Position numbers and translations under genes: made by a program. Below are positions 1 through 64,000 of a DNA stretch of 64,000 nucleotides, one piece after another. Under the pieces are notes generated by a model. The model saw nothing but the letters and a program-made list of their open reading frames with translations, had not been told where the DNA came from and searched no databases. This DNA comes from an uncultured Candidatus Nitrosopumilus sp. (GTDB lineage: Archaea > Thermoproteota > Nitrososphaeria > Nitrososphaerales > Nitrosopumilaceae), in assembly GCA_951812655.1 (NCBI GenBank), contig OX638319.1, positions 124,001 to 188,000 of the forward strand, read 5' to 3'. Within the stretch, counting starts at the first letter, position 1. Each line of letters opens with the position of its first letter.

Positions 1-2178
1 CGTTAGGATGCTAATCAGCTTTTGAAGTTTGGATACAAGCCATATGTCTGGAGATGTGAGCAAATCTTCTTTCTTTACCCATTCAATTGTATTACAACTA
101 TCAAAATTGTCGTACTGACTATTCTGCTGAAAGTACAGGTGTAAGTTGAACAGCGTATTGATTACCTGATATGGCCTTGACATCAGTTCATCAGTGCTAA
201 AACTAAGCGGTTCGATTGGACTTGCTTTCCACATGAAGTAAAATCTGATCAGGTCGACGGGATACTTTTGAAGTAGATCTAGACCCTCCATAACGTTGCC
301 CTTGCTTTTGCTCATTTTGCCCCCTTTCTCATCTAGCACGTGTCCTTGAAACAGGAATGACCTATACGGTGGCGTCGCTGAATTATTCAAAATCACGTTT
401 TCTATCAGTAGCGTATATGCCCATCCCCTGGTCTGATCAATTCCTTCCGTAAAAAATGGGGCTGGGATTTCGTTGTGATATTCTTCATCTGTAAGAGATG
501 AATATGGCGCAGAGCCGCTGTTGTGCCATGTGTCTAAAACGTATTCTTCCCTCTTTGTATTCACGCTGTTGCATTTTTTGCATTTTATCGTAATGTTGTC
601 TATCCATGGCCTGTGCAGTTCAAACTTTGGCCCATCAGGAAGTTTGTCTGAGGATTCTACGATGTCTTTTCTACTAAAGAACCAGTTTTTCTCTCCGCAG
701 TCTTCGCAATTCCAAACTGGCAATGGACAGCCCCAGATCCTTTCTCTCGAAATACACCATGGGTGTCTTTCTTTGATGATTCCGAGAAATCTGTTTTTTG
801 GTTGTTCAAAAAAGTATTCTACACTTTTTGCTGCGTCAATGGCCTTGTCGTCAAGTCTTTCCAGTTTGTAAAACCACCCTCTTCTAGCAAGCCATACCAG
901 TCTATCGTGAGAGCGCCAGCAAAGTGGATACTTGTGTTTTTCCATCCTGTTATGCACGTACGCATTTTTGTCGCGTAGCTCTAAGACAATTCTTTTGTCC
1001 GTATCTCTGACAAATTCCCCTGCGTATGTACCTGCGTCATTTGTAAATTTCACCTCGTCATCTATGGGGCTGAAAATTTCCACGTTTCGTTCCTTTGCAA
1101 CCCTGATGTCCTCTTCTCCGTTTGCAGGTGATATGTGAACCAGTCCGCTTCCCGTTGTTGGATCCACGTAGTCTTCTGCCACCACGATGTGATAGTTTTC
1201 TTTTTCTGACAGCTCCTTTAGTTTGGGAATGTTCCCTAATAGTGGGTGAATGTACTTTATTCCTTCTAGTTCTGTACCTTTGATTGGATGACTCTTCAAT
1301 ATTTTTGCATTTGGCATGTCAAATCTTTCGCTTAGATCCTTGCATCTGGATTCTCCAATAATCCATCTCTCGCCTTTCAATTCTTCACTGTCCGGCTCAA
1401 AACAAACATAGTTCTCTTTGGGATTGACGCCTACCATTGCATCTGTAATGAGCGTAAATGGCATGGTTGTCCATACGACAAGGTATGTTTCTTTTTCGTT
1501 GTCGCTTTCAATTAGACGTGTGATTTGATTTACGTCTTTATCTGTGATTTTTACTTTGTAATACAATGACGGATCTTTGACTTCCTCGTACCCTTGATTC
1601 ACTTCTGCATGACTCAGTGATGTTTGACATCTGGGACAGTAAGCAATTACGGTGAAATCCTCTTCCAAAATTTTATTCTCATGTGCTTTTTTGAGTACCT
1701 GCCATTCTCTTTCAATGAATTCGTCTCTAAAAGTCCAGTATGCTTTTTCATGGTTAAATGACATTCCTAGCAAATCGTCTACTTCTACCCATGTCTTGTT
1801 GAATTTTTCCACCACCTTTTTGCATTCTGAAACAATACGTTCCACTCCGAACTCTTTGATGGCCTCAGTTTTTCCTCCTGATACGCCTAGTTCTTTTTCA
1901 ACCTGAAGCTCTACTGGGAGTCCTTGAGTGTCCCATCCTCCGTTGAATTCGATTTTCTTGCCTTGTAACGTGTTAAACCTGTACCACAAATCCTTGATCA
2001 CTCTGCCTCTGATATGACCCGCATGTGGGATGCCGTTCATCGTTGGAGGTCCTTCGATAAATCTTATTTTTTCAGGCCTGTCTGAGGAAAAAATCTGCTT
2101 TTCTAAATCTATTGAACCAATGTAATCTTTCACCTGGGATTCTATTGCCTTGGCATCAAACTTTGCAGCGAGGTCCAT
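1..2178 (-). CDS. ileS: Isoleucyl-tRNA synthetase, C-terminus cut by window edge
   Basis: Class I aminoacyl-tRNA synthetase charging tRNA-Ile in the cytoplasm. The visible 726 codons read from the N-terminus: PTMNGIPHAGH (HIGH-type ATP signature) near residue 45, editing (CP1) region in the middle, paired CxxC cysteines near residues 530-545, and KMSKSKGN (KMSKS loop) near residue 625. The anticodon-binding C-terminal part lies beyond position 1. Two in-frame ATGs exist, at 2196 and 2178. A TATA box at 2203-2209 lies 28 nt before 2178, which fits a leaderless start there. Divergent from purD. Identity is certain. Confidence 0.97.
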   Translation of the reverse strand, partial: MDLAAKFDAKAIESQVKDYIGSIDLEKQIFSSDRPEKIRFIEGPPTMNGIPHAGHIRGRVIKDLWYRFNTLQGKKIEFNGGWDTQGLPVELQVEKELGVSGGKTEAIKEFGVERIVSECKKVVEKFNKTWVEVDDLLGMSFNHEKAYWTFRDEFIEREWQVLKKAHENKILEEDFTVIAYCPRCQTSLSHAEVNQGYEEVKDPSLYYKVKITDKDVNQITRLIESDNEKETYLVVWTTMPFTLITDAMVGVNPKENYVCFEPDSEELKGERWIIGESRCKDLSERFDMPNAKILKSHPIKGTELEGIKYIHPLLGNIPKLKELSEKENYHIVVAEDYVDPTTGSGLVHISPANGEEDIRVAKERNVEIFSPIDDEVKFTNDAGTYAGEFVRDTDKRIVLELRDKNAYVHNRMEKHKYPLCWRSHDRLVWLARRGWFYKLERLDDKAIDAAKSVEYFFEQPKNRFLGIIKERHPWCISRERIWGCPLPVWNCEDCGEKNWFFSRKDIVESSDKLPDGPKFELHRPWIDNITIKCKKCNSVNTKREEYVLDTWHNSGSAPYSSLTDEEYHNEIPAPFFTEGIDQTRGWAYTLLIENVILNNSATPPYRSFLFQGHVLDEKGGKMSKSKGNVMEGLDLLQKYPVDLIRFYFMWKASPIEPLSFSTDELMSRPYQVINTLFNLHLYFQQNSQYDNFDSCNTIEWVKKEDLLTSPDIWLVSKLQKLISILT

Positions 2179-2202
2179 ATGGATTTTGGTGTGCATGTGG
2201 CA

Positions 2203-2242
2203 TTATAAAGCTAAATTGATCTGTTGAGACTTGGATTATATT
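2203..2242. promoter_or_regulatory. Divergent leaderless promoters of ileS and purD
   Basis: On the minus strand the box TTTATAA (2203-2209) is centred 28 nt before the ileS ATG at 2178. On the plus strand TTATAT (2236-2241) is centred 26-27 nt before the purD TTG at 2265. The spacing equals the usual archaeal TATA-to-start-site distance, so both mRNAs are probably leaderless. Seen by spacing only; no transcript data. Confidence 0.55.
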
Positions 2243-2264
2243 GTTGGGCTGGAAATAATTTTCA

Positions 2265-3527
2265 TTGGTAAATGTTTTGGTGGTTGGTTCTGGAGGAAGG
2301 GAACATGCACTGTCCTGGAAATTATCTCAAAGCAGTAAGGTCGATACCGTTTTCACTGCTCCCGGTAACGGCGGTACGCAAAACAACGTTAGCATCGATG
2401 TAAATGATCTGGATGCCCTATCTGATTTTGCGCAAAAAAACAAATGCTTTACAGTGGTTGGACCTGAAGACCCACTAGCAGCAGGAATTGTGGACAAATT
2501 CACAAAATTGGGTTTGAAAATATTTGGACCTTCTCGGGGAGCTGCTCAGCTTGAATCCAGTAAAATTTGGGCCAAAGATTTTATGAAACGAAATAATATT
2601 CCGACTGCAAGATTTGAGATTTTTGATGATGCTAAAAAAGCCACTGATTATGTCAAGTCTCTTGACTACAACGTAGTTGTAAAGGCAGATGGATTAGCTG
2701 CTGGAAAGGGAGTTATTGTTTGTAACAGCAATGATGATGCGATATCTGCCATAGATATGATTCTTGTGAAAAAAACATTCGGTTCAGCTGGAAATCGGAT
2801 AATAGTTGAAGAGAGAATAGACGGGATTGAGGCTTCGTACATTGCACTTTCTGATGGTGATGTTGCAATTCCTATGGCTTCAAGCCAAGATCATAAAAGA
2901 ATTTTTGATGGTGATAGTGGTCCTAACACTGGTGGGATGGGGGCTTATTCGCCTACCCCTGTTATCGATGATGCATTGGCAAAAACTATCCATGACGAAA
3001 TTATTGAAAAGACAATTCATGCCATGAAAAACGAGGGTATTTCATTTAGGGGATTTCTGTATGCTGGCATCATGATTAGAAATGGACAGCCATATGTTTT
3101 AGAATACAATGTTCGAATGGGAGATCCTGAATGCCAGCCAATCACGATGAGAATGGACTTTGATCTGTATGACTATTTCTCTGCATGCGTTGAGGGCAAC
3201 CTGTCTTCTTTGCCCGCTCCTGCATGGAAACCTCAGTATGCTGTATGTGTGGTACTGGCATCAAAAGGATATCCTGGCTCTTATCAAAAGGATCTTGAAA
3301 TCACAGGACTTGATCAGGTTCCAAACGGTTCGATTGTTTTTCATGCTGGAACAAAAAAACTAAATGAAAAAATAATATCCGACGGAGGACGTGTTTTGGG
3401 AGTCACTGCATTGGGGGACACCTTGGATTCTGCGATAAAAAACGCATATCTTGCATCTGAGAAAGTATCGTGGCCTGAGAAATATTGCAGAAAAGACATT
3501 GGTCAAAAAGGCATGTCCTATCTATGA
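2265..3527 (+). CDS. purD: Phosphoribosylamine-glycine ligase (GARS)
   Basis: Joins 5-phosphoribosylamine and glycine with ATP to give GAR, the second step of purine synthesis. The 420 aa are full family length: nucleotide-fold N-domain with GSGGREHAL at residues 8-16, ATP-grasp domain with KADGLAAGKGV near 142-152, metal-binding EYNVRMGDPECQ near 279-290, and the C-terminal domain. The start is TTG, placed 26-27 nt after a TATA box. The 3' end overlaps the convergent 5-FCL gene by 10 nt. purN, the next pathway step, lies 2 kb downstream on the other strand. Confidence 0.97.
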   Translation: MVNVLVVGSGGREHALSWKLSQSSKVDTVFTAPGNGGTQNNVSIDVNDLDALSDFAQKNKCFTVVGPEDPLAAGIVDKFTKLGLKIFGPSRGAAQLESSKIWAKDFMKRNNIPTARFEIFDDAKKATDYVKSLDYNVVVKADGLAAGKGVIVCNSNDDAISAIDMILVKKTFGSAGNRIIVEERIDGIEASYIALSDGDVAIPMASSQDHKRIFDGDSGPNTGGMGAYSPTPVIDDALAKTIHDEIIEKTIHAMKNEGISFRGFLYAGIMIRNGQPYVLEYNVRMGDPECQPITMRMDFDLYDYFSACVEGNLSSLPAPAWKPQYAVCVVLASKGYPGSYQKDLEITGLDQVPNGSIVFHAGTKKLNEKIISDGGRVLGVTALGDTLDSAIKNAYLASEKVSWPEKYCRKDIGQKGMSYL

Positions 3528-4081
3528 GTCTGCAGCATCCTGTCTTCTGATACTATCCAGTCGATATTTTTGTCATGCTCGTCTCTTGGAATACTTTTTA
3601 CAATCTGTTTTTCCAGAGTCAGAGAAACTGTGGTTGTTTCATTTTCAGAGAGAAATCTGTCATAGAATCCGTGCCCGTATCCTAGTCTTACCCCGTTTGG
3701 AGTTATGGCGACTGTGGGGACGAGAATCACGTCCAATTTGTTGTCTTGCACGCATTCGTCTTTGGGCTCCATGATGTCAAAACTGCCCTTCTCTAGGCTT
3801 GAATAATCCGTTATTTTTCTAAACTCCATCTTGTCCCCTGTGACTTTGGGCAAATACACTTCTTTTGCACCGCTGAGTAATTCCTGAATTATGTCTTGTG
3901 TCCGAATCTCACTTCCAATTGGATAGTATGCGCCGATTTTCTTGGCGTTTTTAAACGCATAAATTTTCTTTAGTCTCTTTTGGATTTTCTTGCTTGCTAT
4001 CTCTAACAAATCAAAGGAAGTATTGTCTCTTTTTTCTAAGAGAAGATTCCTGAGCGCTGTTTTTTTGGGATTATCTTCCAA
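3518..4081 (-). CDS. 5-formyltetrahydrofolate cyclo-ligase
   Basis: Converts 5-formyl-THF to 5,10-methenyl-THF with ATP. 187 aa, normal length. Motifs: YYPIGSEIRT near 53-62 (folate side) and the family signature LGYGHGFYDRFL near 132-143. Its start overlaps the end of folD by 11 nt on the same strand, so the two are co-translated and act on the same one-carbon pool. That pool feeds formyl groups to PurN and similar enzymes. ATG start. Confidence 0.93.
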   Translation of the reverse strand: MEDNPKKTALRNLLLEKRDNTSFDLLEIASKKIQKRLKKIYAFKNAKKIGAYYPIGSEIRTQDIIQELLSGAKEVYLPKVTGDKMEFRKITDYSSLEKGSFDIMEPKDECVQDNKLDVILVPTVAITPNGVRLGYGHGFYDRFLSENETTTVSLTLEKQIVKSIPRDEHDKNIDWIVSEDRMLQTHR

Positions 4082-4934
4082 TTTGACTACTCAGTGATGC
4101 TGCTGTTATCGTGTTTCTTAATAGCATTGCAACCGTCATCGGTCCTACTCCTCCCGGAACCGGTGTTGCGAAAGACGCCTTTTGAATAATTTGATCAAAA
4201 TCTGAATCCCCTACAATCTTTTCGTGAAATCGTGATATCGCGACATCAATTACTATGGCCCCTTCTTTGATCATTGCAGGGGTTAGGATGAACTTACTTC
4301 TGTCCCCCACTGCTGAAATAATGATGTCTGCCGATTGACAATACTTTGATAGATCCTTAGTTTTTGAATGGCATGTGATAACTGTCGCATTCTTTTCAAG
4401 CAACAAATGGTACAGTGGTTTTCCAACTAGGTTGCTTCTGTTGATTAGCACTACATTTTTCCCGACTAAATCAATTCCATGATAGTCAAACATTTCCATA
4501 ATTCCTGACGGGGTGCATGCAACCAGTGCCGCTTTTTTCATCGCGAGTAATCCTGCATTGTGTGGAGTTAATCCGTCCACATCTTTTATCGGTGATATTC
4601 TTGACGTAGTTGCAAACTCGTCCAGTTGCCCGGGTAGCGGAAGTTGCACCAAAATTCCGTGAACCGATTTGTCCGCGTTTAGATTGTCTATCACCTTGCT
4701 CAATTCTGACTGTGTGATGTTTCCGTCCATTTTGTGATCCTTTGTGGCGATTCCGACTTCCAAACATGCCTTGTGTTTATTTCTCACATACGTTGCAGAA
4801 GCTGGATTGTCTCCGATCAGAACTGTGGCTAAACAGGGGTCTATTCCCTGTGCTCTGAGTTCTTCAGCTGCTTGCTTAACTCTGTCTTTGACTGATTGGG
4901 CAATGACCTTTCCATCTATTTTGACGCCTGTCAT
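4071..4934 (-). CDS. folD: Methylene-THF dehydrogenase / methenyl-THF cyclohydrolase
   Basis: Bifunctional enzyme interconverting 5,10-methylene-, methenyl- and 10-formyl-THF with NAD(P). 287 aa. Catalytic segment YVRNKHK (Tyr49, Lys53), VQLPLPGQLD near 96-105, nucleotide-binding INRSNLVGKP near 165, and PVPGGVGPMT near 258. First gene of a two-gene folate operon with the overlapping cyclo-ligase. Presence of FolD shows tetrahydrofolate use in this archaeon. Confidence 0.96.
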   Translation of the reverse strand: MTGVKIDGKVIAQSVKDRVKQAAEELRAQGIDPCLATVLIGDNPASATYVRNKHKACLEVGIATKDHKMDGNITQSELSKVIDNLNADKSVHGILVQLPLPGQLDEFATTSRISPIKDVDGLTPHNAGLLAMKKAALVACTPSGIMEMFDYHGIDLVGKNVVLINRSNLVGKPLYHLLLEKNATVITCHSKTKDLSKYCQSADIIISAVGDRSKFILTPAMIKEGAIVIDVAISRFHEKIVGDSDFDQIIQKASFATPVPGGVGPMTVAMLLRNTITAASLSSQIGR

Positions 4935-5047
4935 GGTATGTTCTTTGGCTGTAGATATTTAATTCTTGGAATTCTTGGAAATTTCTCAGTCATCCCGTAT
5001 TTGCTATCTGGGAAAAGAAATTAAATGGCTGCATTTGATGTAATTTC

Positions 5048-5332
5048 ATGTTTGTAATGATAGCAGACGTCCAACTCAAAGAGGGCGCTGAAGAAGATTT
5101 CAAAAGCTGGTTTGCTGAATCAAACAAGGCACTGTGCAATTTTCCTGGGTTCATATCTAGGAAATTTTTGAAATCTTCAGATGGAAGCTATAGGATTCTT
5201 GTAGAGCATGAGAGTAAGGAAACTTTCATCAAAATGCATCAAAGTCCTGAACATGAAAAAATTCATCCTACCGGACATTCTTTCATGAGTGCAGATCCTC
5301 AAAGAAAAACATACACCGTAGCTGCTGAGTAG
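5048..5332 (+). CDS. ABM-superfamily small monooxygenase-like protein
   Basis: 94 aa, one antibiotic-biosynthesis-monooxygenase (dimeric alpha-beta barrel) domain: an N-terminal strand with DVQLKEG, a central FPGFISRKFL strand and a C-terminal HPTGHSFM segment. The family includes quinol monooxygenases and haem-degrading enzymes; the substrate here is unknown. It is followed after 2 nt by a cupin gene on the same strand, so the pair is probably one transcript. ATG start. Confidence 0.75.
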   Translation: MFVMIADVQLKEGAEEDFKSWFAESNKALCNFPGFISRKFLKSSDGSYRILVEHESKETFIKMHQSPEHEKIHPTGHSFMSADPQRKTYTVAAE

Positions 5333-5334
5333 AA

Positions 5335-5703
5335 TTGAAACTAGAGTATGATCTAAAAACATACCTTGAAAAAATTGAGAAAAGCAGTTCCTATTTTTCT
5401 ACTTTTATCGACAAGGACCGTCTAGCTGCAGGTGTCATGCTGCTTAGACCTGGTGAGAAAGACATCCAGACTCCTCATGAAAACGACGAGGTATATTTCG
5501 TCCTTTCAGGAAACGGATTCTTGAAAATTAAGAATAAGGATTATTCCGTATCAAAAAACAAGTTGTTTTTTGTGGGAAAAAACGTAAAGCATTTTTTTCA
5601 TGGCAATTCAGAGGAACTCAAAGTCCTGTATTTTTTTGGCGGTCCTGACTCAGATGATTTTCGTTTTTCTTCCGTAGACCCTTATCCTTCTTTCTGCGAA
5701 TAG
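5335..5703 (+). CDS. Small cupin-domain protein
   Basis: 122 aa, single cupin barrel. Motif 1 is PHENDEVYFVLSGNG near 45-60, giving His and Glu metal ligands; motif 2 has KHFFHG near 86. Function unknown; such cupins bind metal and act as dioxygenases, isomerases or sensors. The TTG start lies two bases after the stop of the ABM gene, suggesting translational coupling. Its last 54 nt overlap the 3' end of purN on the other strand, an unusually long convergent overlap. Confidence 0.75.
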   Translation: MKLEYDLKTYLEKIEKSSSYFSTFIDKDRLAAGVMLLRPGEKDIQTPHENDEVYFVLSGNGFLKIKNKDYSVSKNKLFFVGKNVKHFFHGNSEELKVLYFFGGPDSDDFRFSSVDPYPSFCE

Positions 5704-6267
5704 TCTGACTGCTTCTGGATAAATATTGTGTTCCTCTCTGAGGATTTTTTTCGAAAGTGAATCTTCCGTGTCTTTTTCATGCACTTTAACCACTGCCTGA
5801 ATGATTATGGAACCCGTGTCCATCCCTGCATCCACGAAATGAACTGAGCATCCTGAGAACTTTGCACCGTACTCTAATGCTTGCTTTTGTGAATTTAGTC
5901 CTGGAAATGCGGGCAGTAGTGCTGGATGAATGTTCATGATTTTGTTTTTGTATTTCTTTGTAAATTCTGGACTGATGATTCTCATAAATCCTGCCAGACA
6001 CACCAGACCGTTTTTTGGCGTGACCTTGTATTTTCTTAGAACTGAAATAATCTTTTCGTCATATTCTGCTCTGCTTCCTTTGAATCCCTTGCTTTCTACC
6101 ACCTCTGTACTCACTCCCAACTTCTTTGCTATTTTCAGTCCCTTTGCGTCTGCTTTGTTTGAAATGACAACTGCTGGATTTATTGGAATTCCATTTTTTT
6201 TGATTGCTTTTAGAATTGACTCCATGTTGCTTCCACGACCCGAGATTAAAATTCCTAGATTTAGCAA
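5650..6267 (-). CDS. purN: Phosphoribosylglycinamide formyltransferase
   Basis: Transfers the formyl group of 10-formyl-THF to GAR in purine synthesis. 205 aa, normal length. Phosphate-binding loop ISGRGSNMES at 8-17, catalytic Asn and His in IMNIHPALLPAFPG near 109-122, and HFVDAGMDTG near 137-146 (catalytic Asp). TTG start at the first residue of the conserved N-terminal strand. It works with purD (2.3 kb away) and the folate genes between them. Confidence 0.95.
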   Translation of the reverse strand: MLNLGILISGRGSNMESILKAIKKNGIPINPAVVISNKADAKGLKIAKKLGVSTEVVESKGFKGSRAEYDEKIISVLRKYKVTPKNGLVCLAGFMRIISPEFTKKYKNKIMNIHPALLPAFPGLNSQKQALEYGAKFSGCSVHFVDAGMDTGSIIIQAVVKVHEKDTEDSLSKKILREEHNIYPEAVRLFAERRIRVYGRKTKII

Positions 6268-6322
6268 CTAGTCAATACTAGATCAATACTGCAATTTATA
6301 TCAAATTCAATATTTTTTTCAT

Positions 6323-7306
6323 TTGTTGCCCAGAAAAGTCAAGATGACCAAAAATGGCATCTTATGTGAAGTTGACGGAAAACGTGTCTTACTGGATCCA
6401 AAAAACGGTGACGTAGATGGGATTAATTTTGTTTCTCATGCACATTCTGATCACCTACCATCAAAAAATGGCGGTATGATTCTATCGTCAATTGAAACTA
6501 ATGAGATCGCAAATTTACGCGGATTCAAAATGGAGAATCATGTAGAATCTATTGAGAACTTTTCTCTTGTGGATAGTGGCCATATACTTGGTGCCCGGGG
6601 ATTACTGTTTGATGATATATTCTATACCGGTGACATTTGTACCCGGGATCGTGGATTCCTCAGGGGTGCAAAAATCCCCAAATGTAAAACGCTGATCACC
6701 GAATGCACATTTGGTCTGCCTGAATTTGTCTTTCCTTCGCTTGATGACATTCTCAAACAAGTCAACGAGCTGATCTCTGGACTCTATGCGAAAGGCATTC
6801 CTGTGATCTTAATGGGCTATCAGCTTGGAAAGGCACAAACAATCACGCAGTTCTTTGGCCATTGGGCCCCTCTTTACTTCCACGATTCCATCAAAGACAT
6901 GAACTTACTTCATAAGAGATTTGGAGTTTCGTTGGAAGACGGAATTGGTCATACTGAGGCTGAAAAAAACGGCTTGCTTGGAAAAAAGCCTTGGATTATG
7001 GTTGCACCCATGCTATCTAGCAAAAATGAATTTGTTAAGGACATGAAGTCCAAATATGGCGCCGTGACCATTGGATTCAGTGGTTGGGCCCAGTCCGTGA
7101 ATTTCTCATTCGGACGACGAACGGATTATTCTATTCCGATGAGTGATCACTGTGATTACAACGAGCTAATAGACATGGTAGTCCAATCTGGCGCTGAGCA
7201 AGTATACACGATACATGGGTTTGTGGATGAATTTGCCAAAGATCTGACAACGAGGGGAATCAGTGCACAGCCTTTGCTTGAGAATTCTTTGGATGACTTT
7301 ACTTAG
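6323..7306 (+). CDS. Metallo-beta-lactamase-fold exonuclease-like protein
   Basis: 327 aa of the beta-CASP/exonuclease-like MBL group. Metal site HAHSDH near 40-45, DSGHILGA near 84-91, YTGD near 98, and a late HCD (MSDHCDY) with IHGF near 300. Related archaeal proteins are putative mRNA 3'-end or DNA-ligase-associated nucleases. No ligase gene is adjacent, so the target is uncertain. TTG start; a further TTG or ATG close by is possible. It overlaps the small zinc protein downstream (opposite strand) by 8 nt. Confidence 0.8.
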   Translation: MLPRKVKMTKNGILCEVDGKRVLLDPKNGDVDGINFVSHAHSDHLPSKNGGMILSSIETNEIANLRGFKMENHVESIENFSLVDSGHILGARGLLFDDIFYTGDICTRDRGFLRGAKIPKCKTLITECTFGLPEFVFPSLDDILKQVNELISGLYAKGIPVILMGYQLGKAQTITQFFGHWAPLYFHDSIKDMNLLHKRFGVSLEDGIGHTEAEKNGLLGKKPWIMVAPMLSSKNEFVKDMKSKYGAVTIGFSGWAQSVNFSFGRRTDYSIPMSDHCDYNELIDMVVQSGAEQVYTIHGFVDEFAKDLTTRGISAQPLLENSLDDFT

Positions 7307-7535
7307 TGAATTCTTTGCATTCGCAATTTTCGACCAGACAAGTTTCTACGTTCCTTATGTGATCATGTGAAAAATGTCTGCATTTTTCGTTTTTACACTT
7401 CCTTCTTTGTGCCTCCTTTTGTAACACTGACTGTGCAATCTGATTCGCTTTTTCCTTTGAGAATCCTTTTTTGTCAATATAGAAATGAACTACTCTGTTA
7501 TACAGTAACTCTGGGTCAAATTGTTTTTCTAACAT
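7299..7535 (-). CDS. Small Cys/His-rich hypothetical protein
   Basis: 78 aa. The N-terminal 45 residues look helical (NQIAQSVLQKEAQ); the C-terminal part has CKNEKCRHFSHDH and CLVENCEC, likely one zinc site. Family not recognised by name. Convergent with the MBL gene, with 8 nt of overlap. Confidence 0.6.
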   Translation of the reverse strand: MLEKQFDPELLYNRVVHFYIDKKGFSKEKANQIAQSVLQKEAQRRKCKNEKCRHFSHDHIRNVETCLVENCECKEFTK

Positions 7536-7745
7536 TTTGGCATCTGATCATATGTGTCGATCTGATATAAAAAATTCTGGAAATTTTGTGAGGGACATGC
7601 AATGAAATTGGTGGTTTTTGATGATCCTTGGAACGCGTGAAATACAAAAAATGACTGTGGATTCTAGATCGACAAAACTTTTCACCGTGATCGAGAATTA
7701 TTTAGCTTGTCATAGTTCAAATTTTCAATATACGTGCTCTAATTC

Positions 7746-7838
7746 TTGACTGATTGCAAAGAAGGATACGTTCATCATTTTTCGTGGTTTGAGATACAGC
7801 AAAAAAAGATGTGTATACACTGTTTGGCTGAAGAGTAG
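7746..7838 (+). CDS. Putative 30-aa zinc-binding miniprotein
   Basis: TTG-started ORF of 30 codons with one Cys, a His pair (YVHHFSWFE) and a CIHC pair near the end. The Cys/His layout resembles other tiny thaumarchaeal zinc proteins. No well-placed TATA box; the start is uncertain. Below the size where ORF statistics help. Confidence 0.35.
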   Translation: MTDCKEGYVHHFSWFEIQQKKMCIHCLAEE

Positions 7839-7932
7839 GCTGTTTAGATTTTTGCCAAACATGACCTGGGATGTTTTTTGCCCTGTTAATTTTTAGAAAG
7901 GTCCTGGTAAGAGCACTGGGTGTTCTCTTACC

Positions 7933-8031
7933 CTAATTGCAATCCTTGCAGTCCGGATCAACGCATATGGGGTTGTGCTTTCCATCTCTTGTAGGATGTG
8001 CAGTGTCTCGTCTTCTCTGTGTTCTTGTCAT
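7933..8031 (-). CDS. 32-aa Cys-rich miniprotein
   Basis: ATG at 8031, stop at 7933. Basic N-terminus (MTRTQRRRD) followed by ICVDPDCKDCN with three closely spaced cysteines, likely a metal site. An A/T-rich TATA-like tract lies about 27 nt before the ATG. Function unknown. Confidence 0.45.
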   Translation of the reverse strand: MTRTQRRRDTAHPTRDGKHNPICVDPDCKDCN

Positions 8032-8130
8032 GTTTTCTTTACGTCACGATAGTTAAAAAAAATATCTCCTGTTCTCTCTGCAGTTTGCTGTATGTTGATT
8101 ACTGGAGTTTTTCTAAAATCCTGATTGGCA

Positions 8131-8351
8131 ATGCTGTCTTTTTTCCGTCCTGCACGTGGCCGCATGGATGATAGACGTGCAGAAAATTTTATTACTTATG
8201 CTGTTGTATTATACTCCAAGCAAGCGATGGGAGTCTTGTGAGGAATGGCATCATGCTCGACATCAACATTACCCTGAACGGTTCCCACAAAATCTTCAGG
8301 GGTATTTCTGTATTTCATACTCTCTCTCTTTCTTTTCTAACGTTGGTTTGA
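8131..8351 (+). pseudogene. Candidate frameshifted gene remnant
   Basis: From ATG 8131 the frame reads MLSFFRPARGRMDDRRAEN and on to YAVVLYSKQ, then falls into a stop at 8239. If one base were restored near 8225 the reading continues as DGSLVRNGIMLDINITLNG and GSHKIFRGISVF to a stop at 8349. Both halves have protein-like composition and the junction is smooth, suggesting one gene broken by a 1-nt deletion. Inference from reading only. Confidence 0.35.
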
Positions 8352-8442
8352 CATGTATGTGACAAAATGGATTTCAATTCTCTGAAGCATTGCTATTATT
8401 TTGTAATCTGAATTTTGACTTATTGTGGAGATGTTTTATTTA

Positions 8443-8541
8443 TTAGACAGCATTTGCTGATTTTTTATTTTCAGTAGCATTCATGTCAAAATTCATTAGG
8501 TGATCATAAATCTCAAAACCTCTTTGCGTACACCCTTTCAT
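8443..8541 (-). CDS. Possible 32-aa ORF, or 3' remnant of a longer gene
   Basis: ATG at 8541, stop at 8443. Upstream of the ATG the same frame stays open for 18 codons and reads protein-like (PTRAYPYQGEQQFKT) but has no start codon. So this is either a short protein beginning MKGCTQRGFEIYDHL or the tail of a gene that lost its start. Not assigned to a family. Confidence 0.3.
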   Translation of the reverse strand: MKGCTQRGFEIYDHLMNFDMNATENKKSANAV

Positions 8542-8629
8542 GGTTTTGAATTGTTGTTCACCTTGATAAGGATATGCCCTTGTCGGTTTTACTTGTTAGT
8601 GGAATGAGGATCTCCTGTCTTGTAAGATT

Positions 8630-8755
8630 TTATTTGTTGAATTCGTAGCAGTCTCTGCCTATCATATGACATTGGCTACAGTAAACTGTTCCATCTTGTG
8701 ATTTGTAGTGAAATTTTAATTCATGCGTGCATCCGCTGCAAGTCTGTTCACTCAT
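8630..8755 (-). CDS. 41-aa zinc-ribbon miniprotein
   Basis: ATG at 8755 (a second in-frame ATG at 8776 would add 7 residues). Two Cys pairs, CSGC near the N-terminus and YCSQC about 20 residues later, form a classic zinc ribbon, followed by a further Cys. Such single-ribbon proteins are common in archaea and may bind nucleic acid or partners; no specific role is known. Confidence 0.55.
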   Translation of the reverse strand: MSEQTCSGCTHELKFHYKSQDGTVYCSQCHMIGRDCYEFNK

Positions 8756-8907
8756 AAACTGGGTCTGTTTTTTCATTACAAAAATCATTCTAAACTACCT
8801 GTAATCTGCACTAAATCTCCGCATCACCGTGAGTGTCTGTACTGTTTTCCAATTGATTCTGCATCTTGCATTGTGTGGCGGATTTGTTTTGATTGAAAAA
8901 ATTCAAT

Positions 8908-9200
8908 TCACAATATCTTACAAATCAATTCCACGTCTGATTTTGCAATTCCGTTGTTTCTAGCAATACTGTCTCTTCTTGTTTCCTCTTCTGAAGCTCG
9001 TCCCCACATGACAATCACATTTGCAAGATTCATCATCGCAAAATCCCCTGTTTGGTTCCACCATGTTCTAGTTACGTCATTATGATATTTGAATAACTCT
9101 GATATTTGGAGCCTTTTGGAAATTTATGGCCATGAATGTTTCTAGCATGACAAGCCCGTTGTAACACGCAGATCTGGCATTTTAGCTCAAACAAACTCAT
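8908..9200 (-). pseudogene. Conserved-looking Cys/Trp protein broken by a frameshift
   Basis: From ATG 9200 the frame reads MSLFELKCQICVLQRACHA (three Cys) then RNIHGHKFPKGSKYQ and soon stops. In the next frame ELFKYHNDVTRTWWNQTGD follows, then MMNLANVIVMWGRASEE, ending at 8908. Restoring one G at the junction (a GG reduced to G) fuses both into a single protein of about 98 aa ending CKIL. The open frame also extends upstream of 9200 without a start. Either a true pseudogene or a base-call error. Confidence 0.5.
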
Positions 9201-9352
9201 AGCATTCCCGTCTACTTTGATTTGAAATCGTATATTCGTACATGAAAAATGGGCGGAGTGTGGAATCTTTGTATTCGTAATGCAGTGTCTCTATGCTGAG
9301 TGATCTAGTGGTTGGCTCATCGTGTTTTTGCCTGTTGCAATTTTTTGAAAAT

Positions 9353-10630
9353 TTATCTCAGTATTACGCCTATGTCCATTAGATTCGTGTGCGTGGCATT
9401 AGTGACTATGTTGCCTTTTTGTTTTTGAAAGAATCTTCCTGAATCGCTATTTTTAAGAAATTCCTTCATGGTTCCAAGATCTATTTTGACATTTTCAGTA
9501 ATTGCTCCCGCAAAATTGGAATTTCCATCAATCCCATCTGTACCCATTGAGGCAATGGTCATTTTTTTTAATTTCTGAGTGTTTTTTAATAATCTCAAAA
9601 CTAATTCCTGATTTCTTCCTCCCATTCCTTTTCCGAGAACTTTGACAGTTGTCTCTCCTCCAAAAATGACGCATGTCTTCTCACTTTCTGAAATCTTTTC
9701 AAGAATTTTTGTAACTGCCTCTTTTATTTCGCCAAAAACTTGTATCTTGCAAACCGTGTATCCCATCTTTTCTGCCGTTTCCTGCATTGCACTCATGCAG
9801 TCGTCGTTGTTTGCAATGACATGGTTTTCAACCGTGGCTTTTTTGGGAATTTGGGTTTGTTCTTTCTCCATTCCGTCTTCTAATACCTGTAAAACTTCTG
9901 GTGGCGTCTTCCACCTGATCTTGTATTTGTCAATGATCTCTAGTGCGTTTGCATAAGTTGTATCGTCCATGTATGTGGTGCCCGAAGCAATTGATGAAAG
10001 ATCATCTCCTTCCACATCTGACATTATCAGGCTAATCCCGTCACACTTCATGTCCGCTACTAGCTTTCCTCCCTTGATTTTTGAAATGTGTTTTCTGATG
10101 CAGTTGAACTCTTGAATGGTAGCTCCTGACTTTAACAGCACATTTGTTACGTGAATCTTGTCATCCAAGGTAATTTCGTTTGGCATGGCGAGCAGTGATG
10201 ATCCTCCCCCTGAAACAAGGAAGACTATGAGCTCATTATTTCGTTTGTTTTGAACAAACTTCATGACTTCCTTAGCTGCCTTTACGCTTGTCTGGTCTGG
10301 TTTGGGATGTCTTGAATTGAAAATTTGAAACTTTTTCCCCTTGATTTTTGCTTTGGTTCCTTTAGGAATGACTATGATTCCGCTCTTAATTGGGATGATT
10401 GAATTCAACGCCCTGGTCATAGAGTCTCCTGCTTTTCCAAAAGCAATTGAGTAAATGCTGGAATATTTTTTAATACTAAATATTTTACCGCCAATTTTGA
10501 TTTCACTTGGTGTGACAAATTTTGGGATGATGTTTTCTGGATTTGCCGCTTGAAGTCCTGATTCCAAAATTTCTAAGCAGTCTTTTTTCTTATCGGTGGT
10601 TGCTATTTCGGTGAAGTTTTTGATAATCAT
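9353..10630 (-). CDS. Glycerate 2-kinase, GckA/MOFRL family
   Basis: Phosphorylates D-glycerate with ATP. N-terminal DUF4147 domain with FGKAGDSM near 65 and the phosphate loop SGGGSSLLAMP near 140-150; C-terminal MOFRL domain with GGETTV, GGRNQEL and TDGIDGN. About 425 aa. ATG 10630 is chosen over TTG 10642 because a TATA element (10651-10658) sits 25 nt upstream. It shares this promoter with the divergent dehydrogenase. Probably links glycerate to 2-phosphoglycerate. Confidence 0.92.
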   Translation of the reverse strand: MIIKNFTEIATTDKKKDCLEILESGLQAANPENIIPKFVTPSEIKIGGKIFSIKKYSSIYSIAFGKAGDSMTRALNSIIPIKSGIIVIPKGTKAKIKGKKFQIFNSRHPKPDQTSVKAAKEVMKFVQNKRNNELIVFLVSGGGSSLLAMPNEITLDDKIHVTNVLLKSGATIQEFNCIRKHISKIKGGKLVADMKCDGISLIMSDVEGDDLSSIASGTTYMDDTTYANALEIIDKYKIRWKTPPEVLQVLEDGMEKEQTQIPKKATVENHVIANNDDCMSAMQETAEKMGYTVCKIQVFGEIKEAVTKILEKISESEKTCVIFGGETTVKVLGKGMGGRNQELVLRLLKNTQKLKKMTIASMGTDGIDGNSNFAGAITENVKIDLGTMKEFLKNSDSGRFFQKQKGNIVTNATHTNLMDIGVILR

Positions 10631-10650
10631 GACGTTTGTCAATAATGCAA

Positions 10651-10661
10651 GATATAATAAT
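10651..10661. promoter_or_regulatory. Shared central TATA element for two divergent genes
   Basis: One A/T block, read as TTATTATATC on the minus strand and GATATAATAA on the plus strand, lies midway between ATG 10630 and ATG 10683. It is 25-28 nt from each start, so a single near-symmetric element could recruit TBP for two leaderless transcripts. Confidence 0.5.
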
Positions 10662-10682
10662 AATCAACGATGCCTTTGATTC

Positions 10683-11627
10683 ATGCACACAGTACGCATT
10701 CCAAAAGTTATCAAATTTGGAGAAAATGCACTTGGTGAAACAGAGTATCCGAAAAATGCCCTAGTTGTCACAACCGTTCCGCCAGCACTATCTGACAAAT
10801 GGTTGGGAAAAATGGGTATTCAGGACTACATGCTGTATGACCAAGTAAAACCTGAACCATCAATTGACGATGTCAATAAAGTCATTTCAGAATACAAAGA
10901 CAAAAACCCCTCTGTCCTAATTGGGCTTGGCGGTGGAAGTTCGATGGACGTAGTAAAATACGCTGCACCTGAACTGAAAAAAGAAAAAATCTTGATTCCT
11001 ACAACATTTGGAACTGGAGCTGAAATGACCACTTATTGTGTTTTGAAATTTGATGGAAAAAAGAAATTGTTACGCGAAGACAGATTTTTAGCTGACATGG
11101 CCGTAGTAGATTCATACTTTATGGATGGAACTCCGCAGCAAGTCATCAACAGTTCTGTCTGTGACGCATGTGCTCAAGCTACCGAGGGCTATGACAGCAA
11201 ACTTGGTAACGACTTGACTCGAACTCTATGTAAGCAGGCATTTGACATTCTGTATGATGCAATAATGAACGACAAGCCAGAAAACTATCCTTACGGATCA
11301 ATGTTGTCTGGAATGGGATTCGGCAATTGTTCTACTACACTTGGACATGCTTTGTCATACGTATTCTCTAATGAGGGCATACCACATGGATATTCGCTAT
11401 CTTCTTGTACCACAGTAGCACACAAGCATAACAATTCAATCTTCTATGATAGATTCAAAGAGGCAATGGCAAAACTAGGCTTTGATAAATTAGAACTCAA
11501 GGCTGACGTTTCAGAAGCCGCTGACACCGTAATGACCGATAAGGGACATTTGGATCCAAACCCAATTCCAATATCCAAAGAAGACGTCGTTAAGTGTCTC
11601 GAAGACATCAAAGCAGGCAATCTGTAA
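10683..11627 (+). CDS. Iron-containing alcohol dehydrogenase, likely malonic/succinic semialdehyde reductase
   Basis: 314 aa type-III (iron) dehydrogenase: NAD(P)-binding GLGGGSSMDVVKY near 80-92, PTTFGTGAEMT near 102-112, and iron ligands expected from D and H in the GHALSYVF and GIPHGYSLS segments near 225-243. In Nitrosopumilus maritimus an enzyme of this family acts as malonic (and succinic) semialdehyde reductase in the 3-hydroxypropionate/4-hydroxybutyrate cycle; orthology here is inferred from family and host type, not proven. Leaderless ATG. Confidence 0.8.
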   Translation: MHTVRIPKVIKFGENALGETEYPKNALVVTTVPPALSDKWLGKMGIQDYMLYDQVKPEPSIDDVNKVISEYKDKNPSVLIGLGGGSSMDVVKYAAPELKKEKILIPTTFGTGAEMTTYCVLKFDGKKKLLREDRFLADMAVVDSYFMDGTPQQVINSSVCDACAQATEGYDSKLGNDLTRTLCKQAFDILYDAIMNDKPENYPYGSMLSGMGFGNCSTTLGHALSYVFSNEGIPHGYSLSSCTTVAHKHNNSIFYDRFKEAMAKLGFDKLELKADVSEAADTVMTDKGHLDPNPIPISKEDVVKCLEDIKAGNL

Positions 11628-11725
11628 AAAATTCTACATTTTTTACTCTTTTTTCTATTTTCTTTACAAACTGCGAAATTGGCAGCTTGGTTAAAGCTTT
11701 TATTCTAATACTTTGGAGTACATTC

Positions 11726-12826
11726 ATGGCTGATAAAAAAATAAAATTCGGTATTCAAAACGGGCTAAACGTTGCAAGAGCCGGATACACAGAAGATCAA
11801 ATTTTAACGGCATGCATGCTTGCCGACAAGACCGGATATGATTCTATTTTCTATATGGACCACACCAATGTGCCACAGTGGAAAAATGCGACTGTTTTGG
11901 ATCCGTGGGTTATGCTTTCTGCAATCGCAGCGGTTACGAATAATGTGGAGCTCGGCACTTGCGTTACTGATGCAATACGAAGACATCCTTCTAATATTGC
12001 ACTGGCTGCTATCACTCTTGACAGGGTATCCAAAGGCAGGGCAATTTTGGGTATTGGTGCTGGTGAGGCACAGAACCTAAAAGAATTTTGTATTCCATTT
12101 GATAAACCAGTGTCAAAATGGTCTGAACAGATTGAAACAATTCATAAATTATACGAATCAAATCCTGACAATACTGTAGATTATGCAGGAAAATACTATC
12201 AGCTAGAGGGCGCATGTTTGCAAGCCCCTCCAATCAGAAAACCGCGTCCACCTACTTACATGGCATCTGGTGGCAAGCGTACTCTTGCACTAACTGGAAA
12301 GCTTGGCGATGGTTGGTTGCCAATTGGATACACTCCTGAATTATTTGAGGATCATAGAAAACAAATTGAAGTTTCAATGGACGCAAACAACAGAACCCAA
12401 GAGGAAAAAGACAACTTCCAAATGGCATTGGATATTGATGTCTACTTCTCCGAAGATGCTGAAGCGTCATGGGCCAAGATGAAGGAGGCTGTAAAGGTCA
12501 GCTTGTTCAAGCCTGAAATTTTGAGAGTTCATGGATTAAAAGAAATCGAAGGATTTGACTTTGTCAAGTACTTCACAGAATATTCTATGTCTGATCAAAG
12601 TTGGATTGTAAAGATGAGAGAGGCTGCAACAAAAATACCTGATGCAGTTGCACGTTCATCTACCGCTGTTGGTACTCCTGAAGACATGATTCCAACATTT
12701 GAAAGATTCATGGATGCTGGTGTCAATCACTTTGTAATTAGATTCTGGGGTAAGAACTACTTTGGCTCTATTGACAAGTTTGCAAGTCACGTGATGCCTG
12801 CGCTAAGAGAAAAAGCCAAAAAATAG
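11726..12826 (+). CDS. LLM-class flavin/F420-dependent oxidoreductase
   Basis: 366 aa luciferase-like TIM barrel, closest in style to F420-dependent methylene-tetrahydromethanopterin reductases (MDHTNVP, RAILGIGAGEAQN, PTYMASGGKRTLALTGKLGDGW). ATG 11726 is chosen because TTTTATT lies about 26 nt upstream; the open frame upstream is spurious. Substrate unknown. It follows the semialdehyde reductase on the same strand, with its own promoter. Confidence 0.85.
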   Translation: MADKKIKFGIQNGLNVARAGYTEDQILTACMLADKTGYDSIFYMDHTNVPQWKNATVLDPWVMLSAIAAVTNNVELGTCVTDAIRRHPSNIALAAITLDRVSKGRAILGIGAGEAQNLKEFCIPFDKPVSKWSEQIETIHKLYESNPDNTVDYAGKYYQLEGACLQAPPIRKPRPPTYMASGGKRTLALTGKLGDGWLPIGYTPELFEDHRKQIEVSMDANNRTQEEKDNFQMALDIDVYFSEDAEASWAKMKEAVKVSLFKPEILRVHGLKEIEGFDFVKYFTEYSMSDQSWIVKMREAATKIPDAVARSSTAVGTPEDMIPTFERFMDAGVNHFVIRFWGKNYFGSIDKFASHVMPALREKAKK

Positions 12827-12881
12827 TCGTTTTTCCTTAATTTGAGGAAAATGATTTACTTTACTAGGTTTTAGTTTCCTC

Positions 12882-13112
12882 ATGAGTGATGATCTTTCAG
12901 ACGAGATAGAGAAGTGCCTGGCCATTTTGGATGAAAATATGGATGTTTTGACCAATCTTGAATTTGATCTGGATGATGAGAAAGAGGATGAGTTGACTCC
13001 TGATATGGATTTGCATAATCTGCTTGACATGACTGAGGATGTGGCAGAATCTGCAAAACTGAAAAGGGCTGAGATGAACTTCACAAGGCGACAGTCTGAG
13101 GATTCATTATGA
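12882..13112 (+). CDS. Small acidic hypothetical protein
   Basis: 76 aa, strongly acidic (DDLSDEIEKCL, LDDEKEDELTPDMD), predicted helical. ATG start after an A/T-rich stretch. Convergent with the basic protein at 13107-13520, sharing 6 nt. Unknown function; opposite charges of the neighbours may be coincidence. Confidence 0.55.
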   Translation: MSDDLSDEIEKCLAILDENMDVLTNLEFDLDDEKEDELTPDMDLHNLLDMTEDVAESAKLKRAEMNFTRRQSEDSL

Positions 13113-13520
13113 CTTGTGAGGTCTTTTACTCTTTGCAAATGATTTAGCTTTCCGTTTGCTCTTTTGTTTTTCCAATCTTTTTCTAGTTCTTTCAGTAGCC
13201 TTTGTGGAGCCCTGGATGATTTTCGTTTTACTTCCGTCTTTTAGCATGATCTCTTTTCCTTTGAATCTGAATTCAACATCCCTGCACTTTATGTAGTATT
13301 TTTTTAGGCAAAAAAATATTCTGTTGTTTGTTCCGTGCATCTCTTTGACTTCTTTTGATTTTTTTAAGTCATTGAGTATATTTCGCAGTAGGCCCTTGTC
13401 GATATCTGTAATCCTGTGCATCTCCCTAAACCAGATGAACCTTGATTCTGAGCCCCACTCTTCTAGCAGTTCCAATGTGATTCTTGTTGCCTCTTCTCGC
13501 TCCTCGTCAATTTTATCCAT
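13107..13520 (-). CDS. Hypothetical protein with winged-helix-like N-terminus and basic tail
   Basis: 137 aa. Residues 5-65 alternate helices in a winged-helix-like pattern (ITLELLEEWG, RNILNDLKKSKEV); the C-terminus is a Lys/Arg-rich tail (TRKRLEKQKSKRKAK) suited to nucleic-acid binding. Family not recognised. Confidence 0.55.
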   Translation of the reverse strand: MDKIDEEREEATRITLELLEEWGSESRFIWFREMHRITDIDKGLLRNILNDLKKSKEVKEMHGTNNRIFFCLKKYYIKCRDVEFRFKGKEIMLKDGSKTKIIQGSTKATERTRKRLEKQKSKRKAKSFAKSKRPHKS

Positions 13521-13634
13521 TTTTGATTTTTATAATTCCCCTGAATTTAGTGATTTACATTATGAATAATTTGGATGAAAAAAGTCAAATTTTAGAATGT
13601 AATTTGTTTTTGATTAATTTTGTGATGTCCTATC

Positions 13635-13727
13635 GTGAATCCCGAAACCAAAACTGAGTGCACAAAATTAGAGTGTAGAATTTTAGAAATCAAAGCTATG
13701 GTTAAAGAACTAGACCAGGAAGATTAG
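13635..13727 (+). CDS. Possible 30-aa helical miniprotein
   Basis: GTG-started ORF reading MNPETKTECTKLECRILEI and on to VKELDQED, with an amphipathic pattern and two Cys. An A/T-rich box lies roughly 25 nt upstream. Stop codon overlaps the end of the convergent gene by 4 nt. Short, so tentative. Confidence 0.35.
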   Translation: MNPETKTECTKLECRILEIKAMVKELDQED

Positions 13728-13969
13728 CCGAATCTCCTTGTTTTTGATTTTCTTTCTTTAATACGAGACTTTGTCACCTTTACTGATTGTTTTTGATTGT
13801 TTTCCATTTTGTTTGCTATGGAATCAATCTGCTTGATAATTCTTGCTTGCTGTTCTGCAGAACCTGTCTTTAGTAACTTAACCTTTAATTTCTTTAATTG
13901 ACTGGAATATGCGTCAAAGTCTCCTTTCAGTTCGTTAAGATATGGGTCATCCATGGTTATTTTTTGCAT
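13724..13969 (-). CDS. Small coiled-coil, Lys-rich hypothetical protein
   Basis: 81 aa with a central coiled coil (SSQLKKLKVKLLKTG, RIIKQIDSIANKMENNQK) and a basic C-terminus (KSRIKERKSKTRRFG). No recognised domain. ATG start. Confidence 0.55.
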   Translation of the reverse strand: MQKITMDDPYLNELKGDFDAYSSQLKKLKVKLLKTGSAEQQARIIKQIDSIANKMENNQKQSVKVTKSRIKERKSKTRRFG

Positions 13970-14029
13970 TCCCGTGTTTTAGGGATTTCTATGGTCTTGA
14001 TTTATAATATTATTTTGATGAATTGTCTT

Positions 14030-14662
14030 GTGCAACTGACTGGTATTCTTCAGATAAGATCCCCTGAAAAAATTAAAGAATTTCTTAACGATGAGCATGT
14101 TGGACGGATATCTAGCATAGATGCAGATGGATTTCCTCAAATCATACCCATGAATTTTGTGTTTATCGACAATGCAATTTACATGCATTCCCATGTGCGT
14201 GGTGAGAAATTGGATAACATCTTGCGAAACAACAGGGTGGGGTTTGAGGCAGATAGGGAGCTGGAATTTTTACCCTCATATTTTGAAGATCCTCATAATG
14301 CTTCTTTGGCTGATACTTTGTATGTTAGTGTGGTGATCAAGGGGTTTGCATATCTTGTATCTGATAGGGAAGAAAAAACACTTGCCCTAAATGGATTAAT
14401 GAAAAAATATCAGCCTGAAGGACGATATGATCCAATGAGATCTGACATGCGAGTTTTGGATGCTGTTAGTGTGATCAAAATTACTCCTAACACGCTTCAT
14501 GGGAAATACAAAATTGGACAGCATATGAAGCCTGAAAATAGGATGAGTTTGGCACAAAAAATACTCAAGAAAAATTCTCCTACATCGTCTAAAACTTTGA
14601 AAATTATGGGGTTCGAAATCATTGATAACGAATTAGAGATGATCGATGAACCTATTTGGTAA
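14030..14662 (+). CDS. Pyridoxamine 5'-phosphate oxidase-like FMN/F420-binding protein
   Basis: About 210 aa with a split-barrel flavin-binding domain: PEKIKEFLNDEHVGRISSID, GFPQIIPMNFVF, YMHSHVRGEKLDNI, then VVIKGFAYLVSD. A TATA box (TTTATAAT, 14001-14008) lies 26-27 nt before GTG 14030, so a leaderless GTG start is chosen over ATG 14018, which would lie too close to the box. Likely a reductase/oxidase of unknown substrate. Confidence 0.75.
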   Translation: MQLTGILQIRSPEKIKEFLNDEHVGRISSIDADGFPQIIPMNFVFIDNAIYMHSHVRGEKLDNILRNNRVGFEADRELEFLPSYFEDPHNASLADTLYVSVVIKGFAYLVSDREEKTLALNGLMKKYQPEGRYDPMRSDMRVLDAVSVIKITPNTLHGKYKIGQHMKPENRMSLAQKILKKNSPTSSKTLKIMGFEIIDNELEMIDEPIW

Positions 14663-14723
14663 CTTTCCATAAAGTCTTATTTTAATGAATTAATTAATTA
14701 ATCATAACGCTTAATTAACTGAT

Positions 14724-14921
14724 ATGAATAATAATCCTATGACTGAGAGAATCAAATGTCCTAACTGTGGAGATGAATTGAAATTTCAAGCAGATCGATC
14801 AAATCCAATAGAAATCGCTGTTAATGTGTTCAATGTTGTTAGACTCAATACGATATTTCAGAGAACAAAACAAATGATGATGTGTGGTAGTTGTGGCTAC
14901 AGTTCAAAGTCTTCGATTTAA
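14724..14921 (+). CDS. Zinc-ribbon protein, 65 aa
   Basis: CPNCGDEL near residue 11 and CGSCGYSS near 54 form a zinc ribbon, with a hydrophobic helix between them (IAVNVFNVVRLNTIF). Start ATG 14724 or 14739. An AATTAATTAAT block about 27 nt upstream may be the TATA box. Function unknown. Confidence 0.6.
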   Translation: MNNNPMTERIKCPNCGDELKFQADRSNPIEIAVNVFNVVRLNTIFQRTKQMMMCGSCGYSSKSSI

Positions 14922-15290
14922 AAAAATTCTGATTAAGTAAAGCATTTGAATTCAGAAAAAAAAATTCCAACATGTGCCAAATGGAATATTTTCACTAGTT
15001 TTGACTATGTTGGATGATGTTGTGCTTTGAATTTTCTTTGAAAGTAATTTTTTCTGTTAAATTCATTTTTCATAATTATCATAAATATTGATTCAGGTAA
15101 TATTTTAAAGAAATTTCTCTCTCATACTTCTTTGCTTTGTTCTTATATTTTTTAATAATGATAACTTGTTTGAGTTGATTGTATTTTTTTCATGTCTTAT
15201 TGAGATGAATCAAATCTTATTTAATGATGTTAAATAATTATGTATTTTTGTTTATTAAACAAAACATATAATTATGAGTTTATATTAATT
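14922..15290. other. AT-rich intergenic stretch
   Basis: Very AT-rich; only ORFs of under 10 codons. A CATATAAT box at 15265-15272 is placed 22-28 nt before the start of the following HTH gene and is the only element supported. Confidence 0.5.
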
Positions 15291-15578
15291 ATGTTTATGA
15301 TTCTTAGTCCTAATGAGCGTCTAATTTTGATTTCTCTCTGCCATTCTCCTAAATTCGCTGGCGACATAGCTGAAGACTTGAACAAACTAGATCCTGCAAT
15401 AGCTACAAACCTTAGAAAAATGCAAGATGCAAAATTAATCTTTCATAAGAGGACAGGCGTACATAAAAAATATGCTGCTACCTCGTTTGGAAATTCTATG
15501 TATAAACTACTTTCATTACATGATTTAGCTTTTCAGGATCTTATTGACGAGTATAACAAAACACGTGATGTGGAATGA
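15291..15578 (+). CDS. Winged-helix (MarR/ArsR-like) DNA-binding regulator
   Basis: About 95 aa, one wHTH: SPNERLILISLCHSP (helix 1), FAGDIAEDLNKLDPAIATNL (helices 2-3, recognition), then a beta wing around LIFHKRTGVHKKYAATSFG. ATG 15291 or 15297 suits the TATA box at 15265-15272. The stop overlaps the next ATG as ATGA, so it is translationally coupled to the SRPBCC-membrane-TPR gene and may control it. Confidence 0.75.
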   Translation: MFMILSPNERLILISLCHSPKFAGDIAEDLNKLDPAIATNLRKMQDAKLIFHKRTGVHKKYAATSFGNSMYKLLSLHDLAFQDLIDEYNKTRDVE

Positions 15579-17125
15579 TTGTCTATTTAGACAAATTTGA
15601 AGTTGTAGCATCCACTGCTGAGCAAGTTTTTCAGGATTTGATGAATCCTTTCAAATATTCGGCATTTTTTGATAACACCTTCCTAAGCGTTCCCGGCAAT
15701 GAGGTGATTCCTGAGCATTATGAATTCGTAGCCACCGTCAAGGAGCATAACAAAAACGACTTCATCCTGGGCACCATCGACACTGTCCTGCCAGACGAGT
15801 CATTTAAACAATTAAACTTCGAATGGAGGTTTGAGGAACTGGGCAACAATCGGACCCAAGTGTCATACAGAATTTATGATGATGACAAAACTCCGCTGTC
15901 CGAACATTCACGTTATTGGAACAACAAGACAAAGGTATTGATCACCACGTCTACTGTAGGCTTTGGGACCATTGTCGCCAGCAATACGACAGTGATAATG
16001 TCTACAGCATCCGCCAGTGGCATAATATTCTCCAAGCCTGCGATTGCTGCAATCATGATAACCGTCGCAGCAATTAGTGCAGGAGGACTGATCAACGACG
16101 ATGCGTTCTTGTCAGATCCTCGTGTCGAATACTCCCTGTATCCCAGCCAGCTTCCCGCAGAATTGCACGGGACAGAATTGACGCTGAATGGAATTCTTGC
16201 CGATGACGGAAGCCCCATATCGATGTATGAATGCGATCATGAGCCGATAATACGTGGACTGGATTACTCCTTCGACTGCGTGGTAAAGAACTCACTCGGG
16301 ATAGAGCAGACGGTGACGACCGTAGTGCAGATAAGAGAACCCATAAGATTTCTTAACAATGCTGCGATGGACTGTGTGTCACGATATGACGCGCTACCTG
16401 CTGACGTGACATATGAGTTTCCATACCTGCAAAATCTTCCCGAATTGAGTCCAAGCAGACTAGTCAATCTCAAGAACCAGCATGTGAAGACGATGGATGA
16501 CAGTTTTGATGACAAGGATTATGCAAATGCAAAGAAGCATGCAACGATACTGCTCAAGTACTTCAACGGCAACGACATCCAGACACTGTCCACCATGGGA
16601 AACATCATCAGAGATGAGGATAGACAGAATCATGATAATGTTTCATGTGCAATGGCAATTCACAGTAATCCGTTTATAGCCAACACTTCATGGGGTACGC
16701 TGTCGCTTGCCGATGACAATCACGTATTGGGTAAGTTTGAAACCGCATCCAAATTGGCATCGTTGATAATTGATCGGTACGAATCTGGTGACATCACCAT
16801 CGAGGAAGTCTCGTACAAGAACGCGTCAATCGTAAAGGCAAATGCGCTGTTCCGGATCGTAATGGCAGCAACGGACCCAGATATTGATGATATAGGACGG
16901 CAATACGCCAAGGAAGTGGAAGAGATAAGATATCAATACATGAAGGCTCATGACATAGAGCCATCATATGATTCGTGGTTTGGCCTGGGCAACCTGGATA
17001 GATACGTGGGAGACTTTGATGATGCGTTAGAGAAATACAAAGAGGCCAAAAAGATGGCAAGGGATACGACAGAGATAGATCATGAGATGGGCGTGTTGCT
17101 TTCATATGATGAGTTTAATCAATGA
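15575..17125 (+). CDS. SRPBCC domain fused to membrane segments and TPR-like region
   Basis: 516 aa in one frame. Residues 1-115 look like an SRPBCC/polyketide-cyclase fold (EVVASTAEQVFQDLMNP, LNFEWRFEELGNNRTQVSY). Residues about 128-178 are two hydrophobic segments (TTVIMSTASASGIIF, AIAAIMITVAAISAGGLI). A beta-rich stretch follows with Cys residues, and residues about 320-510 resemble TPR/SEL helices (WFGLGNLDRYVGDFDDALEKYKEAKK). By eye the base composition becomes richer in GC after the first 100 nt. Coupled to the wHTH gene by an ATGA overlap. Function unknown; the architecture suggests ligand binding on one side of the membrane and protein contacts on the other. Confidence 0.7.
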   Translation: MIVYLDKFEVVASTAEQVFQDLMNPFKYSAFFDNTFLSVPGNEVIPEHYEFVATVKEHNKNDFILGTIDTVLPDESFKQLNFEWRFEELGNNRTQVSYRIYDDDKTPLSEHSRYWNNKTKVLITTSTVGFGTIVASNTTVIMSTASASGIIFSKPAIAAIMITVAAISAGGLINDDAFLSDPRVEYSLYPSQLPAELHGTELTLNGILADDGSPISMYECDHEPIIRGLDYSFDCVVKNSLGIEQTVTTVVQIREPIRFLNNAAMDCVSRYDALPADVTYEFPYLQNLPELSPSRLVNLKNQHVKTMDDSFDDKDYANAKKHATILLKYFNGNDIQTLSTMGNIIRDEDRQNHDNVSCAMAIHSNPFIANTSWGTLSLADDNHVLGKFETASKLASLIIDRYESGDITIEEVSYKNASIVKANALFRIVMAATDPDIDDIGRQYAKEVEEIRYQYMKAHDIEPSYDSWFGLGNLDRYVGDFDDALEKYKEAKKMARDTTEIDHEMGVLLSYDEFNQ

Positions 17126-17387
17126 CAATTGGATGGAATACGTGAACAGAACCAAATTAAATCTCTACAAATAATTTGAAATATTCTGTTGTATTTTGAA
17201 TACTTTCTAACATTTGTGTTCAAAATACGTTTAATCATATACTGCGATGTGTTTCTTTATTTTACGATTCTGCTGTATTTTCATATTCTATCTGACGTGT
17301 TGGTTTGAAACTGTCCTGACTTTTAGCTTCGATGCTGCAAACGTTAGCTATAAGTTCAGTTTTCAAGGATTGTGTTTGTTGAAACAA

Positions 17388-19331
17388 ATGTCTAAGTTTG
17401 AATTGGCTTCAGATTATGCGCCAACTGGTGATCAACCACAAGCTATAGATGCTTTGGTCGACGGTGTGCTGAAAGGCTCAGTACAAACTCTTCTTGGGGT
17501 CACTGGTAGTGGAAAAACATTCTCTGTGGCTAACGTGATTGCAAGAACTGGAAAAAACACCCTCGTAATTTCACATAACAAAACTCTTGCAGCTCAGCTA
17601 TATTCTGAACTAAAGCAGTTCTTTCCAAAAAACAACGTGGGTTATTTTGTTTCATATTATGACTATTACCAACCTGAAAGCTATCTTCCTCAGACTGATA
17701 CCTATATAGAAAAAGACACTCAAATCAATGAAAAAATTGAAAAATTAAGGCTAGAGGCAACAGCCATGCTGCTATCTGGTGAACCGACAATCATCGTGTC
17801 TACAGTATCATGCATCTATTCGCTGGGAAATCCGCAAGATTGGAAAGACTCCGCAGTTCCCATCAAAACAGGCGAGGAGGTAAAACGTGACGAAATTATT
17901 CGAAAATTAATTGATGCTAGATATGAGCGAAACGATACTGAAGTGGCCCCTGGTAATTTTAGGGTTAAGGGAGATACCATTGACATCACTCCTGCATATT
18001 CTGAAGACATAGTACGGATATCGATGTTTGGAGATGAGATAGAAAAGATTGCTTTACTTGATCACGTGTCTCTAAAAGAAAAAAAAAGAATTCCACAAAT
18101 GGTGGTTTTTCCTGCAAAGCATTACCTTATAGCTAAAGATGTCAGCAAGAAAGCCGTAAAGTCAATACGTTCAGAATTGAAAAATCATTTGCCAAAGCTC
18201 AACGAACTTGAAAAACAGCGTCTGGAAATGAGGACAAGGTATGATCTGGAAATGATTGAGGAGCTTGGTTATTGTTCGGGGATAGAAAATTATTCGAGGC
18301 ACTTCGATGGCAGAAACCCCGGTGATAAGGCATTTTGTCTGATGGATTTTTTTGGAGATGACTATCTTTTAGTCATCGATGAATCCCATGTCACACTGCC
18401 TCAGTTACATGGAATGTACAAAGGAGATTATTCTAGAAAAGACAAGCTTGTGACATATGGTTTTAGATTGCCTAGCGCATATGATAATCGACCCTTGAAA
18501 TTCGAAGAATTTGAAGAATATATTCAAAACACTGTTTTTGTTTCTGCAACGCCTTCTGAATATGAGAAAAAAACATCCCTGAAGATAGTAGAGCAGCTAG
18601 TCAGGCCCACGGGGCTGCTTGATCCTCAAATTGAGATAAGGCCATCCAAGGATCAGATGGATGATCTAATTGTAGAAATTCAGAAAAGATCTGCAAATTC
18701 TGAGCGTGTTCTTGTCACTACCCTTACCAAACGCATGGCCGAAGATTTGGCAGAATATCTCTCAAAAAAACAAGTTAGGGTCAGATACATGCATTCCGAA
18801 ATTGAGGGGTTGCAAAGGACCGAAATTATCAGGCAGCTGCGACTAGGGGAATTTGATGTTTTGGTAGGCATCAATCTTCTCAGGGAGGGCCTGGACATAC
18901 CTGAGGTCTCATTGGTTGCGATTTTGGATGCTGACAAGGAGGGATTTCTGAGAAATTTCACAAGCCTGATCCAAACATGTGGTCGTGCTGCAAGAAATTC
19001 AAATGGGACCGTAATCATGTATGCTGATCAAACCACTCAATCGATGAAAAACACGATTAATGAAACAAAGCGTCGTAGAGAAAAACAAATCCAATACAAT
19101 AAGGAAAACGGAATTGTTCCCAGGACTATCATAAAGTCTGTTCCGGAACAAGAAACTTCTTTAGATGATTCAAAACTAAAATCAACGTATGATCTCAACT
19201 CAGAGATTATTGAACTGGATGCGCAAATGAAAAAATACTCTGAGGATCTTGATTTTGAACGTGCTATTGAATGCAGAGACAGGATAAAACGTATAGAAAA
19301 GGAGATTAAATTCAAAAATGCCCGAAAATAA
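17388..19331 (+). CDS. uvrB: Excinuclease ABC subunit B
   Basis: Damage-verifying helicase-like subunit of bacterial-type nucleotide excision repair. 647 aa. Walker A GVTGSGKTF near 38-46, YYDYYQPESYLPQTDTYIEK (beta-hairpin region) near 91-110, DESHVT motif near 330, helicase C-domain, and C-terminal UVR helix for UvrC/UvrA (ECRDRIKRIEKE). ATG 17388 starts the conserved SKFELASDY; TTG 17379 is also possible, since a CTATAA box lies 28 nt before it. Overlaps uvrA by 14 nt. Confidence 0.96.
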   Translation: MSKFELASDYAPTGDQPQAIDALVDGVLKGSVQTLLGVTGSGKTFSVANVIARTGKNTLVISHNKTLAAQLYSELKQFFPKNNVGYFVSYYDYYQPESYLPQTDTYIEKDTQINEKIEKLRLEATAMLLSGEPTIIVSTVSCIYSLGNPQDWKDSAVPIKTGEEVKRDEIIRKLIDARYERNDTEVAPGNFRVKGDTIDITPAYSEDIVRISMFGDEIEKIALLDHVSLKEKKRIPQMVVFPAKHYLIAKDVSKKAVKSIRSELKNHLPKLNELEKQRLEMRTRYDLEMIEELGYCSGIENYSRHFDGRNPGDKAFCLMDFFGDDYLLVIDESHVTLPQLHGMYKGDYSRKDKLVTYGFRLPSAYDNRPLKFEEFEEYIQNTVFVSATPSEYEKKTSLKIVEQLVRPTGLLDPQIEIRPSKDQMDDLIVEIQKRSANSERVLVTTLTKRMAEDLAEYLSKKQVRVRYMHSEIEGLQRTEIIRQLRLGEFDVLVGINLLREGLDIPEVSLVAILDADKEGFLRNFTSLIQTCGRAARNSNGTVIMYADQTTQSMKNTINETKRRREKQIQYNKENGIVPRTIIKSVPEQETSLDDSKLKSTYDLNSEIIELDAQMKKYSEDLDFERAIECRDRIKRIEKEIKFKNARK

Positions 19332-22137
19332 ATTGAAAATTCGTGGTGCACGACATCACAATTTAAAAAATTTGGATATTGACATTCCTAAAAACAAGCT
19401 TGTTGTAATTAGCGGATTATCCGGCTCTGGAAAATCAACATTAGCTTTTGACACCATCTATGCAGAAGGTCAGAGGAGATACGTTGAATCTCTCTCGTCA
19501 TATGCCAGGCAATTTCTGGAGATGATGGATAAGCCTGACGTTGATTCGATAGAAGGTCTTTCACCTGCGATCTCCATCCAACAGAAAACTACCAGTAAAA
19601 ATCCGCGTTCCACTGTTGGAACCACCACGGAAATCTATGATTACATGCGACTTTTGTTTGCAAGAATTGGAATTCCATATTGTACAAATTGCAATCGTAA
19701 GGTATCTACGCAGTCAATAGAAAGAATATGTGATTCGGTACTGAGGGATTTCACGGGAAAAAAGATTCTCATTCTGGCTCCCCTTGTTCAGAGAAAGAAA
19801 GGCACTTATGAAAAGCTATTTGAACAAATCAAAAAAGATGGTTATTCAAGGGTGCGTCTAAACGGGGAAATCCTGAGTCTGGATGACGACATTCCTCCTC
19901 TGGATAGGCAAAAATGGCACAATATAGAGGTCGTTGTGGACAGAATAACGACAGAAAAGTCAGAAAGATCTCGACTCTTTGAAGCAATACAAATTGCAAT
20001 CAAGGCATCAAAGGGTGATGTGATGATCGCATCTGATAAAACGGAAAAGATTTTCTCACAAAATAATGCATGTCCTTACTGTGGGTTGACTGTGGGTGAA
20101 CTGGAACCTAGATCCTTTTCTTTTAATTCTCCATTTGGGATGTGTAAGACCTGCAACGGGTTGGGTGTGAAGATGGAGTTTGACGCTGACTTGGTGGTGC
20201 CTGATAAAACAAAATCCATTTTGGACGGTGCAATTGTTCCGTGGAGCGGGAGATTTTCTGCATTTAGACGTCAGGCATTGAGGGCAGTTGGACAAAAGTT
20301 TGGTTTTGATCTGATGACTCCTTTTGATCAAATTAAACCACAGCATCTTCGGATCATTTTACATGGAACCGATGATTTAATTGATTTTGAGTATAGGTCC
20401 AAGTCAGGAGGTTCTTCATGGAAGTCAACCAATGCGTTTGAAGGTGTTCTGGTTAATTTACAAAGAACTTTCATGGAAACTGATTCGGAATCCAAGAGGG
20501 ACTGGCTTAAACAATTCATGAGGGATACTCCCTGCAATGTATGTGCTGGAAAGAAGCTAAAACCTGAATCTCTGGCTGTGAAAATCAATGAAAAAGGAAT
20601 CATGGATGTGTGCAATCTGTCAATTGATCACTGTTATGATTTTTTTTCAACTCTGAAACTGACTGCGAATGAAAAATACATTGCAAGAGATATTTTAAAA
20701 GAAATTAAAGAACGTCTTGAATTTTTAATGAACGTTGGATTAAATTATCTCACACTGAACAGGTTGAGCTCAACACTGTCTGGAGGCGAATCCCAAAGAA
20801 TTAGATTGGCGACTCAGATAGGCTCAAATCTGACTGGGGTCCTGTATGTTCTTGATGAGCCCACTATTGGATTGCATCAGCGTGACAATTCGCGACTCAT
20901 TAAAACGCTAAACAAGCTACGAAATCTCGGAAATACCGTCTTAGTTGTAGAGCATGACGAGGAAGTAATAAGAAATTCGGATTGGATGATTGATTTGGGT
21001 CCTGGTGCTGGAATACATGGTGGAAATGTAGTTTTTGAAGGCACCTTGAATCAGATTCTCAAAGGAAATTCCTCTGTCACTGGTGATTATCTCAAGGATC
21101 ATTCTTTGATAACTCTGAAAGATAAGATTCGTAACCGTTCTGGTTCTTTGTTGATACAAAAGGCATCGGAGAATAATCTCAAAGATGTAGACGTAGAAAT
21201 TCCGTTGGGTCTTTTTGTCTCAATTACGGGAGTATCTGGTTCTGGTAAGTCTACTCTGATAAATGACATTTTGCTAAAGTCGTTAGAAAATCATTTTTAC
21301 AAATCAAACGTTAGACCTGGAAGTCACAAGTTCATTGATGGTTTGGAAAATATTGATAAGGTCATCGCCATTGATCAATCTCCAATTGGGAGAACTCCCC
21401 GTTCAAATCCTGCAACTTACATTGGGGCATTTACTCCAATACGGGAACTATATGCAAGCACTGCGTTGTCTAAAGAAAGAGGATATGCTCCTGGACAATT
21501 TTCGTTTAATGTGGCTGATGGTAGGTGCTTTGCATGTGATGGAGACGGTGTAAAGCAAATTGAAATGCAATTCCTATCTGACGTATACGTCAAATGCGAT
21601 GAATGCAAGGGAAAGCGATACAATACCGAAACTCTGTCTGTCTTGTACAAGGGGAAAAACATCTCTGATATTTTGGGAATGACTGTCTATGAGGCCCTGA
21701 ACTTCTTTGAAAATGTCCCATCAATTAAGCGAAAGCTTCAAACGGTTTATGACGTTGGGCTGGGATATATCAAATTGGGTCAATCTTCCACGACTCTTTC
21801 AGGCGGCGAAGCACAACGGGTAAAACTTGCATCAGAATTATCTAAACGGGGAACCGGTAGGACTCTGTATATTCTAGATGAGCCTACTACGGGTTTACAC
21901 TTTGCAGATGTTCAGAAATTGCTTGAGGTTCTAAATCGTTTGGTAAATCTTGGGAATACCGTAGTAGTGATAGAGCATAATATGGACGTGATCAAAAATT
22001 CCGACTGGCTAATTGATCTTGGACCCGAGGGCGGAGATGAAGGTGGCAAAATAGTTGCAACTGGGACACCTTCAGAAATTGCTAAGGCACCTGGAAGTTA
22101 TACTGGAAAGTATCTGAAGAAACTGATGAAAAAATGA
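19318..22137 (+). CDS. uvrA: Excinuclease ABC subunit A
   Basis: 939 aa damage-sensing ABC ATPase of NER. Two ATP-binding modules: Walker A GLSGSGKST near 36-44 and GVSGSGKST near 640, two LSGGE signatures (near 488 and 830) and two zinc modules (CPYCGLT with CKTCNG; CFACDGDG with CDECKG). Start ATG overlaps the uvrB end by 14 nt; its stop shares ATGA with uvrC, so the three are coupled. Confidence 0.97.
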   Translation: MPENKLKIRGARHHNLKNLDIDIPKNKLVVISGLSGSGKSTLAFDTIYAEGQRRYVESLSSYARQFLEMMDKPDVDSIEGLSPAISIQQKTTSKNPRSTVGTTTEIYDYMRLLFARIGIPYCTNCNRKVSTQSIERICDSVLRDFTGKKILILAPLVQRKKGTYEKLFEQIKKDGYSRVRLNGEILSLDDDIPPLDRQKWHNIEVVVDRITTEKSERSRLFEAIQIAIKASKGDVMIASDKTEKIFSQNNACPYCGLTVGELEPRSFSFNSPFGMCKTCNGLGVKMEFDADLVVPDKTKSILDGAIVPWSGRFSAFRRQALRAVGQKFGFDLMTPFDQIKPQHLRIILHGTDDLIDFEYRSKSGGSSWKSTNAFEGVLVNLQRTFMETDSESKRDWLKQFMRDTPCNVCAGKKLKPESLAVKINEKGIMDVCNLSIDHCYDFFSTLKLTANEKYIARDILKEIKERLEFLMNVGLNYLTLNRLSSTLSGGESQRIRLATQIGSNLTGVLYVLDEPTIGLHQRDNSRLIKTLNKLRNLGNTVLVVEHDEEVIRNSDWMIDLGPGAGIHGGNVVFEGTLNQILKGNSSVTGDYLKDHSLITLKDKIRNRSGSLLIQKASENNLKDVDVEIPLGLFVSITGVSGSGKSTLINDILLKSLENHFYKSNVRPGSHKFIDGLENIDKVIAIDQSPIGRTPRSNPATYIGAFTPIRELYASTALSKERGYAPGQFSFNVADGRCFACDGDGVKQIEMQFLSDVYVKCDECKGKRYNTETLSVLYKGKNISDILGMTVYEALNFFENVPSIKRKLQTVYDVGLGYIKLGQSSTTLSGGEAQRVKLASELSKRGTGRTLYILDEPTTGLHFADVQKLLEVLNRLVNLGNTVVVIEHNMDVIKNSDWLIDLGPEGGDEGGKIVATGTPSEIAKAPGSYTGKYLKKLMKK

Positions 22138-23720
22138 CTTTTGATATATCCAAAATTTCTATTCCTACTGATCCTGGAATTTATTTGATGAAGGATTCTG
22201 ATAGAAAAATCATCTATATTGGCAAGGCAAAAAACCTGAAGAATCGCGTGAGGTCATATTTCAACAAAAATCAAAACTACAAGACACAAAAACTGGTTGA
22301 AAATATCACTGACATTGGATTTGTCTTAACCGATAATGAAAGCGAGGCGTTTCTTTTGGAATCAAATATGATCAAAAAACACCGCCCTCGTTTTAATATC
22401 GAATTGAAGGATCAACAAAGATACACGTATCTGAGAATCTCAGATGAAAAATACCCTCGGCTTCTAGTCTCGAGACGAACACGGGAAGGAAAATTTTTGG
22501 GTAAGGGCAAGGTCTTCGGACCATTCACTCAAGGCAGTTCGAAATTGCTGACTATTGGGACTTTGAGAAAATCATTTCAAATTCGAATATGCAAAACGCT
22601 TCCGAAAAAAGTGTGTTTGGAATATCACTTGGGAAACTGTGAGGGACCTTGCGAATTCAAAGATGCACAAGAGCGATATCCTAAGCATGTAAAGGCATTG
22701 CAAGATGTCCTGAAAGGAAAAAACCAAACAAAAGTTTTCACGAAAAAACTGGAAGATGAGATGCACCATGCGGCAAAACTTCAACAATTTGAGCGAGCTA
22801 AAGACATTCGTGATACCCTGATGAGGCTTGGAAGTCTGAAAACAAAACAAAAAATGGAATACGTTGAAAATTCTGATGAAGAATACTTTGGCATGGGGGT
22901 TAAGGAGCATTCTGCGGTTGTCATGAATTTCAGAATGATCAATGGGGTGATTAGAGATAGCGACAAGTTCTTTTTTGACTTAGTTGGGGATAACTCCTTT
23001 TCAAATTTTCTATACCAGTATTATTCTACGCATAAAATTCCGAAATTCATCTTGGTCAGCAAGTTGCCTGAGAATGCTAAACTGCTAGAATCTTTGTTTT
23101 CTGAGCAATCAGGTTCTCATGTGAAGATACAGGTACCTGGAAAGGGTAAGAAAAAAGAAATCATAGATCTAATTCTGAAGAACATAAAGTTGATTCATTC
23201 CAAGGGTGGGGATCCTGGATTGGTTGAACTAAAGGAATTTCTTCATCTTCCAGTGATTCCAAACGTGATTGAATGCTTTGACATTTCCAATCACGGTGAT
23301 GACTTTGCTGTGGGATCTATGGCTAGATTTGTTGGAGGTGTTCCAGACAAGTCTGGATATAGGAAATTCAAAATCAAAACTGTATCTGGAAGAGACGACT
23401 TTGCAATGATCGGCGAAATCATCAAGAGGAGGTATTATCGGCTATTGGAAGAAAACTCTGAACTCCCTGATTTGATAGTTATTGATGGTGGCAAGGGCCA
23501 ACTGAGTGCTGCAATGAAATCTCTTTCATCTTTGGGTCTGGACTTGCCTTGCATTTCCTTGGCAAAAGAAAATGAAGAGGTATTTGTTCCAAAAATCAAA
23601 AACCCAGTTTTAATTCCAAAATATAAGCCATCATTAAAAATTTTACAACATGCTCGGGATGAGACTCATAGATTTGGTGTGGCCTATAACCGAACGATCC
23701 GTAAAAATCAGATAAAATAA
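22134..23720 (+). CDS. uvrC: Excinuclease ABC subunit C
   Basis: 528 aa dual-incision nuclease. GIY-YIG domain at residues about 10-95 (GIYLMKD, IIYIGKAKNLKNRV), Cys cluster CKTLPKKVCLEYHLGNCEGPC near 155-175, UVR helix near 205-235, and the RNase H-like C-nuclease (ECFDISNHGD, VIDGGKGQL). It ends soon after HARDETHRFGV, so the C-terminal HhH pair found in longer bacterial UvrC proteins is absent or very short. Third gene of the overlapping uvrBAC operon. Confidence 0.95.
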   Translation: MTFDISKISIPTDPGIYLMKDSDRKIIYIGKAKNLKNRVRSYFNKNQNYKTQKLVENITDIGFVLTDNESEAFLLESNMIKKHRPRFNIELKDQQRYTYLRISDEKYPRLLVSRRTREGKFLGKGKVFGPFTQGSSKLLTIGTLRKSFQIRICKTLPKKVCLEYHLGNCEGPCEFKDAQERYPKHVKALQDVLKGKNQTKVFTKKLEDEMHHAAKLQQFERAKDIRDTLMRLGSLKTKQKMEYVENSDEEYFGMGVKEHSAVVMNFRMINGVIRDSDKFFFDLVGDNSFSNFLYQYYSTHKIPKFILVSKLPENAKLLESLFSEQSGSHVKIQVPGKGKKKEIIDLILKNIKLIHSKGGDPGLVELKEFLHLPVIPNVIECFDISNHGDDFAVGSMARFVGGVPDKSGYRKFKIKTVSGRDDFAMIGEIIKRRYYRLLEENSELPDLIVIDGGKGQLSAAMKSLSSLGLDLPCISLAKENEEVFVPKIKNPVLIPKYKPSLKILQHARDETHRFGVAYNRTIRKNQIK

Positions 23721-23744
23721 GAAAAAAGGAAAAAGTTATTGTTG

Positions 23745-25427
23745 CTAGTTCACTGTAACACTGCCGACCATCCATGGGTGAACCATACAGAAGTAATCGT
23801 ATTCTCCAGCATCTTCAAATGTGAATGCAAATGTTGCATCTGCCATCAGTAGGCTGCTGTCAAATAGGCCTGATGGACCATCAGCTGGGCTTCCACCTGT
23901 TACGGTGTGTGCTGCTGTGTCTAAGTTAGGCCATTCTACTGTATCACCAGCATTGATTGTGATGCTTGCTGGTAGGTAGCAAGAGTCAGTTTCTTCACAT
24001 CCTGGAACTGCTGTTCCTGCTGGAACTTCAACGGTGTGAGTCTGTGGTCCTGCTGGTTCTTCCATCATGACTTCTTCTTCCATCATGACTTCTTCTTCCA
24101 TCATGACTTCTTCTTCAAGAGTTTCTTCCATCATTGATCCTTCAGTTACTGTAACACTGCCGACCATCCATGGGTGAACCATACAGAAGTAATCGTATTC
24201 TCCAGCATCTTCAAATGTGAATGCAAATGTTGCATCTGCCATCAGTAGGCTGCTGTCAAATAGGCCTGATGGACCATCAGCTGGGCTTCCACCTGTTACG
24301 GTGTGTGCTGCTGTGTCTAAGTTAGGCCATTCTACTGTATCACCAGCATTGATTGTGATGCTTGCTGGTAGGTAGCAAGAGTCAGTTTCTTCACATCCTG
24401 GAACTGCTGTTCCTGCTGGAACTTCAACGGTGTGAGTCTGTGGTCCTGCTGGTTCTTCCATCATGACTTCTTCTTCCATCATGACTTCTTCTTCAAGAGT
24501 CATTGTTTCTGCTGGAGTTGCAATTGCACTCACAGAGTAACTGATGGTAGCTTGATTAGTATTCATTGTGTGAACTGCTAAAGCATTACCCGAGAATTCC
24601 CAAGAACCCATTGCGTTGCTAGGATCAACAAACGTTAGTTCGAAGATGGTTTCACCGTCAGGAGTCCAAGTCTTTGCTGGTTTTTCGTCAGCACCGATTG
24701 GTCCTCTTAGCGTAACTAACTGTATGTCTTCTGAAGCAGAGTATGAAAGAATTCCTGAAAACACGTCACTGGATGGTGCTAAAAGCACTCCGAGTTGGTG
24801 AGATTCATGGCCCATGCCAGGATCTTGTACTGTCTGTATTGTACCAGAAATTACAGTATCTGACAATGATTCTTCAGTATAGTCTACTTTGTAATCCACT
24901 GTGAATGGTTCTTCATTCATCGTATGTACTGCTATAGCATTACCGGCAAACTTCCATTCGCCTTTAGCATTTTCTGGATCAACGAAAGTTAATGCAAACT
25001 TTGTTTCACCGTCAGGAGTCCAAATTGCCTGTCCCTTGTCTTCACCGTCTGCTAATGGTCCGTGCAATGCAACAAGTTGGATTGGTTCAGATGCATCATA
25101 ACTCAATGTACCTGAATAAACATTCTCACTTGGTGCAAGTAGAACTGCTAGCTGGTGTGTTTCATGTCCTACACCTGGATCAGTTTCAGATGTAGCTCTC
25201 TCCCAACCTGTTTTTAGCGGGTTACCTGCTTTCTCTCTTATCTCAGCAGCTAAATCTGCACCAAAACCTGATGATGCAGCTGGCTCTGAAGTTTCAACTG
25301 ATGCAGCTGGAGTTCTGACAATGGGGGCGGCGTTGTCTTGGACATCGCTCATGTAGAATGTAAATCCTACACCTATAGCCACAATTGCTAGTGTGAAGGC
25401 AATTGCAGCTGTATCTATGCCTGCCAT
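23745..25427 (-). CDS. Membrane-anchored protein with two plastocyanin domains
   Basis: 560 aa. N-terminal membrane helix (AIAFTLAIVAIGVGFTFYM), then two copies of an immunoglobulin-like repeat (VGHETHQLAVLLAPS / MGHESHQLGVLLAPS), and two type-1 copper domains, each with AAHTV (His ligand) and YFCMVHPWM (Cys, His, Met ligands). Glu/Met-rich linkers of VMMEEE type separate them. Likely an extracytoplasmic electron carrier or copper protein of the ammonia-oxidation chain. A TTTATT box lies about 30 nt upstream. Confidence 0.88.
   Translation of the reverse strand: MAGIDTAAIAFTLAIVAIGVGFTFYMSDVQDNAAPIVRTPAASVETSEPAASSGFGADLAAEIREKAGNPLKTGWERATSETDPGVGHETHQLAVLLAPSENVYSGTLSYDASEPIQLVALHGPLADGEDKGQAIWTPDGETKFALTFVDPENAKGEWKFAGNAIAVHTMNEEPFTVDYKVDYTEESLSDTVISGTIQTVQDPGMGHESHQLGVLLAPSSDVFSGILSYSASEDIQLVTLRGPIGADEKPAKTWTPDGETIFELTFVDPSNAMGSWEFSGNALAVHTMNTNQATISYSVSAIATPAETMTLEEEVMMEEEVMMEEPAGPQTHTVEVPAGTAVPGCEETDSCYLPASITINAGDTVEWPNLDTAAHTVTGGSPADGPSGLFDSSLLMADATFAFTFEDAGEYDYFCMVHPWMVGSVTVTEGSMMEETLEEEVMMEEEVMMEEEVMMEEPAGPQTHTVEVPAGTAVPGCEETDSCYLPASITINAGDTVEWPNLDTAAHTVTGGSPADGPSGLFDSSLLMADATFAFTFEDAGEYDYFCMVHPWMVGSVTVN
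23752..24496. repeat. Recent ~350-bp in-frame tandem duplication
   Basis: Positions 23752-24100 and 24148-24496 appear identical base for base by eye, offset by 396 nt (132 codons). They encode the two plastocyanin domains. Perfect identity, synonymous sites included, implies very recent duplication or gene conversion. Confidence 0.85.
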
Positions 25428-25733
25428 AATTAATCCCTGACCCGTTGCATGCTAAATAAACCTAATTATCATTTATGCTTATTTTGTGAGAACTTTACAA
25501 ATATTTTGAATTTGTTCTTCTTGTATTGAAAATTTTGATTCTAAACTACATGAAATTGTATATTTGAACTTGCAAAGATTTGAGAATTATTTGTTATTAT
25601 GATGGGTGTTTGAGATAGAATAGTTTCTCATTCCATATCCGAATGTACCAATTTGTTGTTACAAATATCGTTTCATTTGATATGGGTGGGTGAATTTCTT
25701 TCTATTCCATGATTGCTCATCCCTGAACATTGA
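25428..25733. other. AT-rich intergenic region
   Basis: No ORF of note on either strand. It contains the probable promoter of the copper protein (GGTTTATTT, minus strand, near 25455-25463). Confidence 0.45.
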
Positions 25734-26123
25734 TCAGTTTTTTCGGATTTTTTTATTTGCCATATTGGCGTCATAGGAAATTGCCTCAAATTCAACTTTC
25801 AGCTTTCTTTGTGCCATAATCTGTTTGATAAATTGTATTCTCTTGACCGTCAATTCGTCATCAGTTTGCAAATTTGTTGTAAGCTGTTTGTGCATAATTT
25901 TTTCATCAATCATTATTTTGATTTGATCCTCATTTTTTATTTTGAAAACACCTATGCCCCAAAACAATCCCACATGCAGGGCGATGTACTTTGATTGAAT
26001 GTCTGTTACTTTGTCTTTGTACATTTCTACGTGAATCCTGTTTTGTTCAGCAATGGATTCCCCTGTCTGAATGAGCCAAGAAATATTTTTTGCATCTCCG
26101 TCGAAATAAAAAATATGCTGCAA
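25734..26123 (-). CDS. Hypothetical protein, 129 aa
   Basis: Soluble alpha/beta composition: N-terminal HIFYFDGDAKNISW, a middle segment with YIALHVGLFWGIGVFKIK, a helical part, and a basic C-terminus (MANKKIRKN). No domain recognised. Divergent from the small gene at 26200. Confidence 0.5.
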   Translation of the reverse strand: MQHIFYFDGDAKNISWLIQTGESIAEQNRIHVEMYKDKVTDIQSKYIALHVGLFWGIGVFKIKNEDQIKIMIDEKIMHKQLTTNLQTDDELTVKRIQFIKQIMAQRKLKVEFEAISYDANMANKKIRKN

Positions 26124-26199
26124 TTGTCAACCAAAAAGGGGTCTTTTGTCTATATATTTTGAATACTTCATTTATGATCATAGTTTCAAATACAATCGT

Positions 26200-26406
26200 A
26201 TGGTTGAATCTCAGGCCTTCTTCTCTAAAATGGTGGACGAATTAGTTGAATTCTCCGAGTATGACCCTGAATTGGCTGATGGAATTAAGTGGCTTGATAC
26301 TCAGGCTTTGAAGAAAGGCATTACGTTCTATGACATGGTGTTTGAAGTCTTGTACAAACACGATGTAAACTCAAAAGCCAAAGATTGGCTAAGTACAAGA
26401 AATTAG
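26200..26406 (+). CDS. Small hypothetical protein, 68 aa
   Basis: MVESQAFFSKMVDELVEF and then a helical body (ELADGIKWLDTQALKKG) ending near WLSTRN. ATG 26200 is preceded at 26-27 nt by TTTATG, so the longer upstream frame is not used. Convergent with citrate synthase, 3 nt apart. No family assigned. Confidence 0.55.
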   Translation: MVESQAFFSKMVDELVEFSEYDPELADGIKWLDTQALKKGITFYDMVFEVLYKHDVNSKAKDWLSTRN

Positions 26407-26409
26407 AAT

Positions 26410-27573
26410 TTATTTTCTTAGGTCCAATGTTTTGTATTCGCAACCTTCTGGTCCGCAATACTTTCCAACATACACTGCCTTGGGTCTGTATAATGCAGTT
26501 TTTGGGGCTGCTTCGGCGAATTTTTCTTCAATGATATGTGCTGCCCATCCCGCAACTCTGGAGATTGCAAAAATTGGTGTATTCAGATCCATTGGAATTT
26601 TCAACATGTAGTAAATCGATGCACTGTACAAATCCACATTGGGATAGATGTCTCTGTCTTTTTGTAACTTCATTTCCGTAATGGTGGCTGTTTCTACTTT
26701 CTCAGTAATGTCAAACCATTTCTCGTTATTTTTTTCAGCCAGCTTCCTTGATAGCTTTTTTAGCACTTGTGCTCTTGGATCGTATGTTCTGTATACGGCA
26801 TGACCCATTCCCATTATTTTGTCACCTGCGGTCATCTTTTCCTTGATCCATCCTTCAACTTTGTCCAATTCTGAAATCTCTAATAGCATCTTCATGACCT
26901 CTGTGTTGGCCCCGCCGTGCAGTTCTCCGCTCAGTGCTCCGATGGCTGCACTGGATGCTGAGTACATGTGTGCTCTTGTTGAGGCAACCTGTCTGGCAGT
27001 AAAAGTTGATGCGTTGAATGTGTGATCTGCATGCAGGATGAGGCACAAGTCGAAAATCTTCTCAACCTCCTGATCTGGCTTTTCGCCGGTCATCATGTAT
27101 AGGAAATTTGCAGCATGACTCAGTGATGAATCAGGATCTACTATCTCCAGTCCGTTTCTTATCCTCTGCCAGCTTGCAATGATTGTGGGAACTTTTGCAA
27201 TGAGGTTGATGGCTTTGTCGTAGCTAGCTTCCTTGTTTGCGAACTCTTCGTCATAGTATCCTGCAAGTGCGGAGACAAATGCCTGAAGCATGTCCATGGG
27301 ATCTGCATCTCTTCTCCAGTTTCCCATGTTTTTCTGCATTTGTTTTGGAATGTATCTTGCTTCAATTAGCTTCGTATTGAATTCGTCTAACTGGGGTTTT
27401 GTTGGTAAATTATTGTACAGTAGTAGATATGCCGTTTCTTCAAATGTTGAATTTTCTATAAGATCTAAAATGTCAAATCCGCGATAGATTAGCCTGCCTT
27501 TATCTCCGTCAATGTTTGAGATCTTTGTATCTGCAACCTCTATTCCGCGCAGGCCGATGTTTTTAGTTTCCAT
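26410..27573 (-). CDS. Citrate synthase
   Basis: Condenses acetyl-CoA and oxaloacetate. 387 aa. Substrate and catalytic segments: LHADHTFNASTF near 182-193, GGANTEVMK near 223, MGMGHAVYRTYDPRA near 258-272 (catalytic His), and RVAGWAAHIIEE near 345 (Arg and active-site region). In autotrophic thaumarchaea it supplies 2-oxoglutarate through a partial TCA route. ATG start. Confidence 0.95.
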   Translation of the reverse strand: METKNIGLRGIEVADTKISNIDGDKGRLIYRGFDILDLIENSTFEETAYLLLYNNLPTKPQLDEFNTKLIEARYIPKQMQKNMGNWRRDADPMDMLQAFVSALAGYYDEEFANKEASYDKAINLIAKVPTIIASWQRIRNGLEIVDPDSSLSHAANFLYMMTGEKPDQEVEKIFDLCLILHADHTFNASTFTARQVASTRAHMYSASSAAIGALSGELHGGANTEVMKMLLEISELDKVEGWIKEKMTAGDKIMGMGHAVYRTYDPRAQVLKKLSRKLAEKNNEKWFDITEKVETATITEMKLQKDRDIYPNVDLYSASIYYMLKIPMDLNTPIFAISRVAGWAAHIIEEKFAEAAPKTALYRPKAVYVGKYCGPEGCEYKTLDLRK

Positions 27574-27666
27574 ATTGAGGCTAATGGAAATCTTCTATTA
27601 TATTTTCGCTAAAGTAACGTCATTGAAATTTAGTAATTAGTCTAATATGCCAACTTTTTCCCATAA

Positions 27667-27870
27667 ATGAGAATTTTTAGTCTGAAATCAATGACTCCTA
27701 AAGAACGAGAGCAATTGAAAAAACTGGATCAACTGATCTTGAATGCATCTTCGAAGGAATTGAAAAAAGTTCAAGAGATTGATTATTTGACACAGCTTGA
27801 AGGGCTGTCGCTTTATGACATCTATCTTGATTCAAGTTCATTGATTAGCCAAAGTATCAAAAAACCTTAG
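27667..27870 (+). CDS. Small helical hypothetical protein, 67 aa
   Basis: Charged, helical sequence (KEREQLKKLDQLILNASS, KKVQEIDYLTQLEGLSLYDI). ATG follows A/T-rich DNA. It lies 29 nt before the repeat-tailed DHH gene on the same strand; possibly co-transcribed. No family assigned. Confidence 0.5.
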   Translation: MRIFSLKSMTPKEREQLKKLDQLILNASSKELKKVQEIDYLTQLEGLSLYDIYLDSSSLISQSIKKP

Positions 27871-27899
27871 CTGTGCATTCTTCATTTAAATGAGGGTCT

Positions 27900-29285
27900 G
27901 TGATCTCTCAATCTGTATTGGCATTATCCAAAAATGTAAAATCTACTGATAAAAAAAATTCTAAGTCTCGAATTGTAAAGAAGACGGCAGCTAAGAAAGT
28001 TGCCAAGAAGACGGCAGCTAAGAAAGTTGCCAAGAAGACGGCAGCTAAGAAAGTTGCCAAGAAGACGGCAGCTAAGAAAGTTGCCAAGAAGACGGCAGCT
28101 AAGAAAGTTGCCAAGAAGACGGCAGCTAAGAAAGTTGCCAAGAAGACGGCAGCTAAGAAAGTTGCCAAGAAGACGGCAGCTAAGAAAGTTGCCAAGAAGA
28201 CGGCAGCTAAGAAAGTTGCCAAGAAGACGGCAGCTAAGAAAGTTGCCAAGAAGACGGCAGCTAAGAAAGTTGCCAAGAAGACGGCAGCTAAGAAAGTGTC
28301 TGCCGACAAACGAACAAAGGTCATCTGCATTTCTCACAAAGAAGATTGCGATGGAATAAGCTCTGCGGCCTTGATCAGACAGGCCTTCGGAGGCGACGCA
28401 ATTCTTGTTGACTATCCAGGACAAATGGAGGCGCTTAATCAGGTTGTTTTAGATGAAAAATTAAAATCATTATTCATTTGCGATTTGGGATTAAGCAAGA
28501 AAACGCAGGACGAGTTCATTGATATTTTGACGAGGCTCCGAAAAAACAAGGTATCTGTAACTTACATTGATCATCATGACATAGATCCCGAAGTTGTTAA
28601 ATCTCTGAAGAAGATCAAAGTCAAAGTTATCCATGACATCAATGAATGCACAACAGTCCAGGTTTACAATGCTTACACGTCCAAACTAAATGATCATGCT
28701 TCGTTTGTTGCAACGTGTGCCGCAATCACTGATTACATGGAGGATAGGCCTCTTGGTTCAAAACTGCTTCAAATCTATGACCGTCAGTTTGCGTTAATCA
28801 GCGCAACGGTGATGACGTACAACATCGTCGGACATCAACGCGAACCCGACTACCTGCAGTATCTTGTAGAGGAGCTGGCAGATTCCAGATTCCCTCACGA
28901 CATACCCAACACGTTTGAATTTGCACAAATTCAGGTTGAAAAGCTATCTCAAATGATTGCCAAAGTCAAGAAGGGTATGAAGACGATGAGCAATCTTGGA
29001 CATATGGAAATATTGGATGCTGGTGCAAGTGGCGCTGTCAACTTCGTCATGGGTCTGTCTGGAAAAGATGTGGGAGTTGCATACAAGGAAAGAATAGACC
29101 ATGGAATTTATGCCGTTTCTGTAAGGGGTTCTAAGAACTGTAACGTACATCTTGGCAAGATTGTGAATCTACTTGCAACCAGTCTCGGGGGTTCTGGAGG
29201 CGGTCATGACAAGGCATGCGGTGCGGTTGTTCCGAAACCAAAAATAAAAAAATTCATCACGGAATTAAATAAAAAAATAAAGTAA
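27900..29285 (+). CDS. DHH-family phosphoesterase with long KKTAAKKVA repeat tail
   Basis: 461 aa. Residues 27-133 are 12 copies of KKTAAKKVA, a lysine/alanine tail like histone H1 C-termini. Residues from about 140 form a DHH phosphoesterase: SHKEDCDGISS (motif I), FICDLGLS (II), YIDHHDID (DHH, III), and a C-terminal DHHA1 part with GGSGGGHDKACGA. Relatives are RecJ-like nucleases and nanoRNases/pAp phosphatases. The tail likely binds nucleic acid and keeps the enzyme on DNA or RNA. GTG start; TTG 27918 is possible. Confidence 0.88.
   Translation: MISQSVLALSKNVKSTDKKNSKSRIVKKTAAKKVAKKTAAKKVAKKTAAKKVAKKTAAKKVAKKTAAKKVAKKTAAKKVAKKTAAKKVAKKTAAKKVAKKTAAKKVAKKTAAKKVAKKTAAKKVAKKTAAKKVSADKRTKVICISHKEDCDGISSAALIRQAFGGDAILVDYPGQMEALNQVVLDEKLKSLFICDLGLSKKTQDEFIDILTRLRKNKVSVTYIDHHDIDPEVVKSLKKIKVKVIHDINECTTVQVYNAYTSKLNDHASFVATCAAITDYMEDRPLGSKLLQIYDRQFALISATVMTYNIVGHQREPDYLQYLVEELADSRFPHDIPNTFEFAQIQVEKLSQMIAKVKKGMKTMSNLGHMEILDAGASGAVNFVMGLSGKDVGVAYKERIDHGIYAVSVRGSKNCNVHLGKIVNLLATSLGGSGGGHDKACGAVVPKPKIKKFITELNKKIK
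27978..28298 (+). repeat. 27-nt coding tandem repeat, 12 copies
   Basis: Unit starts AAGAAGACGGCAGCTAAG and encodes KKTAAKKVA. Eleven complete copies plus a twelfth of 24 nt; the copies look identical except for the final Val codon (GTG instead of GTT). Copy number is therefore likely to vary between strains. It has no spacers, so it is not CRISPR. Confidence 0.95.
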
Positions 29286-29708
29286 TCACTGCAAGAATCG
29301 AGGAACTCTTTTCAGAATATGCGAGACTGATACTCTGCCTGGACCTACTACAATAACTGCGAGTACCGCTGCAAGCATTACCAAATCCCATTCCCATCCG
29401 CCCTTGGACACAAAGAATCCGTTCTCCCACCTGACGTGAAATATCGCTCCAAGTAATATCACTGAAAAGACTGCGCCCGTAATCCTGGTCAGTACTCCGA
29501 TAACGAGCAAAATTCCTCCTATGAACTCTGCCAACGCTATTGGCATTTGCAGCTCTGGTGGCAATCCCATGTTTATCAGTGATTCCTGCCAGCTTGGATC
29601 AAATTTCTTCAAACTGTGAATGATGAATATTATGCCTATGGATGCGCTGATTCCCCAATGGGTGATGTCGTGCAGTGCATTTCCTTCTAGGTTGGACTGT
29701 GTATTCAT
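29286..29708 (-). CDS. DoxX-family membrane protein
   Basis: About 140 aa, four hydrophobic helices (SIGIIFIIHSLKKF, ALAEFIGGILLVIGVL, GAVFSVILLGAIF, LVMLAAVLAVIVV). DoxX proteins are quinone-linked oxidoreductase subunits or redox-stress membrane proteins. ATG 29708 is chosen because TTTTAATC lies about 25 nt upstream; the TTG at 29753 is too far. Ends back to back with the DHH gene. Confidence 0.8.
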   Translation of the reverse strand: MNTQSNLEGNALHDITHWGISASIGIIFIIHSLKKFDPSWQESLINMGLPPELQMPIALAEFIGGILLVIGVLTRITGAVFSVILLGAIFHVRWENGFFVSKGGWEWDLVMLAAVLAVIVVGPGRVSVSHILKRVPRFLQ

Positions 29709-29804
29709 GAAAAAAACATTTTCAAATTGATTAAAAGGATTTGTCCAAATCAAAACAAAGTTGGAACAATTTTTTAATATCCTGAAACCAAAAACCGCGT
29801 GTAA

Positions 29805-30920
29805 TTGAATCTAAAAACAGTTGTTACTTTTGTTATTGTGGGCGTTGCATCTGCAACGCTACTTGCTGTATTTCAAGACGAGTTTAATTCTAAAGATCAC
29901 GATGTTGCTTTTGAGGATCTACAAACCGCTGATTCACTTGAACTGACCCTGATGGAAACCGATGGGGTAAAACATCTGGTTCCGCTAGATAAGATAAAGG
30001 GAGGTGGACCGCCCAAAGACGGAATACCGTCAATTGACAATCCACTTTTTGTGGGAGTTGATGAATCAAGATTCATGTCTGACTCTGATGTTGTGGTCGG
30101 TCTCGAAATTGACGGAGAGGCCAAGGCTTACCCTCTCTTTATTCTTGTATGGCATGAAATAGTAAATGACAGGGTTGGGGATGTTCCGGTCTCTGTCACT
30201 TATTGCCCTCTATGCTATACCAGCCAGGTGTTTGAGAGGGTGATTGGGGATCAGGAAGTTGAATTCGGAACATCTGGAAAATTATACAATAGCAATCTGT
30301 TGATGTATGACCGGCTGACTGAGTCCTATTGGAGCCAGGCATTGGGCATGGCAATCACTGGAGAACTGTCTGGGCAACGACTGAATTTGATTCCTTTTGA
30401 CATTATCACATGGGGTGACTGGAAAGTTCTTCATCCTGAGACTCTGGTATTGACCACTGTCACTGGATACGTTCGCTCCTATGCCACTGATCCGTATGGA
30501 AGCTATTACACTGAACCGAGGATAATGTTTCCCGTTGAACACAGTGATGACAGATTGCATCCAAAAGAAATAATTCTTGGGTTCCATCATGATGAAGTCT
30601 ACAAAGCCTTTAGGCAAAACGACGTTGAATCAGAAACCATAGTCAATGATTTTGTCGGAGATGCTCCTGTGATGCTGGTATCGCTATTCCCGCAAAACGC
30701 GCGAGCCTTTGAAAGAACTGTTGACAGCGAAGTGTTGGATTTCGTTTTTCACGACGATGCAATCTTTGACTCTCAGACAAATTCTGAATGGAACTATGAC
30801 GGCTTGGCCGTATCTGGACACTATGATGGCGTGAGTTTAAAACGAATGGCCCTCGAACCCGGATTCTGGTTCGAGTGGGTCGCATTTCATCCAAATACAC
30901 TGGTTTATGGTGATCCCTAG
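29805..30920 (+). CDS. DUF3179 secreted/anchored protein
   Basis: 371 aa. N-terminal signal/anchor helix (VVTFVIVGVASATLLAVF), then a DUF3179 domain marked by YPLFILVWHEIVND and VTYCPLCYTSQVFER near 130-145 (conserved CPLC). Function of DUF3179 is unknown; it is extracytoplasmic. Leaderless TTG start 27-28 nt after TTTTTAATAT. The next membrane-protein gene starts directly after its stop, so they form an operon. Confidence 0.85.
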   Translation: MNLKTVVTFVIVGVASATLLAVFQDEFNSKDHDVAFEDLQTADSLELTLMETDGVKHLVPLDKIKGGGPPKDGIPSIDNPLFVGVDESRFMSDSDVVVGLEIDGEAKAYPLFILVWHEIVNDRVGDVPVSVTYCPLCYTSQVFERVIGDQEVEFGTSGKLYNSNLLMYDRLTESYWSQALGMAITGELSGQRLNLIPFDIITWGDWKVLHPETLVLTTVTGYVRSYATDPYGSYYTEPRIMFPVEHSDDRLHPKEIILGFHHDEVYKAFRQNDVESETIVNDFVGDAPVMLVSLFPQNARAFERTVDSEVLDFVFHDDAIFDSQTNSEWNYDGLAVSGHYDGVSLKRMALEPGFWFEWVAFHPNTLVYGDP

Positions 30921-31409
30921 ATGAAACCCATTCTAAAGGCGTCTGTAGTTGGGGTAATCACCGTCTTTGTCTATCTTTTCGTAGTCGTTGTCACGACTCC
31001 TGCATTGGAGCCACATGCTGCAATCAATGCGGCATTACAACTCAATTTGATAGTAATAGTTGGCATGGGAATCGGACTCGGCCTTCAGACTTTCTTATCT
31101 GAAAAAAGCAAGCAACTGGGTTGTCGTCTTGATGTCAAGAAAAAAGCGTTTGGGGCAAATTCTGGAAGTACGGCAGCAACGTCTTTCTTTTCATTTTTTT
31201 CTTTGGTCCCGCTTGGATGCTGCGGATGGTGGTTGTATGTCTTGTCCCTCCTCCCTGGGATCGTTGGAACCGGGGTGTCTGCAGTGCTGATTGAACACAG
31301 TCAGATCTTGGCATATGCTGGATTGGGATTGGTGTTCGGTTTTGCAGGATTGACAGCTTTCAAGCTTAACCGGGCGCAGAAACTGCAACAGTCATCTAGT
31401 CTGATTTGA
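30921..31409 (+). CDS. Four-helix membrane protein, 162 aa
   Basis: Four hydrophobic segments near 7-27, 40-58, 85-115 and 130-150. The third holds PLGCCGWWLYVLSLLPG with a Cys pair. The ATG follows the DUF3179 stop with no gap, indicating coupled expression. Function unknown; a partner of the DUF3179 protein is a guess from position. Confidence 0.65.
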   Translation: MKPILKASVVGVITVFVYLFVVVVTTPALEPHAAINAALQLNLIVIVGMGIGLGLQTFLSEKSKQLGCRLDVKKKAFGANSGSTAATSFFSFFSLVPLGCCGWWLYVLSLLPGIVGTGVSAVLIEHSQILAYAGLGLVFGFAGLTAFKLNRAQKLQQSSSLI

Positions 31410-31764
31410 TTGATACTGCTATGAGATTTCCCTTGCCTTTGGTAAGGAATTTTGCGACTCTTGAGAAAAACCCGTACTTCTTGTCTCTTAGCTTTACTGC
31501 CTCTTCGGTTTCCTCCTGCGTCAAAATCTTTGCAGTGCAAGACACCATGGGCATCGAAGTTTTTCCTTTGATCGAACATGCCGCAATCTTTACTTTCTTG
31601 TTGTTTCTGAGGCGCTTGATTTTTCCAGTTTGATCTCTGGTGACGATGATTATCAGGCCATCTTTGATCACAAACCACACTGGAGTTCTTACGGCTTGTT
31701 TGCTCTTCTTGTATGTCTCAAGTGATATGTATTTTTCAGATTTTATTTTTTCAGGATTAAACAT
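31396..31764 (-). CDS. PPOX-class (F420/FMN) split-barrel protein
   Basis: 122 aa, full length for the small PPOX family: an AVRTPVWFVIKDGLIIIVTR strand pair, GKIKRLRNNKKVKIAACSIKG, and a C-terminal strand. Members use F420 or FMN to reduce varied substrates. Overlaps the convergent membrane gene by 14 nt. ATG start. Confidence 0.78.
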   Translation of the reverse strand: MFNPEKIKSEKYISLETYKKSKQAVRTPVWFVIKDGLIIIVTRDQTGKIKRLRNNKKVKIAACSIKGKTSMPMVSCTAKILTQEETEEAVKLRDKKYGFFSRVAKFLTKGKGNLIAVSIKSD

Positions 31765-31784
31765 GACGTGTCATTTTTCCAAAT

Positions 31785-32618
31785 TCAGTATCTGGGCAAT
31801 GCACTGAGTCTTGTTTTTGATGACGCAATTATAATTGATACTATGGACACCGCCAAAACCAAAACTGCAATGATTCCAAATTCTGGCACCACTACCCCGT
31901 CCTTGATTTCGACCTGGATTGATTCTTTTAGTTCAGACGAGTTTCCTTGGGATGCTGTTACAGTATACATGCCGTCCTCTTTCCACATCGAACCGCCTGT
32001 CTTGATCTCTACCTCGAAGCTTCCGTAAATGCTGGGGGATACCTGTGCAATCGTCACCAGATTTCCGATCGGAGACTTCACAGTCAGCGTGATGTCCGAG
32101 CCACTCAGACTGGTGCTGCCTGTGATCGTTATCGTATCTGAGCCGTTAATGGCGTCTGCTGATATCTCAATTATGCCTGAGCTTTTTGGGATCTCCATTT
32201 TGTCGTCTGTAGTTGGTTTTTCAGGAATTACATCTGCCATTGGGCTTCTTGGAATGTCCTGATGTGTGACTGTAAACTGCGTCTTGGCAACTGACTTTAC
32301 ATCCTCGTGACTTGCAGTTACCATGTATGTTCCTTCAGCAAAACTTGGAATCGGGGCCGCAAGCAGCTTTCTGAATTCCCCGCTGCCCTCGATTTGAATT
32401 TGAGGTGCAAAAATAAGCGCTCCGTCTGGACCCATCACCCTGAGTTTCACTGGCTTGAACTGTGACACGTCAGTGACCTTTCCTGTAACCCAAACTGAAT
32501 CCAAGGCCTTAATTTCTTCTGAGGACGTGTGAACCTCTATGGCGGGTTCTGCAAATGCCGAAGCTGACATCATTGATATTGTAATAATCATAAACAACGA
32601 GATCTTTAGCATGTACAT
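31785..32618 (-). CDS. Secreted surface protein with PEFG-CTERM anchor
   Basis: About 277 aa. Signal peptide (LKISLFMIITISMMSASAFA), tandem beta-sandwich domains (WVTGKVTDVSQFKPVKLRV; ITITGSTSLSGSDITLTV), and C-terminal VVPEFGIIAVLVLAVSIVSI followed by basic residues, the PEFG-CTERM sorting signal expected to be processed by an archaeosortase. ATG 32618 or 32612 is chosen from a TATA box (CATATAC) at 32633-32639. Confidence 0.85.
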   Translation of the reverse strand: MYMLKISLFMIITISMMSASAFAEPAIEVHTSSEEIKALDSVWVTGKVTDVSQFKPVKLRVMGPDGALIFAPQIQIEGSGEFRKLLAAPIPSFAEGTYMVTASHEDVKSVAKTQFTVTHQDIPRSPMADVIPEKPTTDDKMEIPKSSGIIEISADAINGSDTITITGSTSLSGSDITLTVKSPIGNLVTIAQVSPSIYGSFEVEIKTGGSMWKEDGMYTVTASQGNSSELKESIQVEIKDGVVVPEFGIIAVLVLAVSIVSIIIASSKTRLSALPRY

Positions 32619-32759
32619 GAAACGATGTCGCCGTATATGATTATTTCTCTGCATTCGTACCATGCAAGCTATTCAGTTGATTCTGTCGCGTCCTTGTTTT
32701 TTTAGTCTTAGAATTTTTTTCATCTGTCTGTATGCTAAAATCGGAAGGATGCAGTAGAC

Positions 32760-32837
32760 TCATCCTACTTGTGATGTTGAGCAGCAGTAAAGACACTTGC
32801 ATTTTCCTTTTGCATGATTACATTCTTGGCATGTCAT
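32760..32837 (-). CDS. 25-aa Cys-rich miniprotein overlapping its neighbour
   Basis: ATG 32837 to TGA 32760, reading MTCQECNHAKGKCKCLYCC and on to the stop: six Cys and one His in 20 residues, a metallothionein-like density. It overlaps the last 20 nt of the zinc protein upstream in another frame, which suggests coupled translation. Too short for statistical proof. Confidence 0.4.
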   Translation of the reverse strand: MTCQECNHAKGKCKCLYCCSTSQVG

Positions 32838-33015
32838 ATTTCTTACTTCTTGGACTGGTTCTTAGCCTCGTCTTGCAGCAGAGACAAGAGTTTTCTTTGG
32901 TGTGAAAAAACAAAGCACACAACGAGCACCACTTCTGACCCATCTTGTAACGAGAATTGTTTGCAAGCACTGTTGTTCTTAGACGCTCGCAAATTCCCCT
33001 GCATGTCTGCGCCAT
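32818..33015 (-). CDS. 65-aa zinc-finger protein
   Basis: Three Cys pairs: CRGIC near 5-9, CSLC near 30 and CLCC near 44, with SRYKMGQKW and LRTSPRSKK. This layout resembles a small zinc-ribbon family that I associate with Thaumarchaeota. ATG start. Probably nucleic-acid or protein binding. Confidence 0.65.
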   Translation of the reverse strand: MAQTCRGICERLRTTVLANNSRYKMGQKWCSLCALFFHTKENSCLCCKTRLRTSPRSKKYDMPRM

Positions 33016-33064
33016 GAATTAAAATTCATGGAAAATGTATTTAAGAAAATTTCCAAATTGAATT

Positions 33065-33520
33065 CTAGTCTGTGAATTCGACTATGGCGTCAATCTCTGT
33101 CATGGAATCCAATGGCAGGCATGCCACTCCAACGGCTATTCTGGAATGCTTTCCGTTCTCCCCGAATATCTCAAAGAACAGATCAGATGCAGGATTGATT
33201 ACCTTCGGATGCTGTGAAAATTCTGGTGCGGAATTTACAAATCCTGACACCTTTACTATTTTGGAGACTTTGTCAAAGCTTCCCAATTCCCTCTTGATCT
33301 GGGCAAGAATGTTGATTGCGCACATTTTTGCTGACCTTTGAGCTGTTTCCAGGTTGTCGTCTGTAACTTTTCCTGTAAATATGACCTTGCCTTCCTCCAT
33401 TGGTATTTGTCCAGAGATAAACAGCAGATTTCCTGTTTTCACAGCTGGAACATATGATCCTGCAGGGGTTGGAGGATTTGGTAGTTTGATTCCTAATTCT
33501 TTGAGTTTTTCTTCTATCAT
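33065..33520 (-). CDS. RidA/YjgF-YER057c-UK114 family protein
   Basis: 151 aa, trimeric chorismate-mutase-like fold. SYVPAVKTGNLLFISGQIP near 23-41, and VSGFVNSAPEFSQHP, AVGVACLPLDSMTEID near the C-terminus. The longer 150-aa subgroup is less well studied than RidA itself, which hydrolyses reactive enamines/imines. The usual catalytic Arg before the final strands appears replaced by AVGVACLP, so imine deaminase activity is uncertain. ATG start. Confidence 0.85.
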   Translation of the reverse strand: MIEEKLKELGIKLPNPPTPAGSYVPAVKTGNLLFISGQIPMEEGKVIFTGKVTDDNLETAQRSAKMCAINILAQIKRELGSFDKVSKIVKVSGFVNSAPEFSQHPKVINPASDLFFEIFGENGKHSRIAVGVACLPLDSMTEIDAIVEFTD

Positions 33521-33622
33521 GATTGTGATGTCTGATTTCTGCTGATTTTAGTTTTTACACTTGATTTGATGTGCGATGATCTTGCATCAAAACGTCGCTG
33601 TACTGTGTGGGAATTTCATGTT

Positions 33623-34231
33623 CTATGCAATCAGGTATCCTGCTTTTGGAATTCTACCGCTGAAGTCTTTTTGTAGGAGGATTCTTTCGACCGTCTTTCT
33701 TTCGCCAAGGATTTCCTGATTTACCTCGTTCATGAATTCGTTGATTTGGGAAAAGCACTTTCTCAATTCCTTCTTTAGTTTTTCATCGTGACTCTCTTCC
33801 TTGGCCAAAACAATCGAGGAGGCAAGTTCGAACATGCTGGACATTCCCTGCAGCAACGACTCGTAATCCGTTTTTGTATGCTTGTTGAACTTGTATGAGT
33901 TGAGATCTTTTGACACGTCCAGAAAAATTTTTTTGTTTTCTATTTTTCTTAGTGCTGCATTGATCTTTGATTCGTATGTAAACGTGAGGTTGTTGATGAA
34001 TCCTATATGGTCTTCAAAAGTATGGTGATAGTTTTTCTCGTAAAAGATGTCGTTTCTTCGACCATATTTTTTCACATACCCCAACGTCTCCATCTTTCTC
34101 AGGATCTCTTTGAGCTTGGTCCTGACAAACCTCTTCTTGTTTTTGTTTAGGCATTTTTTCCATATGTCGTCAAAGTAGTTTTTCTCCCCCGGCATGCATT
34201 CTAAAACGTAGTTTATGGAAATCAATTGCAT
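33623..34231 (-). CDS. Hypothetical protein with winged-helix-like N-terminus
   Basis: 202 aa. Residues 10-75 look like a winged helix (RFVRTKLKEILRKMETLGYV, KKYGRRNDIFYEKN); the rest is helical with coiled-coil potential (KEESHDEKLKKELRKCFSQI). Just downstream of the TrmB-type regulator on the same strand; it may be a co-regulator. Family not recognised. Confidence 0.6.
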   Translation of the reverse strand: MQLISINYVLECMPGEKNYFDDIWKKCLNKNKKRFVRTKLKEILRKMETLGYVKKYGRRNDIFYEKNYHHTFEDHIGFINNLTFTYESKINAALRKIENKKIFLDVSKDLNSYKFNKHTKTDYESLLQGMSSMFELASSIVLAKEESHDEKLKKELRKCFSQINEFMNEVNQEILGERKTVERILLQKDFSGRIPKAGYLIA

Positions 34232-34333
34232 ATCTTTTCTGTTTGTCTTGAATTGTCGATTAGTGATAACTGTATCTTGACTGCGGAATCTTTTTGCGCG
34301 AATCTTCTCTGATAGTTAGTTTGATGGAATCTG

Positions 34334-35494
34334 CTAGTTTTTGGTTATCTTGATGTGTACTTTCTCGCCTTTGTTGGAATTGCTCTGATATGCCGTCCTG
34401 GTGCTGTATCCCTGTTTTTGAAGGCATCCGTCCAGAATGGACACCCATGGAAGGGAATGTCCGCTGTTTAGTTTTGATTCAACTGTGATGTTTTTCGTAT
34501 TTGCCTCAAAATTTACGTGTCCAGAGCATGTTATTTGCATTATGGCGTCTGTAATTTCTATGATGTCGTCAAGTGTTTTTGTTTTTAGAATTATTCCATT
34601 TTTCTCCAATAGCTTCACCATGTCGGGTTCGGATTTCTTTGATGTCATTGAGGCGTTTAGAAAATGCGTGAGTCCAGCTTCGTTAACGGTCTTGATTATT
34701 TTGTAGATTTCATGAGCTTCCATTTTTGTCATGTCTGCAAGAGCCTTGGTTTTTATCGCGTTTTTCCAAATGTTCGTAAATATTTTTTCCTGGTTGAATC
34801 CTAAAATGTCCGTTGACGAAAAGATTGCGCCCTTTCCGTTGTCGTTGCTAATCATCAGTATTTCTGTCTGATCAAAAATCAGGCAGTTTTGAGTGATGTC
34901 TGATGCCCTGATCTCTATTCCGTCAGGAATCACTCTGTATGATTCTGAACATATCTGTGATGGAGGTATGAGAATTTTCACATCAAGATTGCGACGTGAT
35001 ACTGAGACAAGCTGCTCCTTGCATTCTGCAAGCAGTCCAAACCCCCACTGATCGGCCATGATCTTTATTGATGATTTTGAACCCTCTATCATGGTCTGAA
35101 GTTGTGACAGCACGTTATTTGCACTCAGGTGAAAATATCTTTTTTCTTCAGAACCCCTTGTCTTTCTTGACTCTTCGCTGGCTTTCTTCAAATTGGAGAC
35201 GAGAGAATTCATTGCATTCACCTTGTTGATCTGCTCGTGAATTATGCCGTCAAAAGCGTCTTCAGGTGCTATTGCCGTGCACATGATCGGTTTGCTCTTT
35301 GAAATGATTACCAGCTTTTTGTTTTCTAGTTTGAGTAATGTGGGATATATTTTCGTTCGTGGAATTTCAGAATAGTATGCCAATTCACTTGCAGAAATCG
35401 TACCCTTTGCAATCAGCGATACGTATGCCTGTGCCTCGTACTTGCTGAGCCCGAATTCTTCCAGACTGACAGTCAAGACGTGCTCATTTACCAT
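34334..35494 (-). CDS. TrmB-family transcriptional regulator
   Basis: 386 aa. N-terminal winged helix typical of TrmB (EEFGLSKYEAQAYVSLIAKG, SELAYYSEIPRTKIYPTLLK), a short coiled coil (residues 90-120), then a PLD-like effector domain (SSIKIMADQWGFGL, NLDVKILIPPSQ). TrmB proteins sense sugars or other metabolites in Euryarchaeota and are expanded in Thaumarchaeota. The effector is unknown; the far C-terminus is an extra domain. Confidence 0.85.
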   Translation of the reverse strand: MVNEHVLTVSLEEFGLSKYEAQAYVSLIAKGTISASELAYYSEIPRTKIYPTLLKLENKKLVIISKSKPIMCTAIAPEDAFDGIIHEQINKVNAMNSLVSNLKKASEESRKTRGSEEKRYFHLSANNVLSQLQTMIEGSKSSIKIMADQWGFGLLAECKEQLVSVSRRNLDVKILIPPSQICSESYRVIPDGIEIRASDITQNCLIFDQTEILMISNDNGKGAIFSSTDILGFNQEKIFTNIWKNAIKTKALADMTKMEAHEIYKIIKTVNEAGLTHFLNASMTSKKSEPDMVKLLEKNGIILKTKTLDDIIEITDAIMQITCSGHVNFEANTKNITVESKLNSGHSLPWVSILDGCLQKQGYSTRTAYQSNSNKGEKVHIKITKN

Positions 35495-35608
35495 GAATTA
35501 TGTTGATTTGTTATTAGGTAAAATCGAGAGCTAAATTCCTTTACACAAATACTCAAAAAAAATCAAAATTGTATCTGCAGACGGCTGTAACTGTGGTTAC
35601 TAAATTGA

Positions 35609-36217
35609 TTGTTACACTTGCCTCAAATACAAAATCTCAAAGCATTTCTCAGCATGTTGGTAAAATGCAGTACGGACTCGATGGAAATCGAAAACATATC
35701 TCATTCTGTGACCCTTGTTCCCAGGTTGAAATATTCCGTAAACCTGCTAAACGATGCAATCGACATTCTTGATTGCAAGAGAGGTGAACTCAAAACTGTC
35801 AATAGCGATTTGGCTTGCGATTTTGATGAGACTGATGAACTGCAAGTAGATGCTGTGAATCTTGAGTATCTTGTGATGTTCTGTTTGGATACTTTGGTGT
35901 ATGTGAAATCCAGTATGGAAAAAATTTCTAACGTGGAAAGCATTCCTGAGATACTTCCTTCTGCCATTTCCGTGATCAGGACGGTTAGTGCAAGGCTATT
36001 TGATGTGATTCCGACATGTAGTCAAAAACTATCCGAAATATCCGTGCATCTGGGAAGCATAGCGTTGGATTCTGCTGCTTTGACTACTGCTAGATTTGAT
36101 TTCAGTCTTTCAAATTCTGAATCCTCTCACATACTTAATGAAGTAAAGTTGATGGTGAACTCTAAATTAAATAAGCAGTATCCTAATCTTGATTTTTTCA
36201 AATTATGCAGTACTTGA
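35609..36217 (+). CDS. CdvB-like (ESCRT-III-like) protein
   Basis: Up to 202 aa, all helical and acidic. The helix RLKYSVNLLNDAIDILDCKR and later ISVIRTVSARLFDVIPTCSQ, followed by SEISVHLGSIALDS, match the pattern of archaeal CdvB ESCRT-III cores. Start is uncertain: TTG 35609 is the first codon after a stop, ATG 35654 also fits. It overlaps the next gene by 13 nt and lies in a cluster ending in the Vps4-type ATPase, which supports the call. Role inferred: membrane scission at division or a related remodelling task. Confidence 0.62.
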   Translation: MLHLPQIQNLKAFLSMLVKCSTDSMEIENISHSVTLVPRLKYSVNLLNDAIDILDCKRGELKTVNSDLACDFDETDELQVDAVNLEYLVMFCLDTLVYVKSSMEKISNVESIPEILPSAISVIRTVSARLFDVIPTCSQKLSEISVHLGSIALDSAALTTARFDFSLSNSESSHILNEVKLMVNSKLNKQYPNLDFFKLCST

Positions 36218-36705
36218 TTTCATTAGGCCAAAAGCTCTCCTTTTCAAAAGATGTGGAACGAATCAGATCAATTTCATCGAAAATTGACAAAAAACTATCC
36301 GAGATGAAACCCTCGGATGAATCAAAAATTGACAAACTCACTGTAGAGGAGTTACAGGATCTTGATAAAATTGTGGGAATTGCCGACTTTATGATGTGCA
36401 AGTATGCTGATAAAAAAGAAATGCTTTCCATTCTGAAGCATTTTAACTCCATAATCACAGACACTGCTAATTCCTTGGAAAACATCGATGATGAGGTGTC
36501 TATTCTAATAATCTCCGCTGAAGATTCTATCAACAAGGTCAAAGACATGCATGCTAACATATCTGAGAAATCTGACTTCCAACACCGATTTCATGATGGG
36601 CCTGATTTTGACGAAAAGGAAACAAGTGCAATTAATTTAACCAATTTTGCTACAGAGATTAACACCATAGGATACCAACCAAATTCTAAAGGTAATGCTG
36701 ATTAG
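36205..36705 (+). CDS. Helical coiled-coil protein between cdvB-like gene and cdvC
   Basis: 166 aa, helical, with coiled-coil stretches (VERIRSISSKIDKKLSEMK; LSILKHFNSIITDTANSLEN). The start overlaps the upstream gene by 13 nt and the stop is 9 nt before cdvC. May be a second diverged ESCRT-III-like protein or an adaptor; no firm homology seen. Confidence 0.55.
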   Translation: MQYLISLGQKLSFSKDVERIRSISSKIDKKLSEMKPSDESKIDKLTVEELQDLDKIVGIADFMMCKYADKKEMLSILKHFNSIITDTANSLENIDDEVSILIISAEDSINKVKDMHANISEKSDFQHRFHDGPDFDEKETSAINLTNFATEINTIGYQPNSKGNAD

Positions 36706-36714
36706 GTAAACAAA

Positions 36715-37908
36715 ATGAGTCTGGCCCCCCAAGAATTAGAAAACACAGCTAGCAAATACGCTTCTGAAGCCATCAAGTTTGATTCCCAGGGTGCTAGAGG
36801 AATGGCAATCACCCACTATCAACAGGCAATTGACGCCCTGGTCAAACTATTGCAATTATATCCAAACAGCAAACTAAATCCAATTTACAAGGAAAGATGC
36901 AATTCGTATCATAATCGAATTGGAGCATTACAGCAGGCCCATGGAGTGGAACCTGCTGTTGATCCCAAGGCTTCTGAAGCGGATCAAAAGAAATCCGTTC
37001 AGAGACAAGAAAACGAAAATGATTTTGAAGAATTGGTCATGAAAGAAAAGCCTGATGTGACCTGGGAGCAGGTGATTGGACTGGATGATGCCAAAAGCGC
37101 ATTGCGTGAATCAATTGTGTATCCTACCAAACGACCGGATTTGTTTCCACTTGGATGGCCCAAGGGAATGTTGCTGTATGGACCTCCTGGCACAGGAAAA
37201 ACAATGCTTGCAGCTGCGACTGCAAATGAAATGGACGGGTATTTCATTAACGTTGACGCCTCATCTATGATGAGCAAGTGGCTGGGTGAGGCCGAGAAGA
37301 ACGTTTCAAAACTATTTGCGATGGCCAGACATTATGCTGAGAAGGAAGGAAAGCCTGTTATCTTATTTGTAGACGAAGTCGACTCCCTGTTGGGTTCTAG
37401 AAATAGCGAAGTTGGAGGAGAGGTTCGAACCAAAAACCAGTTTTTGACTGAGATGGATGGCGTTAACAGCAAGGGGAAGCAGCTAATGCTGTATGTGATT
37501 GGGGCTACAAACAAACCTTGGAGTCTGGATTGGCCTTTTCTTAGGAGGTTCCAAAAAAGAATCTATGTCTCTTTGCCTACGCAAGCTGCTAGAGAAAACT
37601 TGTTTGATCAGTATACCGCTCCACTAAGCAAAAATCTAAATCTAAAAACTGCCGAGCTTGCAAAGCTGTTTGATGGTTACAGTGCAAGTGACATCAAGGA
37701 TGTGTGTCAGGCAGCACAGATCAAGACCGTGCACGAGATCTTCAACAGTCCTGACTATCATGAACCCGTAGAAGGGGAAGTTCCTGTACAGCCTCGAGAG
37801 CTTACTACCTCTGATTTCAAAGACATCATGGCAAGAAGGAAACCTAGTGTTTCAAACGAGATGATTCGCGCATATCACAAATGGAGTGATGAGTTCCAAG
37901 CACTCTGA
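36715..37908 (+). CDS. cdvC: CdvC, Vps4-type AAA ATPase
   Basis: 397 aa. N-terminal MIT domain (residues about 5-75, with KFDSQGARGMAITHYQQAID), linker, and AAA module with Walker A GPPGTGKT at 156-163, Walker B ILFVDEVDSL near 220, and sensor residues in IGATNKPW. Disassembles ESCRT-III-like (CdvB) polymers during archaeal cell division. Third gene of a tight cluster with a CdvB-like gene and a coiled-coil gene. Confidence 0.95.
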   Translation: MSLAPQELENTASKYASEAIKFDSQGARGMAITHYQQAIDALVKLLQLYPNSKLNPIYKERCNSYHNRIGALQQAHGVEPAVDPKASEADQKKSVQRQENENDFEELVMKEKPDVTWEQVIGLDDAKSALRESIVYPTKRPDLFPLGWPKGMLLYGPPGTGKTMLAAATANEMDGYFINVDASSMMSKWLGEAEKNVSKLFAMARHYAEKEGKPVILFVDEVDSLLGSRNSEVGGEVRTKNQFLTEMDGVNSKGKQLMLYVIGATNKPWSLDWPFLRRFQKRIYVSLPTQAARENLFDQYTAPLSKNLNLKTAELAKLFDGYSASDIKDVCQAAQIKTVHEIFNSPDYHEPVEGEVPVQPRELTTSDFKDIMARRKPSVSNEMIRAYHKWSDEFQAL

Positions 37909-37976
37909 GAATGATGTACAGTTAGCGATCTATTTTCATAATTAATTTCTCGCATAAAACTTAAATTCATAATAAT

Positions 37977-39155
37977 TTGGACTCAACGAGGGTCACAATT
38001 AGTATAAAGAAATCTAGTCACGCAAAAAAGTTTGGAAAACTAATTTTTGACGATGGCACTGTTATTGAAGGAGAAGGTTTTGGTTATTCTACTGCTGTTT
38101 TTGGAGAAATTGTATTTAATACTGGCATGGTAGGCTACACTGAGGCCCTTACTGATCCTTCGTACAATGGCCAAATTCTAACCCTGACTTACCCCCTAGT
38201 GGGAAATTACGGTGTTCCAGATCCTTCTGTTAAAGATGATGATGGAATTCTCAAGTTCTTTGAATCTGACAAAATACAGACTCGTGGATTGGTAGTTCAT
38301 GAGTTGTCACTTAATGCGAGTCATTGGAATCTTTCCATGACTCTTGATGAATGGCTTTACAACGAAAAGATCCCCGGAATTTCTGGAATTGACACACGCG
38401 AATTGACAAAAAAACTCAGGACAAGTGGAGTGATGATGGCTGCATTGGTTGTATCTGACTCTGAAATTGATGTGGAAAAAGTTCGCTCTGATCTCCAATC
38501 TGCAACACATTATGATTCTGAACAATTCATGGATGTGGTATCTACAAAACAAGAAAAGGTATTTGGCAACGATGAAAAATCCGTGGTGGTGATTGATACC
38601 GGTGCAAAAAATGCAATTTTAAGGAACGTTCGCGAGATTGGTTATAGTGCAATCTTGGTTCCGTGGAATACAACTTATGATAAAATAATGTCTTACAACC
38701 CTTCGGGAGTTGTACTTAGCAGCGGTCCAGGAGATCCTCAAAAATGTCCTAGCACAATTGATACTGCGAAAAAACTAATTGAAAACAACGTTCCTACTCT
38801 GGGAATTTGCCTGGGTGCCCAAATAATTGGCATTGCAGGAAACACCGAGACTTACAAGCTAAAGTATGGGCATCGGGGACAAAACAAACCTTGTGTTAAC
38901 TTGGAAAACAATCAAGTGTACGTAACAAGCCAGAATCACGGATACGGAATCACTCCCGAATCCCTTGAAAAATCTGACTTTGATTTATGGTTTACAAATG
39001 CAGATGACAAGACAGTCGAAGGAATAAAACACAAAAAACAAAATTGTGTTGCAGTACAGTTTCATCCAGAAGCTGCACCAGGTCCTTATGATTGCAAGTT
39101 CGTCTTTGAAGAGCTCAAGCACCTTATGGAGGGAGGAACGTCTGCCAAAGAATGA
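37977..39155 (+). CDS. carA: Carbamoyl-phosphate synthase small (glutaminase) subunit
   Basis: 392 aa. N-terminal CPSase domain (FGKLIFDDGTVIEGEGFG, GYTEALTDPSYNGQIL) and class-I glutaminase with nucleophile Cys in LGICLGAQIIG near 273 and His/Glu in VQFHPEAAPGP near 362. Supplies NH3 to CarB for carbamoyl phosphate, feeding pyrimidine and arginine synthesis. TTG start. Its last codons overlap the proposed carB start. Confidence 0.95.
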   Translation: MDSTRVTISIKKSSHAKKFGKLIFDDGTVIEGEGFGYSTAVFGEIVFNTGMVGYTEALTDPSYNGQILTLTYPLVGNYGVPDPSVKDDDGILKFFESDKIQTRGLVVHELSLNASHWNLSMTLDEWLYNEKIPGISGIDTRELTKKLRTSGVMMAALVVSDSEIDVEKVRSDLQSATHYDSEQFMDVVSTKQEKVFGNDEKSVVVIDTGAKNAILRNVREIGYSAILVPWNTTYDKIMSYNPSGVVLSSGPGDPQKCPSTIDTAKKLIENNVPTLGICLGAQIIGIAGNTETYKLKYGHRGQNKPCVNLENNQVYVTSQNHGYGITPESLEKSDFDLWFTNADDKTVEGIKHKKQNCVAVQFHPEAAPGPYDCKFVFEELKHLMEGGTSAKE

Positions 39156-42100
39156 ATCGTTAAAAAAAATTCTTGTACTTGGAAGTGGGGCAATAAAAAT
39201 CGGAGAAGCCGGCGAGAGTCGCTAAAAACGACCGCTAATTTGACTACTCCGGAAGCCAATGCCTCAAAGCCATACATGAAGATGGGATCAACAGTGTCTT
39301 AATCAATCCAAACATTGCCACCATCCAAACCGACACCAGGTTTGCAGATCAGGTATATCTGCTTCCTGTTAATGCGGAGTATGTGGAATCCATCATTGAA
39401 AAGGAAAGACCTGATGGGATCATGCTGGCATACGGTGGACAGACCGCTCTTAACTGTGGGGTTAATTTGGAGGATTCTGGAATTCTCAAAAAATACGGTG
39501 TAAATGTGCTTGGAACGCAAATTCCTGGCATTAAGAGGACCGAGGACAGACAGCTGTTCAAAGATTCTATGAGGGAATGTGGGATGCCCGTGTTAAGGAG
39601 CAATACCGTCACTAATTTCGCCGATGCCAAAAGGGCAGCAGAAGAATTGTCATATCCTGTGATCATCAGAGTTGCTTATACTCTCGGAGGTCGAGGAGGT
39701 GGGGTTGCGTATAATGAAATTGAGCTGCATGAGATAGTGGAACGTGGTCTGAAGGCCAGTTTGGTTGGCCAGGTGTTGGTGGAGGAATACATTGGGCATT
39801 GGAAGCAAATTGAGTATGAGGTAATGCAGGATTATGATGGAAATAATGTGATTGTTTGCAATATGGAAAATGTCCTTTCCATGAAAGCCCATACTGGTGA
39901 CAACATAGTGGTTGCCCCGTCCCAAACAATTGACAATCACGAATACCACATGTTGCGTTCTGCAGCTTTACGCGCTACAAAACATGTCGGAATTGTGGGT
40001 GAATGCAATATACAATATGCGCTTGCTCCTGATTCTGATCGATACGTTGCAATAGAAATCAATCCTAGACTCTCTCGTTCTTCGGCATTGGCAAGCAAGG
40101 CCACGGGGTATCCTTTGGCATACATGTCTGCAAAAATTGGATTGGGTTACAATTTGTCAGAACTTGTAAACAGGATCACGAAAAACACCACTGCGTGCTT
40201 TGAGCCTTCTCTGGATTATGTTGTCTGCAAACATCCAAGATGGGATTTTGAAAAGTTTGAGCTTGTTAACCGAAGGCTGGGACCTACTATGAAGTCTGTC
40301 GGAGAAGTGATGGCCGTTGGAAGAACCTTTGAGGAGTCTTTTCAAAAGGCAATTCGAATGTTGGATATTGGGAATGACGGGTTGGTGTTAAATCGCACAA
40401 ATGATAAAACGTACACCGAGGAAGAGATTGAATATGCTTTGTCTCATCATGATGATCATGTTCTGTACAACGTCGCAATCGCATTGAAGATGGGGATTTC
40501 GGTTGAGAGAATATACAAACTATCAACGGTGGATCCTTGGTTTATTGAAAAAATTAAAAACATTGTAAACATCGAAGAAAAACTAAAGAATTCCGAACTT
40601 GACAAATCCCTTCTGCACGATGCTAAAAAATCTGGTTTTGCAGACAAGCAAATAGCCCGAGCAAAAGGGCAGACTCATGACGAAATTCGTGCTTTACGAA
40701 AGAAGATGGGCGTAATTCCGTCCGTAAAGCAGATTGATACGCTGGCTGCAGAATGGCCTGCGGTTACCAATTATCTATATTTGACGTATGGTGGGAACTC
40801 CAACGATGTGGTAATTCCGCAAGATGAAAAAGGAATCATTGTTCTTGGTGCAGGCCCATATAGAATTGGAAGCAGTGTGGAATTTGACTGGGGCACAGTC
40901 AACATGGTTTGGGGCTTGCAGGAGAATGGGACAAAAAGTGTTTCTGTAGTCAATTGCAATCCTGAAACCGTTTCTACTGATTATGATATCTGTACAAGAC
41001 TGTACTTTGAAGAATTAACTCATGAAAGGATTATGGATATCACCGAATTTGAACATCCTGAAGGTATCATAACATGTGTGGGAGGTCAGACTGCAAACAA
41101 CCTGACACCTGGTCTTGCACAGCATGGAGTAAACATTTTGGGAACCAGTGCGCTTGACGTTGACAGGGCAGAGGACCGTTCAAAGTTTAGTGCAGAACTG
41201 GACAAATTGCACATACAGCAACCGCGATGGCAGGCATTTACAAATCTGAATGGGGCAAAATCATTTGCGCAGGAAGTAGAATTTCCAGTAATAGTGAGAC
41301 CTTCGTACGTTCTCTCTGGTGCGGCAATGAAAGTTGTCTGGTCTCAAGAAGAGCTGAAAACGTATGTCAAGGATGCAACTGATGTGTCCCCAGATCACCC
41401 TGTCGTGATATCCAAGTTCATGCTAAATTCTCTAGAGGTTGACGTGGATGGCATAAGCAATGGCAAGGAAGTTGTAATCGGCGCAATTGTAGAGCACATT
41501 GACAGTGCAGGTGTTCATTCTGGAGATGCGATGATGGTGATTCCGCCTTGGCGCCTTAACAACAAAATCATTGAAACGATAAACGAATACTCTAAAAAAA
41601 TAGCTCTGACCTTTAATGTAAAAGGACCGTTCAATCTGCAGTTTCTGATAAATGACGATCATGTGTATGTGATAGAGCTGAACATTAGGGCATCTCGTTC
41701 GATGCCTTTTGTGTCAAAGCTCGTTAAGACAAACCTGATTTCCCTTGCGTCCAAGGCAATTTTGAACAAGCCATTGCCTAAAATACCTGAGAACAAGTGG
41801 CAAAGAATTCCTAATTACGGGATAAAGGTTCCTCAATTCTCATTCATGCAACTGGAAGGTGCAGATATACGACTGGGAGTTGAAATGCAGTCTACTGGGG
41901 AGGCGGCATGCTTTGGAAGCAGCTTCTATGATGCGTTGTCAAAAGGATTGACATCTGTTGGATACAACCTTCCTGACAAAGGCACAGCCCTTGTCACCGT
42001 TGGAGGTGCGCAAAACAAGGAAAAGCTGCTGCCCACAATTGCAAAACTCAAGCAATTAGGGTTTAAAATTTTGGCAACTGAACACACTGCGGAATTCTTC

Positions 42101-42406
42101 GAGGAAAAAATTGGCGAAGTCCAAATCGTTCATAAAATTTCGGAGCCCGAGAGAAAGCCAAACATTTCTGATCTTTTGTACGAGAGAAAGATCGACTTTA
42201 TCATAAACATTCCAAGTACTTCTACATTGGAAAAATATGTTGGAATGCTTGATGACGAATTTCAAATTAGACGAAAATCACTTGAATTGGGAATCCCTGT
42301 ATTGACTACAATTGAGTTGGCCGATTCATTTGTAAAAACATTGGAGTGGCGTAGAGATAATGAAACCACCAAAGAACCAATTGAACCGTATGACAAATAC
42401 GATTAA
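39142..42406 (+). CDS. carB: Carbamoyl-phosphate synthase large subunit, reading frame restored by removing 39217-39238
   Basis: Makes carbamoyl phosphate from bicarbonate, NH3 and 2 ATP. Exon-like parts 39142-39216 (25 codons) and 39239-42406 together give 1080 aa, normal length: first pre-ATP-grasp domain (KKILVLGSGAIKIGEAGE joined to FDYSGSQCLKA), first ATP-grasp, oligomerisation domain, second synthetase half (GIIVLGAGPYRIGSSVEFDW near 485), and C-terminal MGS-like allosteric domain. As plain DNA the frame is broken at 39217; the intact second part from GTG 39383 would lack about 73 residues. The start seems to be CTG 39142 with GGAGG-type Shine-Dalgarno at 39131-39136, overlapping carA; no ATG, GTG or TTG is in frame nearby. 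Confidence 0.85.
39217..39238 (+). other. Candidate 22-nt BHB-type mRNA intron in carB
   Basis: Fold seen in sequence: GGCG (39211-39214) pairs CGCT (39233-39236) with one G-U; GTCG (39218-39221) pairs CGAC (39229-39232) around a 7-nt loop. AGA (39215-39217) is a 3-nt bulge on one strand, and AAT (39237-39239) follows the 4-bp helix on the other. Archaeal splicing endonuclease cuts such bulges after the second base; that removes 39217-39238 and joins GGC GAG to TTT GAC, giving the conserved GEFDYSG. The outer helix is not immediate (CGGAG 39201-39205 with CTCCG 39247-39251), so the motif is relaxed. Unspliced, a TAA at 39223 ends translation after 27 codons. Confidence 0.6.
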
Positions 42407-42621
42407 CTGCAAGCAACCCTGCATTTTTGAAACACAAATGTTGAAAATTTTATTCCACCGGTTTGATACATTTTGAATTGTGTTGATTTTTTGTCTGGAT
42501 GATCTTTTTCATTTCCAAACAATTGTTTGAAAAACTCTGTGTCTCAACTTTGATCTCGAGATTATTTTGCATACTGTGCTACACTATCTGGATTCAGAAT
42601 ATCGATGGCCAACATGCTTAG

Positions 42622-43374
42622 TTAAATCACCTGATCCATGTTTGACTCATTTCCTATTATCATGCCATCAAGTGTGATGATCTTTGCTTTGGTTATTGTT
42701 TTGATTCTGTTGATTATGGGGGAGATTGATTTCCTGTACTGCCTTCTGTGGGTCGCGTAAAAGTATCTGTTAAATGAAGGCACGATTGTTATTTCGATTT
42801 CCCCTTTTCTGTTTGGAAATATGTTCTCCTTCTCTGTTTTGATTGATACCCACACCCTCTGGCCGTTGATAATTGAGCCCTCTTGAAAAAATACGGGATG
42901 GAGATGGCCCATCACGATTTTGTCTACATGTGAAAAATTCTCTGACGGCATCATGTGTCCATGCGTAAACAACGTGTTTTCTTCTACCATTCCTGTGGAA
43001 TTGGTCATTGTGATGTCATCTTGGATGAGCTGCTGAATGTTTGCATCATGGTTTCCTGGGATTAGGATGACATCGCACTTTTCCCTGATTTTCTTAAAAA
43101 ACAGTGGAACTTCGTCCCATTCGTGCCTTGTGATGCTTTTGATGCTTGACTTTACATCTCCGAGCAGTATCACAGAATCTGGTTTTTCCAAATCTATTAT
43201 GTTTGTCAACTCTGTAATTGACTCTTTTGTGGTTGAGTTCTTTCCTATGAAAATCTCGTTAGATGCCATATTGTTCTCAAAGCCAATGTGTATGTCTGCA
43301 GCCACTATGCTCTTCTTTTCACCCTCCAAAACCAAAACAGGTTTTGATGGAACTATTCTTGTATGCAGCATCAA
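42622..43374 (-). CDS. Metallophosphoesterase (archaeal phosphoesterase)
   Basis: 250 aa calcineurin-like phosphatase. Metal ligands in AADIHIGFE near 25-33, LLGDVKSS near 70, PGNHDANIQQ near 105-114, FTHGHM near 137 and MGHLHPVF near 152. Similar archaeal proteins are putative nucleic-acid phosphodiesterases (SbcD-like/PdeM-like). Substrate unknown. ATG start; divergent from the SWIM-domain gene. Confidence 0.85.
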   Translation of the reverse strand: MMLHTRIVPSKPVLVLEGEKKSIVAADIHIGFENNMASNEIFIGKNSTTKESITELTNIIDLEKPDSVILLGDVKSSIKSITRHEWDEVPLFFKKIREKCDVILIPGNHDANIQQLIQDDITMTNSTGMVEENTLFTHGHMMPSENFSHVDKIVMGHLHPVFFQEGSIINGQRVWVSIKTEKENIFPNRKGEIEITIVPSFNRYFYATHRRQYRKSISPIINRIKTITKAKIITLDGMIIGNESNMDQVI

Positions 43375-43405
43375 AGTTATACTACAGATGTGCGATTAAA
43401 CCCTT

Positions 43406-43708
43406 GTGAGCAAAGGTTTGGAGCGTATCCAAAACATGATCTTGGAAAAACGAGTGAAGCTTCATGTATTTGAACCGTCTAAAAGAAAAATCTGGACGGT
43501 GGTGGGAAAGAATAATGAGCATTGGGTTGATCCCGATGGCGTTTATTGTTCTTGTCCTGGATTCTATTATGGAAAACTAAATGGCAAAACCGCATGTTAT
43601 CATTTGGAATCTGCACGTCTTGCAATTAAAGAGAAACAAGTCGAGACCATTGTTTTTTCTGATGATGAGTTTTCTGATTTTCTTTCTGGACTTATCTTTG
43701 ATTTGTGA
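43406..43708 (+). CDS. SWIM zinc-finger protein
   Basis: 100 aa with a SWIM finger: YCSCPGFYYGKLNGKTACYH (C-x-C ... C-x-H) near residues 48-67. SWIM domains bind DNA or protein; in archaea small ones are linked to recombination or regulation. Leaderless GTG start 27 nt after TTATAC (43376-43381). Confidence 0.8.
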   Translation: MSKGLERIQNMILEKRVKLHVFEPSKRKIWTVVGKNNEHWVDPDGVYCSCPGFYYGKLNGKTACYHLESARLAIKEKQVETIVFSDDEFSDFLSGLIFDL

Positions 43709-43755
43709 ATACGTTTATTCGAACATGTTAATAACTAGAAATTCATTGAAACTCT

Positions 43756-44007
43756 ATGGATGAGAGCCAACAAAATTTAGAAATAGAGAAAATTGCAAAC
43801 CTGATGCTTCATGACGGTATCTCATTTGACGAGCAAGACGTGACAAAACTAGAAAAGTACAAAAATCAGATCAAGGATGATTGCAATCTTGATGATGAAG
43901 GTGCAATGAAACTGGTTTATGAATCGCTGCTGTATAGAAAATTAAAAAATTCCGATTCTAGTGGCGTAATGGATAAGGGTACTGATTTTGGTGCCGGTTT
44001 CAGTTAG
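43756..44007 (+). CDS. Hypothetical protein, 83 aa
   Basis: Acidic and helical (IEKIANLMLHDGISFDEQ, LDDEGAMKLVYESLLYRKL) with a glycine-rich end. ATG at 43756, 47 nt after the SWIM gene on the same strand. No family recognised. Confidence 0.5.
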   Translation: MDESQQNLEIEKIANLMLHDGISFDEQDVTKLEKYKNQIKDDCNLDDEGAMKLVYESLLYRKLKNSDSSGVMDKGTDFGAGFS

Positions 44008-44008
44008 A

Positions 44009-44308
44009 TTATCCCAACGGTGCCGTATCTATATCGTCTTTTGAGACGCCTTTCCAAAGACCGATCATCCCTTCAGGCTCAACCTCTTCCACTTTGGTGA
44101 TCTGCTGAATCTTTATGTGATCTGGGTTTGGTGGCATCCATAGCATTGCCATGTAGTCACCAACATTCCCTACCTTGGTGGGTAATGCCATGGTGATCTT
44201 GTCTGCAGCAAATCCCTTCGCTGTCAATGCGTTTGTAGCTTTCTCTTTAAGATCCATTTTTCCATGCAGGAACAAATAGACGTCTTTTTGAGTGTCAATC
44301 TCTGCCAT
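44009..44308 (-). CDS. Hypothetical protein, 99 aa
   Basis: MAEIDTQKDVYLFLHGKM start, mid segment MLWMPPNPDHIKI, end GLWKGVSKDDID. ATG 44308 is favoured over the longer frame because a TTTAGTTT box lies about 25 nt upstream. It has mixed alpha/beta composition. No family recognised. Divergent from the ATP synthase F gene. Confidence 0.55.
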   Translation of the reverse strand: MAEIDTQKDVYLFLHGKMDLKEKATNALTAKGFAADKITMALPTKVGNVGDYMAMLWMPPNPDHIKIQQITKVEEVEPEGMIGLWKGVSKDDIDTAPLG

Positions 44309-44396
44309 AGATCTGCTAGTTTTCCAAACTAAATCAATCTTTCCTGATCTGTGACCTCCAAAAAGGGTTAAATTAGAACGAAAAAAAATATCAGCT

Positions 44397-44690
44397 GTGA
44401 AAATCTTTACGGTCGGCAGCAAATCCTTTGTAACTAGCTTTCAACTAGCTGGAATTCCTGGGAAAATTTCTGAAGACCCTCAAAAGGCTTTAACCGAAAT
44501 TAAGACACTCACTGATGATTCTGACGTTGGTCTGGTTTTGGTCAGTGACGACATCACAGAATCAATTAATGACGAGCTTACCGCATTACGGGCCGAAAAA
44601 TCTACCTTGGTCTTTGCCCTGCCTGCAACTGGAAGTGAAAAATCTGAAGTAGATTACAGAGTAATGCTGAAGAAAATTCTCGGCGTATAA
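44397..44690 (+). CDS. A-type (V/A) ATP synthase subunit F
   Basis: 97 aa, Rossmann-like subunit of the central stalk of the A1 motor: MKIFTVGSKSFVTSFQLAGI at the N-terminus, GLVLVSDDITESIND near 40-55, and a C-terminal helix (VDYRVMLKKILGV). GTG start. No other ATP synthase genes are in the window, so it stands apart from the main operon here. The call rests on the typical N-terminal strand and length. Confidence 0.8.
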   Translation: MKIFTVGSKSFVTSFQLAGIPGKISEDPQKALTEIKTLTDDSDVGLVLVSDDITESINDELTALRAEKSTLVFALPATGSEKSEVDYRVMLKKILGV

Positions 44691-44722
44691 TCTTCTTATA
44701 TTCAAATTTTTCATGGTGTATC

Positions 44723-45751
44723 ATGAAAACCGCATATGTCGAGAAACCCTCTGTCATCTCCGTGGCGGAAACGCAGAACCCTGGTTTGAATTCTGGGGAT
44801 ATACTGGTACAGATGGAGGCATGTGGAATATGTGGCTCAGATCTTGAAAAGGTGTTTGGAAATTATGGACAACCCTCGATGCGTCTTGGTCACGAACCCT
44901 CTGGAATCGTCTTAGACGTCGGTTCGGACGTGACTGAATTCAAAAGCGGTGACCGTGTATTTACACACCATCACGTTCCCTGCTATGGTTGTCATCTGTG
45001 TCTTCATGGAAATGAAACCATGTGTAAAAAATACTCTGAAACCAACTTGGCTCCGTGCGGTCTTTCAGAGCAATACGTTGTTCCGGGATGGAACGTTTCG
45101 CACGGGGGAGTTTTGAAAATTCCTGATTCCATAAGCTATCAAGAGGCCGCAATGATTGAACCGCTGGCTTGCTGTGTGAGGTCCTGGGATAAGTTTTCTT
45201 ATCGTGAAGGTGATTCGGCAGCTATCTTTGGGGTGGGACCTACGGGAATGATGCATGTGATGTTGGCGCACGCCAAAAAATTCTCAAAGATATTCTGTTT
45301 TGATGTCAACGAATTCCGATTAGACTTTGCAAAAAAATTTGACATTACTGAATCAATTCATTCTGCTGATGAACAGCGAAAACAAAAAATTCTTGATCAA
45401 ACCGATGGCATGGGAGTTGATGTCGCAATCGTAGCTACGAGCAATCTCAAGGCGCTGGAAGATGCGATTGACATGGTCAGAAAAGGTGGCGCAGTGATGA
45501 TGTTTGGCGTTCCTTCAAAAGGCGCGATGATGAATACTGACATGAGCAAAATTTACTCAAAAGAAATCACCTTGGTTACGAGCTATGCTGCATCTGACAA
45601 GGATACAAAAGAAGCGCTTGCCCTTCTGACATCTTCAAAAATAGATGTACGGCAACTAATCACTCATACTTACACCATAGATGACACTCAAAAGGCGTTT
45701 GATCACGCGCGTAGCGGCGATAATGCAATGAAGATAATTATCACAAAATGA
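44723..45751 (+). CDS. Zinc-dependent medium-chain alcohol dehydrogenase
   Basis: 342 aa MDR enzyme. Catalytic zinc Cys in GICGSDL near 36-42 and GHEPSG near 57; structural-zinc Cys cluster in CYGCHLCLHGNETMC near 91-105; NAD(P)-binding FGVGPTGMM near 170. Sorbitol/threonine dehydrogenase-like; substrate unknown. Next to an aldolase-type gene 24 nt downstream, possibly one carbohydrate or aromatic-precursor pathway. Confidence 0.85.
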   Translation: MKTAYVEKPSVISVAETQNPGLNSGDILVQMEACGICGSDLEKVFGNYGQPSMRLGHEPSGIVLDVGSDVTEFKSGDRVFTHHHVPCYGCHLCLHGNETMCKKYSETNLAPCGLSEQYVVPGWNVSHGGVLKIPDSISYQEAAMIEPLACCVRSWDKFSYREGDSAAIFGVGPTGMMHVMLAHAKKFSKIFCFDVNEFRLDFAKKFDITESIHSADEQRKQKILDQTDGMGVDVAIVATSNLKALEDAIDMVRKGGAVMMFGVPSKGAMMNTDMSKIYSKEITLVTSYAASDKDTKEALALLTSSKIDVRQLITHTYTIDDTQKAFDHARSGDNAMKIIITK

Positions 45752-45775
45752 GAAAGGCTTAAGAAGGGATTTTCA

Positions 45776-46840
45776 TTGCTTCAAAATCGAAGAGACGTGG
45801 ATTGGGGATTAAAAAATAGAATTTCTAGAATAATTAAACCACACAATAATCGTGCATTGATGTTGGCTGTGGATCATGGGTACTTCCTAGGACCTACTGA
45901 AAAATTAGAAAATCCAAAAAAAGTCATTGCTCCACTCTTGAAATACTGCGATTCGTTGATGGTCACGAGAGGGGTTCAGAGAACATCTGTTTCTGCAACA
46001 TCTGACACTCCAATGGTACTTCGCGTATCTGGAGGTTCAAGCATAATAGGTGACGACTTGTCTCAAGAAGACATCACTGTGTCAATCGAGGATGCGATTA
46101 AGCTAAATGCAAGTGCTGTCGCAATGTCCATCTTTGTAGGTTCAAAATATGAGTATCAAACTATCGTGAATTTGGGTAAACTGGTAAATGAGGCTGAAAA
46201 ATATGGAATTCCTGTTTTGGCAGTCACGGCAGTAGGAAAAGAATTAGGAAAGGATGCAAGATATCTTTCTCTGGCCTGCAGGATTGCAGCTGAACAGGGT
46301 GCACACATTGTCAAAACTTACTATTGTGATAATTTTGAAAAAGTAGTTGAATCCTGCCCTGTACCAATAATTGTTGCCGGTGGCAAAAAAATCCCTGAGC
46401 GTGACGCTTTGCAATTGACATACAATTCGATCAAAGCCGGTGCCGTGGGAGTTGACATGGGACGAAACATCTGGCAATCCGAGCATCCTGTTGCAATGAT
46501 TCAGGCAGCAAGATCCATAATTCACAAGAATGCCACTGTTGATCAAGCTTATGCCCTTTACAAAAAATTGATTGTCAAGAAATCAAACAAGCCAAAGAAC
46601 AACCCTAACCAAAAGAAATCAAACAAGCCAAAGAACAACCCTAACCAAAAGAAATCAAACAAGCCAAAGAACAACCCTAACCAAAAGAAATCAAACAAGC
46701 CAAAGAACAACCCTAACCAAAAGAAATCAAACAAGCCAAAGAACAACCCTAACCAAAAGAAATCAAACAAGCCAAAGAACAACCCTAACCAAAAGAAATC
46801 AAACAAGCCAAAACAAGGCAATCAAAATCCTTCTGCATAA
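45776..46840 (+). CDS. Class I DeoC/FbaB-type aldolase with KSNKPKNNPNQ repeat tail
   Basis: 354 aa. Residues 1-265 are an archaeal aldolase of the LsrF/ADH-synthase family: MLAVDHGYFLGP near 28-39, RVSGGSS, Schiff-base Lys expected in HIVKTYYCDNFE near 180, VAGGKKIPERDA near 200, GVDMGRNIWQSEHP near 225. Relatives make 2-amino-3,7-dideoxyheptulosonate (archaeal shikimate entry) or act as fructose-bisphosphate aldolases. Residues 268-354 are a basic tail of six KKSNKPKNNPNQ units plus a partial seventh. TTG start. Confidence 0.85.
   Translation: MLQNRRDVDWGLKNRISRIIKPHNNRALMLAVDHGYFLGPTEKLENPKKVIAPLLKYCDSLMVTRGVQRTSVSATSDTPMVLRVSGGSSIIGDDLSQEDITVSIEDAIKLNASAVAMSIFVGSKYEYQTIVNLGKLVNEAEKYGIPVLAVTAVGKELGKDARYLSLACRIAAEQGAHIVKTYYCDNFEKVVESCPVPIIVAGGKKIPERDALQLTYNSIKAGAVGVDMGRNIWQSEHPVAMIQAARSIIHKNATVDQAYALYKKLIVKKSNKPKNNPNQKKSNKPKNNPNQKKSNKPKNNPNQKKSNKPKNNPNQKKSNKPKNNPNQKKSNKPKNNPNQKKSNKPKQGNQNPSA
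46577..46813 (+). repeat. 36-nt coding tandem repeat, 6.6 copies
   Basis: Unit starts AAGAAATCAAACAAGCC and encodes KKSNKPKNNPNQ. Six complete copies and a 21-nt partial copy, identical by eye. Lies at the 3' end of the aldolase gene. Likely prone to copy-number change; not CRISPR because there are no spacers. Confidence 0.95.
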
Positions 46841-46878
46841 AAAACTTCAAACAAACCTGACGTTACTAAAAAATAAAA

Positions 46879-47292
46879 TTACGCATCGACCTTTGACAGG
46901 TGAATGTGGGCTATTTTCCATGTCGGCTCTTTTACAAGAACAAAAGTTGCACGTCCAGTGATCGTCATGTGTTCTCCTGTATACGACTTGTTGTCTACCA
47001 GCATTCCTTTTTGAATTAGCTCCAATGCCACGACTGCAGTCTTTTCAAACAAACTGATTTTTGGATTTCTAATCTCATAGGAATAATCTGAGATGCTGAC
47101 AAATCGCAGTTCTTCAAGCTCTATCGTGGTCTGATAGTCTTTTAGATCATATGGTGGCAAATCGCTAAAGCTGGAAAATTTGGAATCGTTAAGATGAATG
47201 TCTCTGAGTTTTGATAGATCCTTTGTAACTCCGGACTGAAAAAGTGTCTCGACAATCTTGATGATCTCTTCACTGTCGTTCAAATTGCTCAA
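46879..47292 (-). CDS. SnoaL/NTF2-like protein
   Basis: 137 aa cone-shaped alpha+beta fold: helical start (SEEIIKIVETLFQSG), LRDIHLNDSKFSSFSD, ELEELRFVSISDYSYEI, and strands TITGRATFVLVKEPTWKIAH near the end. The pattern of an initial helix hairpin followed by a curved sheet fits SnoaL-like (DUF4440) proteins, whose function varies. ATG start. Confidence 0.7.
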   Translation of the reverse strand: MSNLNDSEEIIKIVETLFQSGVTKDLSKLRDIHLNDSKFSSFSDLPPYDLKDYQTTIELEELRFVSISDYSYEIRNPKISLFEKTAVVALELIQKGMLVDNKSYTGEHMTITGRATFVLVKEPTWKIAHIHLSKVDA

Positions 47293-47402
47293 TTCAAAAC
47301 GTGTAAAATATCAGTTTAAGTCTTCTGTATGATGTTGATTCAAACCGTCTGACGTGTTGGAGAATCTTTATTAGTTGGAAATTGATATTTTTCTTGATTT
47401 AG

Positions 47403-47462
47403 ATGAATACACAATTTCTTGAAGCGTTTGGCAAAGATTTACCAGTTGTTTTTCTGCTTTAG
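47403..47462 (+). promoter_or_regulatory. Possible 19-codon upstream ORF before ilvB
   Basis: MNTQFLEAFGKDLPVVFLL then TAG, 43 nt before ilvB. A TATA-like box CTTTATTA (47366-47373) lies about 33 nt upstream. The end is rich in Val and Leu, the products of the operon, as in bacterial leader peptides. No terminator/antiterminator pair was found, so only a suggestion. Confidence 0.22.
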
Positions 47463-47505
47463 TGTGTTCAAAATTTACATGATTAAAATTATGGAGTGAG
47501 ATTTG

Positions 47506-49203
47506 ATGAGTAAAATGGAAACAATGACTGGTGCAAAGGCCTTGATGACGGCTATGGAAAAAGAAGGCGTCAAGCAAGTATTTGGTTTACCGGGAGGTGC
47601 GAATCTCCCAATGTATGATGAATTTGCACGTTGTGACATACGACATATCTTGGTAAGACACGAGCAGTCTGCTGCGCATATGGCTGATGGATTTGGCAGG
47701 GTCAGCAGAAAGCCTGGGGTTTGCTTTGCAACATCTGGCCCTGGGGCTACTAACATTTTGACGGGAATTGCCACGGCCCAAGCTGATTCTGCACCAATGA
47801 TTGCAGTAACAGGACAGGTGCCTGTCAACATGATAGGCAAAGATGCGTTTCAAGAAAGTGATATTATCGGAATGGCAAATCCTGTTGTAAAATACGCGTT
47901 TCAACCACGTTCTGCTGCAGAAATTCCAGAGGTTGTAAAGAAAGGGTTTTTCATCGCTGAAAGCGGAAGGCCTGGACCTGTGTTGATTGACATTCCAAAG
48001 GACGTTCAAACCAACGAGGCACAAATGGATTTCCCAGATGAATTTAAAATCCAAGGATATCATCCTTGGGCTGATCCTGACGTTGTCAATGTTGAAAGAG
48101 CAATTGACATGCTACTTCATGCTGAAAAGCCAATCATCCTTGCTGGCGGTGGCACGATTATCTCGTCTGCGTTTGCTGAATTGCAGGCAGTTGCAGAGAC
48201 CTTGATGCTTCCGGTAGTTTCAACATTCAAGGGCAAGGGTGCGTTTCCTGAAAACCATCCTTTGTCATTGGGTCCGATTGGAATGCATGGACATGCGGAA
48301 GCTAACAAGATGATGGCAGAAGCTGATTGTGTTTTGGCCATCGGAACTAGATTTTCTGATAGGTCCGTTGGAACCTTTGAGGCATTTGAAAAACGACTGA
48401 AAATCATACACATGGATGTTGATCCTGCAGAGATCGGAAAGAATCAAAGTGCCCAGATTGCAGTAGTCGGCGATGTCAAGGTAAACCTTAGAGTTATGGT
48501 CAAATTGCTTTTACAAAAGGCAATCAAAAAAACCGATGAGACTCCTTGGATAAAACATGTAAAAGAAACAAAGGCATACTGGAAGGAAAACTTGAAGCTT
48601 CATCCCGGTGAAATGGGTGCAGCTAAAATTTTGCGTAAACTCCGTGAACTATTGCCAAAAGAATCCCTCATCACAACTGAGGTGGGACAGCATCAAATGT
48701 GGGCATCGTTGTTTTATGATGTCATTCAACCGGGCACTTTCTTCAGTTCGACTGGACTTGGTACTATGGGCTGGGGATTTCCTGCTGCTCTTGGCGCCAA
48801 GGTCGCAAAGCCCGATGTCCCAGTAGTGGATATTGCAGGTGATGGAAGCTTTAGCATGACTGAGAATTCTCTCGCCACTGCAGTTTTAGAGGACATTCCG
48901 GTGATCGTATTTGTATTAAACAACTCCACATTGGGAATGGTGGCCCAATGGCAGAGAACTTTCTACGACCGAAGAATGATTGGGGTGGAACAACACGGTT
49001 GTCCAGATTACGTTAAACTAGCAGAGTCCTATGGCGCCCAAGGAATCCGTGCGCAGTCCATGGACGAGCTTGACAAGGCAATCAAGAATGCATTGAGCAG
49101 CGACGTAGCAACCGTGATTGACATCCCAATTGATCCTGAGGAAGACGTGTTGCCATTTGTAGCTCCTGGAACTTCTCTATCGGACATGATATTGCCCTCT
49201 TAG
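47506..49203 (+). CDS. ilvB: Acetolactate synthase, catalytic subunit
   Basis: 565 aa ThDP enzyme making acetolactate or acetohydroxybutyrate for Val, Leu and Ile. Catalytic Glu in HEQSAAHMADGFGR near 47, FAD/core segment GPGATNILTGIATAQADS, and ThDP-Mg motif IAGDGSFSMTENSLATAV near 444 through LNNSTLGM. ATG 47506 is preferred over TTG 47503. First gene of an ilvB-ilvN-leuA-leuB row. Confidence 0.97.
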   Translation: MSKMETMTGAKALMTAMEKEGVKQVFGLPGGANLPMYDEFARCDIRHILVRHEQSAAHMADGFGRVSRKPGVCFATSGPGATNILTGIATAQADSAPMIAVTGQVPVNMIGKDAFQESDIIGMANPVVKYAFQPRSAAEIPEVVKKGFFIAESGRPGPVLIDIPKDVQTNEAQMDFPDEFKIQGYHPWADPDVVNVERAIDMLLHAEKPIILAGGGTIISSAFAELQAVAETLMLPVVSTFKGKGAFPENHPLSLGPIGMHGHAEANKMMAEADCVLAIGTRFSDRSVGTFEAFEKRLKIIHMDVDPAEIGKNQSAQIAVVGDVKVNLRVMVKLLLQKAIKKTDETPWIKHVKETKAYWKENLKLHPGEMGAAKILRKLRELLPKESLITTEVGQHQMWASLFYDVIQPGTFFSSTGLGTMGWGFPAALGAKVAKPDVPVVDIAGDGSFSMTENSLATAVLEDIPVIVFVLNNSTLGMVAQWQRTFYDRRMIGVEQHGCPDYVKLAESYGAQGIRAQSMDELDKAIKNALSSDVATVIDIPIDPEEDVLPFVAPGTSLSDMILPS

Positions 49204-49695
49204 GTGATTATGATGTGGGCTATACTATCTATCTTAGTTGAAAACAAACCTGGAATCCTATTCAAGGTTACTCATTTGTTTAGGGCCAGAAACTTCAATA
49301 TCGACAGCATATCTGTGGGAATAACCGAGAATCCCGACTATTCTAAAATGACAATCACCACATACGGTGATGAAAAACAAATTGATCAGGTGGTAAAGCA
49401 GCTAGACAAGATGATTGATACAGTTCAGGTAGAGCGCTTGGACGAGCTAAAGACCGTGTTTCGTGAACTCTGCCTCTTTAAGATAAAACTAAGCAATGCC
49501 AATGATAGTATGGAAGTTAACAAGTTGGCAAATGCATACGGTGGAAAGGTACACGATGTCAAGTCTGATTCCCTGATGGTGGAACTGTCTGCAACCCCTG
49601 AGCAAATCAAAGCGTTTGAGGAATTGGCAAAACCATTTGGAATCATCGACGTTGCAAGAACCGGCGTTGCCGCCTTGCAAAGGAGCGGGGCATGA
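49204..49695 (+). CDS. ilvN: Acetolactate synthase, regulatory subunit
   Basis: 163 aa. N-terminal ACT domain (AILSILVENKPGILFKVTHL, FNIDSISVGITENP) that binds branched-chain amino acids, and C-terminal ilvN domain. GTG start adjoining the ilvB stop (ATG 49210 also possible). Its stop overlaps leuA as ATGA, so ilvB-ilvN-leuA are coupled. Confidence 0.95.
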   Translation: MIMMWAILSILVENKPGILFKVTHLFRARNFNIDSISVGITENPDYSKMTITTYGDEKQIDQVVKQLDKMIDTVQVERLDELKTVFRELCLFKIKLSNANDSMEVNKLANAYGGKVHDVKSDSLMVELSATPEQIKAFEELAKPFGIIDVARTGVAALQRSGA

Positions 49696-51197
49696 ATGTC
49701 CGAATATTTGACACCACTCTAAGGGACGGAGAGCAAACAGTTGGGGTATCGCTTTCTCCTGAACAGAAATTATCTATTGCAAAAAAACTTGACGAGCTAG
49801 GTGTTGACGCAATAGAAGCTGGATTTCCAGTAATCTCTGAAGGAGAGTTAAAGGCAGTAAAGATGATCACTGGCGAGGGACTATCCTGTGAGGTTGCAGG
49901 ATTGACAAGAACCATCAAGAAAGACATCGATGCTGCAGTTGATGCTGGGCTAAGCTACATTCACACTTTTATCGCAACGTCTGACATCCATTTGGAACAC
50001 AAGCTCCGTATGACTCGTGAGCAGGCACTATCAAAGGCAATCGAGGCAGTAGAATACGGCAAGTCGAGGGGATTGCAAGTCGAATTCTCCGCTGAGGATG
50101 CAACAAGAACTGACAGAGACTATCTGAAAAAGGTCTTCGGAGAGGTCGCAAAGGCAAAGGCTGACAGAGTAAACATCCCTGACACCGTGGGATATTCTAC
50201 TCCCGAATACATGGCAGAGCTGACCCGTGACACGATAGAGGCTACAAAACTTCCCGTCAGCGTTCACTGTCATAATGATTTCGGACTGGCCGTTGCCAAT
50301 GCATTGGCAGGAATCCATGTCGGAGCCGCATGCGCACATGTCACAATCAACGGGATAGGGGAGCGTGCAGGAAACGCATCACTGGAGGAGCTTTCGATGG
50401 CGTTGCAGTGCTTGCCATATGAGCAAAAATACGAAACCAATGTCAAATCACAGTTAATCTACGATACTTCGAGATATGTCTCAAAAATAGTGGGAATTAA
50501 GGTTCAGCCAAACAAGGCCATCGTAGGCGATAATGCGTTTGGACATGAGTCTGGAATTCACACACATGGCGTGTTGAGTAATCCACTTACATACGAACCC
50601 ATTAGTCCCGAACTGGTGGGAAGAACCAGGAGTCTTCGTGTAGGAAAGCATGCGGGAATTCACGGTATGAACGCGATGCTTGATGAGTTTGGGGTCACGA
50701 CAAACGAGGAGCAATCACAACAGATTCTTGACAAGATCAAAGTATTGGGTGATCAGGGAAAGCAAATTACCGATGTTGAATTACTGTCCATCGCAAGCAA
50801 CGTCTTGGGAGAAAAGGGAATTAAGAGAATTGTTCATCTTGCGGGTTTTTCAGTTTCCACCGGAATCGGAACCACTCCTCATGCAATTGTAAAGCTAAAC
50901 ATCGATGGAAAGGAGTTCATCGGAACAGATTATGGCGTAGGTCCGGTTGATGCGGCGCTAAACGCAATACAGAAGATAACAGGACCGGTTTCCGAGATAA
51001 GGATTACTGATTATGAATTGGCATCAATTAGCGGCGGTTCCACGGCACTTTGCGAGGTGACCATCAGTGTTGATGACGCCCATGGAAACCACGTCTCATC
51101 CAAGTCCGTAGGTGAGGACATTGTGACTACCAGCGTTCAGGCGGTAATTGACGGAATCAACCGAATCATGCTAAAAAAGACTCTCAAGGACAAGTGA
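49692..51197 (+). CDS. leuA: 2-isopropylmalate synthase (or citramalate synthase)
   Basis: 501 aa. HMGL-like barrel with IFDTTLRDGEQTVGVSL near 5-21, metal His in VHCHNDFGLAVANALAG near 199-215, and NGIGERAGNASLEEL. C-terminal LeuA allosteric domain with GTTPHAIVKL. It makes isopropylmalate from 2-oxoisovalerate and acetyl-CoA; the sister enzyme CimA makes citramalate for isoleucine and cannot be excluded by eye. Genomic place beside ilvBN and leuB favours leucine synthesis. Confidence 0.9.
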   Translation: MNVRIFDTTLRDGEQTVGVSLSPEQKLSIAKKLDELGVDAIEAGFPVISEGELKAVKMITGEGLSCEVAGLTRTIKKDIDAAVDAGLSYIHTFIATSDIHLEHKLRMTREQALSKAIEAVEYGKSRGLQVEFSAEDATRTDRDYLKKVFGEVAKAKADRVNIPDTVGYSTPEYMAELTRDTIEATKLPVSVHCHNDFGLAVANALAGIHVGAACAHVTINGIGERAGNASLEELSMALQCLPYEQKYETNVKSQLIYDTSRYVSKIVGIKVQPNKAIVGDNAFGHESGIHTHGVLSNPLTYEPISPELVGRTRSLRVGKHAGIHGMNAMLDEFGVTTNEEQSQQILDKIKVLGDQGKQITDVELLSIASNVLGEKGIKRIVHLAGFSVSTGIGTTPHAIVKLNIDGKEFIGTDYGVGPVDAALNAIQKITGPVSEIRITDYELASISGGSTALCEVTISVDDAHGNHVSSKSVGEDIVTTSVQAVIDGINRIMLKKTLKDK

Positions 51198-51243
51198 CCT
51201 GTGCATCTAAATCCTAAAATCTACCTTTCGGAATCTGTTTTCC

Positions 51244-52257
51244 ATGTACAAAATATCCCTAATCACCGGTGATGGCATAGGTCCTGAGCTGTCCGAGTCT
51301 GCAATTTCAGTGCTTAACACGATTCACGACAAACTTGATTTGAAATTTGATCTCAAAACCTTGTCTGCGGGAGACAAGGCCCTGTCTGAAACCGGGAAGG
51401 CGCTTCCTGACGATACCGTTGATGCGATAAAGACTTCCGATGTCTGCCTAAAGGCCCCTGTGGGTGAGAGTGCAGCTGATGTCATTGTCGTGTTAAGACG
51501 CATGCTTGATCTTTATGCAAACATCAGACCTTCTAAATCCTATCCGCATATGCCTGCATTGCGTGATGACATCGACATGGTGATAGTCAGGGAGAATACC
51601 GAGGATCTTTACACCGGAAAGGAGTTTAATTTGGGCGATTCTGCTGTCGCACTGCGAATAATTTCCGAGTCTGCCTCAAAAAGAATTGCAAAATACGCAT
51701 TTGAATCTGCAACACAGCGCAACGACATGAGAAAAGTGACATGCGTTCACAAATCAAACGTGATGAGAGTTACTGACGGGCTGTTTGCAAAGGCCTGTCG
51801 TGATGTCTCTCTTAACTATCCTGACATTGAGTTTGAAGAAATGTATGTTGACGCATGTGCTATGAATCTGATACGTCAGCCTGAAAAGTTTGACGTGGTG
51901 GTGACGACGAATCTGTTTGGTGATATTTTGTCCGATGAGTCTTCCCAGATTGTTGGTGGGTTGGGTATGGCCCCTGCTGCAAACATTGGAGATGACTTTG
52001 CGTTGTTTGAACCAGTGCATGGAGCAGCATTTGACATTGCGGGAAAAAACATCGCAAACCCATCATCGTTTCTGCTGTCAATCAAGATGATGCTTGATTG
52101 GCTTGGAAACAAGCACGATGATTTCAAATGCGTTGAGGTTGGACAAAAATTAGAATCAACAATATTTGATCTAGTGAAATCCGGTGTTAAGACAAAGGAC
52201 ATTGGGGGAGACGTCAGTACTGCAGAATTTACCAAACATATTACTGATAATCTCTAA
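51244..52257 (+). CDS. leuB: 3-isopropylmalate/isocitrate dehydrogenase family (leuB-like)
   Basis: 337 aa, beta-decarboxylating dehydrogenase. GDGIGPEL near 9, RRMLDLYANIRPSK near 86-99 (substrate Arg), VRENTEDLYTGKE near 116-128, catalytic Lys/Asp in HKSNVMRVTDG and VVTTNLFGDILSDE near 220-232, and GAAFDIAGKNIANP. The RENTED loop also occurs in isocitrate and homoisocitrate dehydrogenases; leucine role inferred from the leuA neighbour. ATG, 46 nt after leuA. Confidence 0.87.
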   Translation: MYKISLITGDGIGPELSESAISVLNTIHDKLDLKFDLKTLSAGDKALSETGKALPDDTVDAIKTSDVCLKAPVGESAADVIVVLRRMLDLYANIRPSKSYPHMPALRDDIDMVIVRENTEDLYTGKEFNLGDSAVALRIISESASKRIAKYAFESATQRNDMRKVTCVHKSNVMRVTDGLFAKACRDVSLNYPDIEFEEMYVDACAMNLIRQPEKFDVVVTTNLFGDILSDESSQIVGGLGMAPAANIGDDFALFEPVHGAAFDIAGKNIANPSSFLLSIKMMLDWLGNKHDDFKCVEVGQKLESTIFDLVKSGVKTKDIGGDVSTAEFTKHITDNL

Positions 52258-52318
52258 AAATAGAACCCCCCTCTTTTGTGCCTAGGTTTGTGCTGTCTTT
52301 TCGTTATGACTAGAGAAG

Positions 52319-53254
52319 ATGAGACGTTATGATTTGTTGGAAAATAATTATAACAAATTTCATTATTTGCAATGCGTGTCAAAATTATTGCCAGTTCTAA
52401 TTATTGCTATTGCCTCTATCTTGTTAATCCCTTTCCCTGTGTTTGCACCATCACATCCTGAATATGTGGGATTTGAAAAACCCCTAAAACAAATGGCACA
52501 AGGAATTGAACCCGAAAATGTGATGTGCAATAAAGAATTAGTATTAATGATCAAGCTAAACAGAAAGGCAGCATGTATGCAAAATGATACTGCAATAATT
52601 CTTGAACAGCGTGGATGGGGAATGATTTCTTTAATCTGCTGCAATAACATGCACACACAGGCAATTGTGGAGCCAATACAAACCAGCAAAATTATGTCTC
52701 AAGAATGTTCTGGGAATGCGCGATGCATTACTGGAACTGTAACACAAGTAATTGATGGAGATACAATCAAAGTTGACGGACAATCAATCAGATTTGCATT
52801 AGCATCAGCTCCTGAACTAAATGAATTTGAAGGTGATGAGTCAAGAGAATTAATTAATACTCTTTGTCCGGTAGGCTCTACTGCCACAGTCGATGAGGAT
52901 GATGAGCAAACTCAGGGAATCTATGGAATAATTGTCGGAGTAATCAATTGCAACGGCGTTAACCTAAATGAGGAACTGGTTGATTCCGGATTCGGATATT
53001 TGGCTACAGGGTTTTGTGATTCCAGTGAATTTTCTACTCAATTATGGGCACAAAAACATGGGTGTAGTGGTTCAGAATCACAAGTGACTGTTCAGCAGAT
53101 TCAAAACTGTGATCCTTCATATCCTGATTTTTGCATCCCTTCATCTCTACCTGATTTGGATTGTGGAGATATTCCTCAAAAGAGATTCACCGTTTTGCAA
53201 CCCGATCCACATAGGTTTGATGGAGATAAAGACGGAACAGGTTGTGAATCATAA
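52319..53254 (+). CDS. Secreted staphylococcal-nuclease-like protein with excalibur-like end
   Basis: 311 aa. Signal peptide/anchor (LLPVLIIAIASILLIPFPVFA), a conserved-looking small module (LVLMIKLNRKAACMQNDTA, ILEQRGWG), an SNase domain (TGTVTQVIDGDTIKVDGQSI near 140-160, with a degenerate catalytic part: EFEGDESREL), and an excalibur-type Asp loop (DPHRFDGDKDGTGCES) that binds calcium. SNase catalytic Arg residues are not evident after the EG loop, so nuclease activity is doubtful. Followed with 1-nt overlap by a PIN-like fragment. Confidence 0.75.
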   Translation: MRRYDLLENNYNKFHYLQCVSKLLPVLIIAIASILLIPFPVFAPSHPEYVGFEKPLKQMAQGIEPENVMCNKELVLMIKLNRKAACMQNDTAIILEQRGWGMISLICCNNMHTQAIVEPIQTSKIMSQECSGNARCITGTVTQVIDGDTIKVDGQSIRFALASAPELNEFEGDESRELINTLCPVGSTATVDEDDEQTQGIYGIIVGVINCNGVNLNEELVDSGFGYLATGFCDSSEFSTQLWAQKHGCSGSESQVTVQQIQNCDPSYPDFCIPSSLPDLDCGDIPQKRFTVLQPDPHRFDGDKDGTGCES

Positions 53255-53373
53255 TGAAATTTCTTCTTGATGAAAATGCAGAATATTTTCAAAAACCACT
53301 AGAAAAACAAAACTATGAAACTATTACCGCAAAAAAACTAAAGTCCCTATTCGGGAAATCTATTTTGACGTGA
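53254..53373 (+). pseudogene. N-terminal fragment of a DUF5615 (PIN-like) protein
   Basis: 39 codons starting MKFLLDENAEYFQKPLEK, very like the first strand and acidic residues of DUF5615 PIN-like proteins (normally about 110 aa), then an early TGA. The ATG overlaps the TAA of the nuclease-like gene. Probably a truncated toxin-type gene; the remainder is not visible downstream. Confidence 0.5.
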
Positions 53374-53416
53374 AGAACAATTACGTGTGAATATGCGTTA
53401 ACAGTTTTCTTACGCA

Positions 53417-53785
53417 TCAATCGGGTCTCTCAGGGTATTTTGCTATTGTTTTCAGAATCAGTTTGATGATTCTGCTGTGATTTGATTTGACATCCATGCT
53501 TACAAGCAGCAGGGTTTTTTGATCCAATGGAAATGTGACGCGCTTAACCTTTTCATATTCTGCCATTGCATACATGGTGCGTCCGAGCTTACTTTCTGCA
53601 ACAAACCTGCCTGCCATTCTTTCATGCGCATGTTGTATTGACTGGACAAGCTCATCTGAATCGAGGACGCCCACGACATCATATCTGTATCCTCCGAATC
53701 TCTGGACACCGTTGACTACTACCATTGAGAACCTGATTGCGCTATTCAGGTCCATTACGTCTCTGCATAACTGATCATAGTTCAT
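53417..53785 (-). CDS. DUF6659-like protein, 122 aa
   Basis: Roadblock-like/profilin-style alpha-beta protein: helical NYDQLCRDVMDLNSAIRFSM, VVNGVQRFGGYRYD, TMYAMAEYEKVKRVTFPLD, LLVSMDVKSNHSRII. It shares layout with the protein at 60338-60712 (helix, short beta pair, RxxxxI helix). Function unknown; the family is expanded in Thaumarchaeota. Confidence 0.6.
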   Translation of the reverse strand: MNYDQLCRDVMDLNSAIRFSMVVVNGVQRFGGYRYDVVGVLDSDELVQSIQHAHERMAGRFVAESKLGRTMYAMAEYEKVKRVTFPLDQKTLLLVSMDVKSNHSRIIKLILKTIAKYPERPD

Positions 53786-53851
53786 GACTCAGTATTGTTT
53801 TGGGTTCCAAAGCAATTAGTTTTATGCTTCAGCAGAAAATGCATGTTCTAA

Positions 53852-53962
53852 TCATGGAATTGGACTGTCTATGAATCCATTTGCAAGTAGGCTGATCAAC
53901 GCAACGGGTATCCCGGCTCCTACCAAAATTCCAGCTAACACCAAAATATCTTTTTTATCCAT
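53852..53962 (-). CDS. 36-aa single-helix membrane miniprotein
   Basis: MDKKDILVLAGILVGAGIP and VALISLLANGFIDSPIP: charged N-terminus then one strong membrane helix. Unknown role; a second similar miniprotein lies at 54513-54599. ORF found by reading the minus strand. Confidence 0.45.
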   Translation of the reverse strand: MDKKDILVLAGILVGAGIPVALISLLANGFIDSPIP

Positions 53963-54221
53963 GGCCTTTCAATGATTTAGAATGCCGTGGGTTTAATATT
54001 TTCATTCAATATTGTTTTTTGAAAAACCTGACACTGAAACGACATCCGTTTTTACTGGCAATCTCTAAAAAATGCCTCATTTTTGTGCATGAAAATTTGG
54101 ATGTGACTGCCAGATTCGTGGATGGAATTTGAGGAAAAGTTACTAGGATCTAAAATAAGGATGAATCAGAAATTAAAAATTCAAAAAACATTGCAAATTT
54201 TGCTTTTGTGATGTTTGTTTC

Positions 54222-54434
54222 TTATTGGATTGGATTGACGTTTTCGGCTTGAGGGCCTTTTGGGCTTTCAGCAATGTCCATGGTCACTTTCTGACCCTCT
54301 TGGAGGGTTTTGCGTCCTTCACCGTTAATTGATGTGTAGTGGACAAACACGTCGCCGCCATTTTCTTGTTCTATGAATCCAAATCCTTTAGAGTCGTTAA
54401 ACCATTTTACGGTTCCTTCTATCTGATCAGACAT
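54222..54434 (-). CDS. Cold-shock domain protein (CspA-like)
   Basis: 70 aa OB-fold RNA/DNA-binding protein: [17 protein letters not shown] (RNP1) near 7-23 and DVFVHYTSI (RNP2) near 28-36, the full family length. ATG 54434 is the natural start; the longer frame adds an unlikely tail. Csp genes are typical of bacteria and of mesophilic thaumarchaea. Probably an RNA chaperone. Confidence 0.95.
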
Positions 54435-54512
54435 ACCCTGATGCCTATTCAGCCGTATAAAAAATCTTTTTTTAAGGAAAAATCCCAATCAAAATCTTAC
54501 AAATTATGTGTG

Positions 54513-54599
54513 TCATTGACCTGATGAGAATAAAAAATACGCGCCCATGGCCATGATCACGCCTCCGATAATGAATGATTTAATCGCCTCTGGACTCAT
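54513..54599 (-). CDS. 28-aa single-helix membrane miniprotein
   Basis: MSPEAIKSFIIGGVIMAMG and AYFLFSSGQ: one membrane helix with short polar ends. Unknown function. Similar in size to the miniprotein at 53852-53962 on the same strand. Confidence 0.42.
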   Translation of the reverse strand: MSPEAIKSFIIGGVIMAMGAYFLFSSGQ

Positions 54600-54762
54600 A
54601 ATTGTGTTGCTTTCACTGTCCTAATATCGATTTTCATGATTTGTGGGATGTTTGTATGTCTGGACATAATATTTGATGGTGGAATTGATGTTGACTTTAC
54701 GTCATCATCTAACCAAAGAAACAACTCATTTAGAATTCTTACTCATACAAGTTGAATCACAA

Positions 54763-55173
54763 ATGAACAAAACGACACAAACTCAAATCAATATGGGTGA
54801 TTACAACAAACCTCAAGAACAAACCAAAGCCATCGGAATTGGCAAGATTTCCGGTGAAATCCTCAACATTATGGCCTTTAAGACTAACCGGGGCAGGCCG
54901 TCTCCCTACACTCCAAAGGAATCCATCGGAGAAGATGGGATGACTGATTATAACGTCATAGATACGGTCGAAACATTTGATGTGAACGGACAACAGGTAA
55001 GATCTTTTTTTGTAACGCCTGCCATAGTCAAGCAGATCCAAAGGGTTCCGAACTATCAGTCAGAGCTGGCTGCAGGCAACGTGTTTGGTCCGTGCAAAGT
55101 GGGACAAAAGATGTCTGCAAAGACTGGTGCAAACTATTGGTGCCTTCTTTTCCCAGGGGAAGATGGCTATTGA
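54763..55173 (+). CDS. Hypothetical protein, about 136 aa
   Basis: ATG 54763 chosen because TTAGAAT lies about 28 nt upstream. Polar, with GIGKISGEILNIMAFKTNRG and VRSFFVTPAIVKQIQRVP; ends with a Cys and WCLLFPGEDGY. No domain recognised. Confidence 0.5.
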   Translation: MNKTTQTQINMGDYNKPQEQTKAIGIGKISGEILNIMAFKTNRGRPSPYTPKESIGEDGMTDYNVIDTVETFDVNGQQVRSFFVTPAIVKQIQRVPNYQSELAAGNVFGPCKVGQKMSAKTGANYWCLLFPGEDGY

Positions 55174-55422
55174 TTTTTTTTAAATTATATTCTCTTGAAG
55201 ATTGTTTGATCCTGTTGTAGCTGGATCTTTTAATGACGCATTGGTTTGTTTGTACTGAAATTCTAATCCTCACGTTAAGCACTCATCACTTTTGGACTCT
55301 TCTTTATGATTTTTATGGTTTCGATCATGTGGTCTTTTACATGTGTTTTATTTTATTTTACTTCTTTTGATGCTGACTTGTTTTATCTTTGAAAGACAAC
55401 AGCTCAGTAATGATTTAATATT

Positions 55423-55932
55423 ATAATCAGACTAAAAGTACAACTTAAACAAATTTTACTATTCATATTTTCCATTGCGATCCTAGGTATCAGTACTCAG
55501 GTTTACACTGAGGATGATGGTAGCATCAGAGAAATCCACGTGATACTGCAGGATCACTCCACCATCTTTGAATTGGTCACTGGAGATGCCAATCAGGTGT
55601 ACGAGACTGGCACTGGAGATCTGGATGACGCTATGACTTATCTGCTAAAGATTACCGACCTTGACTTCTCGCAAATCGAGTGAATATGGCACGTGTATGA
55701 TGAGACCTCAGACGAGAGATCTGTCGCAGCATACAATGAATCTGTAGCAAATCTGTCTGACAGTGCTGAAATTGAAATGCTAAAACAGCAAAATTCTCAA
55801 TTAGTTAAGCAAAATGGAGAACTTCTTGAGCAAGTAAAACAACTAACAAAAAAAATTGATGACATGCAGTTGATTCTGATGGAGCAAATCAAGGTCATTA
55901 TGGAAACACTTGCGGGAATAAAGGTCAACTAG
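55423..55932 (+). pseudogene. Secreted coiled-coil protein gene split by in-frame TGA
   Basis: One frame runs from about 55423 to 55932 with a single TGA at 55681. Before it: signal peptide (LKQILLFIFSIAILGIS) and TEDDGSIREIHVILQDHSTI to KITDLDFSQIE. After it: HVYDETSDERSVAAYNES and a coiled coil (MLKQQNSQLVKQNGELLEQV). No ATG, GTG or TTG precedes the signal peptide; upstream is a stop. The GTG at 55693 could start the coiled-coil part alone (79 aa). Either a decayed gene or an unusual start plus stop readthrough. Confidence 0.55.
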
Positions 55933-56054
55933 TTTCTGCTGTTTGCCGTCTGTTTACTTCACTATCCTGTTGTAATGTTGTTGTATGTGATTTTTTGCTA
56001 CATCCTAAATTTGGTAATGTTTGAATTCTAATTTTATACGCATTGTTACGGGTA

Positions 56055-56174
56055 ATGTTCACTGCAAAGAAAATTCCTAAGCATGTTGTCACTTTCTCAC
56101 GTGGAAGACTTGGAATTGTGATTGAAAACAACGAGGTACATGGAAAACACGCAAAACAGAGGACGTATTCCTAA
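56055..56174 (+). CDS. 39-aa basic miniprotein
   Basis: MFTAKKIPKHVVTFSRGRL followed by GIVIENNEVHGKHAKQRTYS. Lys/Arg/His rich with beta-strand-like middle. A TTTATA box lies 17-22 nt upstream, slightly close. Function unknown. Confidence 0.4.
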   Translation: MFTAKKIPKHVVTFSRGRLGIVIENNEVHGKHAKQRTYS

Positions 56175-56388
56175 CATGATGTGTTTTCCAAACTGATCAT
56201 TCTACGACGCAGAATAACAGCTTCTCGCTAGTATTATTATGTTAAAATGATATTTAATGATGATCCTGATTTTTTGCTCATTGTAATAAAGATCGTATCT
56301 AAATAATACTGTGATAACTGCTTACCCCGTAGGTTTGATTTTTTTTATGTCTATCAATTTTTATTAAATACTGACAGTTCAAAACATC

Positions 56389-56520
56389 ATGGTAAAGTGT
56401 TGCATCTGCAAAATTGCAGCCGGAACTTCCAAAATAACTGATGGGAATCCTCAGTACAAGGGAAAGCCTATATGCAAGGAATGTGCTGGTTATCGCAAGT
56501 TACTCAAAGAAACAAAATAG
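56389..56520 (+). CDS. 43-aa zinc-ribbon miniprotein
   Basis: MVKCCICKIAAGTSK with a first Cys set and YKGKPICKECAGYRKLL with a second CxxC: a treble-clef-like zinc ribbon. A TTATTAAATA box lies 24-27 nt before the ATG, a textbook leaderless arrangement. Unknown role. Confidence 0.62.
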   Translation: MVKCCICKIAAGTSKITDGNPQYKGKPICKECAGYRKLLKETK

Positions 56521-56521
56521 T

Positions 56522-56785
56522 TCATTCCTTTTGCTTGATGTCTGAGTCCTTTGTCTTGTTCTTTTCTGCCCAGTTTTCGTACATCTTGATTAGCTCGTCC
56601 ACGTCTTTGCCCTCTTCAGAATAGGTCACAATCACTCCAAATGTTCCCTTCTTGTCGTGACCCCTTGCAAAGTATCCCCAAAAGGAATCTGGCAGCTTTG
56701 CAAAGCTGCTCGAATCATGCGATACTCCAATTAGGTTGTTTCCGATTACTTCTACTACCTTTTTTGCATCATTTTGCTCAATCAT
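56522..56785 (-). CDS. Hypothetical protein, 87 aa
   Basis: Alpha/beta: NDAKKVVEVIGNNLIGVSH, FWGYFARGHDKKGTFGVIVTY, then a charged C-terminus. ATG start; stop lies just after the convergent zinc-ribbon gene. Unrecognised. Confidence 0.5.
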   Translation of the reverse strand: MIEQNDAKKVVEVIGNNLIGVSHDSSSFAKLPDSFWGYFARGHDKKGTFGVIVTYSEEGKDVDELIKMYENWAEKNKTKDSDIKQKE

Positions 56786-56832
56786 GGGATGTCTGTTCTC
56801 TGATGCAATAAAAATCTGAATGTGCTGTAAAG

Positions 56833-57066
56833 TCAGTTGACGCCTTTTCGTCTTTTCAATTTTTCGCCTGTCAGCACGACTGTCTTCTTAAAGTTGTTAA
56901 TCTTGGCATCCATCTCGTCTTTTTCGGCCTTTGTACGTTCCCTCACTATCACGTCCTTGGGATCTACATAGTTGTCACATTTCTCACAAAGCCACAGTGT
57001 GATGTTCTCCTCTGTCTGGAATATGGGATATCTTCTCTCATTGCATTGTTTGCAGAATAGCGGCAT
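56833..57066 (-). CDS. Zinc-ribbon protein downstream of aspS
   Basis: 77 aa: CKQCNERRYPIF near 5 and WLCEKCDNYV near 25 form a zinc ribbon; the rest is charged and ends KLKRRKGVN. ATG 57066 lies 23 nt after the aspS stop, so it is probably co-transcribed with aspS and the NusA-like gene. The longer frame into aspS is not used. Confidence 0.6.
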   Translation of the reverse strand: MPLFCKQCNERRYPIFQTEENITLWLCEKCDNYVDPKDVIVRERTKAEKDEMDAKINNFKKTVVLTGEKLKRRKGVN

Positions 57067-57089
57067 GTCTCTTCTAAAATCCTCTCTCT

Positions 57090-58376
57090 TTATGGATTTA
57101 ACCTGTCTGGATCTCTTGGATACAGCACTACCTCGCGCACATTGTCTATTCCGATAAGCGTGGTCATCAATCTGTCCAATCCCATGCCCCATCCAGAATG
57201 TGGCGGCATTCCCCATTCAAACGTCTTTAGGTGATCTGTGAATTGGGAAGGATCCAATCCCTGCTCTTTTAGTCTTTCCTTGATCATTTCAGGATTGTGA
57301 AGTCTGGTTCCTCCTGACGAAAGTTCCAGAAATCCGTATTGCAGGTCAAACGAGCGGGACAGTGTTGCGTCTTCGTCCTTTTCCCTAATGTAAAACGGCT
57401 TTAGCTTCATTGGCCAGTCCGTGAGAAAGAAGAATCCCGGGTGGTTCTTGCCTATTATTCTCAGATGCGAATCCTGCAAGTCGTCTCCAAATTCAATTTG
57501 CTCGCCTTCTTTTTTTAGCTCCTCTACGCACTGCGTGTAGGTCACCTTTTCAAACGGCGTGGATGGGATCTCTATATAGTGTTCAATTGATTCCTGCTCG
57601 TTTTTGCAGTTCTCGGAAATGTCTTTGTATACTGCAACTACGAGGGATTCTAAAACATCCATGACATCGTTATAGTCCATGAATGCGGCCTCTATGTCGA
57701 TGCTGGTAAACTCAGTTAGATGTCTACCTGTATGGGAATTTTCTGCTCTGTAAAAGTTTGAAATCTCAAATACTCTCTCCAGTCCCAATGTCATCTGCTC
57801 TTTGTACAGTTGCGGACTCTGTGCAAGATATGCTGTCTTTCCAAAATATTTCAGTGAAAACAAATCTGCCCCTCCTTCGCTGGCACTTCCTATGATTTTT
57901 GGCGTGGTGATTTCCAAGAATTTTTTGTCAGACAATGTTTTTCTGAGTGACTGGAGAACGTGATGGCGCATCTTGAAGATGGCCGCTGTCTTCTGATTTC
58001 TCATGTCCAGTGCACGATGATTAAGTCTGGTGTCTATGTTGCTTTCCATTCTTCCAATGGGATCCACTGGCAGTGGGTGTACTGCCTTTCCGAGCACTTC
58101 GATTCCTTCTGCCTTTACCTCAAATGGAAAATCCCGTGCCTTTGTCTCTTGAACAATACCTGTGATGCTTACTACGCTTTGACGATTGATCTCTCCAAGA
58201 TTGTCGTTCAGCTCTCCCTTCACGATCACTTGGGAAATTCCTGTAACATCACGTAAAGTAATAAATGACATTTTTCCTAGTTTTCGAAGATCTTCTATCC
58301 ATCCTCCCAAAACCACTTGCTTACCGATGAGATTGTCGTTCAGCTCTCCAATGTCGTGAGTCTTAACAAAAACCAT
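57090..58376 (-). CDS. aspS: Aspartyl-tRNA synthetase (archaeal type)
   Basis: 428 aa class II synthetase. N-terminal OB-fold (QVVLGGWIEDLRKLGKMSFI), motif 2 FRAENSHTGRHLTEFTSID near 214-232, motif 3 GWGMGLDRLMTTLIG near 395-409. Short archaeal form, without the bacterial GAD insertion; such enzymes may be non-discriminating and also charge tRNA-Asn. It follows the NusA-like gene by 4 nt. ATG start. Confidence 0.96.
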   Translation of the reverse strand: MVFVKTHDIGELNDNLIGKQVVLGGWIEDLRKLGKMSFITLRDVTGISQVIVKGELNDNLGEINRQSVVSITGIVQETKARDFPFEVKAEGIEVLGKAVHPLPVDPIGRMESNIDTRLNHRALDMRNQKTAAIFKMRHHVLQSLRKTLSDKKFLEITTPKIIGSASEGGADLFSLKYFGKTAYLAQSPQLYKEQMTLGLERVFEISNFYRAENSHTGRHLTEFTSIDIEAAFMDYNDVMDVLESLVVAVYKDISENCKNEQESIEHYIEIPSTPFEKVTYTQCVEELKKEGEQIEFGDDLQDSHLRIIGKNHPGFFFLTDWPMKLKPFYIREKDEDATLSRSFDLQYGFLELSSGGTRLHNPEMIKERLKEQGLDPSQFTDHLKTFEWGMPPHSGWGMGLDRLMTTLIGIDNVREVVLYPRDPDRLNP

Positions 58377-58380
58377 CTTT

Positions 58381-58911
58381 CTACCTGCTATCCTCGAACT
58401 CTATCTCAATGTCAAGGTTTCGGGCGTCCTTGACTATTTGAACCACTTTTTCGGTATCTATTGGGAACTTTGGTGTCCATTTGCCTGAGACGACAGCTTT
58501 GGTTTTCTGTATTCCCCCTGGAGCCCACACTGCGTTTATTGATAGAATCTTGGTGGGAAAAAATAGATCCTCTATGAATCTTTTGTCAGTCTCGTCGGCT
58601 TCTACCAGCCATATTTTTCCTTTGAATTCCTCTTGTAACGTTCGGTATAATGTGCGACTTTGTCTAATAATCCTGATGTCCTCTTTTCCCAATGACAGGA
58701 TAAAATTTCCTTCGAATTCCTTGCAGGAATGCAGCTTAAAGTTGTCAATTGACTTGTTAGTTTTGGCAACCTTTGCTAGATTCATTGATGCCTCGACATC
58801 TGCCTTTGTCAGTTCCCCTGATTCTACTTTGCTTTCGCACATTGGACATAGAAGTGAGTTTTTTGCATCAAAGCCGCAGATTGGTAATTCCATTTGAATC
58901 GACTTTTTCAT
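58381..58911 (-). CDS. NusA-like transcription/translation factor with zinc N-terminus
   Basis: 176 aa. N-terminal Cys cluster (ICGFDAKNSLLCPMCESKV) and KH-type RNA-binding part (FILSLGKEDIRIIRQS; NAVWAPGGIQKTKAVVSG), the archaeal NusA-related pattern. It lies 4 nt before aspS in one operon. ATG 58911 is 23 nt after a GATATAAAC box. Likely binds nascent RNA; role inferred from family. Confidence 0.78.
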   Translation of the reverse strand: MKKSIQMELPICGFDAKNSLLCPMCESKVESGELTKADVEASMNLAKVAKTNKSIDNFKLHSCKEFEGNFILSLGKEDIRIIRQSRTLYRTLQEEFKGKIWLVEADETDKRFIEDLFFPTKILSINAVWAPGGIQKTKAVVSGKWTPKFPIDTEKVVQIVKDARNLDIEIEFEDSR

Positions 58912-58975
58912 TCTGACAATGTTGTTTATATCCCTTGGTGCAAAACAAAAATTCTAGATTGGATCTGATGAAATT

Positions 58976-59914
58976 ATGACATTTTTGACAGTTGACGGTC
59001 TGTCCTCGACATATTCTTCTTCAAAGGGTCCTGTATACGCAGTTGATGATGTTAGCTTTTGTTTGGAATCTGGTGAGTCCTTGGGAATTGCTGGAGAGAG
59101 CGCATGTGGAAAGAGCACGTTGGGACTGTCGCTGATTAGGATGCTCTCTGATGCCAACATGCATGGCAGGATCACCTTTGACGGCGATTCGATTTTGGAT
59201 ATGCCTCAATCACAATTCGATGATGACTTTCGATGGAAGAAAATCTCCATGATATTTCAGGGTGCCATGAATTCCTTGGATCCTGTTTTCACTGTGAATG
59301 AGCAGTTTGTAGAAATCCTAAGGCAGCATGATTTTGATGGGGATTTCAAAAAAAATATTTCTGATGCCATGCAATCCGTAAGCCTTGATGCGAGTGTCCT
59401 GAAAAAATACCCTCATGAGCTAAGCGGCGGAATGAAGCAAAGAATAATCATTGCAATGGCGCTGCTGCTGCAGCCAAAGTTCGTTATAGCAGATGAGCCT
59501 ACCACTGCCCTGGATGTCCTGATTCAGGCTCAGATTGTAAATCTGTTCAAGTCCATGAAAAAAGAAGGCGCATCATTCATGCTGATCACGCATGACCTTG
59601 CACTGCTGTCTGAAATCGCAGATAAAATCGGAATAATGTACGGCGGTCAGATGGTGGAATTCGGTTCCGCTGAGCAGATATACAAAAATCCCAAGCATCC
59701 CTACACCCAGGGCCTACTGGAATCAATCCCCATGCTGAATGCAGATCCTCCAAAGTACATTTCAGGCGTTCCTCCGAGTCTGCTTGATGCGCCTACTGAA
59801 TGCAGATTCATCGAACGGTGTCCTTTGGCAATCGAAAAATGCAAAAAACTGCCTCCGAAATTTGAGACTGAATCCGGCTATGTGATGTGCTGGCTGTACG
59901 AAGATAAAGTCTAG
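58976..59914 (+). CDS. ABC transporter ATPase, oligopeptide (Dpp/Opp) type
   Basis: 312 aa. Walker A GESACGKST near 40-48 (Ala-Cys where Gly-Ser/Ala is usual), Q-loop IFQGAMNSLDP near 97, signature ELSGGMKQR near 147, Walker B FVIADEPTTALD near 170, and the DppD C-terminal region with a Cys-rich iron-sulfur-like motif (CRFIERCPLAIEKC). The permease and binding-protein genes are not next to it, so it is a lone ATPase here. ATG start; divergent from the NusA-like gene. Confidence 0.9.
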   Translation: MTFLTVDGLSSTYSSSKGPVYAVDDVSFCLESGESLGIAGESACGKSTLGLSLIRMLSDANMHGRITFDGDSILDMPQSQFDDDFRWKKISMIFQGAMNSLDPVFTVNEQFVEILRQHDFDGDFKKNISDAMQSVSLDASVLKKYPHELSGGMKQRIIIAMALLLQPKFVIADEPTTALDVLIQAQIVNLFKSMKKEGASFMLITHDLALLSEIADKIGIMYGGQMVEFGSAEQIYKNPKHPYTQGLLESIPMLNADPPKYISGVPPSLLDAPTECRFIERCPLAIEKCKKLPPKFETESGYVMCWLYEDKV

Positions 59915-60210
59915 CTTTCTTTTGAATTGAGAAACTCCTCGTCGATTTTCTTCAAATAGATTTCCTGTATGTTCGCAATCTCTCTACCTGTGGTATTCTT
60001 GCAAATCATTTTTGCATACTGTGCCAGGTCGGTGTTTCTCTCTGTTTTTTCAAACCTTTCTATTTTCCTAAATGATTCTTGCTCAAACCTCATAATGTCC
60101 CTGAACTCTTTGCTGAGTTTCTCAGCGGTCATTCTTTTGTAATTTTTGGGATTCGAATCCCTGTAGTTAATCTCGTCAACAAGCTTTTGTATCTCACTTG
60201 CGTCTTCCAC
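59911..60210 (-). CDS. Helical hypothetical protein, 99 aa
   Basis: Charged, fully helical (TAEKLSKEFRDIMRFEQESF, REIANIQEIYLKKIDEEF). Ends 4 nt inside the convergent ABC gene. No family recognised. Confidence 0.5.
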   Translation of the reverse strand: MEDASEIQKLVDEINYRDSNPKNYKRMTAEKLSKEFRDIMRFEQESFRKIERFEKTERNTDLAQYAKMICKNTTGREIANIQEIYLKKIDEEFLNSKES

Positions 60211-60237
60211 GAACTACGATGTCGAAATGACAATAAA

Positions 60238-60333
60238 TTATTTTTGACTTTCTTTTTTGTGCTCGAGAATGTGTTTTAGTCCGTCTGTCATGTTTAAGGA
60301 GTCCAAGTCGATATCGCAGTATGGACACTTCAA
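60238..60333 (-). CDS. 31-aa C2H2 zinc-finger miniprotein
   Basis: TTG at 60333, four bases after the stop of the upstream DUF6659 gene. Starts KCPYCDIDLDSLN and ends KHILEHKKESQK: spacing C-x2-C-x14-H-x3-H, close to a classical C2H2 finger. Likely co-translated with the upstream gene. Confidence 0.5.
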   Translation of the reverse strand: MKCPYCDIDLDSLNMTDGLKHILEHKKESQK

Positions 60334-60337
60334 TTCA

Positions 60338-60712
60338 TCACGAGTATTTTTTTACGATTGGCAAGCAGGAGTCTATGATTCTCAGGACTTCTGATCTGAT
60401 CACCTTCTTGTCTATTGATATCCATACTCTCTGCTTCTTAATCGCAAAGGATATTGTCTGGACCTTTTCTCTCTCTTCCCATACGAATTCGATTTGACCG
60501 AGATTCTTGTCAAAAAAGCCTTCAAGATCTGTTTTCATCGCAATGTGTGAGAATTGATACTGCGTGTTCTTCTCGTTTAGGAGCGGGGTTAGATCTGGTC
60601 TTCTTCTGTATGCCAAAAGTTCGCCGCTCTCGCCAATCACACCTGTGAATCTGATGAAAGGGCTGATGGTTGAAATCTCATCGCAAATCTTTTCAAAGTC
60701 TTTTTTCGTCAT
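60338..60712 (-). CDS. DUF6659-like protein, 124 aa
   Basis: Same layout as the protein at 53417-53785: FEKICDEISTISPFIRFTGV, GELLAYRRRPDLTPLL, IEFVWEEREKVQTISFAIKK, and a final helix. Alpha-beta, possibly roadblock-like. Function unknown. Operon with a C2H2 miniprotein. Confidence 0.6.
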   Translation of the reverse strand: MTKKDFEKICDEISTISPFIRFTGVIGESGELLAYRRRPDLTPLLNEKNTQYQFSHIAMKTDLEGFFDKNLGQIEFVWEEREKVQTISFAIKKQRVWISIDKKVIRSEVLRIIDSCLPIVKKYS

Positions 60713-60802
60713 GCTTCCGACTTTGTCTGGATGATATTTTAATGAATTGCATGTTTTCTGTTCAAGATCTGATTAAATAATGCCTGAAAAACAGTTTGAT
60801 TT

Positions 60803-61501
60803 ATGGAATTAGGTGACATCCTTCCATTTGCAACTGATGACGGATATCTGATTTTGGCATTGATTAATTTTTTTGGTTCCTTGGTTCCGTTTGTTCCGCT
60901 ACCCGGATTCTTGTTTCTTGCCACAATGTCCGTTGGTAATGAATACGACCTGCATGCATTGGCACTGATATCTGCAGTAACTGCTACCATTGCAAAACAG
61001 ATCATATTCTTTGTAAGCTTTGGTGGACGGAAAATAATGAATGCAAAAACTCGAAAAAGAATGCGTCCCTTTGAAAGACTGGTGAAAAAATACGGTGCCG
61101 CAGCTGCATTCTTTGCAGCCGCAACTCCCATGCCTGATGACATCATATTTGTCCCGCTGGGTCTTGCAAAATATAATCCGAAAAGGTTTTTCGTTGCAAC
61201 TCTTGCAGGCAAGCTGGTTCTTTGCTATATCATTGTCTTCATCTCGCACTATATTGGATTGTCATTCATAGAACCCTTTTTGGAAGACGTAGACGATCCA
61301 ACTCCGGTATACATTGGAATTGCAATCTTTGCTACGATGATGACTGCAGTAATTGTAATACTGCTGAAATTGGATTGGGAAAGAATCATGGGAAAGTTTG
61401 CTCCATGGACTTTGGATGAAAACAACAAGGATGAGGAAGTATCCGACAACAACGACAAGGATGAGGAAGTATCTGACAGTGACAAAAAGAACAATGGCTA
61501 G
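60803..61501 (+). CDS. VTT-domain (SNARE-associated/DedA-like) membrane protein
   Basis: 232 aa. Five or so hydrophobic segments (LILALINFFGSLVPFVPLPG; ALALISAVTATIAKQIIFFV; LVLCYIIVFISHYIGL; AIFATMMTAVIVILL), including the FGSLVPFVPLPG and TPMPDDIIFVPLG loops of VTT re-entrant domains, and a hydrophilic tail with a duplicated NNKDEEVSD motif. DedA/VTT proteins move lipids or help membrane homeostasis. Overlaps mpg by 4 nt. Confidence 0.82.
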   Translation: MELGDILPFATDDGYLILALINFFGSLVPFVPLPGFLFLATMSVGNEYDLHALALISAVTATIAKQIIFFVSFGGRKIMNAKTRKRMRPFERLVKKYGAAAAFFAAATPMPDDIIFVPLGLAKYNPKRFFVATLAGKLVLCYIIVFISHYIGLSFIEPFLEDVDDPTPVYIGIAIFATMMTAVIVILLKLDWERIMGKFAPWTLDENNKDEEVSDNNDKDEEVSDSDKKNNG

Positions 61502-62055
61502 GCCTTCATCTTAAAATTCCATAACTTGTCTGCAGCTTTTGTTATTCCTACTCTGGGCGATTCAATTATTTTATTTGGTTTGCTCCCGTCGGAAATGTGC
61601 AACTCTGAATTTTTTGTTAGGTCTATGCCGTAGTGTTCTTTGGTAATTGCAAGTGCCTGTGCTAGCTTTGCCGGCCCGTTTGAAATATCTCTTAAACTTA
61701 CATTGCCCCTATTTTTCTGCATTACATCTATGCCTTTTTCGGGTCTGATTGCCCTTACCAGTACTGCACCAGCTGCAATTCTCGGACTTCTTGCCACTAT
61801 GTTAAAACAGTAATGCATCCCATAGGTGAAATACACGTATGCAAAACCTACATCCCCAAACATTACCTTGTTTCTGTCTGTAATTTTGTTAAACGCGTGG
61901 CTTGCAGGATCATTCTTGTGCATGTACGCTTCGGTCTCTGTGACGATTCCGGTTACTTGACGTCGTCCTATTTTTCTGACAATTTTTTTCCCAAGGAGAT
62001 TTCTCGCAACCTTTACTGTGTCTTTTAAATAAAATTCTCTAGGAAGGATAGTCAA
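61498..62055 (-). CDS. 3-methyladenine DNA glycosylase (AAG/MPG family)
   Basis: 185 aa. LARNLLGK-like start (VARNLLGKKIV), EAYMHKNDPASHAFNKITDRN near 42-62 (catalytic Glu), FAYVYFTYGMHYCFNIV near 72-88, and VLVRAIRPEKGI. Removes alkylated bases in base-excision repair. Overlaps the preceding UDG gene by 17 nt, so co-translated repair genes. Confidence 0.93.
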   Translation of the reverse strand: MTILPREFYLKDTVKVARNLLGKKIVRKIGRRQVTGIVTETEAYMHKNDPASHAFNKITDRNKVMFGDVGFAYVYFTYGMHYCFNIVARSPRIAAGAVLVRAIRPEKGIDVMQKNRGNVSLRDISNGPAKLAQALAITKEHYGIDLTKNSELHISDGSKPNKIIESPRVGITKAADKLWNFKMKA

Positions 62056-62632
62056 AGTCTATCTGGACGTCTCTTCCTTCCTTTATTTCTGTGATCAGAT
62101 GAAACATCTTTGCGATATCGCTTCTTAGAACCTTGATCAGCTCTTGGTTGTAAATTGTGGCTGCCGGATGAATGGTAATAAAATACAATTGCCCCTCTTT
62201 TCTAACCATTCTTCCTCGGTGCTTGGTGATCTCAGAACCTCCAAGCAGAGAATTAAACGCAGTATTTCCAAGTATGCAAATTATCTTCGGTTTGATTATG
62301 GATATTTCCTGCTTTAGGTATTGCTTGCATGTGTCTCTTTCGGATGTTTTTGGAACCCTGTTCTTGGGTGGCCTGCATTTTACGATGTTTGTGATGTACA
62401 CGTCCTCTCTTCGGACGTTCGCTTCTTCTAGTGCTTCTGACAGTTTTTTTCCTGCGATTCCTACGAATGGCTCTCCGTGAAGATCCTCGTTTCTCCCCGG
62501 AGCCTCGCCGACGAAGACAACGTCTGACTTGAAATTTCCCTTTCCCGGAACTGAGTTCGTTCTAGTCTTTGAGAGCTCACATTCTGTACATTCGATGACT
62601 TTGGCCCTTACGGTTTCTATTTTGCCATCCAT
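62039..62632 (-). CDS. Type-4 uracil-DNA glycosylase (iron-sulfur)
   Basis: 197 aa. Active-site GEAPGRNEDLHGEPFVGIAG near 43-62, TNIVKCRPPKNRVP near 81-94, His motif FITIHPAA near 156, and four Cys (ECTECELS near 15, KCRP, DTCKQY) that should hold a 4Fe-4S cluster. It removes uracil from deaminated DNA. Followed, overlapping, by the alkyl-base glycosylase; preceded closely by tldD. ATG start. Confidence 0.93.
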   Translation of the reverse strand: MDGKIETVRAKVIECTECELSKTRTNSVPGKGNFKSDVVFVGEAPGRNEDLHGEPFVGIAGKKLSEALEEANVRREDVYITNIVKCRPPKNRVPKTSERDTCKQYLKQEISIIKPKIICILGNTAFNSLLGGSEITKHRGRMVRKEGQLYFITIHPAATIYNQELIKVLRSDIAKMFHLITEIKEGRDVQIDFDYPS

Positions 62633-62633
62633 C

Positions 62634-64000
62634 TCAATTGACGCTCCTTACTGTGGCCTTTCCCCTTATCGTAGGCCCGCCGTTTCCCATGATCATAGAC
62701 TGCATGGGATCTCCTTTTCCACAGTTCGTAATGGGCCTTACTGTGAAATCGTTTCCACGTGCGTCAATTGACTCAAAGAACCTGGGAGCCGTCCCCATCA
62801 CTATCACGTCTCTTAGCAAATCCGTGATCTCCCCGTTTTCTATTCTTTGTGCATATTGACATGATATGCTCCAGTTGTATCGCTTCATGTCGATTGACGG
62901 AACCTTCATGTTTGATATCAAGTATCCGTGCTTTACGTCACTTATGATCTCATCGACATTCCGGTCTCCGTTGTCTATGCATGTGCAAGCCATGCGAATA
63001 AGGGGCATGAATCTATAGTTTGTTGCTCTCATGTTTCCCGTTGGTTCTGAGCCGAATATCTGGCCTGTCTCTCTGTTTTGCATGTGATTGGTCAGGATTC
63101 CGTCTTGGACAAGTTGTGTTTTTTTTGTCTTTACTCCCTCGTCGTCAAAGTGATACCAGCCTAGGCTGTTTTTGATTGTGGGATCATCAAATACGTTTAG
63201 ATGTTCTGAACCTATTTTCATTCCGATTTTACCCTTCCACCATGCACCTCCTGCCCATGCCATCTCCTTTCCAAGCACCCTGTCTGCTTCTGACGGGTGA
63301 CCTAGAATCTCATGTGTTAGTAATGATACAAAGTCGGGATTCATCACAACTGTCGCTTCTTCATCTTTTGCCTGCTTTGCATCCAGTAACTGTGAAGCCT
63401 TGGTTGCGATGTTTTTTGCACTTTCAAAAATTTTCTTATCTGACGTGATCTGCTCCATGCCTCCTCTCCCCCCCTCTGTAATGTTCACTGATTGGGCGAG
63501 CCCTGTTTGATGTGCCGTTGCTACCATGTCTGTAACTGTGTCTGTATAATTTTGCATTATTTCAGAACCCTCGCTGCTTACAAAATATTTTGAATTAACT
63601 GTGTACCATGGATTGATGATTGATTTGATTACCTTTGGTACATTTGAGATTATCTCGTTGCATTCAAATCCTACACTGATCAACTCGTCCAGTTCGGGCT
63701 TTTTCAAAACTGGAAAATTGATTTTTGTTTTTTTTGGCACATTTGGAAAAAGATCTACATTTTTTGTTCTAACTTTCATGTCGTTTGTAACGCTCTTGAT
63801 GGAATTGTCGATGGTGTCTTTGATTTGCTCAAATGACTGAGGATTTGTAATCGAGGCAAATCTCCATATTCCATTTTTCACTATTCTGATTCCTATTCCC
63901 CTGTCGTTGTTTGTCCTGACATGATCTATCTGCTTATTTTCAATCAGCACTGATTTTCTTTCTTGTTGCTCTGCCCTGGCATCGCAGTACTGAGCCCCTG
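62634..64000 (-). CDS. TldD-type metalloprotease, N-terminus cut by window edge
   Basis: Heterodimeric TldD/TldE family peptidase (PmbA partner elsewhere). Visible features: HEILGHPSEADRVLGKEM with metal-binding HExxxH (Glu and two His) near 218 of the visible ORF, then glycine-rich C-terminal part (QSMIMGNGGPTIRG). The frame stays open past GTG 63950 to the window edge with sensible sequence (YCDARAEQQERKS), so the true start lies outside. The stop is 1 nt before udg. Confidence 0.93.
   Translation of the reverse strand, partial: GAQYCDARAEQQERKSVLIENKQIDHVRTNNDRGIGIRIVKNGIWRFASITNPQSFEQIKDTIDNSIKSVTNDMKVRTKNVDLFPNVPKKTKINFPVLKKPELDELISVGFECNEIISNVPKVIKSIINPWYTVNSKYFVSSEGSEIMQNYTDTVTDMVATAHQTGLAQSVNITEGGRGGMEQITSDKKIFESAKNIATKASQLLDAKQAKDEEATVVMNPDFVSLLTHEILGHPSEADRVLGKEMAWAGGAWWKGKIGMKIGSEHLNVFDDPTIKNSLGWYHFDDEGVKTKKTQLVQDGILTNHMQNRETGQIFGSEPTGNMRATNYRFMPLIRMACTCIDNGDRNVDEIISDVKHGYLISNMKVPSIDMKRYNWSISCQYAQRIENGEITDLLRDVIVMGTAPRFFESIDARGNDFTVRPITNCGKGDPMQSMIMGNGGPTIRGKATVRSVN

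Follow-up and report, generated by a model that had tools for sequence, protein, structure and literature searches.

An overlapping gene pair for an ArsR-type regulator and an SRPBCC-membrane-TPR protein in a Candidatus Nitrosopumilus genome: a rare module and possible membrane-controlled switch

In Bacillus subtilis, SdpI holds the autorepressor SdpR at the membrane, and in the available part of that report (PMC1626106) the small autorepressor and the membrane protein are encoded together in one operon of two genes, an arrangement which the gene pair described here probably shares. SdpI is described there as polytopic; the partner in our locus instead has SRPBCC and TPR parts, and the SdpI family was absent from the four Pfam matches of this 516-aa protein (listed up to E 10). 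The SdpR autorepressor model (NF033789) was the best NCBIfam match of our regulator (E 4.3e-6), at 26.5 bits and thus below the cut-off of 100. A further likeness, drawn by description, is to CadC and the co-component system VtrA/VtrC, in which, in the available part of the source (PMC9214523), the output of a helix-turn-helix domain is linked via a membrane helix to an outer domain, and in which the VtrA/VtrC genes partly overlap, as do those of our pair.

The window, the whole stretch of 64,000 nt that was analysed, corresponds to positions 124001-188000 of a single-contig genome of 1,672,661 bases. It contains, on the plus strand, a gene for a 95-aa ArsR-type winged-helix regulator (15291-15578, from ORF, Pfam and NCBIfam scans) followed by a gene for a 516-aa SRPBCC-membrane-beta-TPR protein (15575-17125, from ORF and Pfam scans and structure models). 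The two overlap by 4 nt (ATGA, 15575-15578), the second start codon lying inside the first stop codon, and both frames are intact over 611 codons; they are flanked by a gene ending at 14662 and by uvrB (start taken as 17388). The overlapping regulator/multi-part protein pair proposed in the initial annotation is thus present as a pair of open reading frames. Literature searches on Nitrosopumilus with regulator/TPR/transmembrane or SRPBCC/TPR/HTH terms returned no such pair among the titles listed, which leaves its absence from print unproven.

Assignment of the 95-aa protein to winged-helix regulators, as annotated initially, was upheld by Pfam, since it scored, narrowly, above the cut-off of HTH_5 (ArsR) (23.2 vs 22 bits). 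The corresponding regulator of a second split pair, found in Nitrosopumilus genome G036, is 48% identical to it over 83 residues and also passed HTH_5 (31.2 bits). At the subfamily level, the cut-off of the metalloregulator model (NF033788) was missed by the window regulator (22.8 vs 55 bits), and the G036 homologue scored 39.9 bits with this model and 35.6 bits with the SdpR model. For the homologue, the metalloregulator model was therefore first and SdpR second among the NCBIfam matches, both under cut-off, and this better match to the metalloregulators is counted against the switch reading given below.

The 516-aa protein had been annotated as having an SRPBCC-like domain, hydrophobic segments and a TPR-like part, and structure prediction recovered both folds, the SRPBCC fold in a model of low confidence. 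About residues 1-110 (15575-15928, plus strand) make up the N-terminal domain, for which the SRPBCC fold is probable, judged from modelling and profile comparison. The Pfam cut-off of an SRPBCC member family was missed (Polyketide_cyc, 18.0 vs 23.4 bits, E 0.0035). A separate model of residues 1-175, built from three sequences (mean pLDDT 52, low confidence, with the core mostly at 60-80), shows the order beta-alpha-alpha-beta(4) in its core. Among the PDB chains with names that it matched, many are of the Bet v 1, Aha1, cyclase or CoxG type; the match lists also contain structural-genomics proteins without names, and SciW, which we take to belong to a different family. With this model the best Foldseek match had E 1.4e-3, none being under 0.001, and Z of at least 8 was reached by 11 of the 1000 chains compared, including 1) an unnamed protein with the best value (Z 8.9, rmsd 2.8, 90 residues), 2) a polyketide cyclase (Z 8.6, rmsd 3.3, 84 residues), and 3) a CoxG-family protein (Z 8.2, rmsd 3.6, 100 residues). 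By hhalign, the domain aligned co-linearly with eight AHSA1-type SRPBCC domains (E 5.7e-5, probability 66%); a negative control with an unrelated alignment gave E 0.57. In the SRPBCC/START superfamily a long C-terminal helix closes the cavity; residues 106-175 are under 50 pLDDT in the low-confidence model, and this helix is not seen there. The domain may simply hold the regulator without binding a ligand.

Behind this domain, one strong hydrophobic, presumably membrane-spanning segment was located at residues 144-175 (16004-16099), preceded by a weaker stretch peaking at 1.29 (residues 133-151), in agreement with the hydrophobic segments noted initially. The threshold for such stretches was set by ourselves at 1.4, and the first stretch exceeds it in P0003, an intact fused relative described below, and in P0006. 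The main segment has Lys/Arg ahead of it and Asp/Glu behind it. A beta-rich stretch follows at about residues 181-258 (16115-16348), modelled with low confidence, with two cysteines conserved in all four sequences that cover it in the codon alignment; two further cysteines are conserved in all four and all five sequences covering those positions. The stretch looks Ig-like by eye only, since the full-length AlphaFold2 model (eight sequences, mean pLDDT 59) is poor between residues 106 and 258. In the same model, residues 262-515 (16358-17122) form a helical superhelix, much of it with pLDDT 75-91, which matched the TPR structure 2pl2 with Z 17.6 (rmsd 2.1, 180 residues), the chance level for helical-repeat matches being about Z 13-14. 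Although Pfam TPR was sub-threshold (20.8 vs 27 bits), the modelled TPR part is therefore clear at the fold level as a superhelix of stacked helix hairpins. Charge and cysteines favour a location of the TPR part outside the cell, which is the weakest step of the mechanism proposed here; the weaker hydrophobic stretch, if membrane-spanning, would return the TPR part to the cytoplasm and is counted against the switch reading.

Comparison with related genomes indicated that the pair lies in an inserted or replaced block, with approximate ends at 14667 and 17335, for which no similarity to most of the relatives compared was detected. The block was absent from all 15 other Nitrosopumilus loci in which both neighbours could be located: there, 63-647 bp separate the upstream gene from uvrB, vs 2728 bp here by the same measure; three loci outside the genus without the upstream neighbour were left out of this count, and uvrB was unmatched in 12 of 31 genomes. 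When six intergenic regions were compared, similarity ended on the left at 14666 in four, 14695 in one and 14582 in one, and restarted on the right at 17336-17337 in five and 17347 in one. Mobile-element ends were sought in 14600-17420, and short imperfect repeats were all that was seen. From these comparisons, it seems that the block was gained by the window genome; such a gain, in line with the transfer suspected in the initial annotation, is supported by the empty site in 15/15 loci. The shift in base composition that had led to this suspicion is also real, with GC 0.347 and GC3 0.271 in the regulator gene vs GC 0.449 and GC3 0.509 in the 516-aa gene. Measured against a reference set of 42 window ORFs without mutual overlap, each 150 aa or longer and with the 516-aa gene not excluded (mean GC3 0.415, sd 0.056), the regulator gene is the greater outlier at about -2.6 sd (with 96 codons only), the 516-aa gene lying at about +1.7 sd.

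Relatives of the C-terminal module are rare. Single-protein searches found it in 6 of 95 genomes of the genus and 3 of 200 of the family, and a profile search at E 1e-5 in 7 of 250 of the family, namely six of the genus, the window's own included, and G133 of another genus. At the class level, 8 of 400 sampled genomes matched the module profile at E 1e-3; three of these matches (G043, G082 and G311, covering 49 to 68 positions with E of about 3e-4 to 5e-4) are probably generic TPR and were set aside as such, G043 and G082 missing the E 1e-5 limit of the family count and G311 lying outside the family. Profiles of the SRPBCC domain and of the regulator (E 1e-6) matched 2 and 3 of the 95 genus genomes, respectively, the third regulator match belonging to an ArsR-AHSA1 pair. 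The single-protein search of genome-contig and viral-contig collections gave no relatives, and an alignment search of the same collections gave three Nitrosopumilus loci, none viral.

The split form, with a separate regulator and an SRPBCC-membrane-beta-TPR protein, is shared by the window and one more genome, G036 (locus L013), where the genes again overlap by 4 nt. With both folds recovered and the pair present in a relative, neither of the outcomes that the initial annotation named as refuting was obtained. A fused form, also foreseen in the initial annotation, was found as one intact and one broken relative with the winged helix ahead of the membrane-TPR module: P0003 of G068, a 492-aa protein with winged helix, membrane, beta and TPR parts, in which the winged helix gave sub-threshold scores only, and a second G036 locus (L012) with the same order in broken frames, the pieces of which are 42% identical to P0003 over 48 residues in the winged helix and 31% over 105 in the linker-membrane part. 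Both fused relatives are without an SRPBCC domain. In three further relatives (G070 at a contig edge, and the fragments of G073 and G030), the N-terminus lies outside the available sequence. Frame breaks or stops were present in both long G036 copies, G073 and G133, for which assembly error is a possible cause; because several relatives (G036, G073, G133) are broken, selection on the family may be weak. Between the fused-type and split-type copies of G036, the TPR part is 80-82% identical and the beta stretch 46%, and this difference suggests that the ends of the module have been exchanged by recombination. The window protein compared with L012 gave dN 0.228 and dS 4.07, a value at which dS is unreliable, with protein identity kept and synonymous sites saturated. 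It was also noticed that a short SRPBCC-only fragment, perhaps a remnant of another copy, lies convergent to the G036 split pair (L013, 7011-7322), and that genes for a BrxHI-like helicase and a Cas4-like nuclease lie a few kb from it (L013, 11669-15629).

Viral and defence associations were also considered. The intact fused member in G068 adjoins a gene whose 1260-aa product has tail-fibre-like matches and a run of small genes (L015, 1127-8310), a region that could possibly be a provirus edge, with PHROG matches in the large gene only. The winged helix of P0003 matched a PHROG transcription-regulator family (E 2.8e-4). Viral cargo was rejected, its support being limited to this match and to the tail-fibre/virion-like gene; six other neighbours of the G068 copy had no PHROG match at E 0.001, P0002 was unmatched in phages and P0003 in plasmids. 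An anti-phage system was likewise rejected, as P0001, P0002 and P0003 gave no PADLOC match at E 0.001.

The pairing of an ArsR-type regulator with an SRPBCC protein has many parallels in Nitrososphaeria. The SRPBCC protein of one such operon (L058, in G068), which passes Pfam AHSA1 (71.1 bits), found matches in 57 of 300 class genomes, some of them to its hydrophobic tail only. Among the 25 best-scoring loci fetched, with frames read from stop to stop, 22 resemble the window in having an ArsR-type frame immediately ahead of the SRPBCC frame, on the same strand; the exceptions were L062 and L080, with no ArsR frame in range, and L081, with the ArsR frame on the opposite strand. ArsR plus SRPBCC is therefore an ordinary operon of the class. 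In 23 of the 25 the SRPBCC frame is 149-175 aa, too short for the TPR module of the window protein, and 20 or more of those stand beside an ArsR gene. In L058 and L059, both from Nitrosopumilus, the SRPBCC domain is followed by two or three hydrophobic stretches, so that the window family is not alone in having an SRPBCC partner anchored in the membrane. The combination of domains had been thought unfamiliar, and this holds for the membrane-TPR tail but not for the pairing itself: the window pair is a rare form of the ArsR-SRPBCC operon carrying a membrane-TPR tail. The window and L058 regulators gave no pairwise BLAST alignment, so descent of either pair from the other is without sequence support, a point counted against the switch reading. 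Elsewhere in the class, L076 (1426-2847) has, behind an ArsR-type frame, an open frame of 474 aa in which one SRPBCC-like match is full and two are partial, and the hydrophobic tail of the L058 protein (P0010, residues 135-248) matches short frames in many Nitrososphaeria genomes, including two in the window's genome, outside the window.

Careful examination of the region upstream of the regulator gene revealed a candidate operator built on the 8-bp palindrome ATAATTAT, which is repeated with a 17-bp phase upstream of both split pairs, a feature that the initial annotation leaves unmentioned. In the window, exact copies lie at 15234-15241 (site 1) and 15268-15275 (site 2), 34 bp (2 x 17) apart, and TTAATTAT, with one mismatch, lies 17 bp further at 15285-15292 (site 3), overlapping the start codon at 15291; one phase slot is thus empty among the three sites and there is no exact 17-bp pair, and another exact copy, at 15072, does not fit the phase. 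Site 2 would occupy the place of the TATA box of a leaderless mRNA. The G036 regulator gene is preceded by five exact copies at exact 17-bp steps, plus one out of phase. In a local test, the upstream stretch of 205 bp was put through 5000 dinucleotide shuffles; the window's three phased sites (up to one mismatch) were matched in a fraction 0.0004 of them and the five of G036 in none, and 17 was alone among periods of 10 to 30 in exceeding one phased site for the window and two for G036. These tests were designed after the sites had been seen and their probabilities serve as guides.

Searched with up to one mismatch, the two-site pattern occurs at a single place in the window genome, upstream of the 95-aa regulator gene, and in G036 as four exact matches that overlap one another at the homologous gene; of six comparison genomes, five had a single place, in each case with one mismatch, and the sixth had none, and a reversed-pattern control had one place in 2 of the 8 genomes. 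The exact pattern, for which the window genome itself has no match, occurred in 2 of 95 genus genomes (1 of 95 for the reversed control), at the regulator gene in G036 and at one place in G018 (L093, C1:71167-71191), the sole exact phased pair outside G036. This near-uniqueness across genomes is better support for the candidate operator than the shuffle probabilities. The restriction of phased palindromes to two loci is counted against the switch reading, as are the empty slot, the out-of-phase copies and the hits of the reversed control. Upstream of the two fused genes and the two ArsR-AHSA1 pairs examined, no exact ATAATTAT was found, which is counted in favour; one-mismatch copies were present once at L012 and twice, 16 bp apart, at L059, the latter again a point against. 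The ArsR genes of L059 (in G036) and L058 share instead an AT-rich upstream block, AATTAAATAACTCTTTAA, perhaps an operator of their own, and an inverted repeat GGGTTA...TAACCC, which may serve the fused winged helix as its operator, lies in L015 about 70-90 bp before the fused gene, a minus-strand gene (repeat upstream of 9956).

By analogy with SdpI/SdpR, we propose, with a confidence slightly better than even, that the two genes form an autoregulatory switch under control from the membrane. The ArsR-type protein would bind the phased ATAATTAT palindromes, which cover its own presumed promoter and its start codon, and would thereby keep the operon at a low level, and the 516-aa partner would be made from the same mRNA by translational coupling, as the gene overlap suggests. 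In the membrane, the partner would expose its SRPBCC domain to the cytoplasm and, most likely, the cysteine-containing beta stretch and the TPR superhelix to the outside; upon meeting of a ligand by the outer part, the SRPBCC domain would capture or release the repressor and transcription of the operon would change. That the fused relatives join the winged helix directly to the membrane-TPR module argues for a physical cooperation of regulator and module, and since no second phased site occurs in the genome at up to one mismatch, the switch probably controls mainly itself. A bolder version, which we think distinctly unlikely as it stands, is an archaeal counterpart of SdpR/SdpI in which an extracellular TPR receptor recognises a protein or peptide from outside, be its source a neighbour, a virus or the archaeon's own cells, and pulls the autorepressor off its phased operator; the receptor module would have been passed between lineages, with exchangeable repressor ends, either a fused winged helix or an SRPBCC domain plus separate ArsR protein.

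The topology on which the proposed switch depends can be drawn differently. If the two hydrophobic stretches, both evident in P0003 and the first of them weak in the window protein, formed a hairpin, the TPR part would be a cytoplasmic scaffold binding a cytoplasmic protein, and an internal or membrane state would be sensed; Foldseek also matched the TPR domain of LapB, which is cytoplasmic. We regard this as possible if doubtful, given that the first stretch of the window protein stays below the 1.4 threshold, acidic residues follow the main segment, and the four conserved cysteines would suit extracellular disulphides. The sensor, too, could be the SRPBCC domain itself, which would bind a lipid or a small hydrophobic ligand at the inner side of the membrane and relay this to the regulator, the TPR part doing no more than anchoring or localising the protein. 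Some of the matched fold entries are complexes with a ligand (deoxycholate in Bet v 1, abscisic acid in PYL3), and ArsR-AHSA1 pairs whose partner is a short frame of 149-175 aa are common; the closing helix is nevertheless not seen in the model, and the fused relatives lack the domain itself, and we consider the proposal unlikely.

Rarity and patchiness (7/250), the broken copies in G036, G073 and G133 and the empty site in all 15 relatives would also fit decaying mobile cargo, in which case the pair would be an inserted fragment without a present role and the palindromes leftovers. This seems quite improbable to us, as the frames of the window pair are intact, protein identity to L012 has been kept at saturated synonymous sites (with the dS reservation given above), and a candidate operator reaching the start codon has been kept in two genomes.

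We consider the gene pair a real, rare and mechanistically suggestive module. To our knowledge, the relay of outside signals to transcription in ammonia-oxidising archaea is poorly known, and the family offers a compact case open to test: a single regulator, a single membrane partner and a single predicted operator, occurring both split and fused. A role for the many ArsR-SRPBCC operons of the class is suggested as well, in which SRPBCC would be the domain that partners the regulator.

Among the described systems, the transmembrane transcription regulators (ArnR/ArnR1, PMC6396743; survey PMC10269533), as far as the available parts of these sources go, resemble P0003, whose single chain contains both a winged helix and a hydrophobic segment; P0003 missed the cut-off of the ArnR model NF041016 (16.5 vs 400 bits), and no match to it was listed for the window proteins. 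ArnR is described, in the part of PMC6396743 available, with a HAMP-like and a sensory domain and without a TPR part. The window regulator differs from this group in being a separate protein, so that DNA-binding domain and membrane segment are split, and it differs likewise from CadC and VtrA/VtrC, where, according to the available part of PMC9214523, the DNA-binding protein is itself anchored in the membrane. Taken with the likeness to SdpR/SdpI and to the ArsR-SRPBCC operons of the class, the pair looks like a variant of membrane-controlled transcription switches rather than a new kind of system.
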